From the NCBI GenBank assembly GCA_945949735.1, contig CAMFFO010000002.1, forward strand, positions 27,851-91,850: DNA of 64,000 nucleotides, given 5' to 3'. Below the pieces are notes generated by a model. The model worked only from the letters and a program-made list of their open reading frames with translations. It searched no databases and was not told the origin of the DNA. Positions within the stretch are counted from its first letter, which is position 1. The number at the start of each line of letters is the position of its first letter. Source of the stretch: an uncultured Clostridia bacterium (GTDB lineage: Bacteria > Bacillota > Clostridia > Oscillospirales > Oscillospiraceae). Shown here in pieces: positions 1 to 64,000 of the stretch. The translations under genes and the position numbers were made by a program.

Positions 1-399
1 GCGGCGGGAAGGCGTTCCCTGGGCTGTTCGTTCCGGGGACGGATGGACTCCTCCCGGAATACGGTGGAGTAGAACCACTCGGCGGCTTTCTTCATTCGGT
101 TGGTATCCGTGGCCCTCACCCCTCGGTCAAATGTTTGCTAATATCATACACGATTGGAAGGAAACAGTCAAGGGGCGGTTGGGGATTCCTGGAAAGATCC
201 TCTTAGGGGAGGAAAGACAAAGCCCCGGAACCAATCAGGTTCTGACCAGTGCTTGCGGTCTTAACCAGCTTCCCACTGCCAGTGTTCAGCTTGTTTGTGA
301 AGCAGACGGTTCTCGCGGCACCTGCGGTCACAGCCATCGAATGCTGGTTTCCCATGACGGAGGAATTTGCGCGGAGGCATTCCCGGCCGGCATAAACGG

Positions 400-714
400 A
401 GTACCTTCACCGGGAGATGAGCGGGTTTCCCTGCTTCTGTCCCCGGAGCCTGTGGGAATCACGTCCGCGTGGGGAAGCCTGATTGAGAATCTGTTCATCC
501 TTCCCCAGGCGCAGAACAGGGGGGACGGCAGCAGGCTGCTCCGCTTTGCCATGGCCATGCGTAAGGGAACGCCGGAGCTCTGGATTCCGGAGAACAACGA
601 GGGGGGCAGGCGATACCGAGGTTCGGATTCCGAGAAACCGGAAGGGCGAATCCGCTGAGCGATACCCTGCGGGAGATCCGGATGGTTTTCGCCGGCGGCA
701 TGGGTGAATTGTAA
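400..714 (+). pseudogene. GNAT-family N-acetyltransferase remnant, frameshifted
   Basis: ORF 131..658 carries IENLFILPQAQNRGDGSRLL...ELWIPENNEGG; the expected C-terminus (QAIPRFGFRETGRANPLSDTLREIRMVFAGGMGEL*) continues in another frame after the GGGGGG tract at 601-606. Confidence 0.6.
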
Positions 715-743
715 AGGAAATTGTGGTTATTTTTTCACAACGC

Positions 744-772
744 TTGTTTTTTCCGGGGAAGGACGCTATAAT
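744..772 (+). promoter_or_regulatory. sigma-A type promoter upstream of the xpaC-like gene
   Basis: TTGTTT (744-749), 17-nt spacer, TATAAT (767-772). Confidence 0.6.
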
Positions 773-803
773 GGAGACAAATGAGCATATGGAGAGCGTG
801 GGT

Positions 804-2036
804 ATGGCAAACAATGTACAGCACCCGGATTGGGACGACCTGGGCCGGAGCATCCAGGAGGCCGTGGACAGGGCCGTGGGTTCCCGGGACTTTGGAAAAC
901 TGAATCAAACCATTTCCGACATTGCCGGGAAAGCGGTGGATATGGGCGCACAGGCCGTGCGCAAGGGTGTGGAGAACGCGTCCCGCCCCAGGCCCGAATA
1001 CAAGATCGCAAAACCCAACCTGCCCCAGGAGAAGGTGCAGCTTCCTGCCGTCTACGCGAAAACCGGAGGGATGACCGCCTGGGGCGTGGTGAAAACCACC
1101 TTGGGAGGAATGCTGTCCTTTTCGTTCCTGATCGCGCTGCTGACCCGGCTGCTGTCCTTTGCCCTGATGGGCACGGCGATTCTGACCTGGGGCATGGCGG
1201 CGCTGGGGGTGCTCTTTTTGGGCTCGGTCTGGACGCTGGGCAGCGGCATATCCGACCTGTGCACGCTGAGCCGGTTCAACCGCTACCGCAGGGCCCTTGG
1301 GACAAGCACCCACCTGGCCCTGGAAAAGCTGGCCCGGAGTGTGGGAAAAACAGAGAAATTCGTCCGCCGGGAGGTTCAGCGGATGATCGACAAGGGCCTT
1401 TTCCTGGAAGGCCACCTGGACAAGGAGGAGACCTGCCTCATCACCAGCAACGAAACCTACCGCAATTTTGAGCGCAGCCGGTTGGAGCTGGAGGCGCGCC
1501 AGCGTCAGGAGGCGGAGGAGAAAAGACTCCTGGCCGCCCGGGAGGCTGCCGAACGGCAGCGGAAGGCCGTGTCGGCCCCGAATGCCCAGGTGCAGGAGGT
1601 ACTGGATCGGGGAAATGCTTTCATTGCCCAGATCCGCAGCTGCAACGACGCCATCCCCGGGGAGGAAATCTCCGGGAAGATCTCCCGGATGGAGCTGATC
1701 GTTCAGCGGATTTTCCAGCGGGCGGAGCAGCATCCGGAGATTGTCCCCGATTTGAAGAGGCTGATGGATTATTACCTGCCCATGACGGTGAAGCTCCTTA
1801 CCGCTTACGCCGAGATGGACGCCCAGCCCGTCCAGGGGGAGACCATTCAGGCCTCCAAGCGGGAGATCGAGGACACCCTGGACACCCTGAACCTGGCCTT
1901 TGAAAAGCTGCTGGATTCCGTATTCAAGGAGACGGCCATGGACGTTTCCAGCGATATTTCCGTACTGAACACCCTCCTTGCCCGGGAGGGACTGGCGGAG
2001 GATGAATTGACGAAACTCCAGAAACAGAATATCTGA
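804..2036 (+). CDS. XpaC-like (5-bromo-4-chloroindolyl phosphate hydrolysis family) membrane protein
   Basis: Within ORF 723..2036; two TM segments followed by a coiled coil, directly upstream of telA. Start at 804 chosen because the promoter -10 overlaps the ATG at 771 and GGAGAG lies upstream of 804. Confidence 0.7.
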   Translation: MANNVQHPDWDDLGRSIQEAVDRAVGSRDFGKLNQTISDIAGKAVDMGAQAVRKGVENASRPRPEYKIAKPNLPQEKVQLPAVYAKTGGMTAWGVVKTTLGGMLSFSFLIALLTRLLSFALMGTAILTWGMAALGVLFLGSVWTLGSGISDLCTLSRFNRYRRALGTSTHLALEKLARSVGKTEKFVRREVQRMIDKGLFLEGHLDKEETCLITSNETYRNFERSRLELEARQRQEAEEKRLLAAREAAERQRKAVSAPNAQVQEVLDRGNAFIAQIRSCNDAIPGEEISGKISRMELIVQRIFQRAEQHPEIVPDLKRLMDYYLPMTVKLLTAYAEMDAQPVQGETIQASKREIEDTLDTLNLAFEKLLDSVFKETAMDVSSDISVLNTLLAREGLAEDELTKLQKQNI

Positions 2037-2055
2037 CGAGAAAAGGAGAATCCTT

Positions 2056-3201
2056 ATGGAAGACATTAACAAGCCCATTGTACCCAGCCTGACCCTGGAG
2101 CCTGATCTGGTGGAGGCACCCCAGCTGGCGGTGGCGGAGGAAACCGCCCTGCAGCAGCCCCAGGTGGAGGAGCCGGCGCTGACCCCCCAGGAGCGGGAGA
2201 TGGTGGCCCAGGTTGCCGCCAAGATCGACGTGGAGAACACCGCCCAGATTCTGCAGTACGGCGCGGGAACCCAGAAGAAAATGGCGGATTTCTCCGACGC
2301 GGCCCTGGCCAACGCCCGCACCCAGGACTTAGGCGAGGTGGGCGACCTGATCGTCAGCGTGGTGGGAGAGCTGAAGGGCATGGACGCCGATGAGGAAAAG
2401 AAGGGCTTCCTGGGCTTCTTCCGTAAGCAGGCTGACAAGCTGGAGACCATGAAGAGCCGCTACGCCAAGGCGGAGGTCAATGTGGAGAAAATTGCCGACG
2501 CCCTGGAGCAGCATCAGGTGCGGCTGCTGAAGGACTCCGCGCTGCTGGACAAGATGTATGAGCAGAACCTGGCCTACTTCAAGGAGCTGACCATGTACAT
2601 CCTGGCTGGCAAGCAGAAGCTGGAGCAGGTGCGCACTGGGAAGCTGCGGGAGCTGGAGCAGCAGGCCAAGGCTTCGGGCCTGGCGGAGGATGCCCAGGCT
2701 GCCAAGGACCTGGCGGACAAGTGCGCCCGGTTTGAGAAAAAGATCCACGATCTGGAGCTGACCCGTGCTATTTCCATTCAGACTGCCCCCCAGATCCGGA
2801 TGATCCAGAACAACGACAATGTGATGGTGGAGAAAATCCAGACCACCCTGATGAATACCATCCCCCTGTGGAAGAACCAGATGGTGCTGGCTCTGGGCAT
2901 AGCCCACTCCACCGAGGCTGCTCAGGCCCAGCGGCAGGTGACGGACATCACCAACGCCCTGCTGAAGCAGAACGCTGAGAAGCTGCACATGGCCTCCGTG
3001 GAGACCGCCAAAGAGGCGGAGCGGGGCATCGTGGATATCGAGACCCTGAAAAAGACCAACGCCGAGCTGATCCAGACCCTGGATGACGTGATGAAGATTC
3101 AGACCGAGGGCCGCGCCCAGCGCCTGGCCGCCGAGGCGGAAATGGCAAAGATGGAGAACGACCTGAAAGCCAAGCTCCTCCAGATCCGGGACGGACAGTA
3201 A
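2056..3201 (+). CDS. telA: toxic anion resistance protein, TelA/KlaA family
   Basis: 381 aa; TelA-like helical sequence (RTQDLGEVGDLIVSVVGELKGMD, QTAPQIRMIQNNDNVMVEKIQTTLMNTIPLWKNQM). Confidence 0.85.
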   Translation: MEDINKPIVPSLTLEPDLVEAPQLAVAEETALQQPQVEEPALTPQEREMVAQVAAKIDVENTAQILQYGAGTQKKMADFSDAALANARTQDLGEVGDLIVSVVGELKGMDADEEKKGFLGFFRKQADKLETMKSRYAKAEVNVEKIADALEQHQVRLLKDSALLDKMYEQNLAYFKELTMYILAGKQKLEQVRTGKLRELEQQAKASGLAEDAQAAKDLADKCARFEKKIHDLELTRAISIQTAPQIRMIQNNDNVMVEKIQTTLMNTIPLWKNQMVLALGIAHSTEAAQAQRQVTDITNALLKQNAEKLHMASVETAKEAERGIVDIETLKKTNAELIQTLDDVMKIQTEGRAQRLAAEAEMAKMENDLKAKLLQIRDGQ

Positions 3202-3219
3202 ACGGCATCCAGGGAAGGA

Positions 3220-3395
3220 AAATTGTTGTTTACAGTTTTCAAGCACCTTACGTTGCTACCGTAGGGGCGGATATTATCCGCCCGAAACGTTCCGGTTTTT
3301 GAGCATTTCCGGTGAATATGCGTGCTATCAATGCGGTAAGGTTGCGGGCGGATAATATCCGCCCCTACGGTGATAGTGCTGTAAACAACAATTTA
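3220..3395. repeat. palindromic element family A, copy 1
   Basis: AATTGTTGTTTACAG...CTGTAAACAACAATTT ends; two inverted GTAGGGGCGGATATTATCCGCC cores. Confidence 0.9.
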
Positions 3396-3444
3396 CATTC
3401 CTATCATACAAATAGCACCCTTCCGGGTTCCGGAGGGGTGCTGT

Positions 3445-3708
3445 TTATATGCGGGAGAGGAAGAGAATTCCTGCCAGAAGCTGCAGAGCCAGGATCAGGG
3501 GAATTCCAATGGTGAATTTGGGGTGCCGGGTTTTGTGGCGGGCGGTGTACATTCCGATCAGAGCGCCCAGGCTGCCGCCCAGCAGGGCGGAGGTCATCAG
3601 GACGGATTCGGGGATGCGCCACTTCTTTTTTCTGGCGCGGTGCTTGTCCGCAAGCATAAGTCCGAAGGCCAGGGCATTGATTAAAGCGAGGTACAGGCAA
3701 AGTATCAT
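3445..3708 (-). CDS. DUF1294 family small membrane protein
   Basis: MILCLYLALINALAFGLMLADKHRARKKKWRIPE; internal start of ORF 3445..3804. Confidence 0.8.
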   Translation of the reverse strand: MILCLYLALINALAFGLMLADKHRARKKKWRIPESVLMTSALLGGSLGALIGMYTARHKTRHPKFTIGIPLILALQLLAGILFLSRI

Positions 3709-3736
3709 CTGAGAATCCTTTCGGGAGGGATGGATA

Positions 3737-4225
3737 ATGAAAAAACTGTTCTGGATGCTCCTTCCGCTTCTGCTTCTGGCGGGGTGCGCCGCCCGGGAAA
3801 CCATGGAAACCCTGGGGGATATCCCGGTGGAGGGGACGGCTGCACCGCAGAGGCAGATCAGCGTGAAATTGCCGGATGAGGCGGCGGTTCCCGCCGCGGA
3901 AAGCGACAGCGGGCGGATCTATCTGTGCAAGGATTACGAAATTATCATCCAGACCCTGGAAGCAGGGGATCTGGACGAAACCATCCGGACGCTCTCCGGC
4001 TATGACCGGGACAGCCTCACGGTGATGAAAACCCGGGCGGAGGGGGCCGACCGGTACGATTTTGTCTGGGCCGCCGCCGGGGAAAACGGAGAGCGGCTGG
4101 GCCGGGCGGTGATATTGGACGACGGAAATTATCACTACACCATGACGGTGCTGAAGGACGCCGAGGCAACAAAAAAGACCCAGGTGGTGTGGCGGACGGT
4201 GTTTGAATCCTTTTCTCTGGTCTAG
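3737..4225 (+). CDS. hypothetical lipoprotein
   Basis: 162 aa; signal peptide with lipobox LLAGCAA. Confidence 0.7.
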   Translation: MKKLFWMLLPLLLLAGCAARETMETLGDIPVEGTAAPQRQISVKLPDEAAVPAAESDSGRIYLCKDYEIIIQTLEAGDLDETIRTLSGYDRDSLTVMKTRAEGADRYDFVWAAAGENGERLGRAVILDDGNYHYTMTVLKDAEATKKTQVVWRTVFESFSLV

Positions 4226-5211
4226 GTAAGCTCTGAATACTGTTCCAGGGTTTCCCTGCACAGCTTCACGCATTCGTCAATGACGCTCTGGGGGTAGACA
4301 ATCTGCGCTTTTGCCCCAAAGCCGATGACCCAGCTGAGGAACATGGGGGATACGGCCACATCCACGGTGAAGAGAAAATGCTCCTCGCCGTCGGGAATCA
4401 GCATGGTATCCCGGCCGAAACGATCCACCACCACATTCACCAGATCCCGGTGGAACCGGAGCTTTACGGTGGTGGACTCTCCGGCGTACATCTGAAACAG
4501 CCGGTTGGCGTGTTCTGTCAGGGCTTTGCCTGTCAGTTCCGGGCAGGGGATCCTCTTTTCTTCGGACAATTGGATATCGCTCATCCGATCCACCCGGTAG
4601 CTGGTGACCCCGTGCCGGGGGGACAGGGCCAGAAGGTAGCAGTTTTCATGATCCTGGCACAGACCGTAGGGGCTTGCCGTGTAGCTTTTGTCCCGGTAGC
4701 GCCGTTTGCCGTCGATCCCCCAGTCAAAATAGCGAAAAACAATCTGCTTGTTGTGAGCGATGGCTTCCTGAATGGCGTCCACGTTGTAGTAGATGGTCTC
4801 GTTCATGCTTTTGACCCGACCGGACACCAGAACGTCCCGCCGCATGAGCTTGGCGTCGTAAACGCTGCACTGGCTGCACAGCTTCTCGATCAGCTCCCGG
4901 GATTTCTTGGCGGTGAGGAACCGGCTGGACTGGACGGCGTCAATGAGCAGCTTCAGCTCCGGCAGCTCGAAGTTCCGGGAGGCGATGTAATAGCCGCCGT
5001 TCTTCCCGGGGAGGGACACGATATCCATGCCGTAGTCCTGGAGGGCCGCAATGTCCGAATAGACGGTCTTGCGGTCACAGACAATATTGTGCTGCTGCTC
5101 CAGCATGGACAGCAGCTCCGAAGCTCTCACCGGGTGATCCTGGTGAGAGTTTTGCAGCAGATAGTCCTGAATATAAAAGATCTTCAGCTTTTGGTTGTCG
5201 GATTTCGGCAT
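4222..5211 (-). CDS. HTH/WYL-domain transcriptional regulator
   Basis: 329 aa; N-terminal HTH plus WYL-type region (IVFRYFDWGIDGKRRYRDKSYTASPYGLCQDHENCYLLA). Confidence 0.85.
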   Translation of the reverse strand: MPKSDNQKLKIFYIQDYLLQNSHQDHPVRASELLSMLEQQHNIVCDRKTVYSDIAALQDYGMDIVSLPGKNGGYYIASRNFELPELKLLIDAVQSSRFLTAKKSRELIEKLCSQCSVYDAKLMRRDVLVSGRVKSMNETIYYNVDAIQEAIAHNKQIVFRYFDWGIDGKRRYRDKSYTASPYGLCQDHENCYLLALSPRHGVTSYRVDRMSDIQLSEEKRIPCPELTGKALTEHANRLFQMYAGESTTVKLRFHRDLVNVVVDRFGRDTMLIPDGEEHFLFTVDVAVSPMFLSWVIGFGAKAQIVYPQSVIDECVKLCRETLEQYSELT

Positions 5212-5319
5212 GGAACTCCCTCCTTTCCTTCAGTATAGCACATCTATTCGGCGGTGCAAACGGAAAATTTGCATTTTTTAAGGAAATGTGGTATGGTAAG
5301 GCGAAAGGAGGGGCTGCAT

Positions 5320-6147
5320 ATGATTTACGTAGGCTGCCATTTGTCCGCTGCGGCGGGGTACGAGGCCATGGTGCGCACCGCGCTGGACATCGGCGCAAAT
5401 ACCTTCGCCTTCTTTACCCGGAATCCCCGGGGAAGCCGAGCGAAAAGGGAGGATCCCGCGGATGCCACCGCTGCCGTGGAGCTTCTGGAGAAAAACGGGT
5501 TTGGGCCGCTGGTTGCCCATGGAGCGTATACCATGAATCTGTGTACGGCGGAGCCTGAGGCCAGGGCTTTCGCGGCGGAGGTGCTGCGGGACGATCTGCG
5601 CCGGATGGCGGCGATTCCGGGACAGTATTACAATTTCCATCCCGGCAGCCATGTGGGCCGGGGAACCGAGGCTGGGATTGCGGATATCGCCGCGGCCCTG
5701 AAAAAGGCTCTGGAGCCCGGGTATCCCGTGACGGTTCTGCTGGAAACCATGGCCGGCAAGGGCAGCGAAATCGGGGGCAGCTTCCGGGAGCTGAAGGACA
5801 TCCTGGACGCGGTTGGCTCCAACAGGGTTGGGGTGTGCCTGGATACCTGCCACGTCTACGATGGCGGGTACGATATTGTGGGGAATCTGGACGGGGTGAT
5901 CGCGGAATTCGACGCGGTGATCGGTCTGGGGAGGCTCAAGGCCCTCCACATCAACGATTCCAAGAATCCCATGGGCAGCCGGAAGGACCGGCATGAATGT
6001 CTTGGAAAAGGAAGTCTGGGGTACGATACCTTCCGGGCTATTGTCAATCACCCTGTGCTGAAAGGGCTCCCCATGATTTTGGAAACCCCCAACGAGCTTC
6101 CAGGCTACGCCGAAGAAATCCAGTGGCTTCGCAGCGCGGAGAACTGA
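5320..6147 (+). CDS. nfo: deoxyribonuclease IV (endonuclease IV, AP endonuclease)
   Basis: MIYVGCHLSAAAGYEAMVRTALDIGANTFAFFTRNPRG...GVCLDTCHVYDGGYD...LHINDSKNPMGSRKDRHECLGKG. Confidence 0.93.
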   Translation: MIYVGCHLSAAAGYEAMVRTALDIGANTFAFFTRNPRGSRAKREDPADATAAVELLEKNGFGPLVAHGAYTMNLCTAEPEARAFAAEVLRDDLRRMAAIPGQYYNFHPGSHVGRGTEAGIADIAAALKKALEPGYPVTVLLETMAGKGSEIGGSFRELKDILDAVGSNRVGVCLDTCHVYDGGYDIVGNLDGVIAEFDAVIGLGRLKALHINDSKNPMGSRKDRHECLGKGSLGYDTFRAIVNHPVLKGLPMILETPNELPGYAEEIQWLRSAEN

Positions 6148-6170
6148 TTGGGCAGCATGGGGGAGGAAGG

Positions 6171-6347
6171 TAAATTGTTGTTTACAGTTTTCAAGCACCT
6201 TACGTTGCTACCGTAGGGGCGGATATTATCCGCCCGAAACGTTCCGGTTTTTGAGCATTTCCGGTGAATATGCGTGCTATCAATGCGGTAAGGTTGCGGG
6301 CGGATAATATCCGCCCCTACGGTGATAGTGCTGTAAACAACAATTTA
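6171..6347. repeat. palindromic element family A, copy 2
   Basis: 17-bp perfect TIR TAAATTGTTGTTTACAG/CTGTAAACAACAATTTA; interior reads identical to copy 1. Confidence 0.93.
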
Positions 6348-6448
6348 CCATCCCTGCGCGGGTGTATTTAAGAAATATTAATTTGACAGCGGGCGGGTTT
6401 TGTGCCATGCTATACTAGTGATGTTATGGAAGAAGGGACGGTGACGGT

Positions 6449-8170
6449 ATGGAAGGCTTGCTGGAGGCGTTTTATGCGTCCAGGGATACCTATGTCAGCG
6501 TGTATCTGGGACTGCTTCGGTACGCTGCGCCGCTGCTTGCTGTTTTTTTGCTGGTGCGGTGCGCAAAGCCTTTGCTGACATTTCGCCGGGAGCCGGAAAT
6601 CTGGGCCTGGCTGAATCTGCCGGGGGACAATCAGATCCCCATTACCCACTGGGAAAACGTGATCGGACGGAGCAAAAGCTGTGACGTGACCATTAATTTT
6701 CCTACGGTATCCCGCAATCACGCGGTGCTGACCCGCTACGACGACGGCAGCTGGACCATTACCGATGCCGGCTCCAAGGACGGCGTGCAGGTCAATGGAG
6801 ATCCTGTGCAGATCAGTGTCATCCGGGAGAAGGATGTGATCTCCATCGGCGGCGTGGATATGCGGCTGCAGCCCATCACCGCCAAGCAGGAGCAGCGTCA
6901 GGCGGAGCTGCGCACCAAGGCTGCCAGCGGCTGGGACAGCGTGGGCAATTTGCTGGTTCTGACACTGCTGCAGTGCCTGATGGTGTTGGGATATCTTCTC
7001 GCGGGGAACCGGGAGGACTTTATGACCATCCTCCAGGGTTTTGGCGGGATCATGATCTGCCAGTGGGCGCTGCTGATCTTCTATCTGATCATCCGCAGAA
7101 CCTCCTTCGAGGTGGAAACCCTGGCATTCTTCCTGTGTACCGTGGGTATGGCGGCCATCGCCTCGGTAAAGCCGGGGGAGACAGTTAAGCAGCTTATTGC
7201 CATGGCGCTGGGTGTCGTGACATTCCTGGCTGTGGGCTGGTCGCTGCGGGATCTGGAGCGTGCCAAGATTGTCCGTTATCTTGCCGTGGTGGCGGGCGTG
7301 GGCTTCCTGGTGATCACACTGCTCTTCGGCCGGGAATACTATGGTGCGAAGAACTGGCTGGTGATCGGGGGAATGTCCCTGCAGCCCTCGGAGCTGAGCA
7401 AGCTCTGTTTCGTCTACGCGGGAGCCTCCACCATGGATCGGATTATGAACAAGCGCAATATCATCCTGTTTATCGCCTATTCCGTGGTGATCTGCGGATT
7501 TTTGGCGCTGATGAATGATTTCGGAACTGCGCTTATCTTTTTCTGCGCGTTTCTGGTCATCGCGTACCTGCGCTCCGGGAATATGGGCACCATCGCCCTG
7601 GCCGTGACAGCCCTGGGCTTTGCGGGGGTGCTGGCGCTGAAGATCGCCCCTCACGCCCTGAAACGGTTTGCCGTGTGGCGGCACGTCTGGGAAGATCCCT
7701 TCGGGGGTGGTTATCAGCAGACCCAGGCCATGATCTCCATTGCGGCGGGAGGCCTGCTGGGACTGGGCCCGGATCGGGGACGGCTGCAGAAGGTATTCGC
7801 GGCGGACTCGGACATTGTGTTCGCCACCGTATCCGAGGAATGGGGACTGATTCTTGCGGTGATTACGGTGCTGTGCATCGTGGTGTTCGGCCTGTTTGCC
7901 ATTCGAACCGCGAGCGTGACCCGCAGCAGCTTCTATGCCATCGGTGGATGTACCGCCGCCAGCATTCTGGTAATTCAGACCATTCTCAACTGTCTGGGCA
8001 CCGTGGATGTGCTTCCCTTTACCGGCGTCACCTTCCCCTTCTTAAGCAACGGCGGTACCAGCATGATCGGGGCGTGGGGACTTCTTGGCTTTGTCAAGGC
8101 GGCGGATACCCGGCAGAATGCCAGCTTTGCCGTCCGCTTTACAGGCGGTGGGAGGGATTCCGATGAATAG
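6449..8170 (+). CDS. FHA domain fused to FtsW/RodA/SpoVE SEDS glycosyltransferase
   Basis: FHA signature VIGRSKSCDVTINFPTVSRNHAVL; C-terminal SEDS motifs (GGMSLQPSELSK, LPFTGVTFPFLSNGGTSM). Confidence 0.9.
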   Translation: MEGLLEAFYASRDTYVSVYLGLLRYAAPLLAVFLLVRCAKPLLTFRREPEIWAWLNLPGDNQIPITHWENVIGRSKSCDVTINFPTVSRNHAVLTRYDDGSWTITDAGSKDGVQVNGDPVQISVIREKDVISIGGVDMRLQPITAKQEQRQAELRTKAASGWDSVGNLLVLTLLQCLMVLGYLLAGNREDFMTILQGFGGIMICQWALLIFYLIIRRTSFEVETLAFFLCTVGMAAIASVKPGETVKQLIAMALGVVTFLAVGWSLRDLERAKIVRYLAVVAGVGFLVITLLFGREYYGAKNWLVIGGMSLQPSELSKLCFVYAGASTMDRIMNKRNIILFIAYSVVICGFLALMNDFGTALIFFCAFLVIAYLRSGNMGTIALAVTALGFAGVLALKIAPHALKRFAVWRHVWEDPFGGGYQQTQAMISIAAGGLLGLGPDRGRLQKVFAADSDIVFATVSEEWGLILAVITVLCIVVFGLFAIRTASVTRSSFYAIGGCTAASILVIQTILNCLGTVDVLPFTGVTFPFLSNGGTSMIGAWGLLGFVKAADTRQNASFAVRFTGGGRDSDE

Positions 8171-9524
8171 AGTTGTAAAAAGAAGCTGGCTTATGGGCCT
8201 GTTTGTGTTCCTGCTGCTGGGAGGGCTGTGCTGGTTCCTCTTTGAATACGCCGTATCCGCGCCGAAGTGGATCGGCTCGGCGGGCTCCAGCTATGTCCAT
8301 GCCGGAACCGTTGGCTACGGCAGCGTGACCGACCGGGCGGGGGAGAGTCTGCTGGAAATTGGCGACAGCAAGGCCTACAGTACCGACGCGGCCACCCGGA
8401 TCTCTACCATGCACTGGCTGGGTGACCGGCAGGGGAACATTTCCGCGCCCGTCATTTCCAACTACGCGGCGGATATGTCCGGATATGACATCCTGAACGG
8501 TGTGTACGATTTTTCAGGACTGGGCGGGGAAATGGAGCTGACCATTTCCGCCCGGGTGCAGAACACGGCCATGGAGGCCCTGGCGGGAAGAAAGGGCACC
8601 GTGGCGGTTTACAATTATAAGACCGGGGAGATCCTCTGTGCAGTGAGCGGGCCCTCCTATGACCCGGATAACATTCCGGATCTGACGGGGGAGGCTTATG
8701 AGGGCGTGTTTCTGAACCGCTTTGTTCAGTCATCCTACGTCCCCGGTTCCATCTTCAAGGTGGTGACCGCTGCCGCTGCCCTGGACTGCGTGCCGGACAT
8801 TCTGGACAGAACCTTCCGCTGCGACGGGGTGGTTCAGTACGGCGAGGAACGGGTCACCTGCGAGAAGGCCCATGGAACGCTGGATCTGAAGGGCGCCCTG
8901 GCCCATTCCTGCAACTGCTGCTTTGCTCAGATCGCCGAGCTGGTGGGCAGGAAAAACATGAATGCCTATGTGAAACAGTTCGCCATTACGGAGCCGGTAC
9001 GCTTTGACGGCATCACCACCGCCAAGGGCAATTACGACGTGTCCGAGGCGGCTCCGGTGTCCTTCGCCTGGAGCTGTATCGGCCAGTATACGGATCTTGT
9101 CAATCCTTGCCGCTTTCTGACCTTTATGGGCAGCATTGCCGGGGGAGGGGTTGGGGCGGAGCCCTACATCGTTTCCAGCGTCAGCGCGGGAGGAAAGCAG
9201 GTGTACACGGCCCAGACTGTGAAAACAGGCCGGATCGTATCCGAAGAGGTGGCCGGCATCCTCCGGGAGTATCTGGAGAATAATGTGAATACCATCTACG
9301 GCGCGGGAAATTTCCCGGGACTCACCGTCTGCGCCAAGTCAGGAACCAGCCAGCTGGGAGGGGGACAGACCTCCAACGCCATGTTTGCCGGGTTTGTGGC
9401 GGAGGAAGCGTATCCGCTGGCATTCCTTGTTGTGGTGGAAAACGGAGGCTACGGCGCCAGCACCTGCGTGCCCATCCTCTCCCGGGTTCTGGCTGCCTGC
9501 AAGGAGGTCTTGGACGGAGAATAA
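8163..9524 (+). CDS. penicillin-binding protein (transpeptidase)
   Basis: SSYVPGSIFKVVTA (SxxK), HSCNC (SxN-like), AKSGTSQLG (KSGT); ATG at 8163 overlaps the upstream gene. Confidence 0.9.
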   Translation: MNRVVKRSWLMGLFVFLLLGGLCWFLFEYAVSAPKWIGSAGSSYVHAGTVGYGSVTDRAGESLLEIGDSKAYSTDAATRISTMHWLGDRQGNISAPVISNYAADMSGYDILNGVYDFSGLGGEMELTISARVQNTAMEALAGRKGTVAVYNYKTGEILCAVSGPSYDPDNIPDLTGEAYEGVFLNRFVQSSYVPGSIFKVVTAAAALDCVPDILDRTFRCDGVVQYGEERVTCEKAHGTLDLKGALAHSCNCCFAQIAELVGRKNMNAYVKQFAITEPVRFDGITTAKGNYDVSEAAPVSFAWSCIGQYTDLVNPCRFLTFMGSIAGGGVGAEPYIVSSVSAGGKQVYTAQTVKTGRIVSEEVAGILREYLENNVNTIYGAGNFPGLTVCAKSGTSQLGGGQTSNAMFAGFVAEEAYPLAFLVVVENGGYGASTCVPILSRVLAACKEVLDGE

Positions 9525-9588
9525 CCGGTTTGTGCATTGTTGACAAAAAACTACAGAATTGTTAAGAGAATATGTAGTGTTTGCCTCG

Positions 9589-9617
9589 TTGACAAATGTC
9601 CTCCCATGAGATACAAT
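9589..9617 (+). promoter_or_regulatory. promoter of liv leader/operon
   Basis: TTGACA (9589-9594), 17-nt spacer, TACAAT (9612-9617). Confidence 0.75.
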
Positions 9618-9647
9618 AGCTTCAAATTCAAGGGGAGGTACAAAGCA

Positions 9648-9818
9648 ATGACCGAACGGTTTTCTTCTGCAACCAGTCGTTCCAACCGCTGTTTCGCAGC
9701 GGCTGCCTGTGCTGCCTCCTCTTCCGTCCGCGATCTATTGGACACTGCCGAATTGCTGGTAGTGTCCATTTTCGCGCTTTGCCTGCTGGTACTGCGAATT
9801 ATGCTGCCAATTGGGTAA
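9648..9818 (+). CDS. putative Leu/Val/Ile-rich leader peptide of the liv operon
   Basis: AGGGGAGGT RBS, ATG at 9648; MTERFSSATSRSNRCFAAAACAASSSVRDLLDTAELLVVSIFALCLLVLRIMLPIG*; 15 of the last 28 residues are L/V/I. Confidence 0.6.
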   Translation: MTERFSSATSRSNRCFAAAACAASSSVRDLLDTAELLVVSIFALCLLVLRIMLPIG

Positions 9819-9840
9819 CCGGAATTCATGTTGTATGAAG

Positions 9841-9872
9841 AAGCGGTTACGACGAAACGTAGCCGCTTTTTT
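9841..9872 (+). terminator. intrinsic terminator/attenuator between leader ORF and livJ
   Basis: AAGCGGTTACG-ACGAAA-CGTAGCCGCTT followed by Ts; 11-bp stem with one G-T wobble; 27 nt before livJ. Confidence 0.8.
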
Positions 9873-9899
9873 ATAGTATGAAGAAAAGGAGAATACATT

Positions 9900-11108
9900 A
9901 TGAAAAAGGTACTTGCACTTGTTTTGGCTGTTATCATGGTGATGTCCCTGGCCGCCTGTGGCAGCAAGACGGATACCCCCACCGAGGCTCCGAAAACCGA
10001 CGATGCCCCGCAGACCACCGAGGCTGTCGGCTCCGACGCCGCTCCTGCCGGTGCGATCAAGGTCGGCGCCATCGGCCCTCTGACCGGTGACTACGCCATC
10101 TACGGAAGCGCTGTTGCCAATGGCATCCAGATCGCAATCGAGGAGATCAACGCCAAGGGCGGCCTGCAGTTCGAGCTGCTGAGCGAGGATGATCAGGGCG
10201 ATCCCACCATGTCCGTGAACGCCTACAACGTGGAGATGGAAAAGGGTATGCAGGTTCTGCTGGGCACCACCACCTCCGGCGCCTGCGCCGCGGTTGCTGA
10301 CGTTGCCAACGAGGAGCGCGTATTCGTTCTGACTCCCTCCGCTTCCAACCCCGTTGTCAACGAGGGTAAGGATAATGTTTACCAGGTTTGCTTCACCGAC
10401 CCCAACCAGGGCGCTTCCTCCGCACAGACCATTAAGAGCCTGGGCCTGGGCACCAAGATCGCTGTGATCTGGAACAACGCGCAGGACTACTCCACCAGCA
10501 TTTACCAGTCCTTCATGGCGAAGGCTCAGGAGATCGGCCTGGAGGTCGTTTCCGACACCACCTTCTCCGATGACGGCAACGCTGACTTCTCCGTCCAGCT
10601 GCAGGACGCTGCCAACGCCGGCGCGGATCTGGTATTCCTGCCCATCTACTACACCCCCGTTGTTGCCATTATGCAGCAGGCTGACGCCGCCGGTTACGGC
10701 TTCAAGTTCTTCGGCGTTGACGGCATGGACGGCCTGCTGGCCGTGGAAGGCTTCAACACCGCTCTGGCCGAAGGCTCCTACATGCTGACCCCCTTCGATG
10801 CCAACAAGACCGATGACCTGACCGCTTCCTTCGTGGCCAGCTACGAGGCCAAGTTCGGCGTTACCCCCAACCAGTTTGCCGCTGACGCCTATGACGCCAT
10901 GTACATTTTCTACGCTGCCTGCCAGGAGCTGGGCTTCACCTCCGAGACGACTCCTCAGGAGATCTGCGAGGCCATGATCCCCTGGATGCAGAGCTTCACC
11001 TACACCGGACTGACCGGCGAGGGCATGGTATGGACCGCTGACGGCTGCGTGAGTAAGGTTGCCACCGCTTACGTTATCAGAGACGGCGCTTACGCTTCCG
11101 TTGACTGA
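9900..11108 (+). CDS. livJ: branched-chain amino acid ABC transporter, substrate-binding lipoprotein
   Basis: Lipobox SLAACGS; IKVGAIGPLTGDYAIYGSAVANGIQIAIEEINAKGG. Confidence 0.9.
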   Translation: MKKVLALVLAVIMVMSLAACGSKTDTPTEAPKTDDAPQTTEAVGSDAAPAGAIKVGAIGPLTGDYAIYGSAVANGIQIAIEEINAKGGLQFELLSEDDQGDPTMSVNAYNVEMEKGMQVLLGTTTSGACAAVADVANEERVFVLTPSASNPVVNEGKDNVYQVCFTDPNQGASSAQTIKSLGLGTKIAVIWNNAQDYSTSIYQSFMAKAQEIGLEVVSDTTFSDDGNADFSVQLQDAANAGADLVFLPIYYTPVVAIMQQADAAGYGFKFFGVDGMDGLLAVEGFNTALAEGSYMLTPFDANKTDDLTASFVASYEAKFGVTPNQFAADAYDAMYIFYAACQELGFTSETTPQEICEAMIPWMQSFTYTGLTGEGMVWTADGCVSKVATAYVIRDGAYASVD

Positions 11109-11276
11109 TGCGTTGACTCCATTCCGCTAAAACAAACCGGGCGGGTCCCGCTCCCGTGGAAAAGGATCCGCCCGGTTCCATGCCTCTCCCGGGATGACAA
11201 GCCATGGTCACCCCCCGGGGAGTGACCGGGGCTTATCACCCTGGAAAACAATGAAAAAGAAGGAAGGAAAAACGGT

Positions 11277-12161
11277 ATGACAATGTTCTTGTCCAACCTG
11301 ATTAGTGGGATCAGCCTGGGCAGCGTCTATGCCATCATCGCGCTGGGATACACCATGGTGTACGGCATTGCGAAAATGCTGAACTTTGCTCACGGCGATA
11401 TTATTATGGTGGGCGCGTATATCTGCTTTACCTGTCTGTACAGTCTGGGGCTTTCTCCTGCGGTGGGGGTTCTGGCCTCTGTGATGGTGTGTACGCTGCT
11501 TGGCATCCTGATCGAACGTCTGGCCTACAAGCCTCTGCGGCAGGCCACATCTCTTGCCGTGCTGATCACTGCCATCGGCATGAGTTATTTTCTGCAGAAT
11601 TTGGCCCAGATGATCTGGGGCGCCAACCCCAAGAGCTTCCAGACCGTGATCCCCGCCGGAAATCTTTCCATTATGGGCGGAGAACTGAAGATCTCCTATG
11701 TTTCCATGGTTACCATCGCCGCATCCGTGGTCGTTATGGTAGCCCTTTCGCTTTTTGTCGGACGCACCAAGATGGGACGCGCCATGCGCTGTGTGTCGGA
11801 GGATAAGGGCGCGGCACAGCTGATGGGTGTCAACGTGAATCTGACCATTTCCGTGACCTTCGCCATCGGTTCCGCCCTGGCCGCCATAGCCGGTGTGCTG
11901 ATGTGCTCGGCTTATCCCACCCTGAAGCCGACCACCGGCGCCATGCCCGGCATCAAGGCGTTCACCGCTGCGGTATTTGGCGGCATCGGCTCCATTCCCG
12001 GCGCAATGCTTGGCGGCATTCTGCTGGGTGTCATCGAAATCCTGGGCAGAGCCTACGTCTCCTCGGAACTGGGTGATGCGTTTGTTTTTGCGGTGCTGAT
12101 CCTCGTCCTGCTGATCAAACCCACCGGTTTGCTTGGCAAGAAGATTCACGAGAAGGTGTGA
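11277..12161 (+). CDS. livH: branched-chain amino acid ABC transporter permease LivH
   Basis: GISLGSVYAIIALGYTMVYGIAKMLNFAHGDIIMVGAY. Confidence 0.92.
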   Translation: MTMFLSNLISGISLGSVYAIIALGYTMVYGIAKMLNFAHGDIIMVGAYICFTCLYSLGLSPAVGVLASVMVCTLLGILIERLAYKPLRQATSLAVLITAIGMSYFLQNLAQMIWGANPKSFQTVIPAGNLSIMGGELKISYVSMVTIAASVVVMVALSLFVGRTKMGRAMRCVSEDKGAAQLMGVNVNLTISVTFAIGSALAAIAGVLMCSAYPTLKPTTGAMPGIKAFTAAVFGGIGSIPGAMLGGILLGVIEILGRAYVSSELGDAFVFAVLILVLLIKPTGLLGKKIHEKV

Positions 12162-12171
12162 GGTGGCAGAT

Positions 12172-13230
12172 ATGAAAAAGACAACGGTTTCCAAGCTGCT
12201 CCAAAAGTACCTTCCCTATGTGATCGTGATCGTGGGCTTCGCGGTGTGCCAGTCCATGGTATCCGCTGGTACGATGCCCCGCACGACGAAATCCCTGCTG
12301 ATTCCTGTGTGTGTCTATATTGTAATGGCGGTTTCCCTGAACCTGACCGTCGGTATTTCCGGCGAGCTGAGTTTGGGCCATGCCGGCTTCATGTCAATCG
12401 GCGCCTTTACCGGTATCGTGATCGCGGCTTATGTCCGTGAGGTGTTCGGATGCTCGGAATCGCTGCAGCTGCTGATTTCCATTGCTGCCGGCGGTGTGAT
12501 GGCTGGGCTATTCGGTTTCCTGATCGGAATTCCGGTGCTCCGTCTGCAGGGCGACTACCTGGCCATTGTGACCCTGGCCTTCGGTGAGATCATCCGCAAC
12601 ATACTAAACTGCATTTACATCTCCGTTGACGGCTCCGCGCTGCGGTTCTCCTTTAATCAGCCCAATCTTCCCGGTAAGCTCCTGTTCCGCGGCCCCACCG
12701 GCGCCACCGGCGTCACCCGGATCGCTACCTTCACGGCGGGATTCATCCTGGTTCTTTTCACGCTGTTTGTGGTTTTGAATCTGGTGCATTCCCGCTCCGG
12801 CCGTGCGATCATGGCTGTTCGGGACAACAAGATCGCTGCGGAAGCCTGCGGACTGGACGTGACCAAATACCGCATGATGGCGTTTGTTACCTCCGCAGCT
12901 TTGGCAGGTATGGGCGGCGCGCTGTTCGGACAGAACTATTCCACGCTGACTCCCGCCAATTTCTCCTTCAATGCGTCGATCCTGATCCTTGTGTATGTGG
13001 TGCTGGGCGGTATCGGCAACATCACCGGATCGATCATTGCCGCAACGATTCTGTATGTCCTGCCTGAGGAGCTGCGTGCCTTTGCTGACTACCGGATGCT
13101 GGTTTATGCTGTGGTTCTGATCGGGGTCATGCTGCTGACCAACAACCGGACCATCAAGAATTTCCTGAATTCCCTTCGGGAAAAGATTCGCGGAAATGAA
13201 GAGAAGAAGGGCGGTGCGCTGCATGAGTGA
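12172..13230 (+). CDS. livM: branched-chain amino acid ABC transporter permease LivM
   Basis: NLTVGISGELSLGHAGFMSIGAFTGI; start at internal Met of ORF 12133..13230. Confidence 0.92.
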   Translation: MKKTTVSKLLQKYLPYVIVIVGFAVCQSMVSAGTMPRTTKSLLIPVCVYIVMAVSLNLTVGISGELSLGHAGFMSIGAFTGIVIAAYVREVFGCSESLQLLISIAAGGVMAGLFGFLIGIPVLRLQGDYLAIVTLAFGEIIRNILNCIYISVDGSALRFSFNQPNLPGKLLFRGPTGATGVTRIATFTAGFILVLFTLFVVLNLVHSRSGRAIMAVRDNKIAAEACGLDVTKYRMMAFVTSAALAGMGGALFGQNYSTLTPANFSFNASILILVYVVLGGIGNITGSIIAATILYVLPEELRAFADYRMLVYAVVLIGVMLLTNNRTIKNFLNSLREKIRGNEEKKGGALHE

Positions 13231-14080
13231 CAAAATCAAGCGGAAAAGCGACACAAAGATGGTTCCGTTCCCTTCCCACGCCATTGTTCCTGAGCGGGAT
13301 TTGGGGAGCCGGCCCGTGCTGGAATGCAGCCACCTGGGGATTGATTTCGGCGGCCTGCGTGCCGTGGATGATTTTAACCTGACCATCGGAAAAACGGAAA
13401 TCGCCGGCCTGATCGGCCCCAACGGCGCAGGCAAAACCACGGTTTTCAACCTGCTTACCAAGGTATACCAGCCTACCTCCGGAACCATCATGGTAAACGG
13501 CAAGGATACTGCCGGAATGAATACCGCTCAGGCCAACAAGCTGGGCCTGGCGAGAACCTTTCAGAACATTCGACTGTTCAATCAGATGACTGTGGAGGAT
13601 AATGTCCGCATTGGCCTGCACAATCAGATTTCTTACGGTATGTTTTCCGGTATTCTCCGCCTGCCGCCTTACTGGTCAGGGGAGAAGAAGCAGCATGAAA
13701 AGGCTATGGATCTTCTGTCCATTTTCCACATGGAGAATATGGCCAATGAGAAAGCGGGAAGTCTGCCCTACGGAGCTCAGCGTCGTCTGGAAATCGTCCG
13801 GGCCCTGGCCACGAATCCCAGCCTGCTGCTGCTGGATGAGCCTGCCGCCGGTATGAATCCCAAGGAAACGGAAGAGCTGATGGATAACATCATCAAGATC
13901 CGTGATCAGTTCCAGATCGCCATTATGCTGATCGAACATGATATGAATCTGGTTATGGGCATCTGCGAGGGCATCTGCGTTCTGAACTTCGGCAGGGTCA
14001 TCGCCAAGGGTACTGCCGAAGAGATTCAGCATAATCCGGAAGTGATCGAGGCCTACCTGGGCCGTCAGAAGGAGGACTGA
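13223..14080 (+). CDS. livG: branched-chain amino acid ABC transporter ATP-binding protein LivG
   Basis: Walker A GPNGAGKTT; GAQRRLEIVRALATNPSLLLLDEPAAGMNPKET. Confidence 0.92.
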   Translation: MSDKIKRKSDTKMVPFPSHAIVPERDLGSRPVLECSHLGIDFGGLRAVDDFNLTIGKTEIAGLIGPNGAGKTTVFNLLTKVYQPTSGTIMVNGKDTAGMNTAQANKLGLARTFQNIRLFNQMTVEDNVRIGLHNQISYGMFSGILRLPPYWSGEKKQHEKAMDLLSIFHMENMANEKAGSLPYGAQRRLEIVRALATNPSLLLLDEPAAGMNPKETEELMDNIIKIRDQFQIAIMLIEHDMNLVMGICEGICVLNFGRVIAKGTAEEIQHNPEVIEAYLGRQKED

Positions 14081-14082
14081 AT

Positions 14083-14802
14083 ATGAGTGATAAAAAGTGC
14101 CTTCTTCGGGCGGATAATCTGAATGTATATTACGGCTCCATCCATGCCATTAAGGATGTGTCCTTTCATGTGGATGAGGGCGAGATCGTGACGCTGATCG
14201 GCGCAAACGGCGCGGGAAAGACCACCACGCTGAATACCGTGGCGGGACTCATGAAGCCCAAATCCGGCACGGTCACCTTTGATGGGAAGGTTATTTCCGG
14301 AATTCCGGCCGACCGGATCGTGTCCTTGGGCATGGCTCTTTGCCCGGAGGGACGACGGATATTCCAGCATATGACGGTTCGGGAGAATCTGGAAATGGGC
14401 GGCTACAGCCGTCCCGGAAGCGAGATTGAAGATTCCATCGAGCAGGTGTTCCAACGGTTTCCCCGGCTGAAGGAGCGGCGCAAGCAGATCGCGGGCACCC
14501 TCTCCGGCGGCGAGCAGCAGATGCTGGCAATGTCCAGGGCTCTGATGAGCAAGCCCAAGCTGATGATGCTGGATGAGCCCTCCATGGGTCTGGCGCCCAT
14601 TCTGGTGGATCAGATCTTTGATATTATCAAGGAGCTCCATCAGGCGGGAACAACGATTCTCCTTGTGGAGCAGAATGCACGCAAGGCGCTGCAGGTGGCT
14701 GATCGGGCCTATGTCCTTGAAACGGGCAGCGTGACCCTCAGCGGCACCGGCGCAGAGCTGGCCAGCTCCGACTCGGTCAGAAAAGCGTACCTCGGCGGTT
14801 AA
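14083..14802 (+). CDS. livF: branched-chain amino acid ABC transporter ATP-binding protein LivF
   Basis: GANGAGKTTTLNTVAGL; LSGGEQQMLAMSRALMSKPKLMMLDEPSMGLAP. Confidence 0.93.
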   Translation: MSDKKCLLRADNLNVYYGSIHAIKDVSFHVDEGEIVTLIGANGAGKTTTLNTVAGLMKPKSGTVTFDGKVISGIPADRIVSLGMALCPEGRRIFQHMTVRENLEMGGYSRPGSEIEDSIEQVFQRFPRLKERRKQIAGTLSGGEQQMLAMSRALMSKPKLMMLDEPSMGLAPILVDQIFDIIKELHQAGTTILLVEQNARKALQVADRAYVLETGSVTLSGTGAELASSDSVRKAYLGG

Positions 14803-14808
14803 TTTCAG

Positions 14809-14843
14809 ACACCCCCTGCATACAATGTGCAGGGGGTGTTTTT
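14809..14843 (+). terminator. liv operon terminator
   Basis: ACACCCCCTGCA-TACAATG-TGCAGGGGGTGT-TTTT. Confidence 0.88.
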
Positions 14844-14993
14844 ATGTGCCGGAAACGTCATATGCATGGATGGTGCATGATCTGCCTGGGGTTTGGCATT
14901 TTGGTGGGACACTGCCTGGATTCCTGGTTTCTATGCGCGGTAGGAGGCTTTATCCTGGTTGTGGTGGGCTTCTGCACGCTGCGGAGAAGATAG
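14844..14993 (+). CDS. 49-aa hydrophobic small protein
   Basis: MCRKRHMHGWCMICLGFGILVGHCLDSWFLCAVGGFILVVVGFCTLRRR*; ATG follows the liv terminator T-tract. Confidence 0.45.
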   Translation: MCRKRHMHGWCMICLGFGILVGHCLDSWFLCAVGGFILVVVGFCTLRRR

Positions 14994-15012
14994 AGCCGGA
15001 ATGTTGAGCAGA

Positions 15013-15263
15013 TAAATTGGTGTTTGTCGCTTCACGTCCACGATTATCTGTCATTGCGAACCAGTCCGCTTAAGTGGTCGTGGCAATCCCCCGGTTGAAA
15101 GGAATCAGGTAACAATTACCGCCAAGAATTGCGGCGAAACTCACTTTTACCGGTACTTTTCGGTACATTTCCCCTCTAAGTAAGGGGATTGCCACGACCA
15201 GTGTGCGCACTGGTCTCGCAATGACAGTATTTTTTCGGGTTCGCACTTGTAAACAACAATTTA
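15013..15263. repeat. palindromic element family B, copy 1
   Basis: TAAATTGGTGTTTGTCG...TAAACAACAATTTA with TGTCATTGCGAACCAG...GGCAATCCCCCGG and its inverted counterpart. Confidence 0.88.
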
Positions 15264-15331
15264 CATAAGGAATATCCTTGTCCCCCGGGGAATATGCTTT
15301 GGTAACACTGCGTGGAGAAGGAGTGATCCGC

Positions 15332-16834
15332 ATGGAGATTCAATTTAAAAACTACGCCTGCGCCTGCCTGGACACGTGCTTGTGGGAGGTTCAGAATGCC
15401 GAAGGGACGCTGGAGATTCGCGTGCCGGATGGAATGCCGGATATCGGCAGGATTCTGGCTTCCTGGGGACAGCCTATCCTGAGAGGGAAGGAATGGAGAA
15501 GTGAGCAGATTTCCTTCTCCGGAGGAATGATGGTATGGGTGCTGTACGCGCCGGAGGACGGAAGCGCGCCTGGATGCCTGGAGGGGTGGATTCCGTTCCA
15601 AATGCGCTGGGATCTGCCTGGGAATATCCGGGATGGTCAGATCCGCATAGGGCTGACGACTCGGTTTGTGGATGCCCGGTCGGTTTCTGCCAGGAAAATC
15701 ATGATTCGCGCGGGGCTGGCAGCCATGGCCGAGGCCTGGACACCCGGGGAAGCGCAGCTTTATTCCCCCGAGGAGATCCCCAAGGGGGTGGAGCTGAAAC
15801 GGGAGCGGTACCCAATGCGGCTGCAGAAGGAGGCGGGAGAGAAAACCTTCCTGCTTGCCGAGGAGCTGCCCCTGCCCGGCTCCGCGCCCCAGCCGGAGAA
15901 GATCCTCTACTGCAGCTTAAGTCCGGAGGTAACGGATCAGAAGGTGATGGCGAACAAGGTGGTTTTCCGGGGAAACGGAAATCTTCATATGCTTTATACC
16001 GCGGAGGGCGGACAGATTCATAGCTGGGACTTCCCCCTGGCGTTTTCCCAGCTGGCGGAGCTGGAGGAGAGCTATTCCGGGGACGCCCAGGTCAGCGTTA
16101 TCCTCTGCGCCACCACTCTGGAGCCGGAAATAGACGATGAGGGTGTTCTGAAGCTGAAGTGCGCGCTGGTTGGACAGTATTTGGTGGATGATATTCAGAC
16201 CGTAGAGGTTGTGACGGATGCTTACTGTCCGGGAAGAAGCATGGAAATGACCATTCAGGAGCTCTGCTTGCCCGTGATTCTGGATTCCAGTAAAGAGAGC
16301 GTTTTTGGAGAGCAATCCATTCCTGCGGGAGGAAATCTGGCGGCGGATGTTCAGCTGCAGGCGGATTACCCAAGCGTCCGTTCCGGTGAGGACGGCCTGC
16401 AGATCGAGATTCCCGGTTCCATGCAGGTGCTCTATTATGACCGGGATGGGACACTGCAAAGCACAACATCCCGCTGGGAGGGCAAATGCAGCCTCCGCGC
16501 GGACGGGGATTCCCAGGTGATCGCCCGGCCCCTTCCAACCCCGGAACCACAGCTTATGGTGGGCGGCGAGCGTATGGACGCCCGGTGGGAGCTTCCCATG
16601 GAGATTGTCACCACGCAGCGAACCCACATTCCCATGGTCACCGGGCTGGAACTGGGGGAGGCGAAGAAACCCGAACCGGGCCGCCCCTCTCTGATTCTGA
16701 AGCGGGTGGGTTCGGACGGCCTCTGGGAGATTGCCAAGCACACAGGCTCCACCATGGAGGCCATCCGCAAGGCCAATAACCTCCGGGATGAGCCGGAACA
16801 AGGACAGATGCTCCTGATCCCGGTAGGATTGTAA
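15332..16834 (+). CDS. DUF3794 (SPOCS-like) and LysM domain protein, sporulation-type
   Basis: Repeated DUF3794-type segments (VEVVTDAYCPGRSMEM...) and C-terminal LysM (LWEIAKHTGSTMEAIRKANNL...GQMLLIP). Confidence 0.75.
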   Translation: MEIQFKNYACACLDTCLWEVQNAEGTLEIRVPDGMPDIGRILASWGQPILRGKEWRSEQISFSGGMMVWVLYAPEDGSAPGCLEGWIPFQMRWDLPGNIRDGQIRIGLTTRFVDARSVSARKIMIRAGLAAMAEAWTPGEAQLYSPEEIPKGVELKRERYPMRLQKEAGEKTFLLAEELPLPGSAPQPEKILYCSLSPEVTDQKVMANKVVFRGNGNLHMLYTAEGGQIHSWDFPLAFSQLAELEESYSGDAQVSVILCATTLEPEIDDEGVLKLKCALVGQYLVDDIQTVEVVTDAYCPGRSMEMTIQELCLPVILDSSKESVFGEQSIPAGGNLAADVQLQADYPSVRSGEDGLQIEIPGSMQVLYYDRDGTLQSTTSRWEGKCSLRADGDSQVIARPLPTPEPQLMVGGERMDARWELPMEIVTTQRTHIPMVTGLELGEAKKPEPGRPSLILKRVGSDGLWEIAKHTGSTMEAIRKANNLRDEPEQGQMLLIPVGL

Positions 16835-16849
16835 CGGCCAATTGCAGGA

Positions 16850-17025
16850 TAAATTGTTGTTTACAGCACTATCACAGTAGGGGCGGATATTATCCGCCCG
16901 CAACCTTACAGCATTGATAGTACGCACATTCACCGGAAATGCTCAAAAACCGGAACGTTTCGGGCGGATAATATCCGCCCCTACGGTAGCAACGTAAGGT
17001 GCTTGAAAACTGTAAACAACAATTT
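16850..17025. repeat. palindromic element family A, copy 3 (inverted)
   Basis: TAAATTGTTGTTTACAG...CTGTAAACAACAATTT; interior is the reverse complement of copies 1/2 with small changes. Confidence 0.9.
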
Positions 17026-17035
17026 TCAACATAAA

Positions 17036-17107
17036 GACAGCCTGCAGTGTGGGGCCGCGAAAACGCCGTTCCGGGGGAGAACCGGGACGGCGTTTGGGCA
17101 GGCTGTC
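17036..17107. other. nested hairpin, candidate structured RNA/DNA element
   Basis: Outer 10-bp stem GACAGCCTGC/GCAGGCTGTC (17036-17045/17098-17107) enclosing 9-bp stem AAACGCCGT/ACGGCGTTT (17061-17069/17087-17095). Confidence 0.5.
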
Positions 17108-17222
17108 GCGTTTGGGGGAAGGACCTGCCTGGAAACAGCTTAACGAAAATCCTCTGTCATTAGCAAGGGGAATCTGTCGAAGAGAACGCCGGGGAGAAGA
17201 AAGAAGTTTTTTCGGTTTCCGC

Positions 17223-17251
17223 TTGTCATAGCATTGTTTTGGTGGTATAAT
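17223..17251 (+). promoter_or_regulatory. promoter of the cobW-like operon
   Basis: TTGTCA, 17-nt spacer, TATAAT. Confidence 0.65.
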
Positions 17252-17285
17252 ATCGGGTAGAATTTTTATATAGAAGGTGTATTCC

Positions 17286-18476
17286 ATGACAAAAATCGAT
17301 ATTTACTCCGGGTTCCTGGGCGCCGGAAAAACGACCCTGATCAAGAAAATGATCCAGGAGGGCTATCAGGGGGAGAAGCTGGTACTCATTGAGAACGAAT
17401 TCGGTGAGATCGGCATTGACGGCGGATTCCTGCAGGATGCGGGCATCAACATCACCGAGATGAATTCCGGCTGCATCTGCTGCTCTCTGGTGGGTGACTT
17501 CGGAAAGGCTCTGGTTAAAGTCATTGACGAGTATCATCCCGACCGGATCATCATTGAACCCTCCGGCGTGGGCAAGCTGTCCGATGTGATCGGCGCGGTG
17601 AAGAAGGTTATGAACGAGGATGTTACGCTTGGTCATACCGTGGCTGTGGTGGACGCGGGCAAGGTCAAGGTGTATATGAAGAACTTCGGTGAGTTCTATA
17701 ACAACCAGGTGGAGACTGCCTCTGCCATCATTCTCTCCCGTACCGATTCCATTCCCCAGGCGAAGCTGGACGCCGCCGTGGCCATGCTGCGGGAGCACAA
17801 TGACAAGGCGGCCATTGTCACAACCCCCTGGGGTCAGCTCACCGGGGCGCAGCTGATGGACGCCATGGAGGGACAATCCTCCCTGGCCCGGGAGCTGGCG
17901 AAGCTGGAGGAGGAGCATCACCATCATCACGACCATGACGACGATGACGATGATTGCTGCTGCCATGACCATGAAGAGCATGGACACCATCATCACGACC
18001 ATGATGATGACGATGATGGCTGCTGCCATGACCATGAAGAGCATGAGCATCACCATCACGATCATGAGCACCATCATCATGACCATGACGACGATTGCTG
18101 CTGCCATGACCATGAGGAGCATGAGCACCACCATCATGATCATGACGAGAACTGCACCTGTGGCTGCCACGACCATGGGCACCATCACCATGACCATCAC
18201 GCCGATGAGGTCTTTACCTCCTGGGGCGTGGAGACTGCCAGAAAGTTCGACAAGGCCGCGGTGGAAGCCGCTTTGAAGGAACTGGACACCGGGAAATACG
18301 GCGCGGTGCTTCGCGCCAAGGGCATTCTGCCTGCAGCAGACGGAAGCTGGATCCACTTTGATTATGTTCCTGAGGAGATCAATGTGCGTACCGGCGGTGC
18401 GGATATCACCGGCAAGCTGTGCGTCATCGGCTCCAAGCTGGACGAGAAGGGCATCGCGGCTCTCTTTGGGGTGTAA
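17286..18476 (+). CDS. CobW/COG0523 (G3E) GTPase, putative Zn/metal chaperone, His-rich
   Basis: GFLGAGKTTL Walker A; SGCICC (GCxCC metal motif); long His/Asp/Cys-rich insert; CobW C-terminal domain. Confidence 0.9.
   Translation: MTKIDIYSGFLGAGKTTLIKKMIQEGYQGEKLVLIENEFGEIGIDGGFLQDAGINITEMNSGCICCSLVGDFGKALVKVIDEYHPDRIIIEPSGVGKLSDVIGAVKKVMNEDVTLGHTVAVVDAGKVKVYMKNFGEFYNNQVETASAIILSRTDSIPQAKLDAAVAMLREHNDKAAIVTTPWGQLTGAQLMDAMEGQSSLARELAKLEEEHHHHHDHDDDDDDCCCHDHEEHGHHHHDHDDDDDGCCHDHEEHEHHHHDHEHHHHDHDDDCCCHDHEEHEHHHHDHDENCTCGCHDHGHHHHDHHADEVFTSWGVETARKFDKAAVEAALKELDTGKYGAVLRAKGILPAADGSWIHFDYVPEEINVRTGGADITGKLCVIGSKLDEKGIAALFGV
17914..18200 (+). repeat. imperfect tandem repeat encoding His/Asp/Cys-rich metal-binding insert
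   Basis: Iterated HHHHDHDDDD..CCCHDHEEHEHHHH units. Confidence 0.85.
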
Positions 18477-18479
18477 GCC

Positions 18480-19424
18480 ATGCAGCAGATTCCAGTCTAT
18501 GTCTTTACCGGGTTCCTGGATTCCGGAAAGACGAAATTCATCCAGGAGACCCTGGAGGACCCCCGGTTCAACGCCGGAGAGCGGACGCTGCTGCTTGTTT
18601 TTGAGGAGGGGGAGGAGGAATATGACTTCTCCACCTATCCTCACCAGAATGTGTTCCAGGAGGTTCTGGATCAGCAGACCGTGACCACAAAGGAGCTCCA
18701 GGCCCTGGCCAAAAAGTACAAGGCTCAGCGGGTTGTGGCGGAGCTCAACGGGATGCAGCAGGTGGGCGACCTCTATATGCGCTTCCCGGAGAACTGGGCC
18801 GTAGCTCAGGAGGTTATGTTTGCCGATTCCACCACCTTCCAGGCCTACAACGCCAATATGCGCAATCTGGTGATGGACAAGCTGGTGGGCGCCCAGATGG
18901 TGGTGTTCAACCGAATGACGCCTGGCCAGGATGTGATGCCGCTGCATAAGATCGCGAGAGCCGCCAACCGCCGGATCGACATCCTGTATGACTACACCGA
19001 CGGCACGACGCAAATGGACGACATCGCCGATCCGCTGCCCTTTGATATCAACGCTCCTGTGATTCAGATTCTGGATCAGGATTTTGCCCTCTGGTACCGG
19101 GATGTGACGGAGGAACCGGAGAAATATGACGGGAAAACCGTCTGCTTCAAGGCCCAGGTGGCCATGCTTCGGCGGAATAAGGATGGGATCTTTGCCCCGG
19201 GCCGGTTTGTGATGACCTGCTGTGTGGAGGATATCCAGTTCTGCGGCATTCCCTGCCGGTATGCGGAGGCGGCCAGTCTGGAATCCCGTTCCTGGGTGAT
19301 GGTCAGCGCAAAGATCAGCGCGGAGAAGCACCCGCTGTACAAGGGCGAGGTGGGCCCTGTGCTCACCGCCATCCGGGTAGACCGCAACGCAGAGCCCGCC
19401 GATCCGGATGTGGCAACGTTCTAG
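18480..19424 (+). CDS. degenerate G3E-type GTPase fused to a TIGR03943/YcgQ-like C-terminal domain
   Basis: VYVFTGFLDSGKTKFI Walker A, no GCxCC motif; C-terminal GKTVCFKAQV...APGRFVMTCCVEDIQFCGIPCRY resembles the YcgQ/TIGR03943 tail. Confidence 0.7.
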   Translation: MQQIPVYVFTGFLDSGKTKFIQETLEDPRFNAGERTLLLVFEEGEEEYDFSTYPHQNVFQEVLDQQTVTTKELQALAKKYKAQRVVAELNGMQQVGDLYMRFPENWAVAQEVMFADSTTFQAYNANMRNLVMDKLVGAQMVVFNRMTPGQDVMPLHKIARAANRRIDILYDYTDGTTQMDDIADPLPFDINAPVIQILDQDFALWYRDVTEEPEKYDGKTVCFKAQVAMLRRNKDGIFAPGRFVMTCCVEDIQFCGIPCRYAEAASLESRSWVMVSAKISAEKHPLYKGEVGPVLTAIRVDRNAEPADPDVATF

Positions 19425-19432
19425 ATAACAGC

Positions 19433-19464
19433 AAACCTCCGGGAACGGTGTTCCCGGAGGTTTT
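19433..19464. terminator. bidirectional terminator between convergent genes
   Basis: AAACCTCCGGGAAC-GGT-GTTCCCGGAGGTTTT. Confidence 0.8.
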
Positions 19465-19477
19465 GACATTGATACGC

Positions 19478-20056
19478 TCAGGTATCCATATCCTGAACCT
19501 TGGTGTTCTTCCCAAAGTAGGCAAGGATATAGCTGATGAAGGAGAAAATCAGAAAGCCGGTATCCACCAGAGCGATGGTGTTGACTGCGCCACGGGGAAT
19601 GCCAGGGAAAAGCACCAGGGCGATGAGGCTGACAAACAAAATGGTGGTGCAGATTTTTCCCGCCATCAACGCGCCCGGAAGCATTTTGCCCTTGCGGAAG
19701 TGAATGATCCCCACGATGAGCTGAAAGCCCTCCTTGATGACGAAAAGCACCAGCACGGGACGCAGCACCGGGTAATGGACGGACAGGCACAATGTCAGGG
19801 AAAACTGGGTCGCTTTGTCCGCAAGCGGATCCAGAACCTTGCCGACCGTGGAAATCATGTGGAAGCGGCGGGCGATTTTGCCGTCGATGAGATCCGTCAC
19901 GCAGGATACCGCGAGGATCGCTCCCGCCACATAATACTGCCAGTCCTCTTCCGCGTTCAGGTAGACGGTAATATACACAGGAATCAGCGCCAGACGGAAC
20001 AGGCTCAGCAGATTCGGGATGGTGAAAACTTCCTTTTTCCAGTCTTTGATATACAT
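19478..20056 (-). CDS. CDP-alcohol phosphatidyltransferase (PgsA-like)
   Basis: TIPNLLSLFRLALIPVY; SCVTDLIDGKIARRFHMISTVGKVLDPLADK (CDP-OH-P motif). Confidence 0.85.
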   Translation of the reverse strand: MYIKDWKKEVFTIPNLLSLFRLALIPVYITVYLNAEEDWQYYVAGAILAVSCVTDLIDGKIARRFHMISTVGKVLDPLADKATQFSLTLCLSVHYPVLRPVLVLFVIKEGFQLIVGIIHFRKGKMLPGALMAGKICTTILFVSLIALVLFPGIPRGAVNTIALVDTGFLIFSFISYILAYFGKNTKVQDMDT

Positions 20057-20216
20057 GGGTTTCTCCTCCGGTGGGCAGTTGGGGTTATAATTGCCATATT
20101 AGCGTATTATAGACAGATTTGAGAACATTATCAAGTATGGGGAGAGAAAATGGGCAAAAATTCATAAAATGGAAATAAATAGGTGATTTGCATCCGGTTT
20201 CTCTCCTGGCGTGGAA

Positions 20217-20446
20217 AATTGTTGTTTGTGTGTTCTTTGCTGTCATTGCGAGCCAGTGCGCTTGAGTGGCGTGGCAATCCCCCGGTTAGTGGGGAAATGT
20301 ATCGACAACTACCCCACAGAGCGGAAAACCTTGCGATTATTGGCAGAAATCGTTACCTGGCTCCTCTCAACGGGGGGATTGCCACACCAGTCTGCGGACT
20401 GGTTCGCAATGATAGCTTCTTTTTTAGTACGCTAAACAACAATTTA
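20217..20446. repeat. palindromic element family B, copy 2
   Basis: AAATTGTTGTTTG...TAAACAACAATTTA with TGTCATTGCGAGCCAG...GGCAATCCCCC arms. Confidence 0.85.
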
Positions 20447-20492
20447 TCTGCGTGATACGACATGGAGACAGGCTTTCGGTATTGTTCGGTTT

Positions 20493-21020
20493 TTATGGAC
20501 GATAGCGGCTGGCGGCAAGGGGATAGTGGAGCGCCAGGTGCTTCCAGGTGATCTTATCCAGCTCTCCGGTCATGGGAAGGCTGCTGAGGGCCTGCAGCGT
20601 GGCGATGGAATCCGCTGTGGCTTCGTCCAGAAGTCCTCCCTGGGAGGGAAGGGGGATGCTGTGATAGACCTGGGAGAGTACCGTCAGCATGGCCTGGGCC
20701 AGGTACAGATTCGGGTGAACCTCCCCCTTGCAGATGACCTGCCCGGGGGCTAAGAGAATATCCAGGGGCTGGGCTGAGGTGACCCGGATCAGGGCTGGGT
20801 TACAATGACGGACAATGGCTTCCCAGGTGGGAAGATCCGTCACCCCGGTGACGCCGAGGCCGTGGCGGCGCTGAAAATGCGACACGGCCGCCATGGTTTC
20901 GGGGCCGTAGATCCCGTCGGGAACCAGCGTGGGATGGCTGGGGTCATCCTCCGCGATGACCCGGAGCATGGTTTGCAGCGCCCGGATGGGCTGGCCGACA
21001 AAGGATTCGGTTGGTCTCAT
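20493..21020 (-). CDS. peptidoglycan-binding domain protein
   Basis: VPDGIYGPETMAAVSHFQRRHGLGVTGVTDLPTWEAI (PG_binding_1). Confidence 0.8.
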   Translation of the reverse strand: MRPTESFVGQPIRALQTMLRVIAEDDPSHPTLVPDGIYGPETMAAVSHFQRRHGLGVTGVTDLPTWEAIVRHCNPALIRVTSAQPLDILLAPGQVICKGEVHPNLYLAQAMLTVLSQVYHSIPLPSQGGLLDEATADSIATLQALSSLPMTGELDKITWKHLALHYPLAASRYRP

Positions 21021-22249
21021 CGTACCGCCTCCTGACTGACTGGATCCTGGTTCCCCATGCTCAGGGAGTTTCCGGGGAACTGGGTCATGGTTGAGGTTCG
21101 GGAATACCGGTTGCGGGGGTTGTTTCCGCTGATGATTGCGGAGGTGAAGGGGAAGCTCTCCGGGTCACGCCAGGAGATGGCTTCAATGCCGGAGAACTGC
21201 TCGTAGATCCCGTCCCAGGTTTCCGCGTTCACAACCCCGGTCTGAGGAAGCCCAAAGCGGCGTTGGGCGGCGAGTACCGCGTTCTCGGTGGCGGAGCCGA
21301 AAATCCCATCCACTGTTACCGGAGGTATTTCCGGGATGTAGGCCGAGAGCACCGAGAGCATATACTGAAGATGCTCCACCTTTACCCCGGTATCTCCCCG
21401 GCTGATGGGGTTTGTGGTGGCCCAGGAGATGGAATAGAACCGCTGGCCTTGGCTGCGCAGCTCCGAAAGGGAGGTAACGGCTGTGTAAATCCGGACGAGG
21501 GCGTACCAGGTGGCCTTTCCTACCACACCGTCCGGCTCCAGACCAAAGACCTCCTGGAACCGACGAACCGCCGCCTCGGTCTGGGCGCCGAAGATTCCGT
21601 CCACCGGGGAGATTTTTGGGATGGATGGGTAGTTCTGTGAGATCCGGTTCAGGGATGCCTGAACCACCACCACGCTGGGGCCGGAAAAGCCCCGGCGCAG
21701 GGCAATGCCGGGGTAGGAGGAGGTGATTCCCCGGATGGGGGCATCGGTGACGATTTCCACGTCCCCATAGTAGCTCCTGAGAATCTGGGTGGAGTTGTAG
21801 CCCTGCTTGGCAAGGTTTTGACTGCCCCACTGGCTCAGTCCCTCGCAGGTGACGGTGGTTCCGTTGCAGAATTTGGCGGCCAAGGGCTCCACGAAGCCGG
21901 GACGGCGGAGATAGTCGTTGAACAGATCGTCCACCAGCCGGGCCACATTGGTAAAATAGCTCCGTCCGTTGACAAAGAATTGGTCGTAGGCCGTGGAGCT
22001 GGTGATGTCAAAATCATAGCCCCGGCTGCGGTAGAACTCGGTGTACACCCGGTTCAGTGCGAAGGATACGATGGCCAGAATGTTGGCCCGGAGGGCGCTT
22101 TCCTCCCAGGTGGGATAGATCTCGCTGGAGGCTACGTTCTTGACATAGTCGATAAAGCTGACGGTCACGTTCTGGGCATCGGAGCCCGGCGCGCCCAGGT
22201 GAACCGTAATCCGCTGGGGTACATAGGGCGTTACAGGGGGCATAGGCAC
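21017..22249 (-). CDS. SpoIID-like N-terminal region with two peptidoglycan-binding repeats
   Basis: N-terminus VSFIDYVKNVASSEIYPTWEESALRANILAIVSFALNR...SQWGSQNLAKQGYNSTQILRSYYGDVEIV plus two PGB_1 repeats. Confidence 0.78.
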   Translation of the reverse strand: MPMPPVTPYVPQRITVHLGAPGSDAQNVTVSFIDYVKNVASSEIYPTWEESALRANILAIVSFALNRVYTEFYRSRGYDFDITSSTAYDQFFVNGRSYFTNVARLVDDLFNDYLRRPGFVEPLAAKFCNGTTVTCEGLSQWGSQNLAKQGYNSTQILRSYYGDVEIVTDAPIRGITSSYPGIALRRGFSGPSVVVVQASLNRISQNYPSIPKISPVDGIFGAQTEAAVRRFQEVFGLEPDGVVGKATWYALVRIYTAVTSLSELRSQGQRFYSISWATTNPISRGDTGVKVEHLQYMLSVLSAYIPEIPPVTVDGIFGSATENAVLAAQRRFGLPQTGVVNAETWDGIYEQFSGIEAISWRDPESFPFTSAIISGNNPRNRYSRTSTMTQFPGNSLSMGNQDPVSQEAVR

Positions 22250-22252
22250 CTC

Positions 22253-22633
22253 CTACAGGTTCTGGGGCGGCGTGTTGAAGATGATGTTCTGGCTCCAGGA
22301 TTGGGGAAGCTCCGCAAGGGGGATCATCTCCAAATTCTGCAAGGTGGTGGTATCCGCGAATACCTGAAGGTTCTCCGATTCGATCTGTTCATAGCCCTTC
22401 AGATGAGCGTACAGATTCACGGAGGTGAAGGGCTTCTCCCCGGGGTCCGGGGACTGGCTCTCCGCCAGATCCGGTACCGGAATCTCGATGGGGGCAATCT
22501 GACCGCTGCGATCCGTCAGACGCATGGCAATCGCCGTTCCGTCGGTGGATGTGACGGCTATGGCCACATTTTCCAGAGGAAGCTGGGCATAGCTGGAGTA
22601 GGCGTGTACCTGTATGTAGCCTGTGGCAGGCAT
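22253..22633 (-). CDS. conserved hypothetical protein in the PG-binding operon
   Basis: MPATGYIQVHAYSSYAQLPLENVAIAVTSTDGTAIAMRLTDRSGQI; ends just before the next gene. Confidence 0.6.
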   Translation of the reverse strand: MPATGYIQVHAYSSYAQLPLENVAIAVTSTDGTAIAMRLTDRSGQIAPIEIPVPDLAESQSPDPGEKPFTSVNLYAHLKGYEQIESENLQVFADTTTLQNLEMIPLAELPQSWSQNIIFNTPPQNL

Positions 22634-22707
22634 GAAATCCCTCCTTATGGCGTTCTGGATTATTATATGCGGCGAAGGGGAATTCGGTTCCGCCACGGGC
22701 CTTTCCG

Positions 22708-23136
22708 TTATAGGAAGCTCTGCATCTGGCGAATGTTGGCGGTTTCGCAGTCCAGGAGCTTCTGGGATAGGGTTCTGATTTTTTCGTCCGGTTGGGGAAA
22801 CTGGTGGAGGTTTTTCAGACCCTTGATCATCCCCTTGGTATTGCCCTGGATCATCATGTCTGCGATCCGGGAATCGCAGTTTCCCCGGCTCAGCTTCATC
22901 CGGGTCATGGCGTCCGTCATGAAGCGGAGCGCGGGATCCAGCTCCTCCACCTCCCAGCCCCGCTGAGAGGCGATTGCGTGAGCTTCGCTTTCAATGGCGT
23001 CATACTCCCGGAGCTGGGATTCCAGCGCCTTGCGCAGGCCCGGACGCATACTGGCGTTTAGACAGCTCCGGATCCCAAGCTGACCCATTTGGGTGGTTTT
23101 CAGAAGAGAGGACAGTATTTCCTTCCCGTTTTTCAT
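22708..23136 (-). CDS. hypothetical helical protein (DUF2383-like)
   Basis: 142 aa, predominantly helical; DAMTRMKLSRGNCDSRIADMMIQGNTKGM. Confidence 0.5.
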   Translation of the reverse strand: MKNGKEILSSLLKTTQMGQLGIRSCLNASMRPGLRKALESQLREYDAIESEAHAIASQRGWEVEELDPALRFMTDAMTRMKLSRGNCDSRIADMMIQGNTKGMIKGLKNLHQFPQPDEKIRTLSQKLLDCETANIRQMQSFL

Positions 23137-23244
23137 GCTGCATCACCTGGGAGCAGTATGCCCCGGCCCCGCAAAAATCATTCACCCGGGAATACTCCCC
23201 GTTTTTCCGGCATAGGCTATGCGGACGGAAAGGATGTGTTGGGT

Positions 23245-25068
23245 ATGTGCGCAATCGCGGGAGCCGTTGGGCTTAGGGTGGACGCGGACACCGGGAAGAA
23301 GATGCTGGGCACCATGGTTCGCAGGGGGCCGGATGGGGAGGGGGTCTTTCGGCAGGGGGAATGCTGCCTGCTCCACAGACGGCTTGCTGTCATCGATCCA
23401 AGGGGTGGTGCACAGCCCATGGAGCTCCGCTGGGCGGGAGAAAGGTACGTGCTGGTCTACAATGGGGAGCTGTACAACACGGATTCCCTTCGCCGGGAGC
23501 TGGAGGGCCTTGGGCACCGCTTCCTGGGACACTCGGACACCGAGGTGGTGCTTCACGCCTATGCGGAATACGGGGAAGCGTGTCTGGAGCACTTCAACGG
23601 GATTTTTGCATTTGCCGTCTGGGAAACTGTTCGGGAATCGTTGTTCCTGGCCAGAGACAGGATTGGGGTAAAGCCCCTGTTTTATCTGCTTCACCGGGAG
23701 GGCCTGCTCTTCGCCTCGGAGATGAAAACCATTCTGGCGTACCCCGGGGTTCGGGCGGAGCTGGATGAAACCGGCGCGGCACAGCTGATTCTGATGGGCC
23801 CCGGCAGGCTGCCCGGCAGCGGCGTGTTCCGGGGGATGCAGGAGCTGGAAAGCGGCTGCTGTGCCCGGTTCGAGGGAGGGCGTCTGCAGCGCCGCCGGTA
23901 CTGGAAGCTAAAGGATCGGGAGCACCGGGATTCCTTTGAGGAAACCGCCCAGCGGGTACGGGAGCTGGTCACCGACGCCATTCGCAGCCAGATGGTATCC
24001 GATGTCCCCATCGGAACCTTCCTGTCCGGCGGGCTGGATTCCAGCATCATCAGCGCCATCTGCGCCGGGGAGATGGCCAAGCGGGGGGAGCGGCTTCGAA
24101 CCTTCAGCGTGGACTACCGGGACAACGACCGGTATTTTCAGCCCGGGAAATTCCAGCCCAATTCCGACGGACACTTCATCCGCGTGATGGAGGAGGCCCT
24201 GAATTCCAGGCACAGCCGGACGGTGCTGAGCCCCCGGGATCTGGCGGACTGCCTGGAGGAGGCGACCATTGCCCGGGATCTGCCTGGAATGGCGGATGTG
24301 GATTTCTCCCTGCTGGCCTTCTGCCGGGAGATCCGAAGGGATGTGACGGTGGCCCTCTCCGGCGAGTGTGCCGATGAGATTTTTGGAGGATATCCCTGGT
24401 ACAGAGACCCGGAGGTGCGGGCACTGGAGGGGTTCCCCTGGGCCCAGAACACCCGGACGCGGGCATCGCTGCTGGGAGAGGGCCTGCGGGGACGGTTGAA
24501 TCCGGAAGAATTTGTCATGGATGCCTACCGGAAAACCTGCCGGGAAAGTGACATTTTGCCGGGGGTGTCTGCGCAGGAACGGCGGATGAAGGAAATGGTG
24601 AACCTGAATTTCAACTGGTTCATGCAGACCCTGCTGGATCGGAAGGATCGAATGAGTATGTACTGCTCCCTGGAGGTGCGGGTGCCCTTCTGCGATTACC
24701 GGATTGCGGAATACCTGTACGGCGTTCCCTGGGAGTACAAGGATTACAGGGGCCAGGAAAAGGGCCTTCTGCGCTATGCCATGCGGGGGCTGCTGCCGGA
24801 GGAGGTGCTGTACCGGAAGAAAAGCCCCTATCCCAAGACCTTCGACCCGGAGTATGAGCGGATCATGGATAGCCGACTCCGGCGGACGCTGAACCGGGGG
24901 GATTCGCCCCTGGAGGCACTGGTGGACAGGGAAGCTCTGGAAACGCTGCTGGATGAGGAAAGCCCTTGGCCATGGTATGGACAACTGATGCGCCGCCCTC
25001 AAACCATGGCCTACTTTTTGCAGCTGGATTTCTGGCTGCGGCATTACAATGTGCAGCTATTGTTTTAG
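23245..25068 (+). CDS. asnB: asparagine synthase (glutamine-hydrolysing)
   Basis: MCAIAG N-terminal Cys; class II GATase plus synthase PP-loop SGGLDSSIISA. Confidence 0.93.
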   Translation: MCAIAGAVGLRVDADTGKKMLGTMVRRGPDGEGVFRQGECCLLHRRLAVIDPRGGAQPMELRWAGERYVLVYNGELYNTDSLRRELEGLGHRFLGHSDTEVVLHAYAEYGEACLEHFNGIFAFAVWETVRESLFLARDRIGVKPLFYLLHREGLLFASEMKTILAYPGVRAELDETGAAQLILMGPGRLPGSGVFRGMQELESGCCARFEGGRLQRRRYWKLKDREHRDSFEETAQRVRELVTDAIRSQMVSDVPIGTFLSGGLDSSIISAICAGEMAKRGERLRTFSVDYRDNDRYFQPGKFQPNSDGHFIRVMEEALNSRHSRTVLSPRDLADCLEEATIARDLPGMADVDFSLLAFCREIRRDVTVALSGECADEIFGGYPWYRDPEVRALEGFPWAQNTRTRASLLGEGLRGRLNPEEFVMDAYRKTCRESDILPGVSAQERRMKEMVNLNFNWFMQTLLDRKDRMSMYCSLEVRVPFCDYRIAEYLYGVPWEYKDYRGQEKGLLRYAMRGLLPEEVLYRKKSPYPKTFDPEYERIMDSRLRRTLNRGDSPLEALVDREALETLLDEESPWPWYGQLMRRPQTMAYFLQLDFWLRHYNVQLLF

Positions 25069-25133
25069 CGCCTGTTTCTTGACGCATAGGATGTTTCGTG
25101 GTAGAATAAAAAAATCCAGGAGAAGCGCAGTGG

Positions 25134-25367
25134 TAAATTATTGTTTGAAAAAATGCTGTCATTGCGAACCAGTCCGCAGACTGGTGTGGCAATCCCCCGG
25201 TTGAAAGGAACCAGGTAACGATTACCACCAAGAATTGTTGCAACTCCCATTCTTTAGGGTACTTTTCGGTACATTTCCCCTCTAACCGGGGGATTGCCAC
25301 GACCAGTGTGCGCACTGGTCTCGCAATGACAGAAAACTTTGGGGCAAAGCCGCTAAACAACAATTTA
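25134..25367. repeat. palindromic element family B, copy 3
   Basis: TAAATTATTGTTTG...TAAACAACAATTTA. Confidence 0.87.
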
Positions 25368-25450
25368 TCGCAGAATACAGCTTTCCTCTGACTTGAGGTT
25401 TGTTTGAAAGGATCCCGCGCCGATGGTGTGGGAGGAATAGGAGAAGCGAT

Positions 25451-26863
25451 ATGCGTAAGACAAAAATAATCTGCACCATCGGCCCATCCAGTGCCAATGA
25501 GGAGACTTTGACCCAGATGTGCCTTGCCGGTATGAATGTGGCGCGGCTGAACTTTTCCCACGGCACCCATGCCGAGCATAAGGAGAAGATGGACCTGGTG
25601 AAGAAGGTTCGGGAAAAGCTGAATCTGCCCATTGCCATCATGCTGGATACCAAGGGGCCGGAGTATCGTATCCGAACCTTCCAGGGCGGAAAGGTGGAGG
25701 TGAAGGAGGGCGACCCGTTTACCTTTACCACCGAGGATATTCAGGGAGACCGGACGCGGGTTTCTGTGAATTATGCCGGATTGATCCGGGATCTTTCCGT
25801 GGGGGATCGGATTCTGGTGAACAATGGTCTGGTGGTCTTTGAGGTGGAGAAGCTGAAAGGATCCGAGGCCATCTGCCGCACCCTGGTGGGCGGCGTTCTC
25901 AGTGACCGGAAAAGCATGAGCTTTCCCAACAAGGTCATGTCCGGCCCCTTCCTGTCGGAGCAGGACAAGGCGGATCTGCTGTTCGGAATTGAAAATGACG
26001 TGGATTTCGTGGCGGCCTCCTTCGTGTCCACCAAGGCCGATGCGGTATCCCTGCGGGAGTTCCTGAATGCCCACGGCGGTGAGCACATCGACATCATTGC
26101 CAAGATCGAGAACCAGTCCGGTGTGGACAATATTGAGGGAATATGTGAGGCCTGCGAGGGCATTATGATTGCCCGGGGCGACCTGGGGGTGGAGATTCCC
26201 TTTGTGGAGGTTCCCGCTATTCAGAAGCTGCTGATCAACAAGTGCCGGATGCTGGGCAAGCGGGTAATCACTGCCACGGAGATGCTGGAATCCATGATCT
26301 ACAATCCCCGCCCCACCCGTGCGGAGATTTCGGACGTGGCCAATGCGGTGTATGACGGCAGCAGTGCGGTCATGCTCTCCGGGGAGTCCGCCGCGGGCAA
26401 GTACCCGGTGGAGGCAGTTCGGAACATGGCGCAGATCTGTGAGTACACGGAAAAGCATACCAGCTACCGCAAGCGGTTTTATAACGCGGAGTTCCGCATC
26501 CGGGACAATCTGGATGCCATTTCTCACGCAACCTGCGCCATGGCCATTGACGTGGATGCCAAGGCCATCGTGGTTTGTTCCGTATCCGGAAAAACCGCCC
26601 GCCTGGTCAGCCGGTTCCGCTGTCCGGTGGATATCATCGGCATGACCACCGACCCCAAGGTCTGGCGGAAGCTGGCGCTCAGCTGGGGTGTCACCCCCAC
26701 TCTGAGCGAGGCCTTCACCAGCATGGACGTGATGTTCCACTATGCCCGAAACAGCGCAAGGGATATCCTGAAGCTCAGCTCGGGGGATAATGTGGTTCTC
26801 ACAGGCGGCCCTATCAACGGCAAAAGCGGAAACACCAATACCATCAAGGTCGAGCAGATTTAA
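25451..26863 (+). CDS. pyk: pyruvate kinase
   Basis: MRKTKIICTIGPSSANEETL...IMLDTKGPEYRIRTF...GIMIARGDLGVEIPFVEVPAIQK. Confidence 0.95.
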   Translation: MRKTKIICTIGPSSANEETLTQMCLAGMNVARLNFSHGTHAEHKEKMDLVKKVREKLNLPIAIMLDTKGPEYRIRTFQGGKVEVKEGDPFTFTTEDIQGDRTRVSVNYAGLIRDLSVGDRILVNNGLVVFEVEKLKGSEAICRTLVGGVLSDRKSMSFPNKVMSGPFLSEQDKADLLFGIENDVDFVAASFVSTKADAVSLREFLNAHGGEHIDIIAKIENQSGVDNIEGICEACEGIMIARGDLGVEIPFVEVPAIQKLLINKCRMLGKRVITATEMLESMIYNPRPTRAEISDVANAVYDGSSAVMLSGESAAGKYPVEAVRNMAQICEYTEKHTSYRKRFYNAEFRIRDNLDAISHATCAMAIDVDAKAIVVCSVSGKTARLVSRFRCPVDIIGMTTDPKVWRKLALSWGVTPTLSEAFTSMDVMFHYARNSARDILKLSSGDNVVLTGGPINGKSGNTNTIKVEQI

Positions 26864-26868
26864 TCATC

Positions 26869-26906
26869 CGCCTCCCCGGAAATTTTTCGGGGAGGCGTTC
26901 TTTTTT
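26869..26906 (+). terminator. pyk terminator
   Basis: CGCCTCCCCGGAAATTTTTCGGGGAGGCGTTCTTTTTT. Confidence 0.85.
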
Positions 26907-27023
26907 CACCAAATGGAAGTGGCAAAATTCGGCAAATTCAACACATGAAATTTGACGGGAATTGTGTTATTATATAGTCAATTAAGGGATGATGGCCGGT
27001 TTTTTCAGGGGGAGGAATTTGAA

Positions 27024-27542
27024 ATGTATCAGATTGGCGACCGCCTTGTGTATGGAGTTCACGGAGTATGCCAGGTGGCTCGTGAGGAGCAGCGCAGAGT
27101 AGACGGGAAGGAATTGACCTACCTGGTTCTGGAGCCTGTGGGGCAGCGCGGCGCGTGCTATCTTGTCCCGATCCAGAACCCTTCCGCCATGAAACGGCTT
27201 CGTCCTCTTCAGAACCGGAACGCCATGGAACAGCTGCTGCGCTCCGGCCCGGAGCTGCCGGATGCCTGGATTCCGGAGGAGCCCGTCAGAAAACAGCGCT
27301 ATCGGGAGTACATTGCCAGCGCGGATGTGGAAAGCCTGATTCGCATGATCTGCTCGTTATACCGTCACAGGGAGCTGCAGCGCGCTTCCGGGAAGAAATG
27401 TCATGTCAGCGACGAGAACTTCCTCCGGGATGCGGAGAAACTCCTGTCCGGTGAGGTGGCTGCGGTGATGGGGCTGGAGGAGGATCAGGCGAAAAATCTG
27501 ATCCGGAGCAGGCTCAGAATCTCTGACCGGACAACCGGATAA
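27024..27542 (+). CDS. CarD family transcriptional regulator
   Basis: MYQIGDRLVYGVHGVCQV...YLVLEPVGQRGACYLVPIQNP; 172 aa. Confidence 0.88.
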   Translation: MYQIGDRLVYGVHGVCQVAREEQRRVDGKELTYLVLEPVGQRGACYLVPIQNPSAMKRLRPLQNRNAMEQLLRSGPELPDAWIPEEPVRKQRYREYIASADVESLIRMICSLYRHRELQRASGKKCHVSDENFLRDAEKLLSGEVAAVMGLEEDQAKNLIRSRLRISDRTTG

Positions 27543-27548
27543 TACAAA

Positions 27549-27574
27549 GAAAACGCCCCGTGAGGGGCGTTTCT
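27549..27574. terminator. intrinsic terminator between convergent genes
   Basis: GAAAACGCCCCGTGAGGGGCGTTTCTC. Confidence 0.7.
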
Positions 27575-27595
27575 CGTTGCGCGGGAGAACCCGCC

Positions 27596-28237
27596 TCACA
27601 GCGTCTGGAGAATGCTCAAAAGCTCATCCATGGTCGCTGCGATGGCGGCGGCTCCCGCTTTTTTCATTTCTTCCACACTGCCATAACCCCAAGCGACGCC
27701 TACCGCAGGGATTCCGTGGGCGGCGGCCCCCAGAATGTCAAATACTGTGTCCCCGACCATGACCATCGGTTCCTCGGTTCCGTGCTGCTGAAGCAGATAG
27801 GCGATCACCGCGTCCTTACTGCTGCGGGAGCGATCCAGGGAGGCTCCACAGATACGGTCAAAGAAGTGCGCCAGGTCAAAGTGTTCCAGAATTTCCACGG
27901 ACATATCCTCGGGCTTGGAGGTGGCGACAAACAGCCGATGGCCCTGGGCACGAAGCTGCTCCAGAAGCTCCCGGATGCCGGGATAGGGGGTGTTTTCAAA
28001 TTTTCCGATGGGCACATACCGGCTGCGGTAGATCCGGATGGCCTCATCTACCTGATCCTCCGGGACTCCGAATTGCCGGAAGGTATCGTGAAGCGGGGGG
28101 CCGATAAAGACCCGCAGAGCGTCCCGCGGGGGAATGGGAATTCCGAAGCGTTCCAGGGCCAAGGCCGCGCAGTTCATGATTCCCTCGCCGGAATCTGTCA
28201 GGGTTCCGTCCAGATCGAAAAGAATGCTTTTGGGCAT
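27596..28237 (-). CDS. HAD family hydrolase (phosphoglycolate phosphatase-like)
   Basis: MPKSILFDLDGTLTDSGEGIMNCAALALERFG...MVMVGDTVFDILGAAAHGIPAVGVAWGYG. Confidence 0.88.
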   Translation of the reverse strand: MPKSILFDLDGTLTDSGEGIMNCAALALERFGIPIPPRDALRVFIGPPLHDTFRQFGVPEDQVDEAIRIYRSRYVPIGKFENTPYPGIRELLEQLRAQGHRLFVATSKPEDMSVEILEHFDLAHFFDRICGASLDRSRSSKDAVIAYLLQQHGTEEPMVMVGDTVFDILGAAAHGIPAVGVAWGYGSVEEMKKAGAAAIAATMDELLSILQTL

Positions 28238-28583
28238 AATTACCTCCTGTGGATTCTTCCGGACAGGAAAAGGGCTGGCGGATAAAAAGCCGGCCTTTTC
28301 CGCCCCGGGAGAATGTCTTTTTCCCATGATAGTGGATTTGCAGAAAAATGTCAATGGATTCCATGGCTTCCGGGCCGTTTTCCGGAGAATCCCCCCAGTC
28401 AAACATCTTTTTAGAAAATCAGCGTCCAGAGCCTGATTTCGCCAGCAGGTGACAGCGGCTTCGTGTTAGAATCGGGACGTATCCGGGATATACAGCAATT
28501 CTCTCAGAAAAGCGGCGCGAAGAGGGAGTTGGTCTGCCGCTTTGCGCCGCAAAGCCATTTTATTTTCAGAAAGGATGGATTCT

Positions 28584-31103
28584 ATGGATATTTTTCGCAA
28601 ACGGTTCCTGGCCGCCCTGCTGGCACTGACATTCCTGGCAGCGGCCCTGGGAACAGCTCTGCCGGAAGCCAGGGCGGAGGAGGAATTCACGGATCCCTAT
28701 GTGCTGAGCTTCGAGGGGGATGTGGGCGGGTATGCCTACAGCGGCGTGCCGTTTTTGTACACCAGCCCCTTCCAGATGTACCATACCTACCATGCCCCCG
28801 CGGGTTCCGACCCTGACTGGCCCTATACATACAGCGCCGAGGTGTTTCAGTTGATCAACACCACGCTCCTGGCACAGGGCGGGGAGGGAGCCTACGCCTC
28901 CATCGGGGCCTATTGTACGGATGTGGCATCCTATACCCGGGGCAACACCAATTACCGACGGATCAACCTGGAGGATTCCACCTACCATGCCTCCGGCGCC
29001 GCCGCCAGGCTTCGCAGTGTGATCCTGAAGAGCTTCCCCTATGTGACGGATATGGAAACCATCACCGCTTCCGCCAACACCTGGCTCCGGGCCAACGGCC
29101 TGACGGAAATCCGGCAGCTTCAGGTGGGGGAGGCCATCCTCGCCACCCAGCAGGCCATCTGGAAGATCACCCATGGGGAAAGCTACTCCATCGATGATGC
29201 CTATGTGGGCTGCGGAAACTATGACGGCTCCAACGCGGTGTTCCAGACGAACAGCGGGGAGGGGGAGACGGAATACACCGAGAACAACATTCAGATGCTC
29301 TTTGAGTACCTGATGGCCCTGCCCGGAACGGCGCCCATTTCCGATGCCGTCAGCGAGGCTGTATTTGAGGAGCCTGTCTACAGCGCGGTGCGGGAGGAGG
29401 ACGGAACCTACACCGTAGTCGTCAGCTTCCGGGTGAACACCCAGGTTGGGGAACGGGACAGCCTGACCTTAAGCGCACGGTGCGGTGACCAGCGTCAGAG
29501 CATCGAGCTTACCGAGGGCGGCAGCTATCAGTTCACCTTCCGGGATCTGGAGGATCGTCCCGAGGTCAAGCTGGAAATCAACGGCTATCAACTGGGCGGG
29601 GACGTATACCTGTTTGACGCCCCCGGCAGCCGGGATACCTCCCAGTCCATGGTGGGCTATGACGACAGTCTGCTGCCTGTCCACGGCGAGGTGCTGGTGA
29701 CCCCCGACCGGATCCTGAACATTCTGAAAACCACCAGCGAGGTGGAGGGAAAGAAGCCTCTGGCCAATATCTCCTTTGAAATCTACCGCGTTGCGGATCT
29801 GGAGCAGTTGGAGCAGGGGACGGTGACCCTGGGGGAGAAGCCCACCCGGGAGGACATCCTGAGATACCAGAAGCAGGAGAATCTGGTCGCCACCCTGACC
29901 ACCGATGCTCAGGGCATGGCCAGCTACAACTTTACGGAAAATGGCCAGCCGGATGGGGCATACCTGATTGTGGAGCAGTACAGTGCCGCCACCACGGGCG
30001 CAATTGAGCCATTTTTTATCCTGATTCCCGGTACTACAGAGGATGGCTCCGGCCACAGCTACAGTCTGTTTGTCAGCCCAAAGAACATCTCCGAAACCGG
30101 GCCGGACATCAAAAAGGACGTCACGGAGATTGAGAATAACAGCGATTCCTTCGACATGGGCCAGGAGCACACCTGGATTCTCCGGGGCGGTGTGCCCGCG
30201 GGTATCGGCTCCGCCCAGAGGTATGCCATTTCCGATACACTGGACTACCGCCTGACCTATGTCAAGGGCAGCCCTGTGGTAAAGCTCTTCACCAAAGCAG
30301 GGGAGGAGCTGAGTATGACGGACGACACCTTCTACACCCTGGCGGAGGGGACGGCTGTGGTGGACGGGCGTACTGTAGACCGGTTCTCCGTATCCCTCAC
30401 GGCAAAGGGCATGGCCTATGTGGCGGGCAACCTGGGCGAGGGCTCCCATCTTCCGGAAATCCGGGTATACTACAGGGCTGCCATCAATGAAAATGCCGGG
30501 CTTGGGGAGCAGATCCCCAACCAGGCCCATGTGGATTACCTGAATTCCGCGGGAATGGACTATGACGCGGATTCGGATATCCCCGAGGTTCATACCGGCG
30601 GCATCCATCTGCTGAAAACCGATGCTGAGGGGAATCCCCTTGCCGGAGCGGAGCTGCGGATTGCCCGGGAAGCTACGGAAGCGGAGCTGGCGGATGAAAG
30701 TGTGGTCAAGCAGAAGCTGACGGTCCAGGGCGAGGTGCTGGATGTGGTATTCGTGGACTTCCTGCCACAGGCGGATCTGAGCGGGGAAAAGGTGGACAGG
30801 GTTGTCACCGGTGAGGACGGAAAGGCGTCCTTCTGCGGCCTGGCCTACAGCAGCTACTACCTGGTGGAGACCAAAGCCCCTGGGGGCTACAACCTCCTTA
30901 CGGAGCCGGTAGCCGTGCAGATTGACGGGGAAAGCCATCTGGTAACTGAGGACAAAGACCCTACGGTGCGGATCATCAATACGAAGTTTGTGCTGCCGGA
31001 AACCGGCGGTACAGGCACCGCGCTGTTTACAGTGGTGGGCCTGCTGATTATCGGATCGGCAGCCATCCTGATCTTTATGAACAGCAGAAAGAAAAAATCC
31101 TGA
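28584..31103 (+). CDS. thioester-domain and SpaA-type surface adhesin with LPETG sortase signal
   Basis: Signal peptide; thioester residues (AYCTDV and ATQQAIW); SpaA-like repeats; C-terminal LPETGG + TM + RKKK. Confidence 0.88.
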   Translation: MDIFRKRFLAALLALTFLAAALGTALPEARAEEEFTDPYVLSFEGDVGGYAYSGVPFLYTSPFQMYHTYHAPAGSDPDWPYTYSAEVFQLINTTLLAQGGEGAYASIGAYCTDVASYTRGNTNYRRINLEDSTYHASGAAARLRSVILKSFPYVTDMETITASANTWLRANGLTEIRQLQVGEAILATQQAIWKITHGESYSIDDAYVGCGNYDGSNAVFQTNSGEGETEYTENNIQMLFEYLMALPGTAPISDAVSEAVFEEPVYSAVREEDGTYTVVVSFRVNTQVGERDSLTLSARCGDQRQSIELTEGGSYQFTFRDLEDRPEVKLEINGYQLGGDVYLFDAPGSRDTSQSMVGYDDSLLPVHGEVLVTPDRILNILKTTSEVEGKKPLANISFEIYRVADLEQLEQGTVTLGEKPTREDILRYQKQENLVATLTTDAQGMASYNFTENGQPDGAYLIVEQYSAATTGAIEPFFILIPGTTEDGSGHSYSLFVSPKNISETGPDIKKDVTEIENNSDSFDMGQEHTWILRGGVPAGIGSAQRYAISDTLDYRLTYVKGSPVVKLFTKAGEELSMTDDTFYTLAEGTAVVDGRTVDRFSVSLTAKGMAYVAGNLGEGSHLPEIRVYYRAAINENAGLGEQIPNQAHVDYLNSAGMDYDADSDIPEVHTGGIHLLKTDAEGNPLAGAELRIAREATEAELADESVVKQKLTVQGEVLDVVFVDFLPQADLSGEKVDRVVTGEDGKASFCGLAYSSYYLVETKAPGGYNLLTEPVAVQIDGESHLVTEDKDPTVRIINTKFVLPETGGTGTALFTVVGLLIIGSAAILIFMNSRKKKS

Positions 31104-31160
31104 CGCGGGGAATGGAGGATGGACCTTTGGCCCATCCTCCATTCGATTGGGAGGTACACT

Positions 31161-32051
31161 ATGGGGAAAAAACGCATCGTCTGGCTGTACCTGTTCCTGG
31201 CGGCAGGGGTGATGATCCTGTGCTATCCAACGGTGAGCAGCGCGGTCAACCGGCGCAGCGGCTCCTACGCCATTGGACTGTGGCAGCGGGATATGGGGAC
31301 GCTGGAGGATAGCGCGCTGGAGGCGCAGCGGCTTCAGGCACAGCGGTACAATCAGGAGCTGCTGACGGGGGGAGAGCCGGAGGGGTATGAGGAATGCCTG
31401 AACCTGGGCAACGGGATGATGGGCTACATTCGGATTCCCAGAATCGATGTGGAGCTTCCCATCTACCACGGGGTGGAGGAGGACACGCTGGCCCGGGGGG
31501 TGGGGCATCTGCCCGGCACAGCTTTGCCCATTGGAGGCCCAGGAAACCACGCGGTGCTCACGGGGCACACGGGGCTGCCCAGCGCCCGGCTTTTCACCGA
31601 CCTGACGGAGCTGCAGGAGGGAGACCGGTTCTACATCCACACGCTGGATGAGGTTCTGTGCTATCAGGTGGATCAGATTCAGGTGGTGCTGCCCAGTGAG
31701 GGGCAGGCGCTGGCGCCCCAGCCGGGGAAGGATTTCTGCACATTGGTGACCTGCACCCCCTACGGCATTAATTCCCACCGGCTGCTGGTTCGGGGAAGCC
31801 GGGTCATTCAGGAGGAACTGATTTCCGCTGGAGAGGCGCCGGAGCAGTCGGGAAGAACTCTGGGACTGGTTTGGCTGCCAATGCCGCTGTGCGCCGTGGC
31901 CGCAATTGCCTGTCTGTGCAAGCGAAGCCTTGACGCCAGACGCAGACGGAACTATAATACATCCGATGAAACAGTCCGGAAAAAGAAGAGGAAGGGCCGG
32001 TTATGGAAGTTCAAAAAATACAAGGGGAAGTACTTAGCGGAAACGCGCTGA
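31161..32051 (+). CDS. class C-like sortase
   Basis: GYIRIPRIDVELPIYHG; AVLTGHTGLPSARLF; catalytic TLVTCTPYGINSHRLLVRG. Confidence 0.9.
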   Translation: MGKKRIVWLYLFLAAGVMILCYPTVSSAVNRRSGSYAIGLWQRDMGTLEDSALEAQRLQAQRYNQELLTGGEPEGYEECLNLGNGMMGYIRIPRIDVELPIYHGVEEDTLARGVGHLPGTALPIGGPGNHAVLTGHTGLPSARLFTDLTELQEGDRFYIHTLDEVLCYQVDQIQVVLPSEGQALAPQPGKDFCTLVTCTPYGINSHRLLVRGSRVIQEELISAGEAPEQSGRTLGLVWLPMPLCAVAAIACLCKRSLDARRRRNYNTSDETVRKKKRKGRLWKFKKYKGKYLAETR

Positions 32052-32740
32052 AGATCCTGGGAGCTCTGGCTATGGTGGCGGATCATGTGGGACTGATGTT
32101 TTTCCCTGGGATGACGATGCTGCGGATCGTGGGAAGGCTGGCCTATCCCATTTTTGCCTATATGATCGCCGAAGGGTGCGCCCACACCAGGAACAGAGGG
32201 AGGTATTTCCTTCGGGTGTTCGTCCTGGCGGCGTTGTGCCAGATTGTGTATTACCTGGCGGAGGGGAGCGCGTATCTGAGTATTCTGGTCACCTTCTGCT
32301 GTGGGATCGGCATGGTTTTCGCGCTGCAGGATATGAAGCAGGAGCTCTTTTCCGGGGAGCGTCCCCGGTATTTGGGCGCGGTGGAATTTGCGTTGACGGT
32401 TGTGCTGGTATGGCTGCTGAACCGGAGGCTCACCATTGACTATGGTTTCTGGGGCTGCATGGTTCCGGTATTTTCCAGCCTGTTTCAGAGTGTGGAGGGC
32501 GCTCCCAACTGGCTCCGAAAGCTGGATCGGAAGGCGGTTCATGTGGCAATGACCGGCGTGGGACTGATCTTGCTTTCCTGGGATCTGAAGGGTATCCAGG
32601 TTTGGAGCCTGCTGGCTCTGCCGCTGCTGATGCTTTATTCCGGCAGACGGGGAAAATGGAATATGAAATACTTCTTCTACATCTTCTATCCTGCCCACCT
32701 TGCGATCCTCCAGGGAATTGCCTGGTTGCTTGCAAGGTAA
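32003..32740 (+). CDS. TraX family protein (predicted membrane acyltransferase)
   Basis: LSGNALKILGALAMVADHVGLMFFPG...RIVGRLAYPIFAYMIAEG. Confidence 0.85.
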   Translation: MEVQKIQGEVLSGNALKILGALAMVADHVGLMFFPGMTMLRIVGRLAYPIFAYMIAEGCAHTRNRGRYFLRVFVLAALCQIVYYLAEGSAYLSILVTFCCGIGMVFALQDMKQELFSGERPRYLGAVEFALTVVLVWLLNRRLTIDYGFWGCMVPVFSSLFQSVEGAPNWLRKLDRKAVHVAMTGVGLILLSWDLKGIQVWSLLALPLLMLYSGRRGKWNMKYFFYIFYPAHLAILQGIAWLLAR

Positions 32741-32749
32741 GGATTGAAA

Positions 32750-32787
32750 AATACATCCGCACGACCTTCTGTCATGCGGATGTATTA
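32750..32787. terminator. bidirectional terminator
   Basis: AATACATCCGC...GCGGATGTATT. Confidence 0.75.
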
Positions 32788-32790
32788 TTG

Positions 32791-33237
32791 TCAACGGAAG
32801 GCGCTGAAGAATTTTGCCAGGGGTTCGATGACGGCGGACAGGTCCTGGATGGCCTTGTTCAGGGCGTCAAAGTCGATGGCGTTGATTTTCTCCAGAGTCT
32901 CCACCAGACCGTCCTGATTGGTGGAAACCAGCGTGTCAACATTGGTGACCAGGGAATCCACGTTGGTCAGCAGAGACTGCATCTGCTGGACCAGGGAGGT
33001 CACGTCCATGTTTGCCAGCTCCTGCGTAGTGGCTTCCAGGTTCCCCAGGATCTGCTCCGCCTGACCGACCATGGCCTCCACCCTGGGCACCGCAACAAAG
33101 ACCAGCACCACCACAATCACGCAGCAAACCAGACTGATGAGACTGAACAGGCATTGCAGCCGGGTGTATTTCAGCTGCTGGCGGCTGTACTCCTCCAGAG
33201 TAGAAAGGCGCGTTCCCAATTCCTGATCGTTTTCCAT
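32791..33237 (-). CDS. hypothetical single-pass membrane coiled-coil protein
   Basis: MENDQELGTRLSTLEEYSRQQLKYTRLQCLFSLISLVCCVIVVVLVFVAVPRVEAM + heptad-rich tail. Confidence 0.65.
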   Translation of the reverse strand: MENDQELGTRLSTLEEYSRQQLKYTRLQCLFSLISLVCCVIVVVLVFVAVPRVEAMVGQAEQILGNLEATTQELANMDVTSLVQQMQSLLTNVDSLVTNVDTLVSTNQDGLVETLEKINAIDFDALNKAIQDLSAVIEPLAKFFSAFR

Positions 33238-33277
33238 GTTGTAACCTCCTTGATGTTTTTCTTTTGAGGGAAGCGAA

Positions 33278-33452
33278 AAATTGCTGTTTACAGTTTTCAA
33301 GCACCTTACGTTGCTAACGTAGGGGCGGATATTATCCGCCCGAAACGTTCCGTTTTTTGAGCATTTCCGGTGAATATGCGTGCTATCAATGCGGTAAGGT
33401 TGCGGGCGGATAATATCCGCCCCTACGGTGATAGTGCTGTAAACAACAATTT
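33278..33452. repeat. palindromic element family A, copy 4
   Basis: AAATTGCTGTTTACAG...CTGTAAACAACAATTT. Confidence 0.9.
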
Positions 33453-33478
33453 CCGTTTTCACGCGGCTTGGGGAAGGG

Positions 33479-34843
<1,365 letters not shown>

Positions 34844-34945
34844 ACGCGTTCGCTCCTGTCGAAAAAGGTTTCTTTCAGTATATTCGATTTTGGGGCAGAA
34901 TGCAAGCGTTGCTTTCGATCCAATGGAGGAAGCGGAGCGTGGAAG

Positions 34946-35082
34946 CCGTAGGGGCGGCTATTAGCCGCCAGAAACGTTCCGGTTTTTGAGCATTTTCGGA
35001 TAAAACGGACATTTCCGTAGTCGTTAGGTTGCGGGCGGCTAATAGCCGCCCCTACGATAACAAATTACCAAACACCAATTTA
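34946..35082. repeat. palindromic element family A' (GGCGGCTATTAGCCGCC core), copy 1; left end degenerate
   Basis: CCGTAGGGGCGGCTATTAGCCGCC...GGGCGGCTAATAGCCGCCCCTACG...AAACACCAATTTA. Confidence 0.82.
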
Positions 35083-35119
35083 ACTGTTCCCCGAGGGGAG
35101 AAATGACGCGAAAAGGGGA

Positions 35120-37111
35120 TTATCCTGCTTCGTAGACAAAGACCTGATAGCTTTCCAGAAGCTGCTGGTATTCCTGCTGAGAGATGGGCTTCCACTGTTC
35201 GGGGATGGATTCCACAGGGATATCCCAGGAGTCCAATTCCGCCTTGGCCCACTTGGCGTCGCCGCCGTTGGGGTCATAGCGCAGGCAGTCCCGCAGGAAA
35301 AAGCCGTCTTTCAGGATGCGCAGGAAGGTGTGGTACTCAACGCCGTCCCGGGTTTCGGTGAAGCCTGGAAGCTTCCCTTCGTTGGATACCGGCTGAGCAC
35401 CGGCATTGTGGGCTTCATAGAAGAGGAAGCCGTCCTCATGAATCCACTGGGTGAGCATTCTTCCCTGTCCGTCCAGCAAGCAGACCGCCCGGAACCAGCC
35501 GTCATACATCACGGCCAGATCCAGAACCCCATCGTTGTCGAAGTCGTCCTGGAAGTAGAACAGCATTTTATCCGGGAAGAGGCTTTGGAACCGGGTATAG
35601 AGATCCGTGGCGGATACGGCGCCCTCGGCAAAAGAATGCACCTCCGGTTCCCGGTAGGAATATTCGTCACAGATGGAGTCATAGACTTCCAGGGAAATTT
35701 CCTCCCAGTACATGGGGCTTTCCCGGAAGGCGCGCACATCCTCTCCGGGAGCATTGGTGCAGCGGAACCAAGGCCCATCGGCGTTGGAAGAAAGATCTCG
35801 CTTCAGGAAATCCCGATATCGAAGGGTATCCCCGTCCACCTCCAGGAACAGGTAGTAGGTCTGGTTTCCGTGAACCTGTGTGGATTGAATGACCGGGGCG
35901 CCGTCCTGTGCCCAGCGGATCCAGAAGCCGGTGTAATAGGCGTCGAAGGGCAGCTCCTCCATATAGCCGTTTTTCAGGGTATAGAGCATGGAATAATCCT
36001 GGGCGCTTCCATAGCCTACGGCCAGCTCTTCCGTTCCGTCGCCGTCAAAGTCCAGAAGGGTATAGTAGCCGTTCGTATCGCTCCGATGGGCCAGGAAGTA
36101 CTCCTCATAGCTTTTGGGAGCGGTGGCCTGCTGATTTTCCAGGCGGATGCGCGCCTGCTGAGCTTCCCGGGCGGCTTCCCTTTGCTTCGCTGCGGCAGCG
36201 TCGATGGGCTGGGGGGAAATGGAGAAGTCGAAAATGGAGGCAAAGGCTTCCAGGACTTCCTGAGACAGCGGCTGCTCACCCGGCAGAATGTTGATGGAAA
36301 TGAAACAGTTGTCCAGGTCTGCCAGAATCAGCCCTTTTTCCCAGCTCAGGGCCAGAAGCACCTGACGGCCGTCCTGACTGACGCGCCACTGCTCGTAGCG
36401 GTCAATGTCGCCCACGTTCAGCGTGTAATCGCAGAAGCTGTCCTTGCGGACGCAGGAGTATTGGAAAGCAATGGGATTGCTCTCCTCCCCGGCCAGAGCT
36501 GCGTCCCCCTCCAGGTGGAAGGAGCCGTCGGAGGTGTAGTACCAGCCGTAGGTCTGAACCTCCGCCGGGGCGTTTGGGTTCAATACCCCGGGAATTCCGA
36601 CTGCTTCATAGACCTCTTCCTCCGGGGCGGTGACGTAGACTTCGGTGATCCTGTTCAGGCTGTATTTTTGGCACAGTTCGTCCACCTTCTCCACCATTTC
36701 CCGGGTGTAGCAGGTGTAGACCCGGTATTCCTCCGGCTCCACATAGTCGTCAAAGGGAGAAAGCTTCAGCAGGTTTCCGTCGGGATCGTAGGCTTCCCGA
36801 AACGCCAGCCACTCCTGGAGCGCCTGGTATCCGGGAGTTCCCGCGAAGCCCTGGAGGGAGATCAGCTCGTTTTTATTTGTGGCAGCAGGCTGGCCCTGGG
36901 CCGTCGACCAGTCGCCAACTTTCAGATCACGCAGACTCAGCACATAGGCTACGCAGCCGGCTAACAGCAGCATCACAGCAAGGATGGCAGCGATGAGCAG
37001 GAATTTTCGGTTGGAAGGACGTTTGCGCTGTGGCGATACTTCCCCGTGGGCTTCCAGAATGTATTTGTCCCGAATGCCTGTGATGGACTCCAATAAGGTG
37101 ATGGCTTTCAT
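35120..37111 (-). CDS. membrane-anchored hypothetical protein, putative partner of the adjacent sigma factor
   Basis: 663 aa; N-terminal cytoplasmic segment, one TM, large extracellular part; overlaps the sigma-factor gene end. Confidence 0.65.
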   Translation of the reverse strand: MKAITLLESITGIRDKYILEAHGEVSPQRKRPSNRKFLLIAAILAVMLLLAGCVAYVLSLRDLKVGDWSTAQGQPAATNKNELISLQGFAGTPGYQALQEWLAFREAYDPDGNLLKLSPFDDYVEPEEYRVYTCYTREMVEKVDELCQKYSLNRITEVYVTAPEEEVYEAVGIPGVLNPNAPAEVQTYGWYYTSDGSFHLEGDAALAGEESNPIAFQYSCVRKDSFCDYTLNVGDIDRYEQWRVSQDGRQVLLALSWEKGLILADLDNCFISINILPGEQPLSQEVLEAFASIFDFSISPQPIDAAAAKQREAAREAQQARIRLENQQATAPKSYEEYFLAHRSDTNGYYTLLDFDGDGTEELAVGYGSAQDYSMLYTLKNGYMEELPFDAYYTGFWIRWAQDGAPVIQSTQVHGNQTYYLFLEVDGDTLRYRDFLKRDLSSNADGPWFRCTNAPGEDVRAFRESPMYWEEISLEVYDSICDEYSYREPEVHSFAEGAVSATDLYTRFQSLFPDKMLFYFQDDFDNDGVLDLAVMYDGWFRAVCLLDGQGRMLTQWIHEDGFLFYEAHNAGAQPVSNEGKLPGFTETRDGVEYHTFLRILKDGFFLRDCLRYDPNGGDAKWAKAELDSWDIPVESIPEQWKPISQQEYQQLLESYQVFVYEAG

Positions 37112-37665
37112 CGCATTCCCTCCTTTTCAAGCTGACGGCTGAGCTTCTGACGGGTTCTGTGAAGCGTGGTTTTGACCTTGCTTTCCGTGAAGTCATATCG
37201 TTGGGCAATGTCCGCAATACTGTCCAAATACCAGTAGCGGCAGACGAATACCCGACGCTCCGGTTCCGGGAGGCCCTCCAGGAACCGGTTGACGAGGGCC
37301 AGCAGCTCCTTCCGGGCCAGGCGTTCCTCCGGGTTTTCTCCGCCGGAGACGCATTCCTCCAGTTCCTCCAGGGCAAGGGTGGTCTGGCCGCCGCCCCGCT
37401 TGGCGGCGGAGCGCCGCTTCCAGCGGTCAAGAGAGATGTAGCGGGTGATTTTCCCCAGGAACGCGGAAAGGGCACTGGGCCGCTTGGGGGGCATGGTGTT
37501 CCAGGCGGCAAGGTATGTGTCGTTAACGCTTTCTTCGGAATCCTCCGGGCTTTCCAGAATATGATAGGCGATGGCGTAGCAATAGCCTCCGTACTTCACC
37601 GCGGTCTGAGAAATGGCATTCTCCGACCGTGCCCAATACAGATCGATAATGGCGTTGTCCTCCAT
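37108..37665 (-). CDS. ECF-type RNA polymerase sigma factor
   Basis: DSEESVNDTYLAAWNTMPPKRPSALSAFLGKITRYISLDRWKRR (region 2); region 4 DIAQRYDFTESKVKTTLHRTRQKL. Confidence 0.9.
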   Translation of the reverse strand: MEDNAIIDLYWARSENAISQTAVKYGGYCYAIAYHILESPEDSEESVNDTYLAAWNTMPPKRPSALSAFLGKITRYISLDRWKRRSAAKRGGGQTTLALEELEECVSGGENPEERLARKELLALVNRFLEGLPEPERRVFVCRYWYLDSIADIAQRYDFTESKVKTTLHRTRQKLSRQLEKEGMR

Positions 37666-37750
37666 GGTGTTTCCTCCTTCTTTGTGTTGCCTACAACTCT
37701 CCAGTAGAGAAAAAAGGAAAAGCGTTACAGCTTTTTTAGAATAAGTACGA

Positions 37751-38146
37751 TAAATTGTTATTTAGAATTGACAATTGGCAATTTACAATTGACAATTAAG
37801 GGATCCCTTCGGGATGAATTAAAATAAATGTGTGCGTATCGGGTTCCTGCCGTAGGGGCGGCTATTAGCCGCCTGTGTTGCTTTCGCTTGCGAAAGCAAC
37901 ACATTCTATCGAAAAGCTCAAAAAACGCAGCGTTTCGGGCGGCTAATAGCCGCCCCTACGGTGGCATCGAGACATATTTAAAATCTGCAAACACCAATTT
38001 TCCAGCTTGCTGACTAAAGGCGATAAGCACAGATATTTATGCGCGAAACGTGCTGGTGTATTTCGAAATCGTCCCGTAGGGACACAATAATTGTCAACTG
38101 TCAATTGTCAATTGTCAATTCGGCGAAGCAGTTCAAACACCAATTT
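37751..38146. repeat. composite element: outer family C arms (TTGACAATT iterations) containing an A' core
   Basis: TAAATTGTTATTTAGAATTGACAATTGGCAATTTACAATTGACAATT ... AATTGTCAACTGTCAATTGTCAATTGTCAATT...CAAACACCAATTT; internal GTAGGGGCGGCTATTAGCCGCC pair. Confidence 0.82.
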
Positions 38147-38443
38147 GTCGCAGAAGGTTGTTTCACAATGATACCACAGGAACGCTCATATTTCCACCAT
38201 GTATGGACAAAGATGGTTCACGAACTGTTTGAAATTTGTTCTCAGATTGGTTATGCTTCGGACATAATCCTCCGGTAAGATACAATCATGAAGGGCGGCG
38301 GAAGCCGTGAGCCGCTTCCTTTCATTCCATTGATCCTCTTTTTCTCTCTTCTTTCCAATCCCTTTCGCAAATCCCCGCTGCCGTAATGGCAGCGGGGAAC
38401 TTCTTTTTTCGCAAAATGTGCATATCGGCTTGACTCAGCAAAA

Positions 38444-38612
38444 CGACAAATTGTTATCAACCACGCTTTCCTGTAGGGTGCGGTCATGACCGCACCGCTC
38501 ACGTTCGATGCGGTAAATGTTGGGTTTAATCGGAAAACGATACCGCTCTATCCCGAAGGGTAAGCGGGGCGGTCATAACCGCCCCCTACAGAGGCCCGGG
38601 AAAACAACAAAT
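38444..38612. repeat. palindromic element family D (GTGCGGTCATGACCGCAC core), copy 1
   Basis: GACAAATTGTTATC...GTAGGGTGCGGTCATGACCGCACC...GGGGCGGTCATAACCGCCCCCTAC...AAAACAACAAAT; outer arms extend the inverted repeat. Confidence 0.82.
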
Positions 38613-38650
38613 GGTTCGAGAAGCTGAGTAAAGCCGATAAGCACATTCGC

Positions 38651-38688
38651 AAAAATGCCGTCCCCGATTTTTTCGGGGGCGGCATTTT
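38651..38688. terminator. terminator of the hexuronate operon
   Basis: AAAAATGCCGTCCCCGATTTTTTCGGGGGCGGCATTTT. Confidence 0.75.
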
Positions 38689-38702
38689 GAAGGAAATGGG
38701 AA

Positions 38703-39731
38703 TTATCTCTGAATCCGTCCGGAGCCGTCGCCGCCGGCCAGCTTTTCCACTTCGGGAACGGTAACCATGTTGTAGTCGCCCTCGATGGAGTGCTTCAGGG
38801 CGGAGGCCGCCACGGCGAACTCAACGGCAGCCTGGGTGTCCTTGCCGGAGAGCAGGCTGTAAATCAGACCGCCGCCGAAGCTGTCGCCGCCGCCGACCCG
38901 GTCGATAATGTGCAGGTCGTACTTCTTGGAGAAGCAGTACTCGTTCTTGGCAACGTTATACAGCATCGCACTCCAGCCGTTGTCAAAGGCGGAATGGCTC
39001 TCCCGCAGGGTGATGGCAACCATCTCAAAGCCAAACTTGTCCGCCAGCTGCTTGGCAACGGATTTGTAGCCCTCATGGTTCAGGGAGCCGCCGTAGATAT
39101 CGGTGGCCTCGGCCTCGATGCCGAACACGTCCTTGGCGTCCTCCTCGTTGGAGATGCACACGTCCACATACTGGCACAGCTCGGTCATGGCCTCCCGGGC
39201 CTGGGCGCGGGTCCACAGCTTGCCCCGGTAGTTCAGGTCGCAGGAAATCTTGCAGCCGTGGGCCTTGGCGGCAATGCAGGCCTCCTTGCAGATGGCCACC
39301 AGGTTGGCGCCCAGAGCGGGGGTGATGCCGGTGAAGTGGAACCACTCGGCGCCCTCAAAAATCTTGTCCCAATCAAAGTCGGAGGACTGAGCCTGCTGGA
39401 TGGCGGAGTGAGCCCGGTCGTAGATGCAGACGGAGCCACGCTGGGAAGCGCCCTTCTCATTGAAGTAGATGCCCACACGGTCGCCGCCCCGGGTAATCAG
39501 GGAGGTGTCCACACCATAGCGGCGCAGGGAGTTGACTGCGGCCTGACCGATGGCATGGGTGGGGAGCTTGGTGACGTAGGCAACATCCATGCCATAGTTG
39601 GCAAGGGAAACTGCCACATTGGCCTCGCCGCCGCCGAAGGTGAATTCCACATGGTCGCACTGGACAAAGCGCTCGTAGTTATAGGGCTGGAGCCGGAGCA
39701 TCAGCTCACCGAAAGTAACAATTTTTGCCAT
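38703..39731 (-). CDS. kdgK: PfkB family sugar kinase, 2-dehydro-3-deoxygluconokinase
   Basis: MAKIVTFGELMLRLQP...FGGGEANVAVSLANYG...DRVGGGDSFGGGLIY; operon context. Confidence 0.88.
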   Translation of the reverse strand: MAKIVTFGELMLRLQPYNYERFVQCDHVEFTFGGGEANVAVSLANYGMDVAYVTKLPTHAIGQAAVNSLRRYGVDTSLITRGGDRVGIYFNEKGASQRGSVCIYDRAHSAIQQAQSSDFDWDKIFEGAEWFHFTGITPALGANLVAICKEACIAAKAHGCKISCDLNYRGKLWTRAQAREAMTELCQYVDVCISNEEDAKDVFGIEAEATDIYGGSLNHEGYKSVAKQLADKFGFEMVAITLRESHSAFDNGWSAMLYNVAKNEYCFSKKYDLHIIDRVGGGDSFGGGLIYSLLSGKDTQAAVEFAVAASALKHSIEGDYNMVTVPEVEKLAGGDGSGRIQR

Positions 39732-39750
39732 TGTAGTTTATCCTCCTGTT

Positions 39751-40098
39751 TTATTTATTTCCAACCAGATGTACCGCAAAGCCGCAGATCTCGTCTGCCA
39801 GATAGATTGCGTTGAGGGTGCCGTCTGGTTTGTACTTGGCGGACTCCATATTGAATGCGAAGCCCCGCTCCTTCAAATCGGCGACTGCGGCAGCAACATC
39901 GGGGGTCCCGATGGCAATATGGCCGTTTTTGCCAAGATAGGGGGTTTTCATCAGTTCAACTGCCTTGCCTGCAAATACAGAGCTGTTGCCCTCCTTGGCG
40001 GTCAGGCCGAACATGGCTTCGAACATAACAGCGCCCCTTCTCGCTTCTTCGGCGTTGGCGCAATTAATGCCTACATGGGCAAGCGTATACTCAACCAT
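39751..40098 (-). CDS. VOC/glyoxalase-like protein embedded in the hexuronate operon
   Basis: MVEYTLAHVGINCANAEEARRGAVMFEAMFGLTAKEGNSSVFAGKAVELMKTPYLGKNGHIAIGTPDV; overlaps eda by 8 bp. Confidence 0.75.
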   Translation of the reverse strand: MVEYTLAHVGINCANAEEARRGAVMFEAMFGLTAKEGNSSVFAGKAVELMKTPYLGKNGHIAIGTPDVAAAVADLKERGFAFNMESAKYKPDGTLNAIYLADEICGFAVHLVGNK

Positions 40099-40735
40099 TG
40101 CGGGCCTCCCGGACAATTTCCACAGACTTTCTGCACAGCTCCGTAATCTCATCCCACTTGCCCTCGGAGATCAGCTTGTCAGGGCACATATAGGAGCCGC
40201 CGCAGGCCGCGATGATGGGGTTGGCAGCGTACTCAGCCAGGTTCTTCAGGTTGACGCCCCCGGTGGGCATGACCTTGAACATGGGGAAGGGAGCGGCCAT
40301 GGCTTTGATCTTGGCAAGTCCCCCGCTCTGCTCCGCGGGGAAGAACTTCAGCACCTCCAGGCCCAGTTTGTAGGCCACATGGTAATCCGTGGGAGTCGTG
40401 CAGCCGGGGAAGCAGGTGATGCCCTTTTCCTGGCAATACTTCACGATCTCGGGGTCCAGGCCGGGGGTGACCACAAAGCAGCCGCCAGCAGCGATGGTTC
40501 TGTCCACCTGCTCGGTGGTGAGGACGGTACCGGCTCCGACCAGCATCTGGGGATGGCGCTCCAGCATGATGCGCATGGCGTCGTCCGCTCCGGCAGCCCG
40601 GAAGGTGATTTCCGCGATGGGCACGCCGCCGGCGCACAGTGCGTCGGACAGCGGGGCAGCATCCCGCTGGGGGTTGGTCAGCTTGATGACAGGGACGCAG
40701 CCGACCTGACTGATTTTGGTTTGCAGTTCGTTCAT
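40091..40735 (-). CDS. eda: KDPG/KHG aldolase
   Basis: IAEITFRAAGADDAMR...VGAGTVLTTEQVDRTIAAGGCFVVTPGLD...FFPAEQSGG...PTGGVNLKN. Confidence 0.92.
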   Translation of the reverse strand: MNELQTKISQVGCVPVIKLTNPQRDAAPLSDALCAGGVPIAEITFRAAGADDAMRIMLERHPQMLVGAGTVLTTEQVDRTIAAGGCFVVTPGLDPEIVKYCQEKGITCFPGCTTPTDYHVAYKLGLEVLKFFPAEQSGGLAKIKAMAAPFPMFKVMPTGGVNLKNLAEYAANPIIAACGGSYMCPDKLISEGKWDEITELCRKSVEIVREARNG

Positions 40736-40755
40736 GGTAGTTTCCTCCTCAAGAA

Positions 40756-42174
40756 TTATTTCAGAAGTTCGTCAAAACGGAAATAGTGCAGGGTGTTGTT
40801 GTAGCTGATATTTTCCACCATCCGGCCAAGCCGTTTCATATCGGCGGGATATTCGCCGTCCTCCACCATCTGGCCAAAGAGGTTGCACAGGATCCGCCGG
40901 AAATACTCATGCCGGGTGTAGCTGAGGAAGGACCGGGAGTCGGTGAGCATACCGTTGAAGCTGCCCATGGCGCCCAGGCTCATGAGGCTGACCATCTGGG
41001 CTTCCATGCCGGGCTTGTGATCATTGAACCACCAGGCGGAGCCCTGCTGGATTTTTCCGGGGATGGGGCTGTCTGTCTGGAAACCGCCCATGATGGTGCC
41101 GATGATGCCGTTGTCGGCGGGATTCAGGGAGTAAAGAATGGTTTTGCCCAGCGCGCCAGCGTCCTCCAGGGAGCCCAGCAGCTTTGCCAGACCCACGGCA
41201 TTGGCGGCGTCGTTCATGGAGTCGAAGCCGGTATCGGGGCCCAGCTTGCGGAACATCTTCCGGGAGTTGTCCCGCAGGCAGCCGAAGTGGTACTGGCAGA
41301 CCCAATCCCGCTTATAATACTCCTTGCCTACGGTGATCAGCAGCGCGGTATGATAGGCCAGCTGCTCGTCCCAGGTGATGGGCTTGCCGGATCTGGCCCG
41401 GGCGAAGATGTCATTCAGGGTATCCTCGTCGGCCTCCACGCAGAAGCAGTAGTCCAGAGCGTGATCGCTGACCCGGCAGCCGTGATCGGCAAAGTAGGCG
41501 ATCCGATCAAGGAGCGCCCGCCGCATATCCTCCACGGTGTTGATGGTGTAGCCAACCACTTTTTCCAGCTGGGCCACATAGGCGGGGAAGGTTTCCTTGT
41601 CGGCACGCATGGCCTTGTCGGGGCGGAAGGCGGGAAGCACCACAGCGGGGGAGGTGGGATCCGCCGCCAGCAGCTCGTGGGCCCGGAGGTCATCCACGGG
41701 ATCATCTGTGGTGCAGATCAGCTTGACGCCGGACTTGCGGATAATGCCCCGGACGGACATATCGGGCTGGGCAAGAATGGCGTTGCACCTTTCGTAAACT
41801 TCCATGGCATTGTCGCCGGTGAGAGGCTCCGTAATTCCGAAGTAGCGCTTCAGCTCCAGGTGGGTCCAGTGGTAAAGGGGATTGCCAATGAGGTTGGGGA
41901 TGGTTTCCGCCCACTTCTGGAACTTCTCGGCGGGGGAGGCGTCGCCGGTGATGTAGTACTCGGGAACACCGCAGGAGCGCATGGCCCGCCACTTATAGTG
42001 GTCGCCCCCCAGCCAGACCTCCGTGATGGAGTTATAACGCTTATCCTCGTAGATCTCCATGGGGTTGATGTGGCAGTGGTAGTCGATGATGGGCATCTTC
42101 TCCGCGTGGTCGTGGTAGAGCTTTTTGGCAGTTTCGGATTTGAGCAGGAAATCCTCGTTCATAAAGGGTGTCAT
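40756..42174 (-). CDS. uxaC: glucuronate isomerase
   Basis: MTPFMNEDFLLKSETAKKLYHDHAEKMPIIDYHCHINP; ATG overlaps the preceding MATE stop. Confidence 0.93.
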   Translation of the reverse strand: MTPFMNEDFLLKSETAKKLYHDHAEKMPIIDYHCHINPMEIYEDKRYNSITEVWLGGDHYKWRAMRSCGVPEYYITGDASPAEKFQKWAETIPNLIGNPLYHWTHLELKRYFGITEPLTGDNAMEVYERCNAILAQPDMSVRGIIRKSGVKLICTTDDPVDDLRAHELLAADPTSPAVVLPAFRPDKAMRADKETFPAYVAQLEKVVGYTINTVEDMRRALLDRIAYFADHGCRVSDHALDYCFCVEADEDTLNDIFARARSGKPITWDEQLAYHTALLITVGKEYYKRDWVCQYHFGCLRDNSRKMFRKLGPDTGFDSMNDAANAVGLAKLLGSLEDAGALGKTILYSLNPADNGIIGTIMGGFQTDSPIPGKIQQGSAWWFNDHKPGMEAQMVSLMSLGAMGSFNGMLTDSRSFLSYTRHEYFRRILCNLFGQMVEDGEYPADMKRLGRMVENISYNNTLHYFRFDELLK

Positions 42175-43581
42175 TGCGGTTCCTCCTTGGTAAATGTCTG
42201 GGGAAGTTCTTCTTCCCGGGATTGTTTCAGAATTTTTCGAATTACGGGTATGGCGATGGCGATGGCCGCGAGGCCCGTGCTGACATTGCTGACCATCATG
42301 GTCAAGCCCACGGCCTCCGCGCCCAGGGACGTGAACCTGTGAAAAGCCCACAGCACCGGAACCCGGAACACAAACACCCGGGCCACGTTCAGGAGCATGG
42401 TCAGCTTGGTGTGACCGTAGCCCATCAGCAGGGCAACGGTGGCGGAGTTGATGCCCAGGGTCACATAGCCCAGCATCTCCCAGCGGTGGATGGCGATGAT
42501 GGCATCCCGGAACTCCGGATCGAAATTGTTCTTGGATTGGGCAAACACCCCGGCAAGCCAGGGCAGAGCGGAGGATACCATCAGAATCCCGGCAAGTCCG
42601 ATGGCCACATCGATAAGGAGCAGCCAAAAATAGAGCTGCAGGGTTCTGCGGTATTTGCCGGCCCCCTGGTTCTGACTGATAAGGGGAGCGGCTCCGTCCG
42701 TGAAGCCGATGTGCCAGGAGGTGGTGAGTCCGCCGATATTGTTGGAGATGCCCAGAGCCCCCACCGTCAGCCCTCCGTAAACACCGGACATGGAGTTCAC
42801 AATGACCTTTCCGGCGGCGAAGAGCATCTTCTCGGCGGATATTGGGTAGGAAAGATGAAAAATGGGAAGCAGCGTGTCCTTGTTCATGCGGATATTCCTC
42901 GCCGAGAACCGGAAGGCTCCCTCGTCCCTCCGCATGAAAAACAGCGCGTAAACAAGCACCAGAGCTTGACTGAGCAGGGTCGCTGCCGCAATCGTGGTCA
43001 CTCCGCCGCGAAGTACATAAACAAAGAAGGCGGAGAGGGACAGCTTCACCGCGATCACAGCCAGATTCAGTCTCAGGATTCGCGCGGCGTGACCCTGGCT
43101 GCGGGCGACGGCGATGAAAACCGTGTTGAAGAAGCTGATCACCAATGTCAGCATTTCGATGCGGAAATACCCCGCACCCGCCAGAATCAGATCCTCCGGA
43201 GTTCGCAGCAGCCGTAAAAAGGGTTCCGCGAAAGGAATCAGCGTGACCGCAATGACGATGCTTACCACCACAGCCAGAGCATAAACCGTAGCCGTGCGCC
43301 GCTGAACTGCCTCATAATCCCCCTGGCTATAGGCCTCGGAAATCTTGATGCTGCCGCCCACATCCGGGCCCGTGCCAAGAGCCGTGGCTCAGGCAGGAAA
43401 CGGCGGAAACCGCCTCGGAGCCAATGCTCGAGGCCATCAGGGCATCCAGTATTTTGAAAATGCTCTGAAGGGCCTGATACAGCGCCAGGGGGCCGCAGGT
43501 GGTGAATATGACCCGCAGGGGAGACGCGTTCAGGGCGAAGGCGCGGTAGGATTCGTCCTGCTTGGATACGTCGAGTGCCAT
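42171..43581 (-). pseudogene. MATE family transporter, frameshifted near the N-terminus
   Basis: N-term in one frame (MALDVSKQDESYRAF...SIGSEAVSAVSCLS), remainder in another (ATALGTGPDVGGSIKISEAYSQGDYEAV...), junction near 43380-43390. Confidence 0.75.
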
Positions 43582-43611
43582 GAAACAAGCGCTTCTTGAA
43601 TCTGTTTTGAA

Positions 43612-45084
43612 TTACAAAACCACGCCGTCCTTGAAAATGGAAATCTCCCGGAAGCCCTGTTCCTCGGTACGGGTCCTTCTGCCGGAGGCAACCTCCAGAA
43701 CAAGAGCCATCAGATCGGAAGCGGCTTCCTCCAGAGTGCGTTCCCCGTCGGCAACCACCCCGGCGTTGAAATCGATCCAGCCGCGCTTCTTCCGGGCCAG
43801 GGGGGTATTGGTGGAGATTTTCATGGTAGGGGCGGGAGCGCCGAAGGGGGTGCCCCGGCCGGTGGTGAAGAGAATCATGTGTGCGCCCGCCGCAGTGAGC
43901 GCGGTGGAGGAGACCAGGTCGTTGCCGGGGCCGTAGAGCATATTCAGTCCCTTGGCAGTGACGGGATCTCCATAGCCGATGACATCCATAATGGGGGCGC
44001 TGCCGCCCTTCTGGACGCAGCCGCAGGACTTGTCCTCCAGGGTGGTGATGCCGCCGGCCTTGTTGCCGGGGCTGGGATTCTCGTAAACCACTTCGTTGTG
44101 GCGCAGGAAGTAGTTCTTAAAGCCGTTGATCATATCCACGGCCTTGTGGAATACGTCCTCGTTGATGCAGCGGTTCATCAGGAAGCCCTCGGCGCCGAAC
44201 ATCTCCGGGACCTCGGTGAGGACGGTGGAACCGCCCATGGCTACCAGCATATCGGAGAACCGGCCCACGGTGGGATTGGCCGTGATGCCGGAAAGACCAT
44301 CGGAACCGCCGCACTTCATGCCGATGACCAGCTCGGAAGCGGGGATGGACTCCCTGGAGAAAGAAGCGGCATAGGCGGCGCACTGCTCCAGAAGTTCGCG
44401 GCCTGCCTCGAATTCATCGTCCACCTGCTGGCAGGTGAGAAATTTCACTCGCTTTTCGTCATAGGGCCCCAGCTCCTGGAGGAACTGCTCGTGGGTCAGA
44501 TTCTCGCAGCCCAGACTCAGCACCAGCACGGCGCCGGCGTTGGGATGTCGGGTCAGAGCAGCCAGGAGCTTGCGGGTCTGGGCATGGTCGGCTCCGGTCT
44601 GGGAGCAGCCGAAGGGGTGAGGGAAGGTGTAGAGCCCGTCGATGCTGCCCTGAACCAGATCCTGGTTCTGCTTCACCAGGGCCTTGGCTACATCGTTGAC
44701 GCAGCCCACGGTGGGGATGATCCAAATCTCGTTGCGGATGCCAACCTTGCCGTCCGGACGGCGGAATCCCTGGAAAACAGAGGGCTCCGCTGCCTTGGGG
44801 AACCGGAGATCCGGGTTGTAGGTATATTCCATCTCACCGGAGAGGTTGGTTTTCATGTTGTGGGTATGCACCCACTCGCCGGGGGCGATGGGGGCGGTGG
44901 CGTGGCCGATGGAGAAGCCGTACTTCACCACCTGAGCCCCTTCGGAAATGGAGGAAAGGGCCATCTTGTGCCCCTGTGGAATATCCGCCTTTGCGGTGAC
45001 GCCACCAAAAACCGTGCCAGCGGGAATGGCGTGAAGGGCCACGGCCACGTTGTCATCGGAATGGATGTGAATAAAGTCAGGCAT
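43612..45084 (-). CDS. uxaA: altronate dehydratase
   Basis: Full-length 490 aa; SAF-like N-term plus GFRRPDGKVGIRNEIWIIPTVGCVN...MKCGGSDGLSGITANPTVG. Confidence 0.93.
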   Translation of the reverse strand: MPDFIHIHSDDNVAVALHAIPAGTVFGGVTAKADIPQGHKMALSSISEGAQVVKYGFSIGHATAPIAPGEWVHTHNMKTNLSGEMEYTYNPDLRFPKAAEPSVFQGFRRPDGKVGIRNEIWIIPTVGCVNDVAKALVKQNQDLVQGSIDGLYTFPHPFGCSQTGADHAQTRKLLAALTRHPNAGAVLVLSLGCENLTHEQFLQELGPYDEKRVKFLTCQQVDDEFEAGRELLEQCAAYAASFSRESIPASELVIGMKCGGSDGLSGITANPTVGRFSDMLVAMGGSTVLTEVPEMFGAEGFLMNRCINEDVFHKAVDMINGFKNYFLRHNEVVYENPSPGNKAGGITTLEDKSCGCVQKGGSAPIMDVIGYGDPVTAKGLNMLYGPGNDLVSSTALTAAGAHMILFTTGRGTPFGAPAPTMKISTNTPLARKKRGWIDFNAGVVADGERTLEEAASDLMALVLEVASGRRTRTEEQGFREISIFKDGVVL

Positions 45085-45150
45085 GGGTCAGCACTCCTTT
45101 GTTTGGATAGCACGGGAGGGCCTGCCGCGATTCGCGGCAGACCCATCTTC

Positions 45151-46644
45151 TTAAAGGCAGGATGCGTAGGCGGCGATGGCGCCCTGCTCCCGGATCATCT
45201 TCAGATTGGCAACGGTGGCAGCCTCGAAGCCGGGAACCTTCGTCAGATCCTGGCCCCACATCTGCTCGTTGGTCATGACGGCGTGGACAAGGGATTCCAC
45301 GCTGTCACCCCGGTGCTCCCAGTAGAACTCCAGTGCCCAGCGGTCGTCGGAGCAGGTGTAGGTGTTGCCCTTGGGACGGCGGCAGACCAGACCCTTCTCG
45401 TTCAGCTCCTGGATATCATTGGAGAAGAAGGCAATGTAGGCGGCGAAGCTCATGGTCAGGCACTTAGGCAGTTGACCCTTCAGGTCGATGTACTCCAGGA
45501 AGCTGGGCATATTTCTGGCGCGCCACTTGGAGGTGGAGTTCAGGGAGATGCTCAGCAGCTCGTGGTTGACAAAGGGATTGTTGAACCGATCCTGCACCGC
45601 GGCGGCGAAGTTCATCAGATCGTCCTTATCCAGGGGCAGGGTGGGGATGACCTCATCATAGAGCATCTTGTTCATGAAGCCGCGGACGGCGTCATCGAAC
45701 ATACAGTCCCGGACGATGTCGTAGCCGCCCAGATAGGCTCCCAGCACGAAGCCGGTGTGGGCGCCGTTCAGGATGCGGACCTTCCGCTTCTTATAGGGGG
45801 TGACATCGGGAACCACGGGGCAGTTGAGGCCGGCAGCCTTGAAGGGCAGCTTCTCCTCCAGCCAGGCGGGGCCTTCAATGTTCCATACGCCGAATACCTC
45901 GCCCACGTCGGTCAGGGGGTCGGCGTAGCCGTTCTCGGCATCCAGGCGGGCCACCTCAGCTGCGTCGCGGATGCGGCCGGGAACGATCCGATCCACCAGG
46001 GTGGAGCAGAAGGTACACTGCTCGTTGATGTAGGCACGGAAGCCATCCTCCAGGCCCCACTGGTCAATGTACTGATTGACGCACTTTAACAATTCTTTGC
46101 CATTGTTGTCGATGAGCTCGCAGGAGAGGATCACCAGACCGCTCTTGCCGGCCTGATAGCGCTTGTAGAGCACCTGGGTCAGCTTGCCGGGGAAGGAGGA
46201 AGCGGGCTCGTCGTTCAGTTCACAGGAGGGGTCATAGACGATACCGGCCTCAGTGGTGTTGGAAACCACATATTCCAGATCATCGGACACGGCGACGGCC
46301 ATCATGGCGTCGAAGCCGGCCTTCTCATAGGGGTTCAGGCAGCGGGAAACAGAGGAGATGACCCGTTTGCGATCCACCTTCTGGCCGTTTTCGGTGCCCC
46401 GCAGGTACAGGGTGTACAGGCCCTCCTGCTCGTTGATCAGCGTGGAAAGTCCGGGGGCAATGGGCTGCACCAGGCAGCACTTGCCGTTCCAGCCGACGCG
46501 CTCATTGGATACGTCGAACCAGTAGTCGACAAAGGCACGCAGGAAATTGCCCTCACCGAACTGCAGAACCTTTTCGGGCGCATCCTTAAGAATGTACCCG
46601 GTGTAGCCGGATTTTTCCAGAGTCGCGTAATTCAGTTTTTCCAT
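45151..46644 (-). CDS. uxaB: tagaturonate reductase (altronate oxidoreductase)
   Basis: LQFGEGNFLRAFVDYWFDVSNERVGWNGKCCLVQPI; 497 aa; mannitol dehydrogenase family. Confidence 0.92.
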   Translation of the reverse strand: MEKLNYATLEKSGYTGYILKDAPEKVLQFGEGNFLRAFVDYWFDVSNERVGWNGKCCLVQPIAPGLSTLINEQEGLYTLYLRGTENGQKVDRKRVISSVSRCLNPYEKAGFDAMMAVAVSDDLEYVVSNTTEAGIVYDPSCELNDEPASSFPGKLTQVLYKRYQAGKSGLVILSCELIDNNGKELLKCVNQYIDQWGLEDGFRAYINEQCTFCSTLVDRIVPGRIRDAAEVARLDAENGYADPLTDVGEVFGVWNIEGPAWLEEKLPFKAAGLNCPVVPDVTPYKKRKVRILNGAHTGFVLGAYLGGYDIVRDCMFDDAVRGFMNKMLYDEVIPTLPLDKDDLMNFAAAVQDRFNNPFVNHELLSISLNSTSKWRARNMPSFLEYIDLKGQLPKCLTMSFAAYIAFFSNDIQELNEKGLVCRRPKGNTYTCSDDRWALEFYWEHRGDSVESLVHAVMTNEQMWGQDLTKVPGFEAATVANLKMIREQGAIAAYASCL

Positions 46645-46832
46645 GAATAACTACCTCCTGACAGGCCTTGCCTGTAAATTCATAATATGATTATAGATGT
46701 AAAGCAGAGGGAAATAAATGGCTATATTTGCGAATAAACTTTGCGGAAATTGCGGTTTTCCGGATTGACGGAAAGAAGGGAATCGAGTATGATAATAGAA
46801 AGCAAAATGAGGGAAATAACCGGGAGGAGGCG

Positions 46833-47720
46833 GTGAATTTGGCGCTGAAGCCACAGCAGTTCAATCCCAAGCAGCAGATGCTTCGGAGGGATTTTGAACT
46901 GCAGTACAAGAGGGATTCTTACTTAAGCGATGTGGAGCTGCACCATCATGATTTTTATGAGTTGTACTACCTGGTGTCCGGGGATGTGACCTATACCATT
47001 GAGAGCAAGTGTTACAAGGTTCTGCCCGGGGATGTGCTGCTGATCAGCCCGCGGGAGCTGCACCAGGTGAACATCCAGCCGGAACACGCGGCCTATGAGC
47101 GGTATGTGCTGTGGATCAATCCGGAGCAGATTGCGCAGCTTTCCACCGATGGGACGGATCTGTTCCAGGCGCTGGATCCCACCCGGCCGGGGTATGGCAA
47201 CCAGCTGCGGCTGCAGGCAAATGATCAGCAGAAAATCCGTTCTCTGATGGAGCAGATCTACCTGGAGCAGCAGGAAGCCCTGTACGGCAGGGAGCTGCTG
47301 TCCAAAAGTCTGCTGACCCAGCTTCTTGTTATCATCAACCGGCTGGCCCTGCGGGAGGACTGCCATTTTGAGGACATCTCCCGTTCCGGCAGGTCGGTCT
47401 CCCAGGTGATTGAATACATCAACCTCCACTACAGCGAGCCTCTGGCGCTGGATATGCTGGCGGAAACCTTCTTTGTCAGCAAATACCATCTGAGCCATGA
47501 ATTTCAGCGGCAGATGGGAACCAGTGTCTGCCGCTATATTCAGAAAAAACGGGTTCAGATCGCCCGGCAGCTTCTCGCCGGAGGGAACAAGCCAAACAAT
47601 GTGTATGGGATCTGCGGATTCGGGGACTACACCGGGTTCTACCGGGCGTTCAAGGCCGAGTATGGGACTTCTCCCCGGGAGTACGCGGAGTCACTGAACA
47701 AGGGAACGGCAGTACGGTAA
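46833..47720 (+). CDS. AraC family transcriptional regulator, divergent from the hexuronate operon
   Basis: Cupin N-term (HHHDFYELYYLVSGDVTY) and AraC HTH (LALDMLAETFFVSKYHLSHEFQRQMG...); GTG start with GGGAGGAGG RBS. Confidence 0.88.
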   Translation: MNLALKPQQFNPKQQMLRRDFELQYKRDSYLSDVELHHHDFYELYYLVSGDVTYTIESKCYKVLPGDVLLISPRELHQVNIQPEHAAYERYVLWINPEQIAQLSTDGTDLFQALDPTRPGYGNQLRLQANDQQKIRSLMEQIYLEQQEALYGRELLSKSLLTQLLVIINRLALREDCHFEDISRSGRSVSQVIEYINLHYSEPLALDMLAETFFVSKYHLSHEFQRQMGTSVCRYIQKKRVQIARQLLAGGNKPNNVYGICGFGDYTGFYRAFKAEYGTSPREYAESLNKGTAVR

Positions 47721-47830
47721 ATTGGTGTTTGAAAGGGTGCGTTGCAAATTACCTGTCATTGCGAGATCAGTGTGCGCACTGGTCTCGCAATGACAGAAAA
47801 TTTGGCGACAGCCCGACAAACACCAATTTT
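47718..47830. repeat. family B, copy 4: internally deleted ~113-bp form
   Basis: TAAATTGGTGTTTGAAAGGGTGCGTTGC...GACAGCCCGACAAACACCAATTT; arms match copy 5 in inverted orientation. Confidence 0.85.
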
Positions 47831-47968
47831 CCTTATAGGGGCAGCGAGCCTGCGGGCTCTGTCTGCGGCTTGGTTGGTTCGCAGAATTCGTGCCGCCGCT
47901 TTGCGCTGCGATTCCGGAAAATGGAAGGGCCTGCCGCAAATGCGCGGCAGGCCCCCGATTTATGGAAT

Positions 47969-49366
47969 TCAGGATTTTGCCTGGGAAAGACGGCGTGAGG
48001 CGGTACGCGGGGAGGAATAGCCCCGCTTGCGCAGACACCGGTAATAGGCGGGGAACAGGAACAGGTCTGCCATGACCCATGCGGCGGGGCTGGCGAAGCA
48101 CACGGCTGTGAAGCCCAGCCAGGGTACCAGACACAGTCCGAAAACCGCCCGGGCCACCATTTCCATTACTCCGGCAAGAACAGCCAGTTCGGAATACCCC
48201 ATGCCCTGAATGGTGAACCGGAGCAGATTCACAAACAGAAGCGGAATGTAGAACAGGGCGTTGATCATGAGAAACTGGCTGCTCAGTGGGATGACTGCCG
48301 CTGCGGAGGCCTGGTCTCCGCTGTCCAGGAAAAGCCGGGTCATTTCTCCGCCGCCGAAATACAGAGCCAGGAGAATGACAATGGAATACACGCTCCCCAA
48401 AAAGGTGCAGTCCCGGACGCCCTGGTGGATCCGCTCGGGCTTGCCCGCTCCCAGATTCTGTCCGGCAAAGGTAGCGGCAGTGGTACCCATGGCGTCGAAG
48501 GGGCATACGCACAGCATACTGACCTTGCTCCCGGCGGTAACCGCAGCCATGGCGCTGGCTCCCAGCCCATTGACGGCGGACTGGAGCAGAATGCTGCCGA
48601 TGGCGGTGATGGAATACTGCATCCCCATGGGGAGTCCCATTGCCAGCAGGTGCCAGACATACACGGGCCTCAGCGCAAGATCCTCCCGGCTCAGGTGGAG
48701 GATGGGGAACCTGCGGATCATGTACACCAGGCAAAGCACACCGGAAATCAGCTGGCTGAGCAGCGTAGCCCAGCCTGCTCCCGCAACGCCCATCCGGAAT
48801 ACCACAATGAAGAGAAGATCGAGAATGACGTTCAGCACGCTGGAGAGGATCAAAAACATCAGCGGTGTCCGGGAATCGCCAAGAGAGCGGATGATGCCGG
48901 ACAGAAGGTTATAAAGCATGGTTGCGGGAATTCCCAGGAAGATGATGAAGATGTAGTCGTAGGCGTAGGAGAAAACCTCTTCCGGAGTATCCATCCAGGT
49001 CAACACCTGGCGGCACAGGGCGGTAGTGGCCAGGGTCACTACAAGGGCAATGGACGCCGTAAGCCAGATCATATTCCCTACGAAGCGGCGAAGATCGTCA
49101 AAACTTTTCTGACCGAATTTCTGGGCGACGGGAATGGCAAAGCCGGCGCAGATCCCGTTGCAGAGGCCCAGCACCAGGAAGTTGATGGAGCCTGTGGAGC
49201 CGACGCCCGCCAGGGCATCCACACCCAGGAGCTTGCCGACCACCATGGTATCCACCATGCTGTACAGCTGCTGAAAAAGGAGCCCAAAGGTCAGCGGAAG
49301 CATAAAGGAAAGAATCAGGCGCATGGGGGAGCCGACAGTCAGGTCCCGTGTACGGTTATTGGTCAT
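47969..49366 (-). CDS. MATE family efflux transporter (intact)
   Basis: 465 aa; GSPMRLILSFMLPLTFGLLFQQLYSMVDTMVVGKLLG. Confidence 0.9.
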   Translation of the reverse strand: MTNNRTRDLTVGSPMRLILSFMLPLTFGLLFQQLYSMVDTMVVGKLLGVDALAGVGSTGSINFLVLGLCNGICAGFAIPVAQKFGQKSFDDLRRFVGNMIWLTASIALVVTLATTALCRQVLTWMDTPEEVFSYAYDYIFIIFLGIPATMLYNLLSGIIRSLGDSRTPLMFLILSSVLNVILDLLFIVVFRMGVAGAGWATLLSQLISGVLCLVYMIRRFPILHLSREDLALRPVYVWHLLAMGLPMGMQYSITAIGSILLQSAVNGLGASAMAAVTAGSKVSMLCVCPFDAMGTTAATFAGQNLGAGKPERIHQGVRDCTFLGSVYSIVILLALYFGGGEMTRLFLDSGDQASAAAVIPLSSQFLMINALFYIPLLFVNLLRFTIQGMGYSELAVLAGVMEMVARAVFGLCLVPWLGFTAVCFASPAAWVMADLFLFPAYYRCLRKRGYSSPRTASRRLSQAKS

Positions 49367-49481
49367 GGTATATCACCTCGCGCAAATCATATTCGTTATG
49401 TTGCACAAGATATTACCACCTATTTTGTGAAATGTCAATAGGAAGGGGCGGGTTATTTTGGGGAATATCCCGCTTTTCCGC

Positions 49482-50285
49482 CTACCCCAGCATCACATCC
49501 AAAAGCATCATCACGGCAAAGCCAATGACGATCCCCATGGTGGCGCAGTAGGGGTTCTTCTCCTGATTGCGCTGGCATTCCGGAATCAGCTCATGGACGG
49601 CCACCAGGATCATGGCTCCCGCCGCAAAGGACAGGGCGTAGGGAAGAATTGCCTCCGTATACACCACCAGAACTGCCCCGGCAACCCCCGCAACAGGCTC
49701 CACCATGCCGGAGGCCTGACCCAGCAGGAAGCTTCGGCGTCTGGAATACCCCTCCCGACGCAGGGGAACGGACACCGCCGCGCCTTCGGGGAAGTTCTGA
49801 AGTCCGATGCCCACCGCCACGGACACAGCCCCCATGAGGGCCGCACTGCTGTGGCTTCCGTTCTGCAGCGCGCCGAATGCGACCCCCACAGCAAGCCCCT
49901 CCGGGATATTGTGCAGAGTAATGGACAGAACCAGCAGGATGATCCGGTTCATCCGGTGGGGAGATTCCTGATCATCCGGCTCCGCCCTCTGACGGGCGAG
50001 GTTCACCGCTTTGTCCGACCCCCAAAGGAAAATGGCGCCCAGCAGAAAGCCTCCCGTCGCCACCAGCCAGGCGGGAAGCCTGGAAACTGCCTCCGCTCGG
50101 GCAATGGCGGGCTCCAGCAAGGACCAGAAGCTGGCCGCGATCATGACCCCGGCGGAAAAGCCCAGCATGGCGTTCATGGCCTTCGGGGATGGGGAATGCA
50201 AAAAAAACACCACGGCTGCTCCCAGCGCGGTGACCAGCCAGGTGCCCAGAGTGGCAGCCAGGGCCATCATTACATAGTGATTCAT
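49482..50285 (-). CDS. ZIP family metal transporter
   Basis: ALGAAVVFFLHSPSPKAMNAMLGFSAGVMIAASFWSLLEPAI; LSITLHNIPEGLAVGVAFGAL; NFPEGAAVS. Confidence 0.9.
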   Translation of the reverse strand: MNHYVMMALAATLGTWLVTALGAAVVFFLHSPSPKAMNAMLGFSAGVMIAASFWSLLEPAIARAEAVSRLPAWLVATGGFLLGAIFLWGSDKAVNLARQRAEPDDQESPHRMNRIILLVLSITLHNIPEGLAVGVAFGALQNGSHSSAALMGAVSVAVGIGLQNFPEGAAVSVPLRREGYSRRRSFLLGQASGMVEPVAGVAGAVLVVYTEAILPYALSFAAGAMILVAVHELIPECQRNQEKNPYCATMGIVIGFAVMMLLDVMLG

Positions 50286-50371
50286 GACGCACCTCCTATC
50301 TACATTATATAAATGAGACAGGGAAGGGTGCGAAAAATCAGATAATGCTTCCCGGCTTAAGTCAGCACACC

Positions 50372-50626
50372 GACAAATTGGCGTTTGTCGGGCTGTCGCC
50401 AAATATCCTGTCATTGCGAGACCAGTGCGCACACTGGTCGTGGCAATCCCCCGGTTAGAGGGAAAATGTATCGACAACTGCCCCACAGAACGGGAAAACC
50501 TTGCACTTTTTGGCAGAAATCGTTACCTGATTCCTTTCAACCGGGGGATTGCCACGACCACTTAAGCGCACTGGTCTCGCAATGACAGGTAATTAGCAAC
50601 GCACCCTTTCAAACGCCAATTTATCG
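50372..50626. repeat. palindromic element family B, copy 5
   Basis: GACAAATTGGCGTTTGTCGGGCTGTCGCC...GCACCCTTTCAAACGCCAATTTATC. Confidence 0.88.
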
Positions 50627-50777
50627 GAAAACTGAATCAGGCCGATAAGCATTAGACAGATTTTTGGCACCGTATTGGCTCCGGGGGCACAGCGGCAGAT
50701 CTACGGAGCGTAGGTTGCGGTTGCCAGATTCACCGGTATACTATTTGGTGAGGACATTCCTTGCCGTGGATGTGGAG

Positions 50778-50954
50778 TAAACTGCTGCTTACAGTACTAT
50801 CACCGTAGGGGCGGATATTATCCGCCCGCACCCTTGCCGCATTGATAGCACGCATATTCACCGGAAATGCTCAAAAACCGGAACGTTTCGGGCGGATAAT
50901 ATCCGCCCCTACGGTAGCAACGTAAGGTGCTTGAAAACTGTAAACAACAATTTA
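50778..50954. repeat. palindromic element family A, copy 5 (inverted)
   Basis: TAAACTGCTGCTTACAG...CTGTAAACAACAATTTA. Confidence 0.9.
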
Positions 50955-51008
50955 TCGCCTCACGGAGCAGCTTTGTACGGATATTTCAGATAATAAGGAG
51001 ATGGCAAT

Positions 51009-51696
51009 ATGAGAAAGCCTCAATTTATCCCGCTGGACTTGCGGACATGGAAGCGCGGACAGATGTTTTACTATTTCGCGAAAATGGCCCCCACCGGATA
51101 TTCCCTGACAGTGGATGTGGATATCACCCGGATGCTGGCGGTGTGCAGGGGGGCTGGGATCAGATTCTTCCCCGCTTACCTGTGGCTGGTCACAAAATGC
51201 CTGAACCGGCAGATGGAATTTCGGATCGCGGAAAAGGAGGGGCAAATCGGATATTATGACTTTCTGACGCCACTTTATGCCTCCTTCCATGAGGACGACA
51301 AAACCTTTTCCCTGATGTGGACGGAGTTCCGGGAGGGTTTTCTTGAGTTTTACCGGGAGAACCTGGCGAACCAGGAACGCTATGGGGAGAACCACGGGGT
51401 GCTGTGTCAGAATCAGACGACGCCCCCCGGAGAACGCCTATACGGTATCCTGCGTTCCATGGATTTCCTTCCGAAGTTTTTCTGTCCACTCCTATGGGGA
51501 TAAGCCCTACTATTTTCCGTCGGTGGAAGCGGGACGCTATTATGAAAGCGGGGGAAGAATCCTGATGCCCCTGTCCATTACCTGCCATCACGCTTCGACG
51601 GACGGATACCATGTCAAATGCTTCCTGGACGACTTCCGGGAAAGCGCGGACAATTTTACGAGGTTTCTCCCGAAAGATTCGGGAGAAAATGGGTGA
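51009..51696 (+). pseudogene. chloramphenicol acetyltransferase (CatA-like), frameshifted as given
   Basis: N-term MRKPQFIPLDLRTWKRGQMFYYF...; after CGCCCCCCGG (about 51421-51430) the correct protein is in the next frame: PENAYTVSCVPWISF...HSYGDKPYYFPSVEAGRYYES...LPLSITCHHASTDGYH. Confidence 0.85.
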
Positions 51697-51791
51697 ATTG
51701 TAAACATTCTGTGTTTTGCTTGCATTTCGGGGCAAGACGTGGTAAAGTAGTCAGGCTGATTTACCGCATTTGCGGGGAAAGAGGATTGACT

Positions 51792-53390
51792 ATGGAACAT
51801 TGTAAGTTTTGTGAGGCCGAGCTGGAAGAGGGCAGTATGGTGTGCCCCAGCTGCGGCAGGGATAATACGGATGCGCCCCGGGAGCCGGAAGCGGAGAATG
51901 TGACCTGCGAAGCTCAGGAGCCTGCGGAAAAGAAAACCGAAGAGGATACCGGGACGCAGGAAGAGAATACTCCGGCGGAGGATGCTGAAGCAGAGAATGC
52001 CAAGGCTGAGGATGACGGGGATTCCGAGGAGAAGGAAGCTGCCGAGGTGTCCCGGGAGCCGGAAGAGGAGAAGGAGCCCTCCGCACCCATCCAGCCCGGT
52101 GTGAAAATGACCCCGGGCAAGGCCGCCGCCGCGGTGGCGGGCCTGGTTGTACTGGCGGCTGTGGTGGTGGCGCTGGTGCTGTGGGGCATGAAGGACTCGA
52201 TTTTCCGGAAGGACGCGCTGAGTGAGACGCCCTCTGCCGAAACGGAGACAACCGCTCCTGTGGTGGAGGCAACCATCCCCGAGGACGGGGATCCGGACAA
52301 TGAAACCTGCAAGGGCAGCTACAGCGCCTCTGACGAGGAGGTCATCGCCGCCCGGGATACGGTGGTCGCCACCGCCGGGGAGTATCCCCTGACCCTGGGC
52401 GAGCTGCAGATCTACTACTGGCAGGAGGTCAGCTCCTTCCTGAACCAATATGGCTCCTATGCTCCCTACTTCGGTCTGGACTATACCCAGCCCCTGGATA
52501 CCCAACCCTGCGGAATTATGGAGGGGAGAACCTGGCAGCAGTATTTCCTGGCCAGCGCGCTGAATTCCTGGAGAACCTATCAGGCTCTGGATGCCGAGGC
52601 TGCCGCCCAAGGCTTTGAAATGGAGCAGGAGCTGAAGGATTATATCGCCGCGCTTCCCGAGACCATGGAGGAAGAAGCGGTTTCCAAGGACTTTGAAAGC
52701 GCGGAGGATCTGCTCAGGTACAATGTGGGCCCGGGCGCAACTGTGGCAGACTATGTGAAGTTCATGGAGGTCTACTACCGGGGCTACAGCTATTTCAACG
52801 ATTTTTATTCGAACCTCACCGCAACCGACGAGGAGATCGCGGATATGTTTGCCCTCCACGAGGAGGAATACGCTCAGCAGGGTCTGACCAGGGATACCAA
52901 GACCGTGAACGTGCGGCACATCCTGATTTACCCCGAGGGGGCAACGACGGATACCATCCGCACCGAAACCTTCTCTGAGGAAGCCTGGGCCGCCGGGGAG
53001 GCTGCCGCCCAGGCGCTGCTGGAGGAGTGGCTCCAGGGGGAGCAGACCGAGGAGAGCTTCGCTGCGCTGGCCCAGGAGCATTCCCAGGATCCCGGCTCCG
53101 CTGCCAACGGCGGGCTTTACACCGATGTGTACGAGGGCGACATGGTGGAGGCCTTCGACGCCTGGTGCTTTGACCCCCTGCGCCAGGTGGGAGATTATGG
53201 AATTGTCAGGACGGAGTACGGTTATCACATTATGTACTACTCCGGAGAGACCATCCAGTGGCCCATCCATGCCGAGAGTGATGTAATCAACGAAAAGACC
53301 AACAACATGGTGGATGCCGCCGTGGAGAAGCTGCCCATACAGGTGGATTACGATAAGATCCTGCTGGGTGTGGTGGATTTAGGAGCATAA
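51792..53390 (+). CDS. zinc-ribbon, membrane-anchored parvulin-type peptidylprolyl isomerase (PrsA/SurA-like)
   Basis: CKFCEAELEEGSMVCPSCGR; acidic linker; TM; parvulin NVRHILIYPEG...FAALAQEHSQDPGSAANGGLYTDVYEGDMVEAFDAWCFD. Confidence 0.87.
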   Translation: MEHCKFCEAELEEGSMVCPSCGRDNTDAPREPEAENVTCEAQEPAEKKTEEDTGTQEENTPAEDAEAENAKAEDDGDSEEKEAAEVSREPEEEKEPSAPIQPGVKMTPGKAAAAVAGLVVLAAVVVALVLWGMKDSIFRKDALSETPSAETETTAPVVEATIPEDGDPDNETCKGSYSASDEEVIAARDTVVATAGEYPLTLGELQIYYWQEVSSFLNQYGSYAPYFGLDYTQPLDTQPCGIMEGRTWQQYFLASALNSWRTYQALDAEAAAQGFEMEQELKDYIAALPETMEEEAVSKDFESAEDLLRYNVGPGATVADYVKFMEVYYRGYSYFNDFYSNLTATDEEIADMFALHEEEYAQQGLTRDTKTVNVRHILIYPEGATTDTIRTETFSEEAWAAGEAAAQALLEEWLQGEQTEESFAALAQEHSQDPGSAANGGLYTDVYEGDMVEAFDAWCFDPLRQVGDYGIVRTEYGYHIMYYSGETIQWPIHAESDVINEKTNNMVDAAVEKLPIQVDYDKILLGVVDLGA

Positions 53391-53394
53391 GATT

Positions 53395-53435
53395 CGCCCG
53401 GAACCAGACCTGATCTGGTTCCGGGCGAGTTTTTA
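53395..53435 (+). terminator. intrinsic terminator
   Basis: CGCCCGGAACCAGACCTGATCTGGTTCCGGGCGAGTTTTTA. Confidence 0.85.
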
Positions 53436-53457
53436 TAGGCATGATTCAAAAGAACGG

Positions 53458-53644
53458 TAAATTGGTGTTTAGGTTATCGGGTTTAGTAAGCACACTATTG
53501 TAGGGTGCGGGCATGACCGCACCGCTCCGGTTGGATGACTGAGAACTACCGTTTTACGGTATATTTTACGAGCTCAATCGCGTCAGGTGGGCGGCGCGGT
53601 CATGCCCGCGCCCTACAGAGCGTGTGCAGCAAACATCAATTTGA
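53458..53644. repeat. palindromic element family D, copy 2
   Basis: TAAATTGGTGTTTAGG...GTAGGGTGCGGGCATGACCGCACC...GGCGCGGTCATGCCCGCGCCCTAC...AAACATCAATTT. Confidence 0.82.
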
Positions 53645-53670
53645 CGACCAGCTTACTAAACCCGATAGTC

Positions 53671-53876
53671 TAAATTGGTGTTTGTCGAATTCTTGCTGTC
53701 ATTGCGAACCAGTCCGCACACTGGTGTGGCAATCCCCCAACAATTCAGGACGGTTCGTTAGGGCGTTTGTCCGTTTTTTGCACATTTCCCGTCTTACCGG
53801 GGGATTGCCACGCCAGTGTGCGCACTGGCTCGCAATGACAGTATTTTTTCAGGTGCGCACTTGTAAACAACAATTC
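53671..53876. repeat. palindromic element family B, copy 6 (abuts D copy 2)
   Basis: TAAATTGGTGTTTGTCG...TGTCATTGCGAACCAG...CGCAATGACAG...TAAACAACAATT. Confidence 0.85.
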
Positions 53877-53913
53877 ACCTGCCTGCGGAGTTCCTTCGGT
53901 CAGAATGGACAAC

Positions 53914-55113
53914 TCAGGCTTCGTCGTAGGTGGCGGAGAGGTCGGCGTAGTAGGCGAGCATTTCCTCTTCGGTGTCGAAGTTGGCGACGTACATCTGGTT
54001 TGCCATGGCTCCGGACAGGGCGTCGGGAATCCGGCCCGACATGACCATCTTGGGGCCGTACTTCATCATGACCTCGTAATCATCCAGCTTGTAGTGCCGT
54101 CCGTCCCGGCGGCCGAAGAAGGCGCAGTAGTGGTGGTTGCCCACGGGCTTGGTGCTCCGGTCAAAGGCCACCATATCCGCCCAGATCTTGTAGACGTCAG
54201 TCTCCTGGGAGTAGTTGTACATATCGGGGGTAAAGCCGCCTGCCGGGCGCATATTGACCTCCAGACCCAGGATATCCCCCTTCTTGCCCAGGCCCTCCTG
54301 ATCCTCGTTGAGGACGAAGAACTCCAGATGGATGAACCGGCTCTTGACGCCGAAGGCCTCCACGGTGCGCAGTCCCGCGTCCCGGATGGCGTCGGGAAGC
54401 TCCTTCACCAGGTAGTACACCGAGTCGCCGCCGTTGTTGACAATATCCATGAGGGAGTAGGGGGTGATGTTTCCGGACTCGAAAAGGGGCTGTCCCTGGG
54501 AATCCACAATGGCGTCATAGGTCTGGACATAGCCGTTGACGAATTCCTCCATGATGTACACATCATCGTCCTTGGTATCGATGAAGAACCGAAGCTCCTC
54601 GTCATCATGGAGCTTGTAGGTGTTGTTGGCGCCGACGCCGTTGTCGGGCTTGACCACCACGGGGTAGCCAACCAGGTGGGCAAACTCCGCGGCGTCCTCA
54701 TAGCCCTCCACCAGGTGATACCGGGCGGTGGGAAGGCCTGCCTTGGCGTAGAACTCCTTCATGGCGGACTTATACTTGATCTTGTACATATCGCCGCTCT
54801 TGGGGCCGGTGGTGATATTGAACTCGGTGCGCAGCCAGGCGTCGCGCATAAGCCAGTATTCGTTGTTGCTCTCCAGCCAGTCGATCTTGCCGTACTTGAA
54901 GCTGAAGAAGGCCACCGCCTTGAATACTTCGTCGTTGTTCTCCAGGGAGGATACCTTATAATACTCGTCCAGGGAGTCCCGCAGCTCCTGCAGCAGCTCG
55001 TTATAGGGGCAGTCACCGATGCCAAGCACCCGCATACCGTTGTTGCGGAGCTCACGGCAGAATTTCCAGTAGGTCATGGGGAAGTTGGGGGAAATGAATA
55101 CAAAGTTTTTCAT
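53914..55113 (-). CDS. ATP-grasp domain protein (carbamoyl-phosphate synthase large chain-like)
   Basis: MKNFVFISPNFPMTYWKFCRELRNNGMRVLGIGDCPYNEL; GYPVVVKPDNGVGANNTYKL; LGLEVNMRPAGG. Confidence 0.85.
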   Translation of the reverse strand: MKNFVFISPNFPMTYWKFCRELRNNGMRVLGIGDCPYNELLQELRDSLDEYYKVSSLENNDEVFKAVAFFSFKYGKIDWLESNNEYWLMRDAWLRTEFNITTGPKSGDMYKIKYKSAMKEFYAKAGLPTARYHLVEGYEDAAEFAHLVGYPVVVKPDNGVGANNTYKLHDDEELRFFIDTKDDDVYIMEEFVNGYVQTYDAIVDSQGQPLFESGNITPYSLMDIVNNGGDSVYYLVKELPDAIRDAGLRTVEAFGVKSRFIHLEFFVLNEDQEGLGKKGDILGLEVNMRPAGGFTPDMYNYSQETDVYKIWADMVAFDRSTKPVGNHHYCAFFGRRDGRHYKLDDYEVMMKYGPKMVMSGRIPDALSGAMANQMYVANFDTEEEMLAYYADLSATYDEA

Positions 55114-55135
55114 AATCTCTCTCCTTTGTTTGGGA

Positions 55136-55876
55136 TCAGCCAAGCAGCCAGGGAAGGTAAGTGCGCACCATCTTAAACCACCAGGGCCAATCATGATTCA
55201 CATCGTAACCCCAGTATTCAAACCGGGTGGGAATGCCCTTGCTCCGGCAGACCGTATCCAGCCAGCGTGTGCTCTCCAGCAGAGGCTCCTCCCAGGCACC
55301 CTGGCCGCAGACCACCAGGCTCTTCTGGCTGCGGTACAGATCCATGTACCAGTGATCCTGGGGCATATTCTGCAGGTACAGGCAGGGACAGTTGTTGTAG
55401 ACCAGATCGTCGCAGTAGTCTCCAAAGAACAGCTTGTTGTCGTACAGGCCGGAAATGGCAAAACAGCTGTCGAAAAGATCCGGCCGCCGGTAATAGAGAT
55501 TCGCCGCGTGCATTGCGCCCATGGAGCAGCCGAAGGTCATGATAGGGTCGCCATTACAGGCGATATAGTGGATGGTGGGCACCAGCTCGTTTACAACATA
55601 ATTGTACCAGCGCTCATGATTCTCAATGCGCCAGCGGTTGTCCGCGCCCTGTGCCGCCCAGGCCTCGTTGTCAATGCAGTCCACACTGAAAACCCGGCAC
55701 TGTCCGGATTCGATCCAATCCGCCCAGGCGTCCAGCATCTTGAAGTTCTCAAAATCGAAGAACCGGCCTCCCTGGCAGGGAATGAACAGAACGCTCTTAC
55801 CGCCGTGACCGTAGACCTTGAATTCCATTTCCCGGTTCAGATAGCTGCTCCAATGTTTCTCGTAGCGAATTTCCAT
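55136..55876 (-). CDS. esterase family alpha/beta hydrolase
   Basis: MEIRYEKHWSSYLNREMEFKVYGHGG; nucleophile elbow FGCSMGAMHA. Confidence 0.82.
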   Translation of the reverse strand: MEIRYEKHWSSYLNREMEFKVYGHGGKSVLFIPCQGGRFFDFENFKMLDAWADWIESGQCRVFSVDCIDNEAWAAQGADNRWRIENHERWYNYVVNELVPTIHYIACNGDPIMTFGCSMGAMHAANLYYRRPDLFDSCFAISGLYDNKLFFGDYCDDLVYNNCPCLYLQNMPQDHWYMDLYRSQKSLVVCGQGAWEEPLLESTRWLDTVCRSKGIPTRFEYWGYDVNHDWPWWFKMVRTYLPWLLG

Positions 55877-55895
55877 TTACCTCTCTCCTTGTGTT

Positions 55896-56654
55896 CTATT
55901 TCAGTCCCAGACACTCCATAAAAATGGGCACCTGTTTTTCCCAGGAGGCCTCCGAATGGTTGCCGTCGGGAACGATCCGCAATGCCAGGTTCACCCGCTT
56001 GGTCATGAGCAGGTGGGCTGTGGAGACAATGGCCTCCTCATTGGCGGCGTGGTTGAAGATCTCCAACGCGCCGTAGTCCAGATATACGGTGGTGTCCCGG
56101 CGGATATGGGCACGGGCAACCATCTCCAGAACCTTGCCGGGGCTGACCCACAGGCTGGGGCTCAGGCAGGCGGCCCGCTGGAAGATGTGGTTATAGGTAC
56201 ACACGGCATACAGGGCCATCAGGCCGCCCATGGAGGAGCCGGCGATGATGGTGTTTTTCCGGTCGGGAAGGGTGCGGTAGTTCCCGTCAATATAGGGCTT
56301 CAGGGTGTTGACCAGCCAGTTCATGTAGACGCTTCCCTTGCCCTTGATCTTCCCCATTTCGGAATTCTGAAAATGAAAGGGAGAATACTCGATCAGCCGA
56401 CCGTTTCCTTCGTGGTTGCACTCCACGCCTACGATGATGAGCTGCTTCTTACTCTTTTCCATGTAAGCATTCATGCCCCAGGACTTGCCGTAGGTGGCAT
56501 CCTCGTCGAAGAACACGTTATGCCCGTCAAACATATACATCACCGGGTATCGTCTGTCGGGCTCCCGGTCATAGGAATCGGGAAGATAGATATATGCCCG
56601 GCGGGGCTTGTCGCCGGACAACTTCGGAATGACCACATTCCATTTCTTTACCAT
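55896..56654 (-). CDS. putative esterase (PF00756-like, Fes/IroE-type fold)
   Basis: RAYIYLPDSYDREPDRRYPVMYMFDGHNVFFDEDATYG; IIAGSSMGGLMALYA. Confidence 0.85.
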   Translation of the reverse strand: MVKKWNVVIPKLSGDKPRRAYIYLPDSYDREPDRRYPVMYMFDGHNVFFDEDATYGKSWGMNAYMEKSKKQLIIVGVECNHEGNGRLIEYSPFHFQNSEMGKIKGKGSVYMNWLVNTLKPYIDGNYRTLPDRKNTIIAGSSMGGLMALYAVCTYNHIFQRAACLSPSLWVSPGKVLEMVARAHIRRDTTVYLDYGALEIFNHAANEEAIVSTAHLLMTKRVNLALRIVPDGNHSEASWEKQVPIFMECLGLK

Positions 56655-56936
56655 CGATTGGTCTCCTCCAATGATTGGAAAGTCAGGGCTGCACCGCAGC
56701 ATTCGGCAAGGAAGCACAACGAGATGCTTTGTACCGGTTCAAAGTTCCGAAAATCTGGGAATGCCGTAGGTATTCCCCATTTTTGGAACTGCAGATATGG
56801 CGCAAAAAATACGTTGATATCCGCAGACGCACTTGTGCGGTGCTGTCGTAGACAATAGTATAATGAGGAATTTAAGGATTGTCAACACAGGAAAGAATTT
56901 CTGTGAAAAACATTCGACCGCGAGGGGAGGACAGCT

Positions 56937-57722
56937 TCAAAATTTGTGGAAAATGGGCTGTCGGTTTTCGAAGGTGCAGACATACCCGAAAATCTCCGTC
57001 AGGATTTCACAGGCCCGGCGGGTGTGCTGGCCTACCCGGTCGCAGCGGTGGGCATCGGAACCGACAGTGACGATTTCGCCGCCCAGCTGCCGGAACCGGA
57101 CAAAGAATTCCCGCTCGGGCAGGAAGCCCACACCCCGCTCCAGACCGCTGGTGTTCATTTCCAGACCCTTGCCCTTTTTTACCAGGGTTTCCAGGATGGC
57201 GTCCAGAATCTCGGCGTGTTCCCCGTAGGGAAGGGGCCTGGGGCAGGGACAGGCCGGGGCTTTGCTGAGGAAATTCAGGTGGGCCAGCACGTCAAAATCG
57301 TCGTGGACAGTGACACAACGGAGGGTATCCTCCAGGTAACGGCGCTCTGCCTGGTGGATGGTTTTCCCCTCCCAAAAGGGTGCAAAGTATACGTCCTGGC
57401 CGTCTATGAAGTGGACGGAGCCCAGCACAAAGTCGAAATCGCGCAGCCCCACATCCTCATGAAACTGCTCCCGGTTGTCGGGGGTCAGCCCGAATTCCAT
57501 GCCCCGGCGGATGGTCAGGCCCGGGATTTCCAGAGAGTCGTACTCCCGGCTGTAGTCCTGAGGGTCAAATACCATGGTCTGAACCGGCGCGCCAAGTTCA
57601 TAGTCCCGGTGGTCGGTGAAGCAGATTTCCCGGAGCCCTGCCTCCCGGGCGGCCAGGGCCAGGGCATTGCCGGTGTCGTGCCCGTCAAAGGACACCCGGG
57701 AATGAATATGAAAATCAAACAT
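56937..57722 (-). CDS. PHP domain histidinol-phosphatase-like protein
   Basis: MFDFHIHSRVSFDGHDTGNALALAAREAGLREICFTDHRD. Confidence 0.82.
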   Translation of the reverse strand: MFDFHIHSRVSFDGHDTGNALALAAREAGLREICFTDHRDYELGAPVQTMVFDPQDYSREYDSLEIPGLTIRRGMEFGLTPDNREQFHEDVGLRDFDFVLGSVHFIDGQDVYFAPFWEGKTIHQAERRYLEDTLRCVTVHDDFDVLAHLNFLSKAPACPCPRPLPYGEHAEILDAILETLVKKGKGLEMNTSGLERGVGFLPEREFFVRFRQLGGEIVTVGSDAHRCDRVGQHTRRACEILTEIFGYVCTFENRQPIFHKF

Positions 57723-58764
57723 AGGGAACCTCCTCAAAAAACTGGCGGAACGCCGTGGGAAGGGCAGCCTGGGCGCGAATCTGCTCCGGGGTCAGCCATT
57801 GGAAGCCCCCGCCGGGTTCGGCCACTTCAATATAAATCCCTTTCATATCCCACTGAATGTGGGTGAAGATGTGCTTTCTGGTCAGCTCCATCCGGAGCTC
57901 CCGGGGCTGCAGGCCCATTTGGGAAAGGGTTTGCAGAGCTTCCCCGGTGGAAAGGGAGCCGGGAACATTGGGAAACTGCCAGAGCCCGGCAAGCAGACCC
58001 CGGGGAGGGCGTTTCTCCAGGGCGAAGGAGCCGCCGCAGCTCAGAATGAATACGGTTCTGTCCTCATGCCGTTTCTCCCGCTTGGGAGAGCGGACGGGGA
58101 GGGAGGAGGCTGTTTTGTTTCTGCAGCCCAGGCAAAGCGTAAGGGCGGGGCAGGCGGCGCATTCCGGGGGACGGTTGGGGCCGCAGAGGGTGGCGCCCAG
58201 CTCCATCAGCGCCTGGGTAAAGTCTCCGGCCGGGGCGGGGTAGACCGAGGCGAGGGCGTCCCGTACCTCCCGCTTCATGTCCGGGGTGTCCACGCTCCGG
58301 TGGTCGTCTGTCAGCCGGGCAATCAGCCGCATTACGTTGCCGTCCACTGCCGGGGTGGGCAGGTCAAAAGCGATGGAGCTAATGGCCCCGGCGGTGTAAT
58401 CCCCGATTCCCGGGAGGCTCCGGATGGCCCGGTAGTCCCGGGGGAAGGCTCCGCCGTATTGCTCCATGAGAAGCCGGGCCGCTTTTTTCAGGTTCCGCAC
58501 CCGAGAGTAATAGCCCAGGCCCTCCCAGAGCTTATGGAGCCGGTCGTCGTCACAGTTGGCAAGCGCCTCCACGCTGGGAAGCGCGTCCAGGAACCGGGCG
58601 TAGTAGCCCTTCACGGCTTCCACACGGGTCTGCTGGAGCATGATCTCCGACAGCCAGATGTGGTACGGCTCCCGGTCGGCGCGCCAGGGGAGCTCCCGGC
58701 GGTTTTTCTCATACCAGGGAAGCAGCGTCCCGGGAAGGGCAGCAAACAACTCCGACCTTTCCAT
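57715..58764 (-). CDS. mutY: A/G-specific adenine glycosylase
   Basis: ELPWRADREPYHIWLSEIMLQQTRVEAV; SLPGIGDYTAGAISSIAF; C-terminal 4Fe-4S Cys pattern. Confidence 0.93.
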   Translation of the reverse strand: MERSELFAALPGTLLPWYEKNRRELPWRADREPYHIWLSEIMLQQTRVEAVKGYYARFLDALPSVEALANCDDDRLHKLWEGLGYYSRVRNLKKAARLLMEQYGGAFPRDYRAIRSLPGIGDYTAGAISSIAFDLPTPAVDGNVMRLIARLTDDHRSVDTPDMKREVRDALASVYPAPAGDFTQALMELGATLCGPNRPPECAACPALTLCLGCRNKTASSLPVRSPKREKRHEDRTVFILSCGGSFALEKRPPRGLLAGLWQFPNVPGSLSTGEALQTLSQMGLQPRELRMELTRKHIFTHIQWDMKGIYIEVAEPGGGFQWLTPEQIRAQAALPTAFRQFFEEVPYV

Positions 58765-58887
58765 AATCCCGCTCCTTTCCGGCAGACCGCATAAGTGTTC
58801 CGCGTTATTTTACTACAAGCGCCATTTTCCGTCAAGCCCACCGGTTAACGCGGTGTGAAAAATAATCCTGCTTTTTTAAAAAAGTGC

Positions 58888-58916
58888 TTGCATTTTTCGG
58901 GACAGTGTGATATTAT
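58888..58916 (+). promoter_or_regulatory. promoter of tRNA-Arg
   Basis: TTGCAT, 17-nt spacer, TATTAT. Confidence 0.65.
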
Positions 58917-58943
58917 ACATTGGCACTGCGGAAGCAGATGTAT

Positions 58944-59020
58944 GCGGCGGTAGCTCAGTTGGATAGAGTGACTGACTACGAATCAGTAGGTCGGGGGTTC
59001 GAGTCCCTTCCGGCGTACCA
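58944..59020 (+). tRNA. tRNA-Arg(ACG), CCA encoded, with a G4-G69 acceptor mismatch
   Basis: GCGGCGG TA GCTC...ACTGACTACGAATCAGT...GGTTCGAGTCC...CCGGCGTACCA; anticodon ACG. Confidence 0.88.
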
Positions 59021-59026
59021 AGAGTT

Positions 59027-59072
59027 AATAATCCGAACCTTATCTCAGCAGGAGAAGGGTTCGGATTATTTT
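59027..59072 (+). terminator. tRNA-Arg terminator
   Basis: AATAATCCGAACCT...AGGGTTCGGATTATTTT. Confidence 0.8.
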
Positions 59073-59078
59073 GCACTT

Positions 59079-59165
59079 GGGACTCGAACCATAAAATGCA
59101 AATGTCCGGTGGACATTTGCTCGGCGGCGGCTCGACGACGCCGACACCATAATGTTGCGAGTCCC
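59079..59165. repeat. tRNA-T-arm-like hairpin element, copy 1
   Basis: GGGACTCG...CGAGTCCC termini; internal GCAAATGTCC-GGT-GGACATTTGC hairpin and GC-rich CGGCG...CGCCG hairpin. Confidence 0.65.
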
Positions 59166-59178
59166 TTTCGCCGTACCA
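59157..59178 (+). pseudogene. second tRNA 3'-end fragment (T-arm plus acceptor and CCA)
   Basis: GCGAGTCCCTTTCGCCGTACCA versus tRNA-Arg CGAGTCCCTTCCGGCGTACCA (2 mismatches over 21 nt). Confidence 0.7.
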
Positions 59179-59213
59179 AAAACGGGTTATCCCATCCGGG
59201 ATGACCCGTTTTT
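59178..59213 (+). terminator. terminator behind the second tRNA 3' fragment
   Basis: AAAAACGGGTTATCCCATCCGGGATGACCCGTTTTT. Confidence 0.78.
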
Positions 59214-59225
59214 GATTTGACGGGT

Positions 59226-59304
59226 GGGACTCGAAAGGGCGGCCCGGCCGCAGGCCGGGTAAAAACAGTCCGGTGGACTGTTTTTAGATAAGTGGGAGAG
59301 TCCC
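59226..59304. repeat. tRNA-T-arm-like hairpin element, copy 2
   Basis: GGGACTCG...GAGTCCC termini; CCCGGCC-GCA-GGCCGGG and AAAAACAGTCC-GGT-GGACTGTTTTT hairpins. Confidence 0.6.
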
Positions 59305-59423
59305 TCCGGTTTCAGACGCATCCCGCAGGGATGTGGATGAAACCGGAACAGGTTCGATGCGGAATAGCGTTGGTATGGTGCACCGTTCCCAAAAGTCTTA
59401 TAAGAACACTTGTACCAGATTGA

Positions 59424-59475
59424 AAAAGCACCTAAGTCTCACCATTCCGGTGAGACTTAGGTGCTTTTTCTTTTT
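59424..59475. terminator. strong intrinsic terminator with no obvious upstream gene
   Basis: AAAAAGCACCTAAGTCTCAC-CATTCCG-GTGAGACTTAGGTGCTTTTTCTTTTT. Confidence 0.75.
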
Positions 59476-59613
59476 GAATGATGGAAAATTGTTGCGATAA
59501 GCACAATTCTTTGCCGATGCAAACGCATAATAACGAATATAAAAATCGGGAAAATGATGTCAAAAATGATGTCAGGTTTTCGGGATAATCACATTCCTTT
59601 TTGGCGTATGCCT

Positions 59614-59859
59614 TTAGCTTATCTGCGGATTCGTGTGTTTCTTTTCACGGAGGTTGGTATAGATTGCCATGGTGGTGTTTATGTCCGCGTGGCCGAGGAG
59701 TTTCTTTGCGGTATGCACATCAACGTCCGCCTCAAACAGGATGGTGGCGCAGCCGTGCCGTAGAGAATGGGCTGTCAGGTTTGGTTTGAAGTTGTGGACG
59801 ACGTAGGTCTTTCCTTGTTTGCTGATCTTTGTTTCCTGGGTATCCTCGACGAAGCCCAT
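59614..59859 (-). pseudogene. tyrosine recombinase/phage integrase C-terminal fragment
   Basis: LTAHSLRHGCATILFEADVDVHTAKKLLGHADINTTMAIYTNL (catalytic HxxR, H and Y); no N-terminal half. Confidence 0.85.
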
Positions 59860-59878
59860 ATCCTTAACTCAGCAAACC

Positions 59879-60062
59879 GACAAATTGGTGTTTGTCGAGA
59901 TGCCACCGTAGGGGCGGCTATTAGCCGCCCGCTTTTGTTTCGTCAACGAAAGTGCTTCCGTTTATCGGAAACGCTCAGAAACCTGAACGTTTCCGGGCGG
60001 CTAATAGCCGCCCCTACGGTGGCAATGCAGCGTGTTTGGAAATCTACAAACACCAATTTGTC
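59879..60062. repeat. palindromic element family A', copy 3
   Basis: GACAAATTGGTGTTTGTCG...GTAGGGGCGGCTATTAGCCGCCC...GGGCGGCTAATAGCCGCCCCTAC...CAAACACCAATTTGTC. Confidence 0.88.
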
Positions 60063-60219
60063 AGGCTGCTGACTTAGGCCAGTATGCTATTTTGAAATTA
60101 TTGCGATTATTTTTTACCGTCTAATATTTCGAGAATTGCAGTATTACTGAACGCTATATTCATAACGTCCCGAAGGGACTCCTTAACTGTCCACTGTCCT
60201 GCGTCTATGAGAGCGGAAA

Positions 60220-62568
60220 GTGGGCAAATCTTTACGACTGGGGCGAAAAAAGGCGCCCAACGGATACTATGATCCGGCGGACGGGAGCATCCATATTGAC
60301 CTGAACGCAGGGCAGTCCGGCAAGGGCACCATGCTGTTCACCGTGGCCCATGAGCTGGCCCATTTTATCAAGGACTGGTCAAGCGTCAAATATATGGCTC
60401 TTGCGGATGCGCTGGTGAAGCAGTACCAGAAGCAGGGCGTAACTGTTTCGGAGCTGGTGGACAATCAGATCGAAAAGGCAAAGCTGAACGGGCGGGAAAT
60501 GAGCAGACTGGAAGCGTTTGACGAGATGGTGGCGGATTCCATGGAGAGTATGCTCACCGATGAAAACGCGGCGGCTTTCCTGGAACGGCTTGCCCAGCGG
60601 GACAGGGGGCTTAAAGAGAAGATTGTTTCCTGGCTGAAGGAGCTGGCCGCGAAGCTGAAAAACGCGCTGAGCGCCTACAAGGACGTGAAGCCAGATTCCC
60701 AGGAGGGGAAGATGGTGGCCCAGATGGAGGATTTCCGAAAGGAGATCATGGGCATCTATACCTCCGCGCTGGTGGATGCCGGGGAGAATTTCAGGGAGAA
60801 TGGAGGTACTTTAACATCAGATGGTGATTATCTCTATTCGGAAAGAGTTACGGATAAGGATACGCTTGATTTCCTTAACAGTCAGGAAACTGTAACCACA
60901 TACAAAACCATGCAGATCGTTGACGGGAAGCTGTACCCTCCTATGGCATCCAGAATTGGAGGGAAGCATGAGGACTACAGCGTTCTTGGAGAATGGGAAC
61001 AGGCTACAGAACACCCCGAACTGATAAAGGAAAACGGTAAATTCAAACTCGATAAGGGAAAAGGACAGGGCAGCATTGAAGCCGCGTACAATCCTTATAT
61101 GCATTCGTCGAATCTGGTTATCAACGATCAGTTTTCAGGAGCATATGCTCGGGACAATCTTGTTACTGTAGAATGTGAAGTACCTGTCAGTGAACTTACC
61201 AGCGGATACAGAGCACAGTACGCGAAGGATTCTGTCGGTTGGCACGCATGGCACACAGGAACCGTAGCTGGCGCGATTCGGAAAGCTACCGGGGTGGAAA
61301 GACAGGTTTTGCTTTCCAGGTGGATTAAGCCTGTCCGAATCCTATCGGATTCCGAAGTTGCGGCTATGTATAAGGATTTGCTTGATGGAACAGATATCTC
61401 TGTTCCTGACAATGTGGTAACTCCTTCGCTCCTTTCCGAATTGAAAAAGGCTGGTGTGAAAATCAATGAAAGCGGAAGAGTAAAGCATTCATACCGGGAA
61501 GGTGGAGAGAAGTATTCTGATCGATACATTTCTTCAGATGTTGACACAAATGTGCTTTCCCTTGTCGAGCGCGTAAAATCTGGTCACTATTCCGATAATG
61601 AAAAGGTATTTTTTAGCACTGTCCCTGATAAAATAGCATCGACGATTGAGAAAATTACAGGTATTGATGTTAAAGGTTTTCGTGTCGCTATAGAAGCTCG
61701 GCAAATATACCACATTCTAAATGACCATGGCCCAAAAGGCACTTCAGACCATTCGATGGCCGATCCAAATGATATTGCTCGGATAAGATACACTTTAGAT
61801 GACCCTGACGATATTCGTGAATCAGGTACAACAAAGGCATACACCCATTTCAAAAATGGAAAAAACAGGCTTGCGCCAACTGTTCTTTATGAAAAAAGCA
61901 TTGGAGATAAGTCCTATTATGTTGTGCAAGCGGTACCGGATACGAAAGCCAAAATACTTTATATTGTGTCAGCATTTATTGGGAAAAGCGGATACAAAAA
62001 GGAAGTCCAGCAGCTCATCAATGCCAATGGCTCTGATGCAACGGCTAAAACCGGTTCTGCTGAAACTTCCAATTACAGTATACGCGACCCCAATTCTGTT
62101 GTCAAGCAGAAATTCTCCGACCGTGACCCGACAGCGGAGGCTACGCGGGCGGCGTTGGAGAAGGAGAATGGGAAACTGCGGGAGGATGTTTCCAGGCTCA
62201 GGGAGCTGCTGAGGCTGCAGGGGAAGGTGACCGGCGGGACGGTGATGAAGCCCTCCAGCGTGGAGGCGGCGGCAAGATGGCTGAACAAGTACGCCGGGGC
62301 AAAGGCGGATGTGAAGGAGCTCAGCCGGATTCTGACGGAGTTTTACCAGTTCATCGCCACTGACAAGGACTACAGTTGGGAGGATGTCCACGATCGGGCT
62401 ATGGTCATTGCCAAATACCTTAAGGACAATGTACAGATCAAGCCCCAGATGAGCGACTACGCCAGGGACGTGCTGCGGGATATCCGGGGGATCAAGATCA
62501 CCCTGGACGAGAGCCAGCGGGCCAAGGCAGAATACCAATACGGATGTGTTGATGCAATCAAGAGTTGA
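60220..62568 (+). CDS. fragment of a mobile-element polyvalent protein: zincin metalloprotease, unknown middle module, BECR-type (PBECR3-like) nuclease, coiled coil
   Basis: FTVAHELAHFIKDW (HExxH); IEARQIYHILNDHGPKGTSDHSMADPNDIARIRYTLDDPDDI...GDKSYYVVQAVPDTKAKILYIVSAFIG. Starts mid-domain with GTG and ends abruptly near a family B fragment. Confidence 0.6.
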   Translation: MGKSLRLGRKKAPNGYYDPADGSIHIDLNAGQSGKGTMLFTVAHELAHFIKDWSSVKYMALADALVKQYQKQGVTVSELVDNQIEKAKLNGREMSRLEAFDEMVADSMESMLTDENAAAFLERLAQRDRGLKEKIVSWLKELAAKLKNALSAYKDVKPDSQEGKMVAQMEDFRKEIMGIYTSALVDAGENFRENGGTLTSDGDYLYSERVTDKDTLDFLNSQETVTTYKTMQIVDGKLYPPMASRIGGKHEDYSVLGEWEQATEHPELIKENGKFKLDKGKGQGSIEAAYNPYMHSSNLVINDQFSGAYARDNLVTVECEVPVSELTSGYRAQYAKDSVGWHAWHTGTVAGAIRKATGVERQVLLSRWIKPVRILSDSEVAAMYKDLLDGTDISVPDNVVTPSLLSELKKAGVKINESGRVKHSYREGGEKYSDRYISSDVDTNVLSLVERVKSGHYSDNEKVFFSTVPDKIASTIEKITGIDVKGFRVAIEARQIYHILNDHGPKGTSDHSMADPNDIARIRYTLDDPDDIRESGTTKAYTHFKNGKNRLAPTVLYEKSIGDKSYYVVQAVPDTKAKILYIVSAFIGKSGYKKEVQQLINANGSDATAKTGSAETSNYSIRDPNSVVKQKFSDRDPTAEATRAALEKENGKLREDVSRLRELLRLQGKVTGGTVMKPSSVEAAARWLNKYAGAKADVKELSRILTEFYQFIATDKDYSWEDVHDRAMVIAKYLKDNVQIKPQMSDYARDVLRDIRGIKITLDESQRAKAEYQYGCVDAIKS

Positions 62569-62576
62569 TACGTCAA

Positions 62577-62625
62577 AAACTTGCTGTCATTGTGCGTCAG
62601 TGCGCTTACGTCGCAATGACACCGT
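62577..62625. repeat. family B fragment (copy 7)
   Basis: CTTGCTGTCATTGTGCGTCAGTGCGCTTACGTCGCAATGACA. Confidence 0.7.
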
Positions 62626-62721
62626 TTTCAGCCTGCGCGCAACAGTATCCAGTGTATATGGCCCGTTTCAACTATTGATTCGAATTGTTGACTGCCGCTG
62701 AAGTAATTTTAAAGGATTTTC

Positions 62722-62750
62722 TTGACAAATCCGCTCCGTGGGGTTATAAT
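62722..62750 (+). promoter_or_regulatory. consensus promoter of tRNA-Ala
   Basis: TTGACA, 17-nt spacer, TATAAT. Confidence 0.85.
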
Positions 62751-62773
62751 TGCTTGGCAACCTCCGGAGAAAC

Positions 62774-62849
62774 GGGCTTGTAGCGCAGCTGGGAGCGCAC
62801 CACATTCGCATTGTGGGGGTCGAGGGTTCGAATCCCTTCAAGTCCACCA
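62774..62849 (+). tRNA. tRNA-Ala(CGC), CCA encoded
   Basis: GGGCTTG...CCACATTCGCATTGTGG...GGTTCGAATCCC...CAAGTCCACCA; G3-T70 (AlaRS identity pair). Confidence 0.95.
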
Positions 62850-62894
62850 TGAAAAAACCTCTTTTGTCTGACAGGACAAGAGAGGTTTTTTCAT
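62850..62894. terminator. tRNA-Ala terminator
   Basis: TGAAAAAACCTCTTTTGTC...GACAAGAGAGGTTTTTTCA. Confidence 0.85.
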
Positions 62895-63069
62895 GATTTT
62901 CGGGGCCAATCGGCTCTGTGCCAACACTGCGCATTTGCGTCTGCGGATCCCGACGGGCGCGGATACCGCGCCCCGGTGCGTTAATCGTCAGCAGCGGTCA
63001 TTTTGCTGAACATCCACGACAAACAGTACGACGCCTCCGCAGCGGACAGGGATCTCTATGGTTCAATGA

Positions 63070-63256
63070 AAAAACTTGTGTGTTTGCACAGAACGCTATC
63101 GTTTTTACTGTAGGGGAGGCATTCATGCCTCCCGAGTACACGGTACAATTTGCCGAAATGCGGAGTAAAATTGGAAAGTTTCACCGCCGGGAGGCATGAA
63201 TGCCTCCCCTACAGTGTTTTCGGCGTTTCCAGAACAGACATACAAACACCAATTTG
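63070..63256. repeat. palindromic element family E (GGGAGGCATTCATGCCTCCC core)
   Basis: CTGTAGGGGAGGCATTCATGCCTCCC...GGGAGGCATGAATGCCTCCCCTACAG...CAAACACCAATTT. Confidence 0.8.
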
Positions 63257-63353
63257 TTTGGCAGCAGAATCTTTCAGTCACTCGTGATTTCCGCATCCTG
63301 CGCCCTGGTGGAATGCTGACAAGGGGAGGGAATGCTCACACACACAAACTTTT

Positions 63354-63668
63354 TCATTGAGGCATCTCTATTGTAGGAATACTGCTCAGCGCCCCACCGG
63401 GGATTCCACCGCTGCTGAATGGCGCTGCGGACTGATACTGCATTTCGATCTGTTCGCCATACCGCTTCAGGATTGCCAGAGCTTCTTCCAGGTGGTCATG
63501 GTTGACACCAATCATCAGCGTTACACTTTTCTTATTCAAAAAACCGCCGGTGGAATGCAGAACCGTGGCATAAAACCCTTTGGCATTCAGATTCTCAATC
63601 GCAACCCGGTAGTCATCGCCCTGCAGCACAGCGAAGATCATCTTATCACAGTTAATATGTTTTTCCAT
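63354..63668 (-). CDS. cyclic-di-AMP receptor-like protein (DarA/PstA, PII-like)
   Basis: KMIFAVLQGDDYRVAIENLNAKGFYATVLHSTGGFLNKKSVTLMIGV. Confidence 0.88.
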   Translation of the reverse strand: MEKHINCDKMIFAVLQGDDYRVAIENLNAKGFYATVLHSTGGFLNKKSVTLMIGVNHDHLEEALAILKRYGEQIEMQYQSAAPFSSGGIPGGALSSIPTIEMPQ

Positions 63669-63936
63669 GTTCCTTTGAATCTCCTCTCACTTGGCCTGCT
63701 TGCGAAATGGATTATAGCACAGAGGTCATAAAGATCGTGTTATTTTCGAAAGGGCCAAATTAAACATATGCAAATATGGATTTTGGCGGCTAAACGAAGA
63801 ATTCGTGCCAAGCTGTCAAAAGGAGAAAAAACGCAGCCGCGTGTGCAGCGGATCTGCCCGCCATTGCCTGCTCAGGCGAAACAGCGCCCGCAGCACACCC
63901 TGACAGGCGCTTTCAGATCCCCCAAGGAGTCCAGAA

Positions 63937-64000
63937 AACTGGTGCTTGAAAAAATGCTGTCATTGCGAGCCAGTGCGCACACTGGCGTGGCAATCCCCCG
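63937..64000. repeat. family B, copy 8 (cut by window end)
   Basis: AAACTGGTGCTTGAAAAAATGCTGTCATTGCGAGCCAGTGCGCACACTGGCGTGGCAATCCCCC. Confidence 0.75.

Follow-up and report, generated by a model that had tools for sequence, protein, structure and literature searches.

A 158-bp non-coding cassette at a tRNA-Arg gene of a Clostridia bacterium and a candidate family of small structured elements behind tRNA genes

The analyzed DNA (the window) is a 64,000-nt stretch from a contig of an uncultured Clostridia bacterium. It contains a tRNA-Arg(ACG) gene that is followed by two different versions of its own 3′ end. As judged from the comparison with related genomes, a 158-bp non-coding cassette from the tRNA-Arg locus of another species has probably entered a tRNA-Arg gene that had a TCGCCGT end. 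The cassette would have brought the 3′ strand CCGGCGT, which led to a G4-G69 mismatch in the acceptor stem, and the old end would have been stranded downstream. The cassette belongs to a large family of small, structured elements that appear to move from one tRNA gene to another.

The tRNA-Arg(ACG) gene and its two 3′ ends

The tRNA-Arg(ACG) gene, which encodes its CCA, was placed at 58944–59020 on the forward strand by ARAGORN and Rfam and by direct reading. Its acceptor strands are GCGGCGG (58944–58950) and CCGGCGT (59010–59016), with a G-G mismatch between position 4 (G58947) and position 69 (G59013). This mismatch and a second 3′ end that removes it had been noticed in an initial reading of the DNA (the sequence-only reading), and both were confirmed. 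The second 3′ end had been placed at 59157–59178; it is indeed present, but it starts at 59158.

Both ends are blocks that reach from C56 to A76 on the forward strand. The proximal block (59000–59020) is of the CCGGCGT type and is interpreted as having been brought in. The distal block (59158–59178; CGAGTCCCTTTCGCCGTACCA) is of the TCGCCGT type, it leaves no mismatch with the 5′ strand of the acceptor, and it is regarded as ancestral. The repeat spacing is 158 bp, and the two 21-nt blocks differ solely at positions 66 and 69. Even when 3 mismatches were allowed, a search for the 21-mer retrieved these two sites alone in the 64 kb and none in 100 shuffled sequences. The insert is bounded by these two direct copies, and 70 similar pairs were found. 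The first 8 nt of the distal block are complementary to 59079–59086. As had been claimed, the distal copy has a terminator of its own, consisting of a hairpin and a T run at 59182–59214.

The cassette extends from the proximal C56 to the base preceding the distal C56 (59000–59157, forward strand), as delimited by its identity with genome G030 and by the boundaries of 70 direct copies. It is composed of the incoming C56-A76 block, a terminator, an inverted copy of a part of the T-arm, and a hairpin core, with 79 bp of hairpins in total. The terminator hairpin T1 (59027–59070, forward strand) has a 13-bp stem and is common to G009, G020, G030, and G114; it is 95% identical in G030 and absent from the tRNA-Arg(CCG) locus of the window's own genome. 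The inverted copy of T54-C63 (GGGACTCGAA) is located at 59079–59088 on the reverse strand and is followed by core hairpin 1 with a conserved CCGGTGG apex (59098–59120, forward strand) and by core hairpin 2 (59121–59144, forward strand). At the cassette edges, the core ends with ...ATAATGTTG, and the sequence from C56 onward is CGAGTCCC. Between 59021 and 59157, only hairpins were found, and neither an integrase nor any other gene, so that the insert has no integrase of its own. The inverted T-arm copies in this region (59079–59088 and 59226–59235) and the hairpins between them had been overlooked in the sequence-only reading.

Comparison with the tRNA-Arg loci of relatives

In the sister species G005, the 5′ strand of the tRNA-Arg(ACG) gene is GCGGCGG as in the window, its 3′ strand is TCGCCGT, and both the mismatch and the cassette are absent. 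Among the 90 tRNA-Arg(ACG) genes of the genus, the window's gene is the only one with an acceptor mismatch. Also, a second 3′ end is present in 70 arrays, and only in the window's array is the pairing of the proximal end worse than that of the distal end. Because of these three results, the comparison indicates that the tRNA-Arg(ACG) gene originally ended with the distal copy, and the earlier proposal to this effect is borne out by the G005 locus. Relatives that share the proximal end together with the mismatch would have spoken against it, and none of the 89 other genes is mismatched. As a 3′ strand, TCGCCGT is rare (2 of 90 genes); CCGGCGT together with the matching 5′ strand GCGCCGG is found in 35 of 90. 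CCGGCGT is also present in the tRNA-Arg(CCG) gene of the window's own genome (G000), and the respective block has exactly the sequence of the window's proximal block.

It had further been proposed that the proximal end arrived with an element, and this was corroborated by the comparison with G030. The identity is 94.4% over the 158 nt of the cassette, which includes block, terminator, and core, and 65.7% in the DNA upstream of the tRNA. Upstream of the tRNA, G005 is the closest relative (83% identity), and yet it lacks the 158-bp stretch. In G036, the second terminator of the window (T2) is located directly 3′ of the tRNA-Arg(ACG) gene. The tRNA-Arg(CCG) genes of G000 and G005 are also directly followed by a T2-type terminator and lack this cassette, and in G009 and G114, the cassette is located between the tRNA-Arg(CCG) gene and the terminator. 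By this comparison, the former two loci are empty sites and the latter two are occupied sites. The large difference in identity between the cassette and the upstream DNA, together with the empty and occupied sites, is the reason why block, terminator, and core look like one transferred unit.

Five relatives have integrated elements of a different kind within the anticodon loop of their tRNA-Arg(ACG) genes, namely G005:C2 (L041), G030:C84 (L036), G066:C100 (L042), G096:C174 (L043), and G114:C9 (L033). They are 4.7–7 kb long and have long direct repeats, a replaced 3′ half, and a second tRNA 3′ half at the far end. Integrase-like sequence adjoins the tRNA in 4 of the 5 cases.

Cassettes behind other tRNA genes

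The cassettes form a family with a common anatomy, with relatives in many genomes, with a covarying core, and with exact boundaries. BLAST searches with the element revealed copies 3′ of Leu, Asp, Gln, Cys, Pro, Gly, Val, Ser, and Arg tRNAs in relatives and also at one tmRNA-like end. At most copies found in this way, the inverted and direct pieces match the adjacent tRNA. The copies are located 40–60 bp 3′ of tRNAs with more than 20 anticodon types in the genus, and copies also occur in other families of the order. The layout is a constant hairpin core between an inverted copy of T54-C63 and a direct copy of C56-A76 of the respective tRNA. The boundaries were quantified with 70 direct copies representing 21 anticodon types. 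The identity per position was 0.34 at position 55, 0.96 at position 56, and 0.41 at position 77; the search threshold of 18 matches in 21 positions determines the identity within the block, and the drop beyond its ends does not depend on this threshold. The direct copy spans exactly C56 to A76, and the inverted copy spans T54 to C63. A cassette was also observed 3′ of a probable tmRNA 3′ end (GGTTCGATTCCCCTCGGCTCCACCA; L136, G031:C111), and there again the inverted and direct flanks match.

When hairpins were detected blind to their flanks, they were found behind 89 of 252 tRNA loci. An inverted T-arm of the own type (at least 9 of 10 positions) was present at 80 of these 89 loci, and a direct block of the own type (at least 15 of 17 positions) at 58. 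On average, the 89 loci matched their own tRNA at 9.56 of 10 positions in the inverted and at 14.67 of 17 positions in the direct piece, compared to 7.98 and 9.68 for other tRNA types. At the tRNA-Arg(CCG) gene of the window's own genome, the inverted copy extends through the acceptor, and the resulting 38-nt arms are 95% complementary, with the terminator at the center.

Most of the genomes are fragmented. Many loci were picked by their similarity to the element, and therefore, fractions that are free of this choice come from the surveyed genomes only. In two near-complete genomes, all tRNA genes were surveyed, and full units followed 10 of the 41 genes in one genome and 10 of the 39 genes in the other. 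Full or partial units were found behind 18 of 41 and 21 of 39 genes, respectively, and one or two of the partial units may be neighboring tRNA genes rather than remnants. In a genome of the sister genus, no cassette was found at 34 tRNA genes, and in a genome of another family, 2 full and 5 partial units were found among 32 tRNA genes, with not every tRNA gene being read in either genome. Overall, the element is present in 69 of 101 genomes, with a patchy distribution between species. Matches in further families and one match in another order of the class are mostly located 3′ of tRNAs and follow the same flank rule. A strict pattern search throughout the class yielded matches in 3 of 388 genomes, and both matches outside the window are located directly 3′ of a tRNA. 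The flanks are degraded at many loci, and the proximal and distal blocks are identical in most arrays.

Some loci deviate from the common layout. A tRNA-Arg array in G072:C6 (L047) contains a 1.1-kb unit with a gene for an HTH (XRE-type) regulator between two near-identical cassettes. In three species (L081, L086, L100), the T1-type terminator of tRNA-Arg(ACG) is directly followed by a small gene without a hairpin core; the small genes have a common start, about ...ISCxFNI...

Structure of the hairpin core

The covariation score of 35 aligned cores was 0.349, compared to 0.143 ± 0.008 after shuffling and at most 0.095 when the cores were slid. Most of the covariation is located in hairpins 1, 2, and 3. 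The outer stem consists of tRNA-derived pieces, and its covariation is not independent evidence. Folding of the window's core as single-stranded DNA predicted an outer stem with 2–3 hairpins (z = −5.7). The CCGGTGG apex of hairpin 1 is a well-conserved motif. For searches with covariance models, R1 captured one hairpin only and was replaced by R2. In Rfam 15, no family matches the core above the gathering score, which is reached by the tRNAs alone.

Movement between tRNA genes

As far as can be judged from the comparisons, the cassette has been transferred between species, and it has spread between tRNA types within genomes. The mean similarity of cores was 0.688 for different tRNAs of the same genome, 0.621 for the same tRNA in different genomes, and 0.627 for unrelated pairs. 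The observed grouping by genome was reached in none of 2000 label permutations, with much of the within-genome signal coming from one genome, G077. Because the cores group by genome and not by tRNA, they appear to spread between tRNA genes within genomes and to gain the flanks of the new host tRNA.

A possible mechanism would start with entry between T55 and C56, within the T-loop that is common to all tRNAs. The recipient's own C56-A76 would normally be present on both sides and the inverted T-arm copy inside, which could generate a folded site. This site might fold as a single strand, and a recombinase could act on it in trans. Each insertion would place a new 3′ end and a terminator in front and would displace the old end downstream. 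The flank could be duplicated from the target, or the incoming unit could bring a flank that is corrected afterwards. The proximal block of the window is foreign, and this favors the second route at least once, with gene conversion from tRNA-Arg(CCG) as a serious rival (see below). The evidence that a cassette can bring its own 3′ end comes mainly from the window locus because the blocks are identical in most arrays, as would be expected if insertion duplicates the target end. The window itself stems from a fragmented genome with a completeness of 82%.

Two candidate mobilizers were rejected. The integron integrase was ruled out because its model TIGR02249 gave no hit above the cut-off in 12 genomes. 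The Y1 transposase (PF01797) was found in 4 of 20 genomes and does not track the cassettes; it was absent from the cassette-bearing genomes G077, G001, G117, and G107.

We tentatively propose that the cassettes might form a gene-free mobile class, not previously described, that enters tRNA genes, and possibly tmRNA genes, at T55/C56 via a folded T-arm. One system could then use almost any tRNA as an attachment site and stack new 3′ ends and terminators before the old ones, and the window would represent an incoming cassette that swapped in a mismatched 3′ end. We regard this general proposal as possible rather than probable. Searches of a library of open-access papers did not yield any account of such tRNA-flanked repeats; most subscription journals are outside of this scope, and thus, this is weak evidence of absence that does not establish novelty. 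If the proposal is true, there would be a mobile family with ends that match the host tRNA each time, and one short structured core would serve many tRNA genes. Duplications of tRNA 3′ ends would not need to be scars of phages or ICEs, the stacked terminators behind tRNA genes would be explained, and a one-step swap of a tRNA acceptor stem would be demonstrated. With the conserved CCGGTGG hairpin and the exact boundary at T55/C56, a search for the enzyme becomes directly testable.

Alternative explanations

Repeats from the T-loop to the 3′ end of tRNA genes are a known class of attachment sites, which counts for the explanation that the insert is the attR scar of an ordinary integrase-bearing element that has since been largely lost, with an integrase remnant at 59614 as a witness. 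Elements with tyrosine integrases do occupy tRNA-Arg(ACG) in the five relatives named above. However, the tRNA repeat of these elements begins at the anticodon loop and not at C56, and the remnant is only about 38–39% identical to their integrases. The two ends are separated by a structured repeat of 137 bp that is found behind more than 20 tRNA types, and not a decayed gene-bearing element, and the occurrence of the cassette in many relatives had already weakened the scar explanation. We therefore consider it very unlikely. The sequence-only reading had taken the remnant as the mark of the source element, and this part was not supported, because the remnant lies outside the cassette and has this low identity to the integrases of elements at the same tRNA, and because those elements recombine in the anticodon loop and not in the T-loop. 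It is similarly improbable that the cassettes are non-mobile, conserved structures that regulate the expression or the processing of tRNAs and were duplicated together with tRNA ends. The strong covariation and the fixed position and orientation 3′ of tRNAs would fit a regulator, but the cores sit past the terminator, they are patchily distributed between species (69 of 101 genomes), the copies group by genome, and the flanks are degraded at many loci.

The mismatch could also have been generated within the genome, if the insertion duplicated the TCGCCGT end of the host and a subsequent gene conversion replaced the proximal copy with the CCGGCGT of the tRNA-Arg(CCG) gene. This is in agreement with the identity of the tRNA-Arg(CCG) block and the proximal block, with the equality of the proximal and distal blocks in most other arrays, and with the spread of cores between tRNA types with host-matched flanks. 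Nevertheless, we regard it as unlikely, since two events would be needed and the conversion tract would have to be confined to the 3′ part of the tRNA. The latter is the case because the adjoining T1 is absent from the own tRNA-Arg(CCG) locus but 95% identical in G030, where it also occurs with CCGGCGT. A chimera of the metagenome assembly, in which the conserved tRNA would have served as the joint to reads from another species, has an even lower probability and is hardly to be expected. The body of the tRNA differs very little between species, and the source assembly has 289 contigs and 4.6% contamination, both of which would facilitate such an artifact. However, the rare distal TCGCCGT (2 of 90) matches the 5′ strand across the cassette, and thus, the flanks look like one genome and a double chimera would be required.

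Comparison with known systems

Under the preferred reading of a mobile cassette, several known systems are similar in part. Like tRNA-targeted integrative elements (phages, ICEs, and IMEs with tyrosine integrases and a crossover of the T-loop class), the cassette has a direct repeat from the T-loop to CCA, the tRNA is intact upstream, and the old 3′ end is displaced downstream. In contrast to these elements, it has no gene, is about 100–160 bp long, is found at many different tRNAs, contains an internal inverted T-arm copy, and forms multi-copy tandem arrays. Integron gene cassettes and their attC sites share the head-to-tail arrangement of units, with the newest unit apparently at the first position. 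There may be a further similarity to attC in the unit boundary, which coincides with the end of a box that is predicted to pair with an inverted counterpart as part of a folded structure with covariation. The array with the 1.1-kb HTH gene unit (L047, G072) is also reminiscent of an integron array. Unlike in integrons, no IntI was found above the cut-off, the boundary is C56 of the tRNA and not G/TTRRRY, the usual content is a tRNA end and a terminator, there are 2–3 hairpins instead of the one of attC, and there is no attC consensus.

Like MITEs and REP/REPIN sequences, the cassettes are short, non-coding, multi-copy, palindromic, and dispersed within genomes. They differ from MITEs, with their constant terminal inverted repeats and short target-site duplication, because the terminal sequences vary with the host tRNA, and from both MITEs and REP sequences because nearly all observed sites are at tRNA 3′ ends or have a tRNA 3′ piece. 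They also differ from REP/REPIN and IS200/IS605-derived repeats, as a Y1/RAYT-type transposase does not track them. The accessible part of a report on MRSC-65-2, a mobile or repeat candidate from an ncRNA screen, describes an abundant, covarying structured repeat that is thought to be selfish and possibly acts as DNA (PMC11109978). By this description, MRSC-65-2 has a single long stem, compared to the several hairpins of the cassette, and the part in question mentions no association with tRNAs (PMC11109978).

The region downstream of the distal end

The distal end is followed by the older terminator T2 (59182–59214, forward strand). Behind it lies an older second element (59226–59304, forward strand), which comprises the inverted T-arm copy at 59226–59235 and another core with a CCGGTGG hairpin. 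The same arrangement is found 3′ of tRNA-Arg(CCG) in G114 (L038). The stretch behind the second element (59305–59476) ends with ...AAAAGTCTTATAAGAACACTTGTACCA, and next comes a terminator hairpin with 22 bp and no mismatch. In L113, L126, and L137, cassettes are preceded by similar joints immediately upstream of a CCA, and this type of joint may be what a third kind of insertion left behind.

An integrase remnant had been reported at 59614–59859, and its existence was verified (PF00589, E = 1.4e-13; reverse strand). It is the truncated C-terminus of a tyrosine integrase, covers the last third of the PF00589 domain only, and lies 436 bp past the distal end. It was judged to be outside the cassette and to stem from an event other than the cassette insertion, and it was rejected as the cassette source. 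The remnant abuts a MITE-like palindrome (59866–60090) with GGGCGGCTATTAGCCGCCC inside and CAAATTGGTGTTTG-type ends, which probably truncates it. The end motif of this palindrome recurs near tRNA-Arg(CCG) in L110 and L111. Further downstream, an ORF of 782 amino acids (60220–62568) has a PBECR3 domain (phage Barnase-EndoU-ColicinE5/D-RelE-like nuclease; E = 2.2e-12), and its N-terminus is of the HELAHF type and metallopeptidase-like.
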